NCBI GenBank assembly: GCA_003209275.1
Contig: QCRX01000005.1
Location: 1 to 39,022, forward strand
Length of the DNA: 39,022 nt
Direction: 5' to 3'
Source: Prochlorococcus sp. AG-463-P14
GTDB taxonomy: Bacteria; Cyanobacteriota; Cyanobacteriia; PCC-6307; Cyanobiaceae
How positions within the stretch are numbered: the first letter of the stretch is position 1; the number at the start of each line of letters is the position of its first letter. The translations under genes were made by a program, and so were the position numbers. Positions 1 to 39,022 of this stretch are shown piece after piece. The notes under the pieces were generated by a model. It was not told the DNA's origin. It was given only the letters and a program-made list of their open reading frames with translations, and did no database searches.

Positions 1-1022
1 AAGGAAATCCCTAAGATAATAGCAAAATTGTGCAGATTAGAGTTGATTAGTCCAAAAGGCAATATTGATAATGATATCCATGGTAATGAAAACATCAAGA
101 AAACCAAAAAAGATGCACCAAGTGATTTGAAAATATTTCTATTTAGTCCTAAAAACCAATTTTTTGTCCATCCTTCCCATAAAGAAGGAAAATCCTTATA
201 CATCCCTAATAAGACTGAATCTAAACCCAAAAGAAATCGCAACTTATATCCTGATGATTTGATTCTAAATGCTAAAGCTAAATCCTCAACTACTTCACCT
301 GAGATAGCTTTATGACCACCAATTGACTCGTATGCTGATCTGCGAAAGAGCATGAATGGTCCAGCTGCAAAAGCAATCGATTTAGATGGATTGTTTGCAT
401 CTTCGATAGGGAATCCCAATGCCAATAAAGTTGCCATTATTGGCTGCACCATCCATTCTGCCAGACAACTACATGTAATTCTTGGAGCAAGGCTGAGTAA
501 ATCTGCCTTTTCAAGAATAGCTTGTCTCAATGATCTTCTTAAAGCATTCTCTTTAAGCCGAACATCAGCATCTAAGAATAAAACCCATTCACTGTGAACT
601 CTTTCCATTGCATATGCACATGCCCAATTCTTCCCAACCCATTTCTGATTTTTAGGCCTCTTACCTGAATTTAAGATTTCATAAGGAATAGAATTAACAT
701 TTAACCTTTCTGAAGCATTAATTGCTTTTGAAAAAGTTAAATCAGAACTATCATCATCTACAATAATAATCTTAACTTCTTTACAGGGAGTTAGATTGTT
801 AAAAATACTGAATAAGCATTCTTCAATATTTAACTCTTCATTATATGCTGGCAAAACTATTGTCAAAGAAGTGTTAGGTATTTGATAGTCAATATCAAAT
901 ATTTCTTCAAGCTTCGGAGGTGATCTAAATACATTTATAAGTAAACTTAGCAATACTAATAAGCCTAATGATGAGATACATCCTGATGCAGTTAATGTAT
1001 AAAAAAGCAATGCTACTGTCAT
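1..1022 (-). CDS. GT2-family glycosyltransferase, membrane-associated; C-terminus cut off by the window edge
   Basis: Own translation of the minus strand from ATG at 1022: MTVALLFYTLTASGCISSLGLLVLLSLLINVFRSPP...TIVLPAYNEELNIEECLFSIFNNL...IIIVDDDSSD...WVLFLDADVRL... (GT-A fold motifs PAYNE, DDDS, DAD). Open to the window edge, so absent from the ORF track. Confidence 0.9.
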   Translation of the reverse strand, partial: MTVALLFYTLTASGCISSLGLLVLLSLLINVFRSPPKLEEIFDIDYQIPNTSLTIVLPAYNEELNIEECLFSIFNNLTPCKEVKIIIVDDDSSDLTFSKAINASERLNVNSIPYEILNSGKRPKNQKWVGKNWACAYAMERVHSEWVLFLDADVRLKENALRRSLRQAILEKADLLSLAPRITCSCLAEWMVQPIMATLLALGFPIEDANNPSKSIAFAAGPFMLFRRSAYESIGGHKAISGEVVEDLALAFRIKSSGYKLRFLLGLDSVLLGMYKDFPSLWEGWTKNWFLGLNRNIFKSLGASFLVFLMFSLPWISLSILPFGLINSNLHNFAIILGIS

Positions 1023-1070
1023 CGTACTAAATATGACCTAGGATTACTAAGTTCTATTAAAGGCATATAT

Positions 1071-1316
1071 TCACCAATAAGGATCTTGTGCAAATTCGAC
1101 CTTAAGATTACCTTGCTTTTTATTAGGAATACTATTTATACAAGCTCTTAGTATCTTCCCATCAACCTCTATTTCACAGGCTCCACAACTACCTGTTAAG
1201 CATCCTGTGGGGATAGCAACCCCCGCCTCCTTAGCCATTAACAACCAATCTGAACCTTCTTCAGCACATGTATATGTACCATTTGGCCATTCAATACCAA
1301 CCTTATATTTATTCAT
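1071..1316 (-). CDS. 2Fe-2S plant-type ferredoxin domain protein
   Basis: 81 aa with [24 protein letters not shown] cysteine cluster; overlaps the end of cobQ. Confidence 0.85.
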
Positions 1317-2857
1317 TCTTCAATCAAAGGGTTTAAGTCAACATATTCTTCCAAGGAATCTGCTAATAAATCTATCAAAGCATTTCTTTTCTCGGAGTGA
1401 TTAGGTTCATTTGTCGAGAGTTCTGGTAATGCTTTCTGTTTACGTAGATCATTAATCCACTTTCTTCTCCAATAACCATTATCAAAGATTCCATGTAAAT
1501 AAGTACCTATGATTTTACCTGAGCCATAGGAGTTAAGAATCCATCCAAGATCAGGTTGCTCAAAAAGCTGTTTTATTTTCTTATTATTATCTATTAAAAT
1601 ACTTTTTCCGTGATGAATTTCAAACCCAACAACCGAGACTTTCTCAGGCCAATTGATTCTCAACTGACTTTGAATTACTGATTTACTTTCAGCAAAGTTT
1701 GTATGAATTGGTAATAGATCTAACCCAAGAGAAGCTTTTTTTGAATTTTCAGAAACTAGACCTTCAATTGCATAAGGGTCATTTAGACTTCTCCCAAGCA
1801 TTTGCAGTCCTCCACATATACCAAAAATATTTCCACCTTTTTTAGCATAAACCTTTATTTGTTGACTTAAACCACTATTATTTAATTTTTCCAAATCAAT
1901 AAGTGTTTGTTTACTCCCTGGGATAATTAACGCGTCTGGTTCACCAAGATTTTGCCCAGGTTCGATCCATATTAATTTGACAGTAGGTTCAGCCTCTAAT
2001 GGATCAAGATCTGAAAAGTTACTTATTGATGGAAGTTTAAGAACAGCTATTTCTATTTCAGAGTTAGCTTTGACAGCTTTTCTTTCAAGTAGATCAAGGG
2101 AATCTTCAGGAGGAAAGACTTCTTTCAAGAATGGCATAACTCCTAAAACAGGAATTCCTGTTTCTTCCTCAAGCCAACGCTTACCACTATCAAAAAGCTC
2201 ACGACTGCCTCTAAATCGATTAATCAATAATCCTTTAATTAAAGGTCTTTCAGTTGGAGTAAGTAATGCCAGAGTTCCCACGATCTGAGCAAAAACGCCC
2301 CCTCGTTCAATATCTGCAACTAGAAGGCACCGAGCATTCAAGAAGCGCGCCAATCGCAAATTAGTTAAATCTCTATGTTGCAAATTCACTTCAACTGGAC
2401 TACCAGCCCCCTCAAGAACTAATCGACCTAAATCATTTGAATCCTGTAATTCTTTTAATCCTTTACGAATCGCAATCCAACCAGGTTTAAACCAATTTTT
2501 GTAATAAGTCTGTGCTGATGCAATGCCCACACTTTGCCCGAGATGGATAACCTCACTTGTACTGTCTCCTTTAGGTTTGAGCAAAATAGGGTTCATTGCA
2601 CATTTAGGTTCTAATCCTGATGCCCATGCCTGAAGCGCTTGGGAATAAGCCATCTCACCTCCACTTTCATCAACCCAGGCGTTATTACTCATGTTTTGCC
2701 CCTTAAAGGGCAAAGGTGCTTCACCTCGTCGAAGAAGCACTCTGCATATTGCCGCTGCCATCAATGATTTTCCTACTCCGCTTGATGTCCCAAGCACCAT
2801 CAAAGGAGGATAGGAAGAGATTTTATTCATCGCAAAGGCCAGTTGCGATATATCCAA
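1313..2857 (-). CDS. cobQ: Cobyric acid synthase (adenosylcobyrinate amidotransferase)
   Basis: [41 protein letters not shown]...[10 protein letters not shown]...[10 protein letters not shown]; internal start (MNKISS) around 2830 also possible. Confidence 0.93.
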
Positions 2858-3201
2858 TGTATCAATTTCCCTAAAAAATTAGCTTGTTGTAATGGCATCC
2901 CTGAATTCATTTCAATTATCTGACGACCTAAAGGCGTCAAGCGAACACGAGAAGTTAAGCCTTGACCATCGACTTCTCTTCTCAAAATTCCTATGTTAAT
3001 TAACCATCTAAATGCAGCTTCTACTTCATTCTCATTATTGAACCAACTAGCAATATTAAAGGAATATTCGCTCCCTTTCTCAAAAACCGTTTCAGCATCA
3101 AGACCTTGGACTCCGACATCAGAATAAAATTTTTGATTAAAAGGAAGGCATCGCAAAACAAACCTTGCTCTTTTTCTACTCCTCTTATCAATAGATTCCA
3201 T
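2827..3201 (-). CDS. Conserved cyanobacterial hypothetical protein
   Basis: 124-aa ORF, tightly packed against cobQ, winged-helix-like C-terminal half ([15 protein letters not shown]). Confidence 0.7.
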
Positions 3202-3277
3202 TTCACCTAATCGCAGAAAGTTGCAAGATTGAGCACAACTGGCAGCCTAAGAAGATCTTTGTAAGCTCTGTGACTTT

Positions 3278-3889
3278 GTGCTTATTCTTGCCTCTGGATC
3301 TGAAGCACGCCGTCGATTACTAATCCAAGCGGGCATTCTTCACAAGATCATCCCGAGTGGTTTAGATGAATCCAAGTTTCAAGAGCAGAACCCCAAAAAA
3401 CTGGTTCAGAGTTTGGCACATGCTAAGGCTATGGCTACTCTGTCAAAATTGGTATCTAAACAAATAAAAGATTTAAGTCCTAACCAAATAACATCCATTC
3501 TTGGTTGCGATTCAGTTTTCGAATTTCAAGGGGAAATATTTGGCAAGCCAAAAGATGCAAAAGAGGCCTTAGAACGCTTAAAAAGAATGTCTTCAAAATC
3601 TGGATGGATAACTACAGGCCACGCCTTATTAGAAAATGTTTCGTCATCTGAAAGTAATCAAATTAATTTTAACTGCAAAGCCACAGCTGTAATTACAACA
3701 GAGGTCAAGTTTTGCAAGTTATCTCAAGCTGAAATCGAGGCCTATGTCAGCACTCAGGAGCCTCTCGATTGCGCTGGTGGATTTGCCTTAGAAGGCAAAG
3801 GAGGAATGCTTATTTCAAGCATAAATGGATGTTTTAGTAATGTTATAGGCCTCAGTCTTCCCTGGTTAAGAGAACAACTTTCTCTTTAA
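3278..3889 (+). CDS. maf: Maf-like nucleotide pyrophosphatase
   Basis: LILASGSEARRRLLIQAG...ILGCDSVFEFQGEIFGKPKDAKEALERLKRMSSKSGWITTGHAL...EPLDCAGGFALEGKGG. Confidence 0.93.
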   Translation: MLILASGSEARRRLLIQAGILHKIIPSGLDESKFQEQNPKKLVQSLAHAKAMATLSKLVSKQIKDLSPNQITSILGCDSVFEFQGEIFGKPKDAKEALERLKRMSSKSGWITTGHALLENVSSSESNQINFNCKATAVITTEVKFCKLSQAEIEAYVSTQEPLDCAGGFALEGKGGMLISSINGCFSNVIGLSLPWLREQLSL

Positions 3890-3968
3890 GCCACTAAAGG
3901 ACTTGATGTGTTCAATCAAATCTAAAGAATCTCTTGAAAACTTTAATCTATAGAAATGGATTATCGAA

Positions 3969-4026
3969 ATCTTCTAATTAAAAAAGCCCTCGCTAAAAAG
4001 CGAAGGCTTTTTTTTAATTAGAAGAT
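3969..4026. terminator. Bidirectional Rho-independent terminator between maf and psbC
   Basis: ATCTTCTAATTAAAAAAGCCCTCGC-taaaaa-GCGAAGGCTTTTTTTTAATTAGAAGAT; long inverted repeat with U tracts on both strands between convergent genes. Confidence 0.88.
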
Positions 4027-4045
4027 AGGACTCAAAAATTTAGAG

Positions 4046-5428
4046 TCAATCCAAATCAGGCATTGCATATACTGGTTCTTTTTTCCTATCGATGCCCTTT
4101 TCAAAGCCCGCTGCTGCTGCACGGGCTCTGCCTGCATGCCATAAATGGCCAATGAAGGTAAACCATCCAAGGAAGAAATGAGCTGATGCAAGCCATTGGC
4201 GGAGGTTAACGAAGTTAACAGCGTTTGGCTCTGTAATGATTCCACCAACAGAGTTGATCGAAGCATTAGGAGCATGAGTCATATACTCAGCAGCTCGACG
4301 AACTTGCCAAGGCTGAATATCATTTTGAATCTTTTCAAGACTCAATCCATTTGGTCCTCGTAAAGGCTCAAGCCAAGGACCACGGAAATCCCAGAAACGC
4401 ATTGTTTCTCCACCAAAGATGATTTCACCCGTAGGTGAACGCATCAAATACTTACCTAGACCTGTAGGGCCCATGGTTGAACCAACCTCAGCACCAATTC
4501 GTTGGTCACGAACTAGGAACGTAAAGCTCTGAGCCTGTGAGGCCTCAGCATTAGTAGGGCCATAAAACTCAGAAGGATATGCAGTGTTGTTGAACCAGAC
4601 AAAAGTTGAAGCATAAAAGCTTGCAACACAAAGTCCGCCTAGTGCATAAGAAAGCAAAGCCTCTCCATTCCAAATGAAGGCTCTTTGAGCCCAACCAAAT
4701 GGCTTGGTTTGCATATGGAAATGACCACCTAAAAGCTGGAGAATTGCGAGGTAGTAATGCCCACCAACAATGTCTTCCATGGAGTTAACTCCAACCAAAG
4801 AACCTCCACCACCCCAAGGTGTTTGGAAGAGGTAACCCAAAATAACTTTTGGATCCATAGTTGGATTAATTAGACGAACTTCCCCTCCACCTGGAGCCCA
4901 GGTGTCATAAGCACCTCCAAGAAACTGCCAGTTAATTGCGAAACAGAGAGAGCCAAAACCAAGAACACATAGATGACGTCCAAGGATTGTGGTCATCTGG
5001 TTCTTATCTCGCCAATCTGTCGAGAAGAAGGGGAAAGCCTCTTCTAATTTTTCAGGGCCGGCTAGTGAGTGCCATACACCGCCAAAGCCTAGAACTGCTG
5101 AGGCGACTAGGTGCACAACACCTGCAGCAAAGAATGGATAGATGTCTGTAACTTCGCCTCCAGGCCCTATCCCATAACCAAACATGGCTACGTGAGGGAT
5201 GCAAATAAGGCCTTGCTCCCACATTGGTTTGTCAAAAGTGAAATGACTAACCTCATACAGAAGCATTGCTCCTGCCCAGAAGACCATTAAGCCAGCATGG
5301 GCAATATGCGCACCAAGAAGTTTCCCAGAGAGGTTTATAAGCCTTGCATTACCTGCATACCAGGTGTAGCCAGACTCCTCAAGGCTTTGTCCAGGGGCTT
5401 TAAGTAGGTTATTAAAGGGCGTTTCCAC
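4046..5428 (-). CDS. psbC: Photosystem II CP43 chlorophyll apoprotein
   Basis: [47 protein letters not shown]...; GTG start at 5428 preceded by GAGGAGG inside psbD; the track's 5506 start is an upstream extension. Confidence 0.96.
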
Positions 5429-6485
5429 GGGGCAGTACCTCCTCAGGGAATACAAAGTTTTCGTGTGGCTGATCAGCAGATGCCATCCAGGCACGCATGC
5501 CCTCATTCAGAAGAATGTTCTTCGTGTAGAAGGTCTCGAACTCAGGATCTTCAGCAGCGCGAATCTCTTGACTAACGAAATCGTAAGCACGCAGGTTTAC
5601 TGCAAGACCAACGATTCCGATAGAAGGAGCCCACATACCCATTACAGGTACTAGCAACATAAAGAAGTGAAGGAATCTCTTATTTGAGAATGCAATACCA
5701 AAAATCTGACTCCAGAAACGGTTTGCAGTCACCATTGAATAAGTTTCTTCTTCCTGTGTTGGATCAAAGCCTCTAAAGGTTGTGCTTTGAGCGGCTCCGC
5801 CACCAGCAGGTGCATCTTCATAGAGGGTGTTCTGCACAGTCGCTCCGTGAATAGCACAAAGAAGTGCTCCACCGAGAATGCCTGCAACTCCCATCATGTG
5901 GAATGGATTAAGAGTCCAGTTGTGGAAGCCCTGAATAAAGAGAATGAAGCGGAAAATTGCTGCTACACCAAAAGATGGAGCAAAGAACCAACTGTGCTGT
6001 CCTAAGGGATAGATCAGGAAAACACTTAGGAAAACAGCAATTGGAGCAGAGAAAGCAAGAGCGTTATAAGGACGCAAAGCGAGGAGGCGAGCAATCTCAA
6101 ACTGACGCAACATGAAGCCAATCAAGGAAAACGTGCCGTGAAGAGCAACGAAGTTCCAGAGACCGCCTAATTGACACCAGCGAACGAAGTCACCTTGAGC
6201 CTCAGGGCCCCAAAGCAAAAGCAGGCTGTGACCCATGGCGTCGCCAGGAGTACTAACAGCAGCAGTAAGGAAATTTGCTCCTTCTAAATAGGAGCTGGCA
6301 ATACCGTGGGTATACCAAGAAGTAACAAAGGTGGTTCCAACGAACCAACCACCAATTGCCAGATAGGCAGTTGGGAAGAGAAGAAGGCCTGACCAGCCAA
6401 CAAAAACGAAGCGGTCGCGCCTAAGCCAGTCATCGAGAACGTCGAACCATCCTCGTTCCTGTGCGCGTCCAACAGCGATCGTCAT
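5412..6485 (-). CDS. psbD: Photosystem II D2 protein
   Basis: [38 protein letters not shown]...; start set at M16 of the track ORF. Confidence 0.97.
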
Positions 6486-6662
6486 GGGAGAAACGGTGCT
6501 GAGCTTGGGGATACCGAGAGACTTTAACAATCTCTAAGGGATATTTGGTGAAAAAGTACCCAGACCTGAAACCCCTTGTATTGGTTATTGACTTCAAGCT
6601 TGCTTTGGATTTGTATTTGATTGCGGTTTTCAGGCCAAAATAAGCCTCTCCTATGACCTGTC

Positions 6663-7238
6663 ATGTCAACTGATTTTCAAGATATTTCTTCCTCTCAGCA
6701 AGACTCTCAAATGCTTCTCCAGCAAAGGGTTCTTGGGTCAAGGAAAGCCTCAAATTTCATTGTGGGGTCGATGGTTACGATCGGAGGCATTGGGTTCTTA
6801 TTGGCTTCTATCTCAAGCTATTTAGGTAAAGACTTCTTACCTCTAGGCCATCCTGCAAGCCTAATTTTTGTTCCACAAGGTTTGCTCATGGGCCTTTATG
6901 GAATTGCAGCTTTCTTATTAGCTATCTATTTATGGACTTTAATTGCAATAAATTTTGGGGCAGGAAGCAATTCTTTCAATAAAAAGTCAGGTCTTTTTTC
7001 TATAACTAGAAGAGGCCTGTTCAAAGAAATCAAACTGGAACTTCCACTAACAGATGTCAAAGCAGTCAAACTAGAAGTTAGAGAAGGCTTAAATCCTCTG
7101 AGAAGGATCTCTTTGCGAGTTCAAGGCCGTAGAGATATTCCTCTAAGTGGTGTAGGACAGCCTCGACCACTTATTGATCTAGAACAAGAAAGTGCTGAAC
7201 TAGCACGATTTCTAGGGGTTTCTTTAGAGGGAATTTAA
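6663..7238 (+). CDS. ycf4: Photosystem I assembly protein Ycf4
   Basis: Two N-terminal TM segments, [34 protein letters not shown]...; divergent from psbD. Confidence 0.92.
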
Positions 7239-7945
7239 TGGTGACATATAAAAAAAATGTACTTCTAAAAAATTGGACTAATTTATTATTAGTTTTTATT
7301 CTATTTTTTCCACTATTAACCAGTTGTGGAAATAGAAAATCAACATCACTCAATTCAACTTGTGTTACTGATACACAACCTTGTCTAGAAGGTCAGGCGA
7401 TTATAGAACTTACTACGGTTAGAGGTTCAATAAAAATCAAAATAGATGGTGAGTCTGCCCCTATCACTGCAGGTAATTTTCTAGATCTTGTAACAAGGGG
7501 TATTTATAACAAAGTTGTTTTTCATAGAGTAATAAATTCTCCAGTGCCCTTTGTAGTGCAGGCGGGAGACCCTTCTACTAAAAGTCCAAATACTCCTAAA
7601 AGTAGTTACGGAACAGGAAGTTTTATAGATCCACAAACTGGGCAAACAAGATTTATTCCACTTGAAATAAAATTAAAGAAAGAAGCTAAGCCTTTTTACA
7701 ATAAACTAATTACAAATCCAACTGACATAGCACAGATTCAACTCATTCATAAAACAGGATCTGTAGCAATGGCCAGATCACAAGGATTAGCTTCTGCAAG
7801 TTCGCAGTTCTATATTGCCTTAAAGTCATTGCCTGAATTAGATGGAAGATATGCAGTCTTTGGAGAAGTAATAGATGGCATGGATGTCGTCAGACGAATA
7901 CAACAAGGTGACTCAATTATCAAAGCAACTGTTATAAAGAAATAA
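7238..7945 (+). CDS. Cyclophilin-type peptidyl-prolyl isomerase, probable lipoprotein
   Basis: LLTSC lipobox; APITAGNFLDLVTRGIYNKVVFHRVI...FVVQAGDP...ASSQFYIAL...DGRYAVFGEVIDGMDVV; start overlaps ycf4 stop (TAATG). Confidence 0.92.
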   Translation: MVTYKKNVLLKNWTNLLLVFILFFPLLTSCGNRKSTSLNSTCVTDTQPCLEGQAIIELTTVRGSIKIKIDGESAPITAGNFLDLVTRGIYNKVVFHRVINSPVPFVVQAGDPSTKSPNTPKSSYGTGSFIDPQTGQTRFIPLEIKLKKEAKPFYNKLITNPTDIAQIQLIHKTGSVAMARSQGLASASSQFYIALKSLPELDGRYAVFGEVIDGMDVVRRIQQGDSIIKATVIKK

Positions 7946-7962
7946 CATTTCATTTCCCTTCC

Positions 7963-8493
7963 TCAAGCTGGAAACTTTCCCCCTCCAGAGGAAGCTTTCA
8001 ACATTTCAGTATTAACTCCTGAGGCTCTTTCAAGTGCAACTTTGCCAGTTCGTGCTATTTCCAAAATTCCATAAGGATTTAACAATTTCTCAAGTGCGAC
8101 CAACTTTCCTGGATCTCCGACAACTTCAAGAGTGAGGGCTTCATCAGCCAAATCAACCACCTTTGCTCTAAAAACCTGAACCAAATCCAAGATCACACTT
8201 CTCTGCGCTGCAGGTGCAGAAACTTTTAAGAGCATCAACTCTCTCTCAACAGCTGGTCTTCGAGTGAGATTTAAAACCTGCAAAACGTTTACCAATTTAT
8301 CTAACTGCTTAGTCATTTGCTGAAGAGTGTGATCATCCCCTTCAACAACCATTGTGAGTCTTGATTGGCCTTCGCCCTCTGCAGGACCTACAGCCAAGCT
8401 GTCAATATTGAAACCTCGTCGCGCAAAAAGTCCTGCAATCCTGCTTAGAGCTCCGGATTCATCTTCAACCAATACCGAAAGAGTGTGTTTCAT
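7963..8493 (-). CDS. ilvH: Acetolactate synthase small subunit
   Basis: [50 protein letters not shown] (ACT domain). Confidence 0.95.
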
Positions 8494-8498
8494 GCCTG

Positions 8499-9482
8499 CT
8501 ATCCGTTGCTTCCTAAATTAAGTTCCAACCAATTCAATACATGTTTATTGAATTCTTGAGGAGATTCATCATGGGGACAATGACCTGTGTTTTCAATCAC
8601 TAACAAATCAATCCATTGATATTGCTCGGCAATTTTTTTCCCAAGGAACAATGGAACCAACTTATCTTCACGACCCCATATTAAAAGCATTCGTGATCGA
8701 TAGTTTCTATTAGTTAACCTCTGGAGTAGGTCAGGCGCTGTTACCTCCAAAGGCCTAACAGACATACCTATACACATTGATCGCAAAGCTCTTGGGGCCG
8801 TAGACCTTCTGGCAGGTTGAGCAACAATTGCATGAAGTTCAACATCGTCCTTAATTGAAGAATGATATGCAGCCTGGAGAGCAAACTTAATTAGCCGAGT
8901 ACGTGCAATCAATGGCACCAAAAGCTCCAAAGGAATTAAATAACAAAAAATATTCACCAAATAATTCCTGATCCTTATAAGAATCTTTGATTTTGATTTT
9001 GAAATTGAGATTGGCTGCATCAGAGCAGGATCGGGCAACGGAGCTGCAATAACTGCTGCAACCAAATCTGGTCGAAAAGCAATAGTTGTCAGTGCTACCA
9101 AGCTTCCCAGGGAATTTCCTATCAGGACTGTCTTTTCATCCTTCTCACATTGAACAACCTCTTCAATGAACGAAGTCAATTGCTTGGACCAGAAATAATT
9201 ATCTAATTTTCTATATTTAAAAGAACCAGGCTGATCAGATTCCCCAAAACCTATTAAATCAATTCCATATACTCGGAACCCATGCTCTACGAAAAAATCA
9301 GCGTTTTTTCGCCAGTGTGCGCTGCTTGCTCCAAAACCATGAATCAGAATAAGCGGAGGATTCTTGACATTTCCTAAAAACCTCCACTTACAGCGAAGGT
9401 CTTCCCAGAACCAAAAACGAGATTCTCCCCATCCAGAACTATTCAAGTTAATGAAATCCAAATTGTGGATCCTTTTAATCAT
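8499..9482 (-). CDS. Alpha/beta hydrolase
   Basis: [19 protein letters not shown]...[13 protein letters not shown]...[12 protein letters not shown]...[10 protein letters not shown]. Confidence 0.9.
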
Positions 9483-9589
9483 GAAGGATCAACTTCCTAA
9501 GCAATGCTCCCTTTACAGAGCTATTAAGGATATGCAAAAACTAGGCCTTGAAAAGGCTTTAATAGGCTAACTACTTAGAAATCACCAAA

Positions 9590-9688
9590 ATGGCTTCAGA
9601 GATTTTCGGAACTGCTGCAATCTTCTGGGTCCTAATCCCACTAGGACTAGCTGGTGGCGCTCTTCTTCTCAGACTTCAAGGTGACTGA
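9590..9688 (+). CDS. petM: Cytochrome b6f complex subunit PetM (32 aa)
   Basis: Own translation: [32 protein letters not shown]; too short for the track. Confidence 0.88.
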
Positions 9689-9729
9689 TCCACATTCTTT
9701 AATTCTTCGACTTAGGCTCCTCGATTGAA

Positions 9730-10707
9730 ATGAACTTACCTATGCAGGTTCTGGTAATTGGTGGAACCGGCACTGTCGGACGACAGATTGCCAAAACAGC
9801 TCTTGACGCTGGCCATAAAGTTCGTTGCATAGTTCGCACGCCTCGTAAGGCCTCGTTTCTTCAAGAATGGGGTTGTGAAATAACCCAGGGGAATCTCCTG
9901 GATCCTGAAAGCCTTGACTACTCACTAGAAGGAATAGATGCAGTTATTGATGCCGCTACTAGTCGCCCAGATGACCCGCGAAGTGTTTATGAAACCGACT
10001 GGGAAGGCAAGCTAAACCTCTATAAAGCCTGTGACAGAAAAGGTATTAAAAGAGTTGTCTTTCTTTCTTTGCTTAACGCAAAGCGATATAGGAATGTACC
10101 TCTAATGGACATCAAATATTGCACTGAGAATCTCTTAGAAAGCTCGAATTTGGACTACACGATCCTTCAAGGTGCTGCCTTTATGCAAGGCGTAATAAAT
10201 CAATTCGCCATTCCTGTTCTTGAAACCCAAACGGTCTGGATTAGCTCAACACCAGCAGAAATCGCTTATATGAACACTCAAGACATGGCCAGGTTTGCAG
10301 TTGCTGCTTTGCAAAGGCCTCAAACAATCAGAAAAAGTTTTCCCGTTGTTGGACCTAAAGCCTGGAAAGCCGATGAAGTTGTTGCATTATGCGAAAAAGC
10401 ATCTAATAAATCAGCGAAAAAAGTTTTACGGGTTTCCAAGTTCTTAATAGAGTTAGGGCAAAAGATCCTTTCTTTCTTTGAATTCACCCTGACAATTGCA
10501 GAACGGCTTGCCTTCTCAGAAGTTTCTGGTGGAGGCAATCAACTTGATGCTCCCATGGATCAGACATATGAAGCCTTTGACTTAGATCCTACGAAGACTT
10601 CAAACCTTGAAGATTACATAAGAGAGTATTACTCAATAATTATCAAACGCATGCGCGAATTAAACGTCGATGTCGACAAAGAAGAGAAGAAAAGAGCTCC
10701 TTTCTGA
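9730..10707 (+). CDS. ycf39: NmrA/Ycf39-like NAD(P)-binding protein
   Basis: MQVLVIGGTGTVGRQIAKTALDAGHKVRCIVRTPRKASFLQEWGCEITQGNLLDPESL. Confidence 0.88.
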   Translation: MNLPMQVLVIGGTGTVGRQIAKTALDAGHKVRCIVRTPRKASFLQEWGCEITQGNLLDPESLDYSLEGIDAVIDAATSRPDDPRSVYETDWEGKLNLYKACDRKGIKRVVFLSLLNAKRYRNVPLMDIKYCTENLLESSNLDYTILQGAAFMQGVINQFAIPVLETQTVWISSTPAEIAYMNTQDMARFAVAALQRPQTIRKSFPVVGPKAWKADEVVALCEKASNKSAKKVLRVSKFLIELGQKILSFFEFTLTIAERLAFSEVSGGGNQLDAPMDQTYEAFDLDPTKTSNLEDYIREYYSIIIKRMRELNVDVDKEEKKRAPF

Positions 10708-10777
10708 GAGGCTCAGGACAAAGTACTGGCAATCTGGTAGTTAGTTTGTACTATTGATTATCTTTCGCTGTTGGAAA

Positions 10778-10993
10778 ATGTCGGTTTTTCAAATCAAAAA
10801 CCTGCAAAGGAGATTAGACAATTTGTCAGAAGAGGCAACTCATGAACTTGATAAAGCTTGCGGTCATGAGCTCTGGAGAAGTCTTGGCTTCGATGCTTTT
10901 GACGGATTAGAAGATTCCAGTCGTAGAGCCCAAGCCAATTACTACTACGGACAATGGCTAACAGTGAGAGAAATTCAAGATGCTCTGAGCTGA
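10778..10993 (+). CDS. Conserved hypothetical protein
   Basis: MSVFQIKNLQRRLDNLSEEATHELDKACGHELWRSLGFDAFDGLEDSSRRAQANYYYGQWLTVREIQDALS; internal Met preferred over 10754. Confidence 0.7.
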   Translation: MSVFQIKNLQRRLDNLSEEATHELDKACGHELWRSLGFDAFDGLEDSSRRAQANYYYGQWLTVREIQDALS

Positions 10994-11025
10994 AACTTGA
11001 TCCTCAGGAATTTTGAATTGCAGCA

Positions 11026-11071
11026 TTTTGCAATTGCTTGCATCAAAAATGAACTGCAAGCAATTGCAAAA
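11026..11071. repeat. Perfect 17-bp inverted repeat between convergent genes
   Basis: TTTTGCAATTGCTTGCA - tcaaaaatgaac - TGCAAGCAATTGCAAAA. Confidence 0.85.
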
Positions 11072-11079
11072 TTCAAGTT

Positions 11080-11274
11080 TTATGGGCTTGTTACGTAATA
11101 AAACGCAGCCGCAGCGGCCCCAACAATGAACATTGGAACTCCAACAAGCAGGTGAGAGCTACTAAAACCGCCCCCTCTGGATCGCAAGATGAAATATCCA
11201 GCGCCTACAGCACCGGCGGCTAAAGGAATTGCAGCGTGCAAAATACCTGCAACTGCGTGGTAGTCGAAGTTCAT
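11080..11274 (-). CDS. Small conserved membrane protein
   Basis: MNFDYHAVAGILHAAIPLAAGAVGAGYFILRSRGGGFSSSHLLVGVPMFIVGAAAAAFYYVTSP; internal start preferred over 11325. Confidence 0.65.
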   Translation of the reverse strand: MNFDYHAVAGILHAAIPLAAGAVGAGYFILRSRGGGFSSSHLLVGVPMFIVGAAAAAFYYVTSP

Positions 11275-11422
11275 CCGTAAAGTTGATTGTCTTTCCAATA
11301 GAAAGTATCTCAACAAAATTTTCATTAATGATGTTTAACGGCAAAGGCTGGGGCATATCTTCATCTAATTAGCGATCCGAAAAGGCCAAAATCCTCGTTA
11401 TAACTCAAAGAAACCTCTCCAG

Positions 11423-11442
11423 AGCCCTAAATAGGGCTTTTT
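11423..11442 (+). terminator. Rho-independent terminator, no obvious upstream gene on this strand
   Basis: AGCCCTA-AA-TAGGGCTTTTT. Confidence 0.7.
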
Positions 11443-11602
11443 GTAAACCCCTTAAAACCGTCCTAAAAAGCGCAAATAAGCACTCGTTAAAGCTGTCGAT
11501 ACAAAAACTTGCTGCAACAGTTCGTGATTCCTAGTGAGAGGAAATCCCACCCCATGAAAGAATATGGGCGTGTGGTGCTTCCGTCAGTCGCTGGCGTCCT
11601 AA

Positions 11603-12142
11603 ATGGCCTCTCTTATTTCTTCCCTGAAACGCTCTCTTACAAGATTACTGATCTTGCTTCCAGTACTAATTGGGCTAAGCCTTAGCCCAATGGCAGCAAG
11701 TGCCCTTTATCCCAGTGACCCATCTTCAGTAGATGTCCTAGACACTAATCTGCATGGGCAAAACCTCCAGAACACTGAGTATGTCAAATACGACCTTTCT
11801 GGAAAGGACCTTGGAGATGCAGATCTAAGTGGCGCTTACTTCAGCGTTACAAATGCGCGTAACGCAAATTTCAGCGGTGCCAATCTCAAAGATGTAATTG
11901 CATATGCAACTCGCTTTGACAACGCTGATCTTTCAGGTGCCGTATTAACCAATGCAGTACTTGATAAGAGCGTATTTGATGGTGCTGCAATCGATGGCGC
12001 CGACTTTACTGGTGCAGTTCTTGACTTGCCTCAACAAAAAGCGCTTTGTGAAAGAGCAACTGGTAAAACCTTTGACAGTCTTGACTGCAACGGACTAGGC
12101 GCCAGTAACAGCTACAGAGCTCCAGTTCAGGCCACTAGCTAA
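11603..12142 (+). CDS. Pentapeptide-repeat protein with N-terminal signal sequence (probably lumenal)
   Basis: Signal-like LLILLPVLIGLSLSPMAASA then A(D/N)LS-type repeats: DADLSGAYFSVTNARNANFSGANLKDVIAYATRFDNADLSGAVLTNAV. Confidence 0.88.
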   Translation: MASLISSLKRSLTRLLILLPVLIGLSLSPMAASALYPSDPSSVDVLDTNLHGQNLQNTEYVKYDLSGKDLGDADLSGAYFSVTNARNANFSGANLKDVIAYATRFDNADLSGAVLTNAVLDKSVFDGAAIDGADFTGAVLDLPQQKALCERATGKTFDSLDCNGLGASNSYRAPVQATS

Positions 12143-12165
12143 ATAGGTATCTAAGACTTCTCAAT

Positions 12166-12187
12166 AAGGCTTTCTTTTAGCTTTTTT
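12166..12187 (+). terminator. Weak candidate terminator of the pentapeptide gene
   Basis: AAGGCT-ttctttt-AGCTTT followed by TTT; one G-U pair. Confidence 0.4.
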
Positions 12188-12258
12188 GATTAGTAAGAGC
12201 TATTTTTGAAACTGCAAAATTATTTGCAGCAGCCTTTCTATGGTTGGTTTTCAAGAAG

Positions 12259-12358
12259 CCTGATAAATACCTAAAGCCGTTTGACCTGAGAATGAATCAC
12301 ATTCAGGGTCCATGAGTTGAATTTCAACTTTTCAAACGGCTTATAGGTATTTATTAGG
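12259..12358 (+). ncRNA. Candidate structured RNA / leader element with three-way-junction fold
   Basis: P1: CCTGATAAATACCTAAAGCCGTTTGA (12259-12284) with TCAAACGGCTTATAGGTATTTATTAGG (12332-12358), 26 pairs, one G-U, one bulged A; P2: CCT-GA-GAATG-aatca-CATTC-AGG (12285-12307); P3: AGTTGA-att-TCAACT (12315-12329). Confidence 0.7.
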
Positions 12359-12364
12359 TCTCAA

Positions 12365-12419
12365 TTGGCATTAATTCCGCCAAGAACTTAAAATTACAAT
12401 GATCAAATCAATTCTGGCG
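12365..12419 (+). promoter_or_regulatory. Mutually exclusive hairpins just upstream of the IF-1-like start codon
   Basis: GCCAA at 12379-12383 can pair with TTGGC (12365-12369), or CGCCAaGAA (12378-12386) with TTCTGGCG (12412-12419); ATG at 12427. Confidence 0.4.
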
Positions 12420-12426
12420 AAGACGC

Positions 12427-12696
12427 ATGATCGAAACATCGGGGGTGATTGAGAAGGAGCAAGGTAATGGGTTCTATCTGGTCACGCTCGAGCAGCCTGC
12501 AGGCCATCAATGCCTATGTAGAGCCGCAGGGAAGTTAACTAAATTTAGGATCAAATTATTAGCCGGAGATAAAGTACTTGTTGAAATTAGTCCCTATGAT
12601 CTAACCAGAGGAAGAATTACTTATAGGGAGCGCAATGCTGGCGCTCCTGGCGGCAGACCAGGTGGCAACCGCCCAGGAGGCCCAAGGAGAAGGTAG
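12427..12696 (+). CDS. infA: Translation initiation factor IF-1-like S1-domain protein with Gly/Arg/Pro-rich tail
   Basis: KFRIKLLAGDKVLVEISPYDLTRGRITYRER matches the IF-1 core; tail NAGAPGGRPGGNRPGGPRRR. Confidence 0.85.
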   Translation: MIETSGVIEKEQGNGFYLVTLEQPAGHQCLCRAAGKLTKFRIKLLAGDKVLVEISPYDLTRGRITYRERNAGAPGGRPGGNRPGGPRRR

Positions 12697-12711
12697 CAAA
12701 TAAAAATAAAA

Positions 12712-14097
12712 TTAATCTACCAAAAGATTAACTATTGCTTCCTTGAATGTACTCCGCTGCTTAACACCTTTCCATTGGCTCTTAAGCACTTTTTCTTTAA
12801 ATAATTGAATAGTTGGCGTTCCATTAATATCTGCCTGCTTAGCAATTTCTTGATCAACTTCAATATCAATTTCAACACCTTGTGCTTGACCCTTTAATTC
12901 TTCAAGAACTCTCTTTAGTTGAGGTTTTAATACATGACAGGGGCCACAAGCTGACGATGTATAAACAACCAACAAAGGTTTTCTACTCTCATGATAAAGC
13001 TTACGCAAAGCAAAACTACCCTTTTGCCATAAGGCATCTTGCTTGTAATTGCTTTCCGTTGATATCTCTGTAAAATTATTTTTTTCAATCTGTTCTGGTT
13101 CCAATTCTGTCCTTTTAATCAATTTTGCAAGGCTTCTCAAGCTAAGCCATCTCTCTGCAGCCAAAGAAGCTTTACAGCCTGCACCTGCTGCTGTAATTCC
13201 TTGACGCCATTCAGGGTCTGCGACATCTCCTGCAGCAAAAACTCCCTCAACTGAACTTTCTGGCCGTCCAGGGCTTGTAACTATGTAACCTCCAGAATCA
13301 AGAGCTAGTTGCTCACCTAAGAAATCTGTATTTGGCTTATGACCTATTGCATAGAAAAGCCCTCTTAACTCGAGAGTGTAAACCTGATCATTTTCTCCTG
13401 TTCTCAATTCAAGCTTCTCAAGCCATTCATCTCCTTCAACTCCTATTACTTCCGTATTCCAATGAACAGTGATTTGGGTATTTGCTAAAACTCTGTCTGC
13501 TAAAGCAGCACTGGCTCGAAGTTTTTTAGATCGAACTAGCAAATGGACATGGCTTCCAAACTTTGTGAGATAAACGGCCTCCTCACACGCTGAGTCCCCG
13601 CCACCAACAACAGCCAATTCCTCATCACGAAACTGAGGAGTCGCTCCATCACATATCGCACAGGCACTTATACCTTTACTCCAAAAACGATTCTCTTCAG
13701 GCAAATGAAGACGATTTGCTCTAGCACCTGTAGCGATAATTAGAGAATGAGCTTGAATAACGCCCTCGTCAGATTCAATTTTGAATGGCCGAACACTTAG
13801 ATCTATCGATTGCGCATCCGCCTCAACAAGCTTTGTTCCCCAGCGAATAGCTTGAGCCTTTATTAAATCCATTAACTCTGGTCCCATAACACCATCGGGG
13901 AACCCAGGGAAATTCTCTACGAAGGTTGTGGTCATCAACTGGCCACCTGGTATACCGCCTGAATTAAAACCTGTAATTAGAAGTGGTTGCAAATTGGCTC
14001 TTGCTGCATATATCGCTGCTGTATACCCCGCAGGCCCAGAACCAATAATCACTAAATTTTCAATTTGAGAAGAGTTCGAACTGCTCACACTATCCAT
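12712..14097 (-). CDS. NADPH-thioredoxin reductase fused to thioredoxin (NTRC type)
   Basis: N-terminal GSGPAGYTAAIYAARANL, CAICDG; C-terminal thioredoxin domain VVYTSSACGPCHVLKPQLKRVL. Confidence 0.92.
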   Translation of the reverse strand: MDSVSSSNSSQIENLVIIGSGPAGYTAAIYAARANLQPLLITGFNSGGIPGGQLMTTTFVENFPGFPDGVMGPELMDLIKAQAIRWGTKLVEADAQSIDLSVRPFKIESDEGVIQAHSLIIATGARANRLHLPEENRFWSKGISACAICDGATPQFRDEELAVVGGGDSACEEAVYLTKFGSHVHLLVRSKKLRASAALADRVLANTQITVHWNTEVIGVEGDEWLEKLELRTGENDQVYTLELRGLFYAIGHKPNTDFLGEQLALDSGGYIVTSPGRPESSVEGVFAAGDVADPEWRQGITAAGAGCKASLAAERWLSLRSLAKLIKRTELEPEQIEKNNFTEISTESNYKQDALWQKGSFALRKLYHESRKPLLVVYTSSACGPCHVLKPQLKRVLEELKGQAQGVEIDIEVDQEIAKQADINGTPTIQLFKEKVLKSQWKGVKQRSTFKEAIVNLLVD

Positions 14098-14222
14098 TAA
14101 AGGAAGGCAAATAAATATCCCTAAAACTAATTAAGATCTCCAAGGAATATTCGGCAAAAATCAATTCCAGGGACAATATTAATAAAATACAAGGAAATTG
14201 TCAGTTTATTTTAATCTTTTCT

Positions 14223-14468
14223 TCAAATTTCTAGAAGTTCATCAGTATCGTTGATTTCTTCGATTAGCCCATCTCGAGAAAACTTTGGAACCATTAGAAC
14301 AGAATCGCTTAATTGTTCAGGATGCTCTCCCAGACAAACAATCCATTCACGAAATTCCTGTGTGATTGCATAACTGTCTTCAAAACGTTCTACTCCATCC
14401 AGTACAGCGGTTCTTGTTGATGCCCAACAACTGGCAATACTTATACGTCGTTTAAGTGATTCGATCAT
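14223..14468 (-). CDS. Hypothetical protein
   Basis: 81-aa ORF, no recognised domain. Confidence 0.55.
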   Translation of the reverse strand: MIESLKRRISIASCWASTRTAVLDGVERFEDSYAITQEFREWIVCLGEHPEQLSDSVLMVPKFSRDGLIEEINDTDELLEI

Positions 14469-14559
14469 GATTGGTCCCCAATGCGACCAAAATTAAATGC
14501 TCATGGGGCCAAATTTTGTATTCCTTCCCACAAATATGAATTCTTTAATACAAAAACAC

Positions 14560-15921
14560 TTATCCTTTTGCGATTTTTGGTAATTCTGCTGCTTTCATGG
14601 TGATCATTTGACCCACGACCTCGTTAACTGCTTCCATCGGCAAGCTTGGTCCTCTAGATATCCAATGCCCACTTCCAATTGAACTAGTCATTTCATTTCC
14701 TCGAATTAAATATGGTTTTGCGATTGACCAACTTCTTGCATATTCCATAAGTAAAGGATCAGCCGGTGCGAAAACAAATGAAGGTTTTCTTGGAATAGGT
14801 TCAAGAACTGCTCTTTTAGGAGAAATACGAACTGTGCGTGTAATTCCTTGTATAAATCTGCTTCTAGTAACAACAGTAGTGAGATAGGCAACAACTCTAA
14901 GTCTGGGTGCATCAAAACCCTCTGAACACATATCTACACTCACTAACCATTTGGCCGAACTATTTTGAAAAGCTACTAAGCGGTTGCTTGAATCGCTGTC
15001 TTGAGAATGAACTAATTCGACTTCCTCTCCATTTTCCTTAAGAAAATTGGCTATGGCCGAGGCATGACCAATATCTTTAGCGATTACAAGACCAGCTGCA
15101 TCTGGGTGCTCGCTTGAAATTATTTCAAGCTTTTTCCTAGCTCTTAGAAGTAGATGTAATGCAATACTGCTTGAATCCGCCAAGCGGATTGCCCTACGAA
15201 GGTTTCTAGCTCGCCAAGTCTCCCTTTGCTCAGAAGAAATGGAAGAAATTTCTCTATCTGGTTGTCCTTCGCGACTATGTTCTACAAGGCCATCCTGAAA
15301 GTGGAACTCCAAGGGCCTGACATCACCAGCAGCGATAAGTTCGCGCGGCTCAACACATAAATCAGGAGTTATTTGTTCTATGTGCTCTCCTTCACCATGA
15401 AGACGGACTTTCCTCGCCGAACAAAATGCAAGATTGTCAGCCCTAAAGGGTGTGCCAGTTAAACCCAACCTCAATTTGAAATTCAATGTGAGCTCAAGAA
15501 AAGCCCTTCCCCAAGCAGGGCCTTCAGGCTCATCAGGATTAACTCCTAAATGATGTGCTTCGTCGGCTATTGCTAATAAATCATTACCATTGAATTTCAT
15601 TAATTGATGCTTTAAAAGTTCTTCCTGATTTCTTGCTGCACCTTGATAAGTCAAAATCAACCCATCCAAGTCCATTGGTAAATTGCGAAAGTCTTGATAC
15701 TCCTCAAACTCCTTTAGCTTTAAACCAAGCATTTCTGCGGATTTGATCCATTGAGAAACTATTGAATTGCGATGACAAAAAACCAGAAATTTAGTCAAAA
15801 GTCCTTCGCTCTTCATTGTTTTAAAACCAAGAAGAGCACCCAAAGTTTTTCCTGCTCCTGGACCAGCATGAATCAACAAGTCTGCGCCTGCGTTATTTGA
15901 AACAGATAAGCGTCGGCGCAA
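14560..15921 (-). CDS. Superfamily 2 DNA/RNA helicase; N-terminus probably extends upstream of the TTG
   Basis: HAGPGAGKTLGALLGF (Walker A), ADEAHHLG (DEAH box), LGLTGTPFRADN, VSVDMCSEGFDAPRL, FIQGITRTVR. Confidence 0.9.
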   Translation of the reverse strand: MRRRLSVSNNAGADLLIHAGPGAGKTLGALLGFKTMKSEGLLTKFLVFCHRNSIVSQWIKSAEMLGLKLKEFEEYQDFRNLPMDLDGLILTYQGAARNQEELLKHQLMKFNGNDLLAIADEAHHLGVNPDEPEGPAWGRAFLELTLNFKLRLGLTGTPFRADNLAFCSARKVRLHGEGEHIEQITPDLCVEPRELIAAGDVRPLEFHFQDGLVEHSREGQPDREISSISSEQRETWRARNLRRAIRLADSSSIALHLLLRARKKLEIISSEHPDAAGLVIAKDIGHASAIANFLKENGEEVELVHSQDSDSSNRLVAFQNSSAKWLVSVDMCSEGFDAPRLRVVAYLTTVVTRSRFIQGITRTVRISPKRAVLEPIPRKPSFVFAPADPLLMEYARSWSIAKPYLIRGNEMTSSIGSGHWISRGPSLPMEAVNEVVGQMITMKAAELPKIAKG

Positions 15922-16102
15922 AAGTTGAATGAACTGTTGTTGCCAAATTCGAGGCCTAATATTCGTTTGAGTCGAATCTCCTAGGAGATTAAATGAATAA
16001 TCAGAAATGGAAACACACCAGAATTAATGCCTTTCTAACGAAACTTCTTCAGGAAGTCATCTTTATTTTTATTACTTCTGCCTAATAGACATTCAATCTA
16101 GC

Positions 16103-16137
16103 CAAAAAAGCTATCAAGCCGAACCTTTACTTGATAG
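16103..16137 (-). terminator. Rho-independent terminator on the minus strand
   Basis: Minus strand: CTATCAAG-taaaggttcgg-CTTGATAG-CTTTTTTGG. Confidence 0.75.
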
Positions 16138-16276
16138 AAAAACTAACCAGAAGAATCGCCTCATGCGTTATTTAAATTTGATTTGATTAATTATTAGACA
16201 CCAAGTCAATTCTTCTAATACCAATAAAGACAGATAATTCCTACTATTATAATTAAGTTAATAGAAATTATTTCAA

Positions 16277-16855
16277 TCAAATCGCTTCATTATGATTCAA
16301 AAGAAGGCTTTGAACCTCCTCAAACCCTTCATTAGCAGCATTAGATGCCTTCTCTAAGTTATTTCCAGCATCATCTAGCAAATCCTCTGAAATTCGTTCA
16401 ATTAATTCTATTTTTCGTTCCTCGAGCATAACCAGAACTTCATTTTCAATCAAATTACGAACAGCAGTTGCTCGCAACTTGTCATCAGAAGCCTCTGCAA
16501 AAGTTCCTTGAACTAACTCTTGAATAAAAAGACGGTGGACTTCGCTACTTCTAAGAAAACTCTCTGTCGCATTGATAATTCCTTCAACCAGAGCTTCATC
16601 GGGTTCAGAATTGTTATTGGCAAGTTTGAACTCCCAATCAAGATGCCGTCTTTGCCAACCTGCAGAGTGAAGACTAGGCATCACCGTCTGAGAGTAAGTA
16701 TCAACTGACATTTCATAAATTCTTTCCGCAAGCCTTTCACACCATTCACGCCCATGAACTTGCAGGTTTTGCTGCATGGTTTTGCGTTCCACAGAATGGC
16801 CACCATGATGGCTGTGACAAACACCATCAGGACATTCGATCGCAGTAAGGCCCAT
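16277..16855 (-). CDS. Conserved hypothetical protein with Cys/His-rich N-terminus
   Basis: 192-aa ORF; MGLTAIECPDGVCHSHHGGHSVERK... Confidence 0.75.
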   Translation of the reverse strand: MGLTAIECPDGVCHSHHGGHSVERKTMQQNLQVHGREWCERLAERIYEMSVDTYSQTVMPSLHSAGWQRRHLDWEFKLANNNSEPDEALVEGIINATESFLRSSEVHRLFIQELVQGTFAEASDDKLRATAVRNLIENEVLVMLEERKIELIERISEDLLDDAGNNLEKASNAANEGFEEVQSLLLNHNEAI

Positions 16856-16980
16856 TAAATTGTTGAGAGATCTTCTCTTTGTTATTAGCTAAAAAGTCAG
16901 CATTAAATGGCTTTCTTCAGAAAAGTTCCGGAAATTGGCACAATTAGCCGTAATCTCCAATAATTGAAGGCTTAACTATT

Positions 16981-18123
16981 TTGCCCAGACTTTTAGTCCC
17001 GGTGGAAACAGCTCCGGGTGAAACTCGAGTTGCAGCAACTCCTGAAACGGTTAGGAAGTTCCTTTCTATGGGTTGCGAAGTCTTGATTGAACAAGAGGCA
17101 GGACTTGCTTCAGGTTTCTCAGATCAAGATTACAAATCTGTTGGTGCGGAGTTAATTGCCAAAGGAGACCCTAAAGCTTGGAGCAATGTTGATTTGCTTC
17201 TCTGCTTACAAGCTCCAAATTCTGCGTCATTAAATAGGCTAAAAGCTGGAGCCCTTCTTGTTGGCTTGTTAGCTCCCTATTCGAATGATTCATTGGCAAA
17301 ATCATTGCAATCAAGAAAAATCTCCGCAATAGCCCTTGAATTGCTCCCGAGAATCAGTAGAGCTCAATCTGCAGATGCACTTTCATCGCAAGCAAATATC
17401 GCTGGCTACAAAGCTGTACTTGTAGCCGCAAGCGCTCTTGATCGTTATTTCCCAATGTTGATGACAGCAGCAGGAACGGTACAACCTGCTCGCGTGGTAA
17501 TTCTTGGCGCTGGTGTTGCTGGTTTACAAGCAGTTGCAACAGCACGAAGACTAGGTGCCGTCGTTTACGTCAGTGATATTCGTCCTGCTGTAAAAGAACA
17601 AGTCGAATCATTAGGAGCAAGATTTATCGAGCCTCCAGAGCTCGATAATGCTCCTAATGAATCCGGAGGATATGCGAAACAAGCTTCAGAAGCTTTTCTA
17701 AATTCTCAAAGGGAACAACTTTCTGATCAATTATCTGAAGCTGATGTGGCAATTTGTACTGCTCAAGTACCTGGGAAAGCGGCCCCAAGACTAATAAATG
17801 ATGAAATGCTAAACAGAATGAGGCCAGGAGCAGTTGTCATAGATCTCGCTGTAGCACAAGGTGGCAACTGTTCTGGCACAAAATCTGGGACAACCATTAT
17901 TCGAGAAGGAGTAAAGCTCATAGGTGCATCAGACCTTCCCTGCACACTTCCTAACCATGCCAGTGCTCTTTATTCGCGCAACTTAGTTGCCCTTCTTGAG
18001 CCATTCATAAAAGACGGTGAACTAAAACTGAATGTTGAGGATGAACTTATAGCTGGATGTTTAATAAGTGAGAACGGTGATCTCCGCTTCTCAGATTTAC
18101 TTACTCCTACAGGAATGAACTGA
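16981..18123 (+). CDS. pntAA: NAD(P) transhydrogenase alpha subunit part 1 (TTG start)
   Basis: LLVPVETAPGETRVAATPETVRKFLSMGCEVLIEQEAG...VVILGAGVAGLQAVATARRLGAVVYVSDIRP. Confidence 0.92.
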   Translation: MPRLLVPVETAPGETRVAATPETVRKFLSMGCEVLIEQEAGLASGFSDQDYKSVGAELIAKGDPKAWSNVDLLLCLQAPNSASLNRLKAGALLVGLLAPYSNDSLAKSLQSRKISAIALELLPRISRAQSADALSSQANIAGYKAVLVAASALDRYFPMLMTAAGTVQPARVVILGAGVAGLQAVATARRLGAVVYVSDIRPAVKEQVESLGARFIEPPELDNAPNESGGYAKQASEAFLNSQREQLSDQLSEADVAICTAQVPGKAAPRLINDEMLNRMRPGAVVIDLAVAQGGNCSGTKSGTTIIREGVKLIGASDLPCTLPNHASALYSRNLVALLEPFIKDGELKLNVEDELIAGCLISENGDLRFSDLLTPTGMN

Positions 18124-18428
18124 TGTCGTTTTTAAGTGAAGCCCTCTGGGTTCTTCTTTTAGGAAGCCTTCTTGGTCTAGAGCTAATTGGGAAAGTGCCT
18201 CCAACACTCCATACCCCTCTAATGAGTGGTGCAAATGCTATTTCTGGAATAACTATGCTGGCCGCCTTAACACTAATTATCAAGGCTAACGGCAATATTC
18301 CGCTATTGATAATGGGTTCAGTCTCTCTAAGTTTTGCCCTCTTCAATGTTATTGGTGGATTCTTTGTGACTGATCGAATGCTGGCAATGTTCAGCCGTAA
18401 AACCATTAATCGAAAGGATAATCACTAA
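18123..18428 (+). CDS. pntAB: NAD(P) transhydrogenase alpha subunit part 2 (membrane)
   Basis: LGLELIGKVPPTLHTPLMSGANAISGITMLAAL. Confidence 0.92.
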   Translation: MSFLSEALWVLLLGSLLGLELIGKVPPTLHTPLMSGANAISGITMLAALTLIIKANGNIPLLIMGSVSLSFALFNVIGGFFVTDRMLAMFSRKTINRKDNH

Positions 18429-19867
18429 TGACAACTGCTGAAATACTTAAATATGCGATAGATCTTGTCGCTGTTCTTCTACTTGCTTTAGGCATAAAAG
18501 GCCTATCAAAGGTACGTTCCGCCAGAGAAGCCAACCGTCTTGCTGCAATTGCAATGGCGCTAGCTGTAGTTGGTGTTTTATTGAATTCTTTAGGCACTAC
18601 TGGGATCTCAAGCAGTTCTTGGATTTGGATAATTATTGGTTCAGCCGTGGGAGGCCTATTAGGTCTATTAACGGCCCAACGTGTCCCTATGACTGCAATG
18701 CCAGAAACCGTGGCCCTTTTCAATGGCTGCGGTGGAATGTCGTCTTTGCTAGTTGCTATAGGCGTAGCTCTTTTCCCTACAACAACAGGTGAAGTTCAGA
18801 TAGCAAGTGGTTTAGTAGAAACCATTTCAATAGTGGTATCAATTTTTGTTGGTGCTATTACCTTCAGTGGTTCCATTATTGCAATGGCCAAATTGCAAGG
18901 ATGGCTATCAACTCCAAGCTGGATGCAAAGCAAATTAAGGCATGTATTCAATATCATTTTCGCTGTCATATCCTTTATCGCAGCCTTAGAACTAATCAGA
19001 TCTCAAGGTAATAATGCAATTTGGTTACTAGTTATTGGGTCCAGTCTTCTAGGTATCGGAGTGACGTTACCAATCGGTGGTGCTGATATGCCTGTAGTTA
19101 TTTCTTTGTTAAATAGCTACTCGGGCGTAGCTGCTGCAGCTGCCGGATTCGTTGTAGGGAGTCAACTTCTAATCGTTGCCGGTGCAATGGTAGGTGCCGC
19201 AGGATTAATCCTTACCCAAGTCATGTGCAATGGCATGAATAGATCTCTTATATCTGTTCTATTTGGAGGGGCCATAGGAGGAGCAAGCTCAGTCTCTAAG
19301 GAAAATAGTGAATACAAAAACATCACTAGTTGCAGCACAGAAGAATGTGCTCTCACCCTTGAAGCAGCAGAGAGAGTAGTTGTTGTTCCTGGGTATGGTC
19401 TTGCTGTCGCTCAGGCACAACACACTCTCAGGGAAGTTACGAGAGTTTTAGAAACAAGTGGCATTCAAGTCACCTATGCAATACATCCTGTAGCGGGGAG
19501 AATGCCTGGACATATGAATGTTCTTCTTGCAGAAGCTGATGTTCCTTACGAACAACTCAAGGAAATGGACGTAATCAATCCTGATTTTCCTGCTACTGAC
19601 GTAGTCCTAGTACTTGGAGCTAATGATGTAGTGAACCCGCAAGCTAAAAACGATCCGAGTTCTCCTCTTTATGGAATGCCAGTGCTTAACGTTCAAGACG
19701 CTCGGACTGTCTTCGTTGTTAAGCGCGGCATGAATGCAGGTTATTCAGGAATAAAAAATGATTTGTTTGAACTAGCAAACACATCAATGGTTTTTGGTGA
19801 TGCAAAAAAAGTTCTGGGTGACCTTTTAGTTGAACTTAAGGAGTTAGGCGTTGGACGCAAAGGATAA
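18428..19867 (+). CDS. pntB: NAD(P) transhydrogenase beta subunit
   Basis: GVTLPIGGADMPVVISLLNSYSGVAAAAAGFV...VVVPGYGLAVAQAQHTLREVTRVLE...HPVAGRMPGHMNVLLAEADVPY. Confidence 0.95.
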   Translation: MTTAEILKYAIDLVAVLLLALGIKGLSKVRSAREANRLAAIAMALAVVGVLLNSLGTTGISSSSWIWIIIGSAVGGLLGLLTAQRVPMTAMPETVALFNGCGGMSSLLVAIGVALFPTTTGEVQIASGLVETISIVVSIFVGAITFSGSIIAMAKLQGWLSTPSWMQSKLRHVFNIIFAVISFIAALELIRSQGNNAIWLLVIGSSLLGIGVTLPIGGADMPVVISLLNSYSGVAAAAAGFVVGSQLLIVAGAMVGAAGLILTQVMCNGMNRSLISVLFGGAIGGASSVSKENSEYKNITSCSTEECALTLEAAERVVVVPGYGLAVAQAQHTLREVTRVLETSGIQVTYAIHPVAGRMPGHMNVLLAEADVPYEQLKEMDVINPDFPATDVVLVLGANDVVNPQAKNDPSSPLYGMPVLNVQDARTVFVVKRGMNAGYSGIKNDLFELANTSMVFGDAKKVLGDLLVELKELGVGRKG

Positions 19868-20957
19868 TTCAAATGAAAAGTTACTAGAACTTCTTCAAAT
19901 AAGTCCTTTTAGGCAACGTTTCCCATGGATCGGTGGTGATCTACAAACCCTCAGAGATACTCTGAGAACCGACAGACTTCCTAATAACAATGGGAAAGTA
20001 ATAAAAATAACTATTCCTGAAATTCCTAACGGTTCATTTGGCCCAGGACAACTATTAGCTTTCCTTGATACACCGGCCTCCCCCCCCCTGGCTTTAGTCC
20101 TCATGCTCCATGGACTAGGAGGCTCTAGCCAAAGACAAGGCCTAAGGAGAATGGCAGCGACTCTTGAAAAAGCAGGCTTTGCCGTATTAAGACTAAATCT
20201 CCGAGGTGCTCACCCTGGAAGGCATCTTGCTGGAGGGACATATGCTGCCAGTTGCAATAGTGATATTAGACCTGTCTTAATTAGAGCCAGAAAAATATGC
20301 GAAGAGCTTTGTAGCTCTAGCAATCAAAAAGAAAAATCTATCCCATTACTAGGCGTAGGGATATCACTAGGAGGAACAATTCTTCTGAACGCTTGTTTAG
20401 AAGAAATCTTAAAGCATGATACTTCTAAACCTTTATTAGATGGTTTAGCTTGCACTAGCAGTCCTCTTAATCTAGTGGAATCAAGTTCCTCAATTGAAAG
20501 ACCAAGAAATAAAATCTACCAAAGGTGGCTTCTAAAAAGACTTATTCATCAAACACTCGAAGACCCATTTGGAATCAGTGATCAAGAGAAAAATAGACTA
20601 AAAAGATTTTCTAAAAATAACAACTATATTAGAACTATTCGTGAATTTGATGAAACTATTACTGCTCCTCGCTGGGGTTATAAAAACGTAGATTCTTACT
20701 ATCTTAAAGCCTCTCCCTATTCTTCCCTTGTAGACAATTCCAGGAAGTTACCACCTACGCTTTTATTACAAGCGAAAGATGATCCTTGGGTCCCTTCCAA
20801 TGCATCAGAAAAATTAAATTCGCATCTCTCTTCAATTAAGTCTTCTCAACTAAAGATTTATATATCTAAACATGGTGGGCACAATGGCTTTCATGCAATT
20901 GATGGGTGCTGGGGGGATAAATTAGTCAAAACCTGGTTTAATAAATTAATAAACTAG
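19851..20957 (+). CDS. Alpha/beta hydrolase (YheT-like family)
   Basis: PLALVLMLHGLGGSSQRQGLRRMAATLEKAGFAVLRLNLRGAHPG...LLGVGISLGGTILLN; TTG start overlapping pntB. Confidence 0.88.
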   Translation: MDAKDNSNEKLLELLQISPFRQRFPWIGGDLQTLRDTLRTDRLPNNNGKVIKITIPEIPNGSFGPGQLLAFLDTPASPPLALVLMLHGLGGSSQRQGLRRMAATLEKAGFAVLRLNLRGAHPGRHLAGGTYAASCNSDIRPVLIRARKICEELCSSSNQKEKSIPLLGVGISLGGTILLNACLEEILKHDTSKPLLDGLACTSSPLNLVESSSSIERPRNKIYQRWLLKRLIHQTLEDPFGISDQEKNRLKRFSKNNNYIRTIREFDETITAPRWGYKNVDSYYLKASPYSSLVDNSRKLPPTLLLQAKDDPWVPSNASEKLNSHLSSIKSSQLKIYISKHGGHNGFHAIDGCWGDKLVKTWFNKLIN

Positions 20958-21010
20958 TCATTTATTTATTTAGTTAGTTAGTTAAAATATTCCAAAGAAA
21001 TTAATTAGCT

Positions 21011-22243
21011 TCAAATATTGTCCTTATTCATACTGACATATTCTTTGACTAGCTTACGAGACCATAGATCCACAAAAAGGATATCCTCCAAACTTGGATC
21101 TTTTTTTAAGTCAACTTTGTGTTTTTCACAAATAGCTTCTATAACTCTCGGTATACCTAAGAAACTAATTTTTTCTTCTAGAAATTGAGCTACAGCCTCC
21201 TCATTTGCTGCATTTAAAACAGCAGGCATTGTTCCACCTATACGACCAGCATCATAGGCAAGTTGCATACAAGGATATTTTTGTGTATCTGGAGTGCCAA
21301 AAGTGAGCTTTCCAATCTCTGCAAGATTTAAGCGTTTCCAAGAAGTCTCAAGTCTTTCAGGCCAACTCATGCAATAAAGGATAGGAAGCTTCATATCTGG
21401 CCAACCAAGTTGTGCCAAAACAGAGGAATCTGCAAGCTCAACCATTGAGTGAATAATGCTTTGAGGGTGTATGACTATTTCTATATGGTCGTAATCAAGG
21501 CCAAACAAATAATGTGCTTCTATAACCTCAAGTCCTTTGTTCATAAGAGTTGCTGAATCAACTGTAATTTTGCGGCCCATACTCCAATTCGGATGGCTTG
21601 TTGCATCTTTTACAGTCGCTTTTGCTAAGTCCTCTTTTGCCCAATCTCTAAAAGCTCCTCCAGAGGCAGTTAACAAAATGCGACGAAGGCCAGGTGTAGG
21701 AATCCCAGTTGAAAGGCGAGCATTTTCGGCCCATGGAGTTCCTTGCAAGGATTGAAAAATCGCAGAATGTTCAGAATCAGCCGGCAATAATCGACTACCA
21801 CTATTTTTCAACTCAGGCAAAACCACTGGTCCTGCCGCTATAAGTGTTTCTTTATTAGCCAGAGCAAGATCCTTTCCTGCTCTAATTGCTGACAAAGTTG
21901 GAAGTAACCCCGCACAACCAACTATTCCCGTAACGACAAGTTCCGCACTGCTCCATGAAGCCGCCTCATTAAGGCCTTCTTTACCTACTAGCAATTCTGG
22001 CTGTTGACTAATTAGACACCCTTTGGAAAGAATTTGTAGCCTTTCCTTAAGTTCAGGCAATATTGACTCATCAGCAAGCGCCACAGCCTCTGGCTTATGT
22101 CTTTGGATCTGATCAATTAAAAGATTCAGATTGCGTCCTGCCGTTAGAGCTACAACCTTGAAAGCGTCTGGAAACTCTTCAACAATTTGCAAAGTCTGGG
22201 TACCTATTGAACCCGTGGAGCCCAGCACACTGATGGCTTTCAC
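21011..22243 (-). CDS. dxr: 1-deoxy-D-xylulose 5-phosphate reductoisomerase
   Basis: [26 protein letters not shown]...[16 protein letters not shown]...[12 protein letters not shown]...[29 protein letters not shown]. Confidence 0.97.
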
Positions 22244-22337
22244 AAAGTTCAGGCAACTATTACTAGTCTCCCATTACAAGGCCTAACCTCATAATGATTA
22301 ACTTCAACTAAAACTGTAATTAAGGAAGCAGTTAAAA

Positions 22338-23672
22338 ATGTCTACTCGAGAACATTGGAAATCTGGGCTTGGCTTTGTGCTTGCCGCGACAGGAAGTGCT
22401 GTAGGACTAGGCAATCTATGGGGATTCGCTTACAGAGCTTCTCAAGGAGGTGGTGCTGCTTTTCTACTTCTTTATTTATTAATCGTACTTGTAGTTTGCC
22501 TGCCAATCCTAGTTGCAGAAATGGTTCTCGGTCGCAGTACTGGCAAAAGTCCTATTAGTGCTCCTGTTCAAGCAGCAGGCCGTCGATGGCAGCCGATGGG
22601 CTGGCTTTTTGTATTAGCAGCATGCGGAATTCTCGCCTTCTATGCCGTTCTAATGGGTTGGACAGCTCACACATTTATTCATTCAATCTTCTTCGGTCTT
22701 CCAAATAACTTGACTGAAGCCAAAGCATTCTTTGGAACAGTTAGCAGCGGGAATAGTGTTCTCTTAGGCCAATTACTAAGCCTTGTAATTACTGCAATAA
22801 TTGTTTCTGCTGGTATACGAAAGGGAATAGAAAGGCTTACAAGATGGTGCATTCCATTACTTTTCATATTGCTATTATTTTTGGCTTGTTGGGCGACAAC
22901 ACTTTCTGGTGCTTGGGAGGGATATAGGACTTTTCTTCTTAGATGGGATGCAAGTCAATTACTAAATCCTACAACTGTTAGGAATGCTTTCACTCAAGCA
23001 TTCTTCTCAATAGGAACAGGTATAGGCTGCATTCTTGCCTATTCTGCTTACCTTGATAAACGTAATCATTTACCTCGCCAGGCAGTTGCAATTGTAAGTA
23101 TGGATTCTGCAGTAGGAGTATTAGCAGGAATGGTCACTTTCCCTGTAGTAATGAGTTTTGGCCTTAAGGATATGGTAAGTGGATCAACAGTAGGTACTTT
23201 ATTTATTTCCCTGCCTACTGGACTGGCTGCCCTTGGTGTGACAGGTCAATTTGTAGCAGTTCTCTTCTTTGGACTTGCATATGTGGCAGCATTAACCTCT
23301 TCAATCTCTCTATTAGAGGTGCCTGTTGCCTCAATGGTTGATCGTCTTGGGCTGAAACGGAATTATGCTGTTTGGATTTCAACGAGTTTGATTTTTATAG
23401 CTGGTCTACCAGCTGCATTTGACTTAGGTTTCTTAGAAAAAATGGATGCTGTATTTGGTGGTGTTCTATTAATTTTTGGAGGATTTCTCTTGTCTCTATT
23501 GCTTGGATGGGTTGTGCCTAGACGTTTTGATGAGGACCTTTCTGGCTGTGCGACTCCTTACCCAGTTAGAAGGTTTTTAAAATTCATGCTCAGGTGGATT
23601 TCACCTCCAGTAGTAGCTTTTGGCCTAATGATCAGTGTGATAGACCTTATTCAAAATTGGTCCGCAACCTAA
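22338..23672 (+). CDS. Sodium:neurotransmitter symporter (SNF) family transporter
   Basis: REHWKSGLGFVLAATGSAVGLGNLWGFAYRASQGGGAAFLLLYLL. Confidence 0.93.
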   Translation: MSTREHWKSGLGFVLAATGSAVGLGNLWGFAYRASQGGGAAFLLLYLLIVLVVCLPILVAEMVLGRSTGKSPISAPVQAAGRRWQPMGWLFVLAACGILAFYAVLMGWTAHTFIHSIFFGLPNNLTEAKAFFGTVSSGNSVLLGQLLSLVITAIIVSAGIRKGIERLTRWCIPLLFILLLFLACWATTLSGAWEGYRTFLLRWDASQLLNPTTVRNAFTQAFFSIGTGIGCILAYSAYLDKRNHLPRQAVAIVSMDSAVGVLAGMVTFPVVMSFGLKDMVSGSTVGTLFISLPTGLAALGVTGQFVAVLFFGLAYVAALTSSISLLEVPVASMVDRLGLKRNYAVWISTSLIFIAGLPAAFDLGFLEKMDAVFGGVLLIFGGFLLSLLLGWVVPRRFDEDLSGCATPYPVRRFLKFMLRWISPPVVAFGLMISVIDLIQNWSAT

Positions 23673-23714
23673 ACAAGAAAGTTCATCCTCCGTAGAATTC
23701 CTATTTTATAAGAT

Positions 23715-25220
23715 TTAATTCCTAATCCATTCTGTAACTCCTCCTGGTTTATCGACCAATTCAATTCCTAATTTTTTTAATTTATCTCGAATCTGATCTG
23801 CAGTTTTAAAATCACGAGCAAGTTTTGCCTTAGTTCTTTCATCTATAGCTGATTGAATCTCACTGAGATCAATCACGTTTTCCTCTTCATTTAATAAATA
23901 ATTCTCTAATTCTGCTCGCAATCCAATAACAGCTGCAAGCTCTACAAGACATAACCATCGAGAGTAAAAAGTTGGATGTTCTACTTCTGAAGTTGCGTCA
24001 AAATCTCCTCGATTCAATCGATTAGCCAAAGATCTAAGAGGGCGTGCAACTTCAAAGAGAACTGCTAAGGCTCCTGAAGTATTAAGGTCATCATTCATCG
24101 CATCTATAAATCGTTGACGTTGAGAATTCCATCCCTCGTCAATGGTGTCTTTTGAAGGCAGAACAGCTCCTGAATCGGGATTAATGAAATTCTCTTTAGG
24201 CCACTCTAATAATTCACCATAAGTAATTCCCAAGCAAAGGGCACTATTAAGGCCTCTCCATCCAGATGAGGAAGCTTGTAAAGCTTCTCTCGTGAAATCA
24301 AGAGGTTTACGGTAATGGGCCTGCAAAACAAACAATCTCAATGTCATTGGAGAGACACCTTCATGAAGAAGATCTCTAATGGTTGTGAAATTACCAAGTG
24401 ATTTACTCATCTTCTGGCCACCAACATTCACCATCCCGTTATGAAGCCAATATCGTGCTAGTTCTTGTCCAGAAGCAGCCTCAGACTGAGCAATTTCATT
24501 TTCATGATGAGGAAAAATTAGATCGGCTCCTCCTAGATGTATATCTATCGTGTTACCTAATTCCTCTCGAACCATTGCAGAGCATTCAATATGCCAACCA
24601 GGGCGTCCTGCTCCCCATTGAGAAGGGAAGCTAGGTTCTCCTTCTTTAGCTCCTTTCCATAAAGCAAAGTCAAATGAATTTCTTTTTCTTGCCTCTTCAA
24701 CTTCTCTAACACGACCATCAGCATTTAATTGTTGTTCATAAATATCACGACCGCTTAACTTTCCATAGTTGACATGCTTCATCACCGAAAAGTAGACATC
24801 TCCATCTACTGAGTAAGCGGCACCTTTTTCTTCAAGTTCAGAAATAAGCGTACGGATACTATCAAGACATTTTGTAGCTCTTGGCATTCGATCTGGGCGA
24901 AGGATCCCTAGAGATTCCATATCTTTGTGAAAAGCCTGAATATTTCTTTCGCTAACGTCACCCATCGTGCATCCCTCTTCAGCCGCACGATGAAGAATTT
25001 TATCGTCAATATCTGTAAAATTCTGAACAAAAGTCACTGAAAAGCCTTGCCAGATAAGATATCTACGAAGTACATCCCAAACAATGTAACTGCGCGCATG
25101 TCCAAGATGGCACAAGTCATAAACAGTAACCCCACAGCAATAAATGCTCACCTTGCCAGGCGAAAGAGGTCGAAAAAGTTCCCTACGACGGGTAAGGGTG
25201 TTGGTTAACTTTAAGGACAC
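23715..25220 (-). CDS. cysS: Cysteinyl-tRNA synthetase
   Basis: [32 protein letters not shown]...[20 protein letters not shown]...KMSKSLGNF. Confidence 0.97.
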
Positions 25221-25275
25221 TGTTTTGAGCAGTACATTCCATTCATTAAGGCTACGGCCACATTTACTCTTTCAT

Positions 25276-28236
25276 TTATTTAGTTTCCATCCAATCATTT
25301 CCTACTCCTATATCCACTAAAAGAGGAACACTCAGCTTTACAGCATTTTCCATAGTTGAAATTACAAGACTTCGTACCTTGTCAAGTGCTTCAGGATCCA
25401 CTTCCAAAACAAGTTCGTCATGAACCTGCAAGAGTAGCCGAGCAGGGAGTGAAGCTATTTTGAGCTCTCTTTGAAGCTGCACCATCGCAACCTTAATAAT
25501 ATCTGCGCTAGAGCCCTGAATTGGCGCATTTGCCGCTGCCCTCAATTGCTGAGCTTCCATTCCACCTCTTCGAGCAACATTCAAATCGATCTCATAAGGA
25601 TCTTTACCCAAAAGGCGACCCAAACCATTGCGATCAAACTTAAATTGTCGTCTCCTACCAAGAAGCGTTTTTACATAACCCTTACTTAATGCAAGCCTTT
25701 CTTGTAATTCTAAAAAAGAAAAAACCTTAGGGTAACGTTCCTTATATCTGCTAAGGAAATCCTTAGCTTCTGCCTGAGTAACTCCAGTAGAGCGAGCAAA
25801 TCGATTAGCCCCCATCCCATAAATAACGCCAAAGTTAATTGTTTTACCTAACCGACGCTCATCATCATTAACTGACTTCTTGCCTAGCAGAAGTCTTGCA
25901 GTAACAGCATGCACATCCTCTCTATTTCGATAGGCATCCTGCAAAACCTCCTCTCCTGAAAGATGCGCGAGAATACGTAATTCGATCTGGGAGTAATCAG
26001 CACTAATCAACTTCCATTTATCTTGTGGAAGAAATGCTTTTCGAATACGTCGACTAAACTCTGTGCGAATAGGAATATTCTGCAAATTAGGATTGCTACT
26101 ACTTAATCGACCTGTAGCTGTAACAGCTTGATTAAAATCAGTATGAACTCGTCCAGTTTCTTTCTCTACTAATTGAGGAAGAGCATCCACATAAGTACTT
26201 AGTAATTTGCTAATTACTCGATGTTCTATCACCAATGAAACAACAGAATGTTCTGCTTCTAGCTTCTCTAAAACATTTGCATCGGTACTCCAACCAGTTT
26301 TTGTTCGTCTAGATTTCTTTCGATCTAAGCCAAGCTTCTCAAAAAGCACTTCTCCCAATTGCTTAGGAGATGATAAGTTAAATTGAACACCTGAATCCTT
26401 ATAAACTTTCTCCTCAATCTTACAAAGAGTTTGACCAAACTCAATTGATAAATTATGCAAATAAGGGATATCTATCCTAATCCCAGTGGCTTCCATTTCT
26501 GCCAGGACTCGTTCAAGAGGCTGCTCAACATTTTCAAGAAGAGAAACCAAATCAGTTCCCATTTTATCTAATTGTCTTCTGAAAAGTTTTGAAAGTTTCC
26601 TAGTCAAATAAACATCCATTCCGCAATAAAGACTTGCTGAAGTAATCTCAACATCAGCAAAAGTCTGACCCTTTCCAACCAAATCATTAAAATTATTTGG
26701 AGTAAATCCAAACTCTCTCTCTGCCATCATATCTAATCCATGTTTTGCATTTGAATCGCGAAGATAATCTGCTAACAATGTATCCAAAACAACCCCTTTA
26801 AGCTCTAATCCATGACGCAAAAAGATCAATCGATCATATTTTGTATTTTGAAAAACTTTTGGATGTTCCTCACTAGCAAGCCAAGGTGAAATAGCACTAA
26901 GTACATCCTCAAGCGCCAATTGAAATTGATCAGACACTAAATCTAATCTAGTTTCTAACTTATGACCTATAGGAATATAGGCCATATCAGATGTTTCATC
27001 TCCCCAACAGAACCCTATCCCGACCAATTCCGCCTTAAAAGGATTCAAATCAGTTGTTTCAGTATCAACAGCTACTGGCTCTGATTTTTTTTGAAATTTC
27101 ATCAATTTATCAACTAGAAGATTCAGATCTGAATTATTAGTAATAATTTCTGGCTTTAACTTAGGCAATTGATTTGAATTGACTAAAACCTCAGTATTCT
27201 GATTAATACCAGATGGCGATTCTTTATCCTTAGCAAGCTTTATCGAAATCTTATTATTAGCCAAAAATCCTCCAGTAGAAAATGTTGCAAAGAAAGCTGG
27301 GACCTGACTAACTAAGCTTTTTAGTTCTAGTGACTCTAAACGTTTCTCAAGTCCTACTTGATCAACAACTCCAAGTGTCAATCTGGGTTCTTTTGGAAGA
27401 GGAATTTTAACCAATATTTCAGCAAGATGTCTTGATAAATATGCATTTTTCTTGTCTATTCTAAGTCTTGATTTTACAGCTCCTTTTAAAGCTCCTCGAA
27501 CTGCTTTCTCTCCCTGTGCTTCTATTTCATCAAGTGCTAAATAAACTCCATCTAAATCACCATTCTCTTTCAAAAGGTTTATAGCTGTTTTTGGACCAAC
27601 TCCTTTAACTCCTGGAATATTGTCAGAACTATCACCTGTTAGAGCCTTTAGATCTACTACTTTTCCAGGAGTCACGCCAAGCTTTTCTTTTACTCCAGTT
27701 TCATTAATAAGAATCGGTCCACTATTTCTTGAATACGGACCTCCACCCATATACATAACGGCAATATCCCTTTTATCGTCTACTAACTGAAAGAGGTCTC
27801 TATCTCCAGAAAGTATTCGAACACTCCAACCTTCATCAGCAGCCTTATAAGCCAACGTACCCAAAACATCATCAGCTTCATATCCTGGCGCAGTACACAA
27901 AGATAAGTTTAAATTTTCTTCTAAAATATTTTGAAGCTGACTTAAATCCTGAAAAAATATTTCGGGAGCCACATCTCTATTTGCCTTGTAATTAGAATCA
28001 ACTTTGTGACGGAAGGTTGGTTCAGCTGTATCGAAAGCAATAGTTACTCCCTGAGGACTAAGTATTTTGCACTGATCAAGAAGTGATTTTAGGAAGCCAT
28101 AGGTCACACTTGTTGGCAATCCATCTTTAGTAGCTAAACCTCCTTCACCACCTTTACTAAAAGCATAAAAACTACGAAAGGCTAAGGAATGGCCATCAAC
28201 AAGTAGTAATAAAGGCTTCTTAATCTCTTCAGGCAT
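25276..28236 (-). CDS. polA: DNA polymerase I
   Basis: 5'-exo LLLVDGHSLAFRSFYAF, 3'-exo-like VDTETTDLNPF, Pol A SADYSQIELRILAHLSGEE, LLQVHDELVLEV. Confidence 0.97.
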   Translation of the reverse strand: MPEEIKKPLLLLVDGHSLAFRSFYAFSKGGEGGLATKDGLPTSVTYGFLKSLLDQCKILSPQGVTIAFDTAEPTFRHKVDSNYKANRDVAPEIFFQDLSQLQNILEENLNLSLCTAPGYEADDVLGTLAYKAADEGWSVRILSGDRDLFQLVDDKRDIAVMYMGGGPYSRNSGPILINETGVKEKLGVTPGKVVDLKALTGDSSDNIPGVKGVGPKTAINLLKENGDLDGVYLALDEIEAQGEKAVRGALKGAVKSRLRIDKKNAYLSRHLAEILVKIPLPKEPRLTLGVVDQVGLEKRLESLELKSLVSQVPAFFATFSTGGFLANNKISIKLAKDKESPSGINQNTEVLVNSNQLPKLKPEIITNNSDLNLLVDKLMKFQKKSEPVAVDTETTDLNPFKAELVGIGFCWGDETSDMAYIPIGHKLETRLDLVSDQFQLALEDVLSAISPWLASEEHPKVFQNTKYDRLIFLRHGLELKGVVLDTLLADYLRDSNAKHGLDMMAEREFGFTPNNFNDLVGKGQTFADVEITSASLYCGMDVYLTRKLSKLFRRQLDKMGTDLVSLLENVEQPLERVLAEMEATGIRIDIPYLHNLSIEFGQTLCKIEEKVYKDSGVQFNLSSPKQLGEVLFEKLGLDRKKSRRTKTGWSTDANVLEKLEAEHSVVSLVIEHRVISKLLSTYVDALPQLVEKETGRVHTDFNQAVTATGRLSSSNPNLQNIPIRTEFSRRIRKAFLPQDKWKLISADYSQIELRILAHLSGEEVLQDAYRNREDVHAVTARLLLGKKSVNDDERRLGKTINFGVIYGMGANRFARSTGVTQAEAKDFLSRYKERYPKVFSFLELQERLALSKGYVKTLLGRRRQFKFDRNGLGRLLGKDPYEIDLNVARRGGMEAQQLRAAANAPIQGSSADIIKVAMVQLQRELKIASLPARLLLQVHDELVLEVDPEALDKVRSLVISTMENAVKLSVPLLVDIGVGNDWMETK

Positions 28237-28271
28237 AAAGGATTTGAGATAAGAGAGTTTGCAGGGGGAGG

Positions 28272-29360
28272 TTAATCACGCTTCTTCTTAGCCCATGGAG
28301 GTAAATCGATAAAAATAAGATCTCCAGTCTTAACCCCTTTAATGATTGCGGTTTTATTTCCATTACTGATCCCAAGCTCAACCTTTTGAAAAATAGGATC
28401 ATTATTTTTACCAACTACAAGAACTCCGGGCTTTCCATTTTCTGTAACGATGGCAACGGTTGGCACCAATGTGCTAATTGCAGTTTGACCGGTTTGAAAT
28501 TCCACATCAGCAGTCATTCCTATCCTCAGTTTTTTTTGTGGTCTAAGTAGTAATAGTGTCACCTCGAAAGAAGTCACATTATCAATCGCAGAAGCTCGCG
28601 ATGCAATTTCACTAACTTTTGATTTAAAGCGCAAGTCAGGGAAAGCCTCCACCCGAACAGTTGCCTCTTGACCAACTTGAATTCGTCCAATATCACTTTC
28701 AGGAACTTTGGCAACAATCTCAAGACCTTGCGAAAGTTCCACAATCGAACTGCTTGTAGAACCAGCAACAGAGGAAGCCCTAGTGGTTGGTGCAACAAAA
28801 GCACCAGGCTCTGAATAACGATTAGTTATTAATCCAGAGAAAGGGGCACGAATCATGAGTTCTTTCCCCTCGACCTCCCTTTGTTTTAATCGCGCTTTGC
28901 TGGATAAAAAGCGATTGAGATATTCATCGTGTTGCTCAGCACTAATAGCTCCTTTACTAAAGAGTGAATTCCTTCGGTCAAATGCAGACTTATCTCTATT
29001 GAAATCAGCTTTCAATTCATTCAGTCTATAAACAAAATCCCCGCCATCCATTTTCGCTATCAACTGGCCTTGCTTAACTTTGTCCCCCTCTTCGACATAG
29101 ACCTCTTCTAATAAACCTTGACGCTCAGGACTGACATTGACGCTTCGAACTGCTTGTAGCTCCCCACTAGTTGTAACTAAACCAGGCAAGGTTCCGCTCT
29201 CAGCAGCGACTGTATAACTAGTTATCTCCGAGAGGTCCCTTTGCGAAGAACCCGACTTCCAGAAACAACCTCCAAGACTTGCTGCCACAACAAAAGCAAT
29301 AAGGCTTAGGCCCTTAATCCCATAGGATTTAACGTTAGTAGTTTCTCTGTAGCTTTCCAA
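28272..29360 (-). CDS. HlyD/RND-type efflux periplasmic adaptor
   Basis: GLLEEVYVEEGDKVKQGQLIAKMDG...LMIRAPFSGLITNRYSEPGAFV. Confidence 0.9.
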   Translation of the reverse strand: MESYRETTNVKSYGIKGLSLIAFVVAASLGGCFWKSGSSQRDLSEITSYTVAAESGTLPGLVTTSGELQAVRSVNVSPERQGLLEEVYVEEGDKVKQGQLIAKMDGGDFVYRLNELKADFNRDKSAFDRRNSLFSKGAISAEQHDEYLNRFLSSKARLKQREVEGKELMIRAPFSGLITNRYSEPGAFVAPTTRASSVAGSTSSSIVELSQGLEIVAKVPESDIGRIQVGQEATVRVEAFPDLRFKSKVSEIASRASAIDNVTSFEVTLLLLRPQKKLRIGMTADVEFQTGQTAISTLVPTVAIVTENGKPGVLVVGKNNDPIFQKVELGISNGNKTAIIKGVKTGDLIFIDLPPWAKKKRD

Positions 29361-29508
29361 AACTAGAGACGGATAATCTGATTTGAGTAGATGAGCTTTA
29401 CTAGCTGTTAAGCAAATAAAGCCTCGACCAATTCTCGCCTGTGAGAACCCTCACCGCGATTCTTTTGACAAATCCATTCTGACGTGGAAGGAACCTAAGT
29501 TAGTAAAC

Positions 29509-30600
29509 ATGCTTAAAGCCGGAATTGTTGGACTGCCCAACGTAGGCAAATCCACTTTATTTAACGCACTAGTGGCAAACGCGAAAGCACAGGCCGCTAA
29601 TTTCCCCTTTTGTACCATCGAGCCAAATGTTGGGTCAGTTTCAGTCCCAGACAATCGACTCACCCTTCTCTCTGAATTAAGTTCCAGCAAAGAAACAATT
29701 CCAACCCGTATGGAGTTTGTGGACATCGCTGGACTCGTCAAAGGTGCAAGTAAAGGAGAAGGGTTAGGAAACAAATTTTTAGCCAATATTCGAGAAGTTG
29801 ATGCCATTGTTCATGTAGTGCGCTGTTTCGAAGATACTGATGTGATTCATGTAGCAGGTTCTATCGGTCCAACTCGAGATATTGAAGTTATCAACCTAGA
29901 ACTTGGATTTGCCGATCAAAACCAAATAGAAAAACGCAGAGAACGGCTAAAAAAACAACTTCGTATAAGCAATCAGGCCGCCATTGAAGATGCTGCATTA
30001 GAAAAAATTTATTCAGCAATAGATATAGGAAAAGCAGCAAGAAATGTAGAGCTTAATGATGAAGAAAAAAAATTAATTAAGCCTCTAGGCTTACTTACAT
30101 CTAAACCTATAATTTATGCAACAAATCTAAGTGAAGATGATCTATCTAATGGAAATACTTTCAGCGATAAAGTCGATGAACTTGCCACATTAGAGTCCTC
30201 AGAATGTATAAAGATATCTGCTCAGGTTGAAGCTGAAATGATTGAACTTAGTCCTGAAGAAAGACAGGATTACTTAGAAGGCATAGGAGTTAAGGAAGGA
30301 GGCCTAAATAATTTAATAAAGGCAACATATAAATTATTAGGTCTGCGAACCTATTTCACAACCGGAGAGAAAGAAACCAGAGCCTGGACAATTAAAGCTG
30401 GCATGACTGCACCACAGGCAGCAGGGGTAATTCATACAGATTTTGAGAGGGGGTTTATTCGTGCACAAACAATCGAATATAAGAAACTTCTACAAGCAGG
30501 TTCTATTTCTGATGCACGTAACAAAGGCTGGCTAAGAAGTGAGGGTAAAGATTACATCGTTAATGAGGGTGACGTAATGGAATTCCTATTCAACGTATGA
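29509..30600 (+). CDS. ychF: Ribosome-binding ATPase YchF
   Basis: MLKAGIVGLPNVGKSTLFNALV...NFPFCTIEPNVG...FVDIAGLVKGASKGEGLGNKFLANIREVDAIVHVVRCF. Confidence 0.97.
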   Translation: MLKAGIVGLPNVGKSTLFNALVANAKAQAANFPFCTIEPNVGSVSVPDNRLTLLSELSSSKETIPTRMEFVDIAGLVKGASKGEGLGNKFLANIREVDAIVHVVRCFEDTDVIHVAGSIGPTRDIEVINLELGFADQNQIEKRRERLKKQLRISNQAAIEDAALEKIYSAIDIGKAARNVELNDEEKKLIKPLGLLTSKPIIYATNLSEDDLSNGNTFSDKVDELATLESSECIKISAQVEAEMIELSPEERQDYLEGIGVKEGGLNNLIKATYKLLGLRTYFTTGEKETRAWTIKAGMTAPQAAGVIHTDFERGFIRAQTIEYKKLLQAGSISDARNKGWLRSEGKDYIVNEGDVMEFLFNV

Positions 30601-30825
30601 ACCTACAGCCATAGCAGGTGATACCCATTATAGAAAAACCATTGTGTCAAACATCTCAGATATTGTCTAACTTCTCATCATTCAAAAGCCCTTGCAATTA
30701 AATGAGTAACGGAGTAAGTATTGATTGTTTAAAAATTAAGAACTTCACGCTTTCTTGAGAGTAATTGTTTCTCTTTAATTAAAGGGGGTGTTTGAGCTTG
30801 ATAAAAGATCTATAAAAAGGAGATT

Positions 30826-30972
30826 ATGAATCATTTAACTGCTACCTACATCGATTTCATCCAGACTACTGGAGTCTTGATAAGTTTAGGTGTTGCTGCC
30901 TATGTGGTTAAACAGATGCTGCTTAAAGCTGAGCAGCGGATAGAACAAGTCGACGTGAGGGTTGAAGAGTGA
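30826..30972 (+). CDS. Putative 48-aa single-TM microprotein
   Basis: Own translation MNHLTATYIDFIQTTGVLISLGVAAYVVKQMLLKAEQRIEQVDVRVEE*; AAGGAG upstream of ATG. Confidence 0.65.
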   Translation: MNHLTATYIDFIQTTGVLISLGVAAYVVKQMLLKAEQRIEQVDVRVEE

Positions 30973-31070
30973 GCATACTCAACACCTATCTATTGGTTGA
31001 TGGCAGTTTCATGCTCATTGGCTTGCCGCTGCTACTTATTTGGAAAGGCAGAAAAGAAGCCAAGTTATGA
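30969..31070 (+). CDS. Putative 33-aa hydrophobic microprotein, GTG start overlapping previous stop
   Basis: VSILNTYLLVDGSFMLIGLPLLLIWKGRKEAKL*; GTGA overlap. Confidence 0.55.
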   Translation: MSILNTYLLVDGSFMLIGLPLLLIWKGRKEAKL

Positions 31071-31198
31071 CCAAGACCGAACGGAACTTTGATGACGACT
31101 CGTATGACGAGATAGAAGAAAGCCTTAGGGATCAAGATCCAGACGGTGAAGATCGTGCATACTTTCCCGTTGAGGAGTCAAAACCTCCGCATTACTAG
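31067..31198 (+). CDS. Putative 43-aa acidic microprotein, ATG overlapping previous stop
   Basis: MTKTERNFDDDSYDEIEESLRDQDPDGEDRAYFPVEESKPPHY*; ATGA overlap; motif shared with 38728-38820(-). Confidence 0.65.
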   Translation: MTKTERNFDDDSYDEIEESLRDQDPDGEDRAYFPVEESKPPHY

Positions 31199-31318
31199 AA
31201 GGACTGAGGAAATGAAGCGCCATGCGCTACTTACTCCTAATTCTTTTCTTGGCTCAGGTACCTTCAGCCTTAACGCAAATCACCATTAGATTGAATGTGA
31301 TTTAAAACACCTTTGAAT

Positions 31319-31474
31319 GTGACAGATGGAATTTGGTCTAAGCAGTCTAGGTCAAACCTGATCAGTTCTAGATTCGCTAGACAACCATTTTTCGTTGCTA
31401 CAAGCAAGACTCGACAGGCTGTGTTTATCGCTGCAATAATTGGAGTATTGGCAGGTTATGCAAACGCAAGCTGA
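31319..31474 (+). CDS. Putative 51-aa microprotein with one TM-like segment (GTG start)
   Basis: VTDGIWSKQSRSNLISSRFARQPFFVATSKTRQAVFIAAIIGVLAGYANAS*. Confidence 0.4.
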   Translation: MTDGIWSKQSRSNLISSRFARQPFFVATSKTRQAVFIAAIIGVLAGYANAS

Positions 31475-31495
31475 ACGTGATTTTTCAAGGGCTCC

Positions 31496-31633
31496 GTGTT
31501 CGAAGTGATCCGATTCTTTTTCTTGGTTGAAGCGTTTGACTGGCAAAGCTTTCCTGGTCTGACTCTTATGCATTGGCCAATTCCGATAGGAGCAGGTGGA
31601 CCCATCCAGTCTTCAGCCTTGAATATTGAATAA
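31496..31633 (+). CDS. Putative 45-aa microprotein (GTG start)
   Basis: VFEVIRFFFLVEAFDWQSFPGLTLMHWPIPIGAGGPIQSSALNIE*; same frame as the preceding ORF. Confidence 0.3.
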   Translation: MFEVIRFFFLVEAFDWQSFPGLTLMHWPIPIGAGGPIQSSALNIE

Positions 31634-32000
31634 GGAGAAGCAGGTGAAGTCATGGACTTGTAAGTAGTACATCTATACTACTATCGAACGTCAGGCTGTC
31701 AACTTATGGAAGCCACTACCTAATTGGACAAAAATTTGTCTGATTGATCTGAGTTTTAGCTCAACGAGTAAGTAATCGTTGTTATTATCGGCGTTTAGTG
31801 CTCCTATTCAGTTCTATATAAAATCACTAGCAGTCTTATAACTCCATTTCGTCCAGTAATAGCAAGAAGAATGATTTAGATGCCAATTAAATGAACTATA
31901 TTTGAGTAATTTTCGACTTAAAATAATTCCAATCTTATGCATAACTCACTTCTTAGAGATTGATACTCCTATATTTCTATATCCGATACAAAAATAGTAA

Positions 32001-32609
32001 CTAAGTTTTAGTTCGAAGGCTTAAGCCAATTAGAGAAGCATGCCACCAAAAAGCAACCCAGCAGGCAATTCCTATGAACTTGAAACCCTCCTCAAACAAT
32101 TGCACTTCGTTGTATCCAAAAGGCAAAAAGAACTGCACTTTATCGGTAAGAATTGAAAGTCCCAAAAGAGATATTGCCGTCAAGAAAAAACCAATATCAA
32201 TGCTAAGAATTAAATTTCGAAATCGGATTAGGATAATTATCGCGAAGATTGAATAACTGATGTATAGAAAGTCAGGGCCTATATAGCGATCATGGAGTAA
32301 AAAAAAGTCATCCAAGCAAAGAAAGGAGGACAGCAATCCACCAAGCAATAGAAATTGCCTAAAGTGCTGAGTCCTGACTAATCCTGATAAAGATGCGAAT
32401 AAGCTAATTGCTGCTGCTGTTGTCCAAAGCAGAATTCCTATATTTGAAATCATTCCTACCCCAATTGGGTAATCACAGCTTTGCAAAAGATCACGTAATA
32501 CCAAAACTTGCTGAATACCTGCAAGTTTTGATAAGCCGATGATAGTTGAATAAACTATTAGGGATGGAATGAATACAATTTTTCCAAGTCGAAGGAGCGT
32601 TTTCTGCAT
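32001..32609 (-). CDS. Hypothetical multi-pass membrane protein
   Basis: 202-aa ORF with several hydrophobic segments. Confidence 0.75.
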   Translation of the reverse strand: MQKTLLRLGKIVFIPSLIVYSTIIGLSKLAGIQQVLVLRDLLQSCDYPIGVGMISNIGILLWTTAAAISLFASLSGLVRTQHFRQFLLLGGLLSSFLCLDDFFLLHDRYIGPDFLYISYSIFAIIILIRFRNLILSIDIGFFLTAISLLGLSILTDKVQFFLPFGYNEVQLFEEGFKFIGIACWVAFWWHASLIGLSLRTKT

Positions 32610-32716
32610 ACTCAGTCTCAGGGTAAGATTTCATTTGGAACCTTATTCTTATTCTTTTCTTAGCTAAGTAAATGATTAGCAAGATAATTATACAAACAAC
32701 TAATTTTAGAGAATTT

Positions 32717-34285
32717 TTATAAAAGCTTTGCCCAGTAAAGAAAATACTTTTCAGAATCATGAAAAGATTTCTCAAAACTTCTTTCACTACGGATTTGCAA
32801 ATTACCCTCAATGATTAACTGTCCTGATTTCAATTCCTCAAGAAGAGAATTTTTACTAATAATGACCAAAGCCTCATTTATAGAGCTGTTATTTGATAAA
32901 AATAACTTTAACTCTTTAAGTATATCTTTATTTGAAATTGAAGATCTATTTTTCCATTGAACATAACTACCATAACCCTTTAATTCAGGATAATAGAAAT
33001 CTTTATCCAAATACCCTGAAATTGTAGAGGTCTCAACATCTCTTGTAGCAAAAATCGGTAAATTCTGCCAATTATTTTTTTCTATATAGGTTGCTGCTGC
33101 TTTTGCACTTGAATATGGCAAGCGAAAATCTGTCAGAACCATATGCAAGCCATAAAACAAATGGATCGTCAAGAGAAAAGGTAATAATCTTTTCCACAAA
33201 TAATTCTTATTGTCTGATGCTGATTTAACAAGATTTATATCATAAGCATTTATTTCGTTTACTTTATCTGATTCTTTTAGCCATAGAGAGGAAATAAATA
33301 TCAAAAAATAAAATCCTTGGTATCGTAAGCCGTTCGCTCCAAAGAAAAGATAATTTATGACCAATAAAAAAGCCGTTCCAGCAATAAAGAAAACGAGTCC
33401 TTTCTTTGAATCTCTAATAGAAAGGGAAATATAAGAGAACAAACAAATGCTTACGCTAGAAGTTGCCAGCAAATCAATTAACCTATCATCGTTTGGAATA
33501 ATTAACAAATAACCTCCTAAGAATTGACCTATGACTTTCAAAAGATGTATTAAGCTTGTGTTATCTCCGTAGAAATCAAAAGGGTTCCTCGAAACAAATA
33601 GACTTACTGTCGCAAAAACTATTAGAGAAGTTGTTAGTACTATACTCATCAATAGATCTAAACGCCAAAATTTATTAGATAGATACTGTCTTCTTTGACT
33701 TGAACTAGAAAAAAATTCGAATAACAAAGTAATAGCACAAGCAAATGATAAAGACCATGCGAGAGCATGAGTATTGGCAAGCAGTCCGATGCATAAACTT
33801 GCAAGGATATATGTTTTCCTTCTGAATCGATAGGTTACACAGAAAATAAAAATCAATACCTCTGCAATCACATAATGTCTAGAAACAAAATAATATTCCC
33901 AGAAGGGAAAGTAACCAAAAGTAAATAGAACTTTTTGTAGTTTAGTGAAAGGACTGTATGCCCAAAATAAAACCACCGCAAAAGATCCAAGTGCCCAATG
34001 AAGTATTGACATACTTAATGGATTTGCTGTGGAATTCTTAACCATGTAAATAAGCATCGACCAAAGCACTGGATGACCTGATGGAGCATTATTTAACCAA
34101 AGTTCTTTTAATGAATTACTTCTCCATGCAACCATCCAACCTTGCATTTCATCTCGCCATAATGAGTGATTTAAAGCTCCAAAGAAACCTATTAAGATAA
34201 ATATTAATGGTATCAGAATTTCAATCAATCGATATTTTGAAATCTTGGTTGAGAATAAGTTTCTGAAATTCAATAAATCACTCAT
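32717..34285 (-). CDS. Multi-pass membrane protein, probable GT-C type glycosyltransferase
   Basis: First-loop GALNHSLWRDEMQGWMVAWRSNSL (acidic loop motif) followed by many TM segments. Confidence 0.75.
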   Translation of the reverse strand: MSDLLNFRNLFSTKISKYRLIEILIPLIFILIGFFGALNHSLWRDEMQGWMVAWRSNSLKELWLNNAPSGHPVLWSMLIYMVKNSTANPLSMSILHWALGSFAVVLFWAYSPFTKLQKVLFTFGYFPFWEYYFVSRHYVIAEVLIFIFCVTYRFRRKTYILASLCIGLLANTHALAWSLSFACAITLLFEFFSSSSQRRQYLSNKFWRLDLLMSIVLTTSLIVFATVSLFVSRNPFDFYGDNTSLIHLLKVIGQFLGGYLLIIPNDDRLIDLLATSSVSICLFSYISLSIRDSKKGLVFFIAGTAFLLVINYLFFGANGLRYQGFYFLIFISSLWLKESDKVNEINAYDINLVKSASDNKNYLWKRLLPFLLTIHLFYGLHMVLTDFRLPYSSAKAAATYIEKNNWQNLPIFATRDVETSTISGYLDKDFYYPELKGYGSYVQWKNRSSISNKDILKELKLFLSNNSSINEALVIISKNSLLEELKSGQLIIEGNLQIRSERSFEKSFHDSEKYFLYWAKLL

Positions 34286-34423
34286 TTGTTTGGCAAGTTA
34301 ATTAAGAGAGGGATTCTCTGATTAGTAGAAATCAACAAATTAACAATCAATCAAAATTTATCTACTAGACAATTTTAGGAAGTCTCCGTCAAAATAATAT
34401 AAACCTGTAGCAGTCAATATCTA

Positions 34424-36487
34424 ATGAGACGTAACGCATTCATTTGGTGGCTGGCAATCTTCTTGGTGTGGTTGATCAGCATTGCGCTTGATCAAGCTTG
34501 GCTCATAGCAGATAAGCGTTTGCCTGCATGGGATCAGGCAGATTATCTAAATAACGCACTTGATCACGGGCGTGCTCTAGGACTCTTTGACGGCAGCAAC
34601 TGGAGTGGATGGAAGGCCTTACTGGATCTCTCGCCAAAGATTCCACCCCTTTCATCACTAATCAGCGGGTCCGTGATGGCAATAGTTGGAGATGATCCAG
34701 ATTCCGCAAGTTTTGTATTGAGTCTTTGGCATGGATTGCTTTTATTTGTCGTTGCTTGTTGGTCAAGACAACTTGGGGGGAAGAACCTTGCTCTTATAGC
34801 AGTTGGTCTTGTAGCAATATCACCTGCTCTTGCTGGTTTAAGAGTCAACTTCACTTTGGATTTTCCTCTTACAGCCATTTCAACTCTTGCACTATGGCTT
34901 CTTTGGAATTGGCAACTTGAATATAAAAGTGGGGGGGGGAAATGGAACCAAGCTATTGGGGCTGCATTTGCGATAGGAGCTTCTTTGTTGATTAAACAAA
35001 GTGCTTTACTAACTCTTGCTCCTCCTGCTCTTTGGGAGACTTGCAAGACATTTAATAATCCCAAACGGCGAGTCCAAAGCTTTATTGGAATTGCTTTGTT
35101 GATTGGGCTTGTACTTCCTTGGCTTCACCATAACTGGATTACCACTTTAGGAGGAACTAACCGAGCTGTAATTGTATCCGGAATTGCAGAAGGAGACCCA
35201 GGTATTTTCAATGCTGAAAGTTATATATGGTATCCAAAATTATGGCCAAGTCAATTAGGCAAAATTCCAATGATTATAGGACTTATTGGGCTATTTTCGA
35301 TTGTATGGAAGCAGCAAAAGAATGTTTCACTTGGTTTTAAAGTACAAACTTGTCAAAAAGGTTGGCCTTGGCTCATTGGTTGTTCTTTAAGTGGTTGGTT
35401 ATTTATTTCTTTTAGTCCTAATAAAGACCCCCGTTACATAGCTCCATTATTACCTTTGCTTATTATTCTGCTCGCAAATGGCTGGCTTGAGATAGGAAAA
35501 ACTCTCCACAAAAAAAATTGGAAAGGAATTCCCGGTCTCGTCCTTTTAGTAGGGTTCCTCGTTAGTGGAGCAATTACAATTAAACAGCGAATAGAACGTA
35601 TTCAATTACAGTCTGGATCTCCTGCTATAGAAGTAATTTCAGCCTTAAGAGAAATTGTTGGGACCAAACCAACCACCCTGCATTTGACTGCTAGCAGTCC
35701 CGAATTCAATGAGCATTCACTAAGTTATTTGGGTCATAGAAATGGTGGTCATATATCTGCAAGAAGACTCGGCCGCCATCGAGGTAATGAAGAGTTAGCG
35801 TTAAAACAGTCTCGATGGTGGGTCTTGGTCACTGGGGATCAAGGCACATATAGAAGCTCAGCAAAAACACTTAGCCAGTTAGTTCGAAATGATGGCCGCT
35901 TTGAACGTATCCAAATATGGGCCTGGAATAATGATAGAGATGTTGAACTATGGCGCCTTAAATCCTCAGCTAAACAACCAGTTCCCTTTGATGAAAGATT
36001 CATAGCCTTAGCAAGTTCAATGCAAGAAGGGCCTGAAGGACTTGACAATATTTTTTCATCAATAGGTCCGTGGCATTTATTAGACCCACAATTTAGTTAC
36101 CAGAAGAGAGTATTTGATTGGGCTTTAAAAAGACTGGAAGTAAATTCTTCTGATAAGGACGCACTTTGGAGCCTTTCATTGATATCTATCTTGCAAAATC
36201 GACCTGCACAAGCTGAACTTAGGCTCGCAAAGCTTGAAAAAATATATGGACGAGGAAGTTGGGCATCTATTTATCGCAGTGCTGTTCTGTTGGCCGACTG
36301 GAAGAGTTGTGCTACTGCAAGAGTGGCTGATTCTGCTAATTCAAAAAATTCAACTGAGATTCAATTAACTTTATTAGAAGTCTTTAGAGATCTAGGTCGT
36401 ACTTTTTGTTTTGATTTCAGAGGTCCTATTGGATTAACTACAAACCTTCCTAAAGCAATTGAACAAATTTCGGAAAACCTTCAATAA
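34424..36487 (+). CDS. GT39-like (dolichyl-phosphate-mannose mannosyltransferase type) membrane glycosyltransferase
   Basis: N-terminal TM then RLPAWDQADYLNNALD loop; YIAPLLPLLIILLANGWLEIG. Confidence 0.8.
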   Translation: MRRNAFIWWLAIFLVWLISIALDQAWLIADKRLPAWDQADYLNNALDHGRALGLFDGSNWSGWKALLDLSPKIPPLSSLISGSVMAIVGDDPDSASFVLSLWHGLLLFVVACWSRQLGGKNLALIAVGLVAISPALAGLRVNFTLDFPLTAISTLALWLLWNWQLEYKSGGGKWNQAIGAAFAIGASLLIKQSALLTLAPPALWETCKTFNNPKRRVQSFIGIALLIGLVLPWLHHNWITTLGGTNRAVIVSGIAEGDPGIFNAESYIWYPKLWPSQLGKIPMIIGLIGLFSIVWKQQKNVSLGFKVQTCQKGWPWLIGCSLSGWLFISFSPNKDPRYIAPLLPLLIILLANGWLEIGKTLHKKNWKGIPGLVLLVGFLVSGAITIKQRIERIQLQSGSPAIEVISALREIVGTKPTTLHLTASSPEFNEHSLSYLGHRNGGHISARRLGRHRGNEELALKQSRWWVLVTGDQGTYRSSAKTLSQLVRNDGRFERIQIWAWNNDRDVELWRLKSSAKQPVPFDERFIALASSMQEGPEGLDNIFSSIGPWHLLDPQFSYQKRVFDWALKRLEVNSSDKDALWSLSLISILQNRPAQAELRLAKLEKIYGRGSWASIYRSAVLLADWKSCATARVADSANSKNSTEIQLTLLEVFRDLGRTFCFDFRGPIGLTTNLPKAIEQISENLQ

Positions 36488-36495
36488 ACTTTATC

Positions 36496-37215
36496 TTATA
36501 GAGAGTTTACATTTCTAGGCTTAAAGGCATGTTCAAAAGAATGAAGAAATAATCCTATTGCCATCAAAACCTCTATTGCTTCCTGATCATTCCTTATTCT
36601 TTCTCCAAGAGTAATCCAAGAAAGATCCCAATAAGAATAAAAAATAGCCACAAATAAAAAATAAAGACAATATTTTTTAGATGGGAAGGCCTCTATTCTG
36701 GACCAAAATTTCCATCCCAGCCAACCAAAAAATAGACCTGATGAAATAAATGAGAAATGTAGATAATTTTGGAATAAGGGGATATTATGCAAATTTGTTT
36801 CCCCTTGAGCATTCATTTGTCGTAAGGAATCAATCCCTACACCAGTAATGCGTTCTGCCCAACTGATTTCCTCTCCAGCGACATAGAAACAAAATAGAGC
36901 GAGAATCAACCAAAAGAACCATTGTATATTTATTCCATTTCTTCTACGGCGCCAAAGCACTATCAAACAAGACAAGAAGGCGCCTGCATAACCTAAAAAT
37001 TGTATCCATTCTGCGGGGGTATCCTCTCCCTTACTCCAAATCTGAAAAATATTTAGAGGTAAGAAGTAAACTATCCCATAAAGAATTAATAAATATAGAA
37101 TAGGTTTTATGTCTACCTTTGGCATTAAGTCTCCAAAAGGAGTTCTAATCACTCTTAAAATTTTTTCTGATTGGCCAGTATTTGAAGGTATAGACATTCT
37201 GAGCTCAGAAATCAA
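36496..37215 (-). CDS. Hypothetical membrane protein with EEISWAERITG motif
   Basis: 239 aa, multiple TM segments; FYVAGEEISWAERITGVGIDSLRQMNAQGETNLHNIPLFQN. Confidence 0.75.
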   Translation of the reverse strand: MISELRMSIPSNTGQSEKILRVIRTPFGDLMPKVDIKPILYLLILYGIVYFLPLNIFQIWSKGEDTPAEWIQFLGYAGAFLSCLIVLWRRRRNGINIQWFFWLILALFCFYVAGEEISWAERITGVGIDSLRQMNAQGETNLHNIPLFQNYLHFSFISSGLFFGWLGWKFWSRIEAFPSKKYCLYFLFVAIFYSYWDLSWITLGERIRNDQEAIEVLMAIGLFLHSFEHAFKPRNVNSL

Positions 37216-37306
37216 AGAGTGAATTTATACTAATTGATATCGTAAAAGTCTCTATCAACTTTTAAGTTATATATTGTTCACACATTGAAAAATCAACTAG
37301 TTATCA

Positions 37307-37477
37307 ATGAACTACACAATCATTAGGCACGATGGAGAAGCGGATAATGTCACAGGTGAAGTTTTTAATAACTACGATGATGCCTACGAATTACTTGAAA
37401 AAATTTATTCAGGACTATGTTGTTCTGATGCGGACTATGACGACCGTCCATATTACGAAATCATCGAACTGAAATAG
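37307..37477 (+). CDS. Putative 56-aa acidic protein
   Basis: Own translation MNYTIIRHDGEADNVTGEVFNNYDDAYELLEKIYSGLCCSDADYDDRPYYEIIELK*. Confidence 0.65.
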   Translation: MNYTIIRHDGEADNVTGEVFNNYDDAYELLEKIYSGLCCSDADYDDRPYYEIIELK

Positions 37478-37543
37478 TCAATGATCAAATCTCTAAAAAA
37501 AATATTTTCTTACTTTTTGGATAATTAATCTATTTACTGAATC

Positions 37544-37999
37544 CTAGTTTTGAATCTCTTTTAGAACTCTGATAGCTTCCTTTATATGTGCAGGCCCATT
37601 AAGTAAATCCTCAAAGACATGACGAATGATTCCTCTAGAGTCAATTACATAAGTCGCTCTGCCTTCAAGTATTCCCAAGAACTTAGGAACACCAAATTCT
37701 CTTCTCAATGAATTATTGATATCACATAACAATGGATATTGAAGTTTATTCTTATTGGAGAATTCAAAATGCTTATCTTCTCTCCCATTATTAACACCGC
37801 ATACATTTGCGCCAAGTATCTTAAACAAATCATATTTATCACGAAAACCACAAACCTCAATAGTACATCCAGGAGTATCATCTTTAGGGTAAAAGAATAA
37901 CACCAATGGACTCCCCTCAAATTCGCTATTAGATCTAAGCCTTCCTGTTTGATCAGATAATGAAAATTCAGGAATTAGGTCGCCAACTTTTAAAGACAT
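37544..37999 (-). CDS. bcp: Peroxiredoxin, Bcp/PrxQ type
   Basis: GDLIPEFSLSDQTGRLRSNSEFEGSPLVLFFYPKDDTPGCTIEVCGFRD. Confidence 0.93.
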   Translation of the reverse strand: MSLKVGDLIPEFSLSDQTGRLRSNSEFEGSPLVLFFYPKDDTPGCTIEVCGFRDKYDLFKILGANVCGVNNGREDKHFEFSNKNKLQYPLLCDINNSLRREFGVPKFLGILEGRATYVIDSRGIIRHVFEDLLNGPAHIKEAIRVLKEIQN

Positions 38000-38008
38000 A
38001 GAAGAAAC

Positions 38009-38434
38009 TTAAAAAAACTTTTGTTTGGATTTAATCTGATTTGTCATCAAACGGTAAGCCAACTCATCTACTCTTTTCTTATTTACTCCATTATCACCAA
38101 CTCCAACTCTTGATTCTGATCTGACTTGGATGATACCTTTTTCTGGAAGTGCCTTTATCAAAAGGTCATCTGTATATCCTCTCCACTTAGTTTTAGCTTC
38201 TGCATGAATATAGGATTCAGTCTGTTCAACGATTTTAGTTCTTGGGGTACTCTCAAGAGCCTCTATAACTTTATTAAATGTATTTTCTATATCACTTGAT
38301 TCCCAGTTTTCCTTAACACAATGTGTGATCACAACACATTCTGGGAGTTCTTTAACTTCAGTCTCAGAGAATGCAGGATAGATATTTCCTAAAATAAGCA
38401 GGAGAGTTAAAGAAATTCGTAAAAGCTTAAGCAT
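38009..38434 (-). CDS. DUF1499 family protein with signal peptide
   Basis: MLKLLRISLTLLLILGNIYPAFSETEVKELPECVVITHCVKENW...; internal Met preferred over 38449. Confidence 0.8.
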   Translation of the reverse strand: MLKLLRISLTLLLILGNIYPAFSETEVKELPECVVITHCVKENWESSDIENTFNKVIEALESTPRTKIVEQTESYIHAEAKTKWRGYTDDLLIKALPEKGIIQVRSESRVGVGDNGVNKKRVDELAYRLMTNQIKSKQKFF

Positions 38435-38500
38435 GAATGAATAAACCATAAAGACCCAGCTCTAAAAGTTCTCTGCTACCAGTGGGGATCTCATCTAACA

Positions 38501-38665
38501 CTACAAGACTTGCTTGAGCCATTTGAATCTTTCATTTCTATGTTCGATTAGAATAGTCAATATTATGCCTATCTGCGTATCGTAAGAACCGGCATACTCA
38601 AAAATGAATTTTCGCATAGCTTCATTGGTATCAAATCTTCTAGAAAACTGCCTAAGCTTTAGCAA
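38501..38665 (-). CDS. Putative 54-aa protein (TTG start; alternative ATG at 38617)
   Basis: LLKLRQFSRRFDTNEAMRKFIFEYAGSYDTQIGIILTILIEHRNERFKWLKQVL*. Confidence 0.5.
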   Translation of the reverse strand: MLKLRQFSRRFDTNEAMRKFIFEYAGSYDTQIGIILTILIEHRNERFKWLKQVL

Positions 38666-38727
38666 CTTATCTAATTAAATTACCAAACTACCTGAAAATA
38701 TTGATGCAATGATTCTTAAACATTGAA

Positions 38728-38820
38728 TTACGCCCTTTCTTCTTCATCTGGATCTATATCTCTGAAGCTTTCTTCTCTCTCTACAGAATAATCATCCACG
38801 TTATCATCTAAAGATGCCAT
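38728..38820 (-). CDS. Putative 30-aa acidic microprotein
   Basis: MASLDDNVDDYSVEREESFRDIDPDEEERA*; motif shared with 31067-31198. Confidence 0.6.
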   Translation of the reverse strand: MASLDDNVDDYSVEREESFRDIDPDEEERA

Positions 38821-38967
38821 TGATCATTATCTTTTTTGTAATTAAAAACAAGGTGTTGAGCAATTCTACTAAGATTAAGCTTCAAGCAAATAATCTATTT
38901 TGAGATTAGCCACTGTTAATAAAATGGCAACTCAAAGCAAGAAGTCTAAGAATCAATCCTTGAATTT

Positions 38968-39006
38968 AAAAGCACCCATCATTAATCTCTGGTGGGTGCT
39001 TTTTTC
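38968..39006 (+). terminator. Rho-independent terminator
   Basis: AAAAGCACCCA-tcattaatctctgg-TGGGTGCTTTTTT. Confidence 0.85.
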
Positions 39007-39022
39007 ACAATTTAAATCAAAG

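Follow-up and report, generated by a model that had tools for sequence, protein, structure and literature searches.

A long hairpin without a U tract, probably of the 3'-end type, between a pentapeptide-repeat gene and infA in Prochlorococcus sp. AG-463-P14

Genetic organization of the pentapeptide-repeat and infA region

The window analyzed in this study is the whole stretch of 39,022 nucleotides from contig QCRX01000005.1 of Prochlorococcus sp. AG-463-P14. A gene encoding a pentapeptide-repeat protein is located at 11603-12142 on the plus strand (Pfam PF00805, E 4.3e-17), and is followed on the same strand by a gene at 12427-12696 that the first-pass annotation had described as infA-like. 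The latter is a genuine infA encoding translation initiation factor IF-1, with a TIGR00008 score of 63.7 bits, above the cutoff of 61.15, and a match to PF01176. The pentapeptide-repeat gene adjoins infA here and in two relatives, G041 and G042, and is found at other loci in G013 and G021. Its presence beside infA in only some relatives indicates that it was moved or inserted next to infA in one lineage.

Just past the pentapeptide stop codon lies a weak hairpin whose 3' arm is rich in T (12161-12189, plus strand; MFE -8.2 kcal/mol, z -0.9), which is possibly a weak intrinsic terminator and was not called by the terminator scan. Behind this weak U-tract hairpin, beginning about 115 nt past the same stop codon, a long hairpin with a 26-bp stem ends 68 nt before the infA ATG, and no terminator was found by the scan at this stem. 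Both the weak hairpin upstream and the 68-nt distance agree with what had been described before.

Structure of the long hairpin

The stem is formed on the plus strand by a left arm at 12259-12284 (CCTGATAAATACCTAAAGCCGTTTGA) and a right arm at 12332-12358 (TCAAACGGCTTATAGGTATTTATTAGG), which form 26 base pairs, one of them G-U, and leave one bulged A in the right arm. A total of 47 nt (12285-12331) is enclosed between them, and the geometry given in the first-pass annotation is thereby confirmed. The whole hairpin has an MFE of -50.8 kcal/mol compared with a mean of -22.0 for dinucleotide shuffles (z -9.3), and none of the 200 shuffles folded as well. The minus strand of the region also folds strongly (MFE -43.4, z -7.3), so the strand is not fixed by folding.

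Two small hairpins had been placed in the interior, giving a three-way junction with the long stem. They do form in the MFE structure (about 12284-12309 and 12314-12330). However, the 47-nt interior alone gives a z of -1.53, and 14 of 200 shuffles fold as well, which is structure at chance level. The three-way junction is therefore no evidence for a structured RNA. The claim of a structure far above chance holds true for the long stem, and it is only there, not in the junction, that the significance sits.

T runs of four or more are absent in and after the right arm on either strand, the longest being three, which bears out the lack of a U tract noticed from the letters. A canonical intrinsic (L-shaped) terminator was accordingly rejected for this stem, as the U tract is missing and the terminator scan was negative. 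There is no ORF in the compact 100-nt fold.

The infA promoter

A probable infA promoter was found on the plus strand at 12365-12394, composed of TTGGCA (12365-12370), a spacing of 18 nt and TAAAAT (12389-12394). It is the only plus strand promoter-like site in the region 11560-12760; the promoter scan by itself is not significant, and the weight rests on the conservation of the -10 element. When 55 infA upstream regions were compared, several of them from closely related genomes and not independent, -10 elements of the TAAAAT/TAAACT type gave 43 matches in the 8-nt bin that covers -40 to -33 relative to the infA ATG, and at most seven -10-like matches in every other bin. The peak spans genera with coding DNA only about 70% identical. 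Based on this conserved element, the start of the infA mRNA is expected near 12400, 3' of the hairpin, which would then be no part of the transcript. The hairpin stands just upstream of the promoter, with 6 bp between the end of its right arm and the -35 hexamer.

This location bears directly on the cis-regulatory leader (riboswitch, thermosensor or protein-binding leader) that the first-pass annotation had offered as one reading. A strong structure (z -9.3), co-directional with infA and 68 nt before its ATG, would suit such a leader in the infA 5' UTR, but the conserved infA -10 element lies 3' of the hairpin, and no Rfam family matches. Conserved or covarying structure was not found upstream of infA in relatives, and nothing comparable occurs in the other infA upstream regions, apart from the unrelated 3'-end hairpin of G042. 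The position of the -10 element thus argues against a hairpin inside the infA 5' UTR, as far as can be judged from sequence, and we regard a leader as very unlikely.

The short distance to the -35 hexamer could also suggest that the palindrome acts as DNA, either by cruciform extrusion or by binding a dimeric protein beside the infA -35 box. The 47-nt spacer disfavors extrusion and is unlike an operator, a conserved palindrome is absent at the same place in relatives, and the long hairpins of the own genome are located at gene ends and not generally beside promoters. Such a DNA-level element is highly improbable.

A free-standing small RNA is another of the earlier proposals, and we consider it unlikely. 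The very stable and compact 100-nt fold without an ORF is consistent with it, and such RNAs can be lineage-specific; against it, no plus strand promoter-like site lies upstream of the hairpin in the region 11560-12760, the interior is not significantly structured, and no homologue was detected by sequence or covariance model. A lineage-specific structured RNA, free or processed as an sRNA from the 3' UTR, in which a three-way junction on a 26-bp stem of RNase III size would act in trans or on infA expression, is quite unlikely as well.

Searches for related sequences

A second copy of the element was not detected in the own genome by DNA search or covariance model, in an assembly that is 64% complete. 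The covariance model, built from the element alone, recovered there only the element and its opposite strand, and matched nothing further in 300 family genomes under stricter filters. DNA searches revealed no relative in 400 family genomes, with the best match outside the own genome at E 0.001 over 25 nt, and none in phages and plasmids, where one 30-nt chance match was obtained. The arm pattern AAATACCT-N(1-2)-AAGCCGTTTGA had six matches in GTDB genomes and ten in IMG/VR. These matches are unpaired, the second arm being absent nearby in the flanks shown with them, and a small set of phage sequences accounts for those that recur. Between the pentapeptide-repeat gene and infA, the sequence is not alignable with that of the two relatives having the same gene order.

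Infernal searches against Rfam with loose limits returned just chance matches to plant or animal miRNAs and to CRISPR repeats. The best score, 22 bits, fell short of the gathering score of 135, and no score rose above gathering. No Rfam family fits the element, in agreement with the first-pass annotation, which did not recognize it as a named cyanobacterial RNA and had proposed this comparison together with the search of the own genome for a repeat family.

The single copy found in the own genome speaks against a MITE-like palindromic mobile element, intact or as a remnant, the last of the readings put forward before. Its arms would be the terminal inverted repeats, and long inverted repeats indeed flank a short interior in a sequence that is missing from relatives. 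But the assembly, at 64% completeness, holds one copy only; nothing related was found in the 400 family genomes, phages or plasmids, the GTDB and IMG/VR pattern matches lack the second arm, and no target-site duplication is visible at the hairpin flanks. The mobile element is improbable and gained no support from these searches. An attC-like integron site was also rejected by eye, since the core triplets mismatch the core-site consensus and the stem is continuous.

Hairpins downstream of the pentapeptide-repeat gene in the family

Homologues of the pentapeptide-repeat gene are present in 384 of the 400 family genomes. The downstream flanks of 28 of them were read, the window's own included. 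A stem score of at least 14 was obtained downstream of the pentapeptide stop codon in 24 of these 28 loci (median 19.5), which are related and not independent, and in none of the 28 either upstream of the gene or within its coding region. No sequence relationship is seen between the hairpins of different genera. The family thus has, as a rule, a long hairpin behind the pentapeptide-repeat gene. Its stem persists as the letters change, and the hairpin in the window is likely the local version of it, owned by the pentapeptide-repeat gene. Sequence turnover in the gap behind this widespread gene has left a long hairpin in place, which suggests that selection acts on the stem and not on the letters.

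The hairpins of the relatives are similar to the one in the window in having stems of 14-30 bp, an intergenic location, the same gene upstream, and sequences that are not conserved between genera. They differ from it in their loops, mostly of 3-8 nt, in the A/T tracts that many of them carry in the arms, and in the next gene, which is convergent in most relatives and co-directional here. In most relatives the hairpin starts no more than 30 nt past the pentapeptide stop codon. As for the two relatives sharing the pentapeptide-infA order, G042 possesses its own 17-bp and 27-bp hairpins in the gap, and the hairpin of G041 is shorter and has a T run. The two hairpins of G042 are consecutive on contig L211, extending from the pentapeptide stop to about 110 nt beyond, with an MFE of -65.8 in 120 nt.

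Inverted repeats in the own genome

Near-perfect inverted repeats were surveyed in the own assembly of 1.136 Mb, for which ORFs were called crudely. Thirty-six of them are intergenic, although intergenic DNA makes up about 16% of the sequence, and the block-shuffled genome contained six in all. Among these intergenic repeats, 18 lie between convergent genes, seven and four between co-directional genes, and two between divergent genes. This placement, rich in convergent and poor in divergent pairs, matches that of 3'-end hairpins.

A stricter survey, restricted to inverted repeats of 16 bp or more, found 18 in intergenic regions. The element ranks with the four best near-perfect repeats in the assembly, and a shuffled genome yielded none. 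No run of four T is present on either strand in ten of the 18 longest intergenic repeats, so that a missing U tract is common in the own genome. The 47-nt interior is the sole one longer than 30 nt among the intergenic repeats, and it is only for this branched loop that the element is unusual in its genome.

A putative 3'-end hairpin

We consider it fairly probable that the gap separating the pentapeptide-repeat gene from the infA promoter holds a terminator-like hairpin of the 3'-end type, which lacks a U tract ('I-shaped'), evolves fast and is specific to the lineage. The -10 element of infA conserved downstream of it, the long unrelated hairpins behind the pentapeptide-repeat gene in most relatives, and the mostly 3'-end placement of such hairpins in the own genome all point to this. 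On the other side, the missing U tract makes efficient intrinsic termination doubtful, and the distance of about 115 nt from the stop codon, the 47-nt interior and the co-directional next gene are points against a 3'-end role. Most likely the element is an ordinary 3'-end hairpin with an unusual loop rather than a new leader RNA with a regulatory role, its branched loop probably being incidental. The obvious reading of the fold is thereby corrected: strong structures upstream of a translation-factor gene are not necessarily leaders of that gene.

According to the proposed mechanism, RNA polymerase would not stop at the weak U-tract hairpin (12161-12189) and would go on to transcribe the long palindrome. 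The palindrome may then fold at the transcript end, where it would slow or stop transcription, block 3'-to-5' exonucleases, or both. The 3' end of the pentapeptide mRNA would in this way be set and protected by the hairpin, and the infA promoter might be shielded from read-through. Such a function would bear on how bacteria thought to be without Rho mark transcript ends in the absence of a U tract.

REP/BIME-type 3' hairpins protect mRNA ends from exonucleases, and by analogy the stable 3' stem proposed here may stop 3'-to-5' exonucleases in the same manner. REP elements constitute repeated families, whereas the hairpin in the window is single-copy.

The cyanobacteria examined have no Rho, and their transcript ends are marked by intrinsic hairpins (PMC3219970). 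In Synechococcus PCC 7002, hairpins with a U tract (L-shaped) and without it (I-shaped) were told apart by the WebGeSTer classes, 3' hairpins were discussed as exonuclease barriers, and the L-shaped ones go with longer half-lives than the I-shaped (PMC7406221). The element resembles the I-shaped class as a strong hairpin behind a gene in a cyanobacterium, a member of a group thought to be without Rho: a stable hairpin is found past the stop codon (26-bp stem, MFE -50.8, about 115 nt), and no U tract follows the stem. It differs in its branched loop of 47 nt, where a loop of a few nt is typical though not strictly defining, as well as in its distance from the stop codon and its position behind a weak U-tract hairpin.

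Other inverted repeats and an IsrR match

Further inverted repeats were noticed in the window and elsewhere in the assembly. A nested inverted repeat at 3969-4026, about 26 bp long and with T runs on each strand, is located at the 3' end of psbC, opposite a convergent gene, and is probably a bidirectional terminator. At 11025-11072, 34 nt past a small ORF, an inverted repeat of 18 bp pairs perfectly around a 12-nt loop and lacks a U tract. Two perfect intergenic inverted repeats of 25 bp (L188, 676-733) and 23 bp (L139, 4636-4694) in the own genome exceed most terminators in length.

The region 4831-5014 on the plus strand matches the Rfam family IsrR (RF01419), the antisense RNA of isiA, with 126 bits against a gathering score of 52. 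The opposite strand at this place is psbC, encoding CP43 (TIGR01153; ORF 4046-5506), which overlaps psbD (5412-6530). The match may reflect the sequence homology between psbC and isiA rather than a true IsrR, or it may be a psbC antisense RNA.
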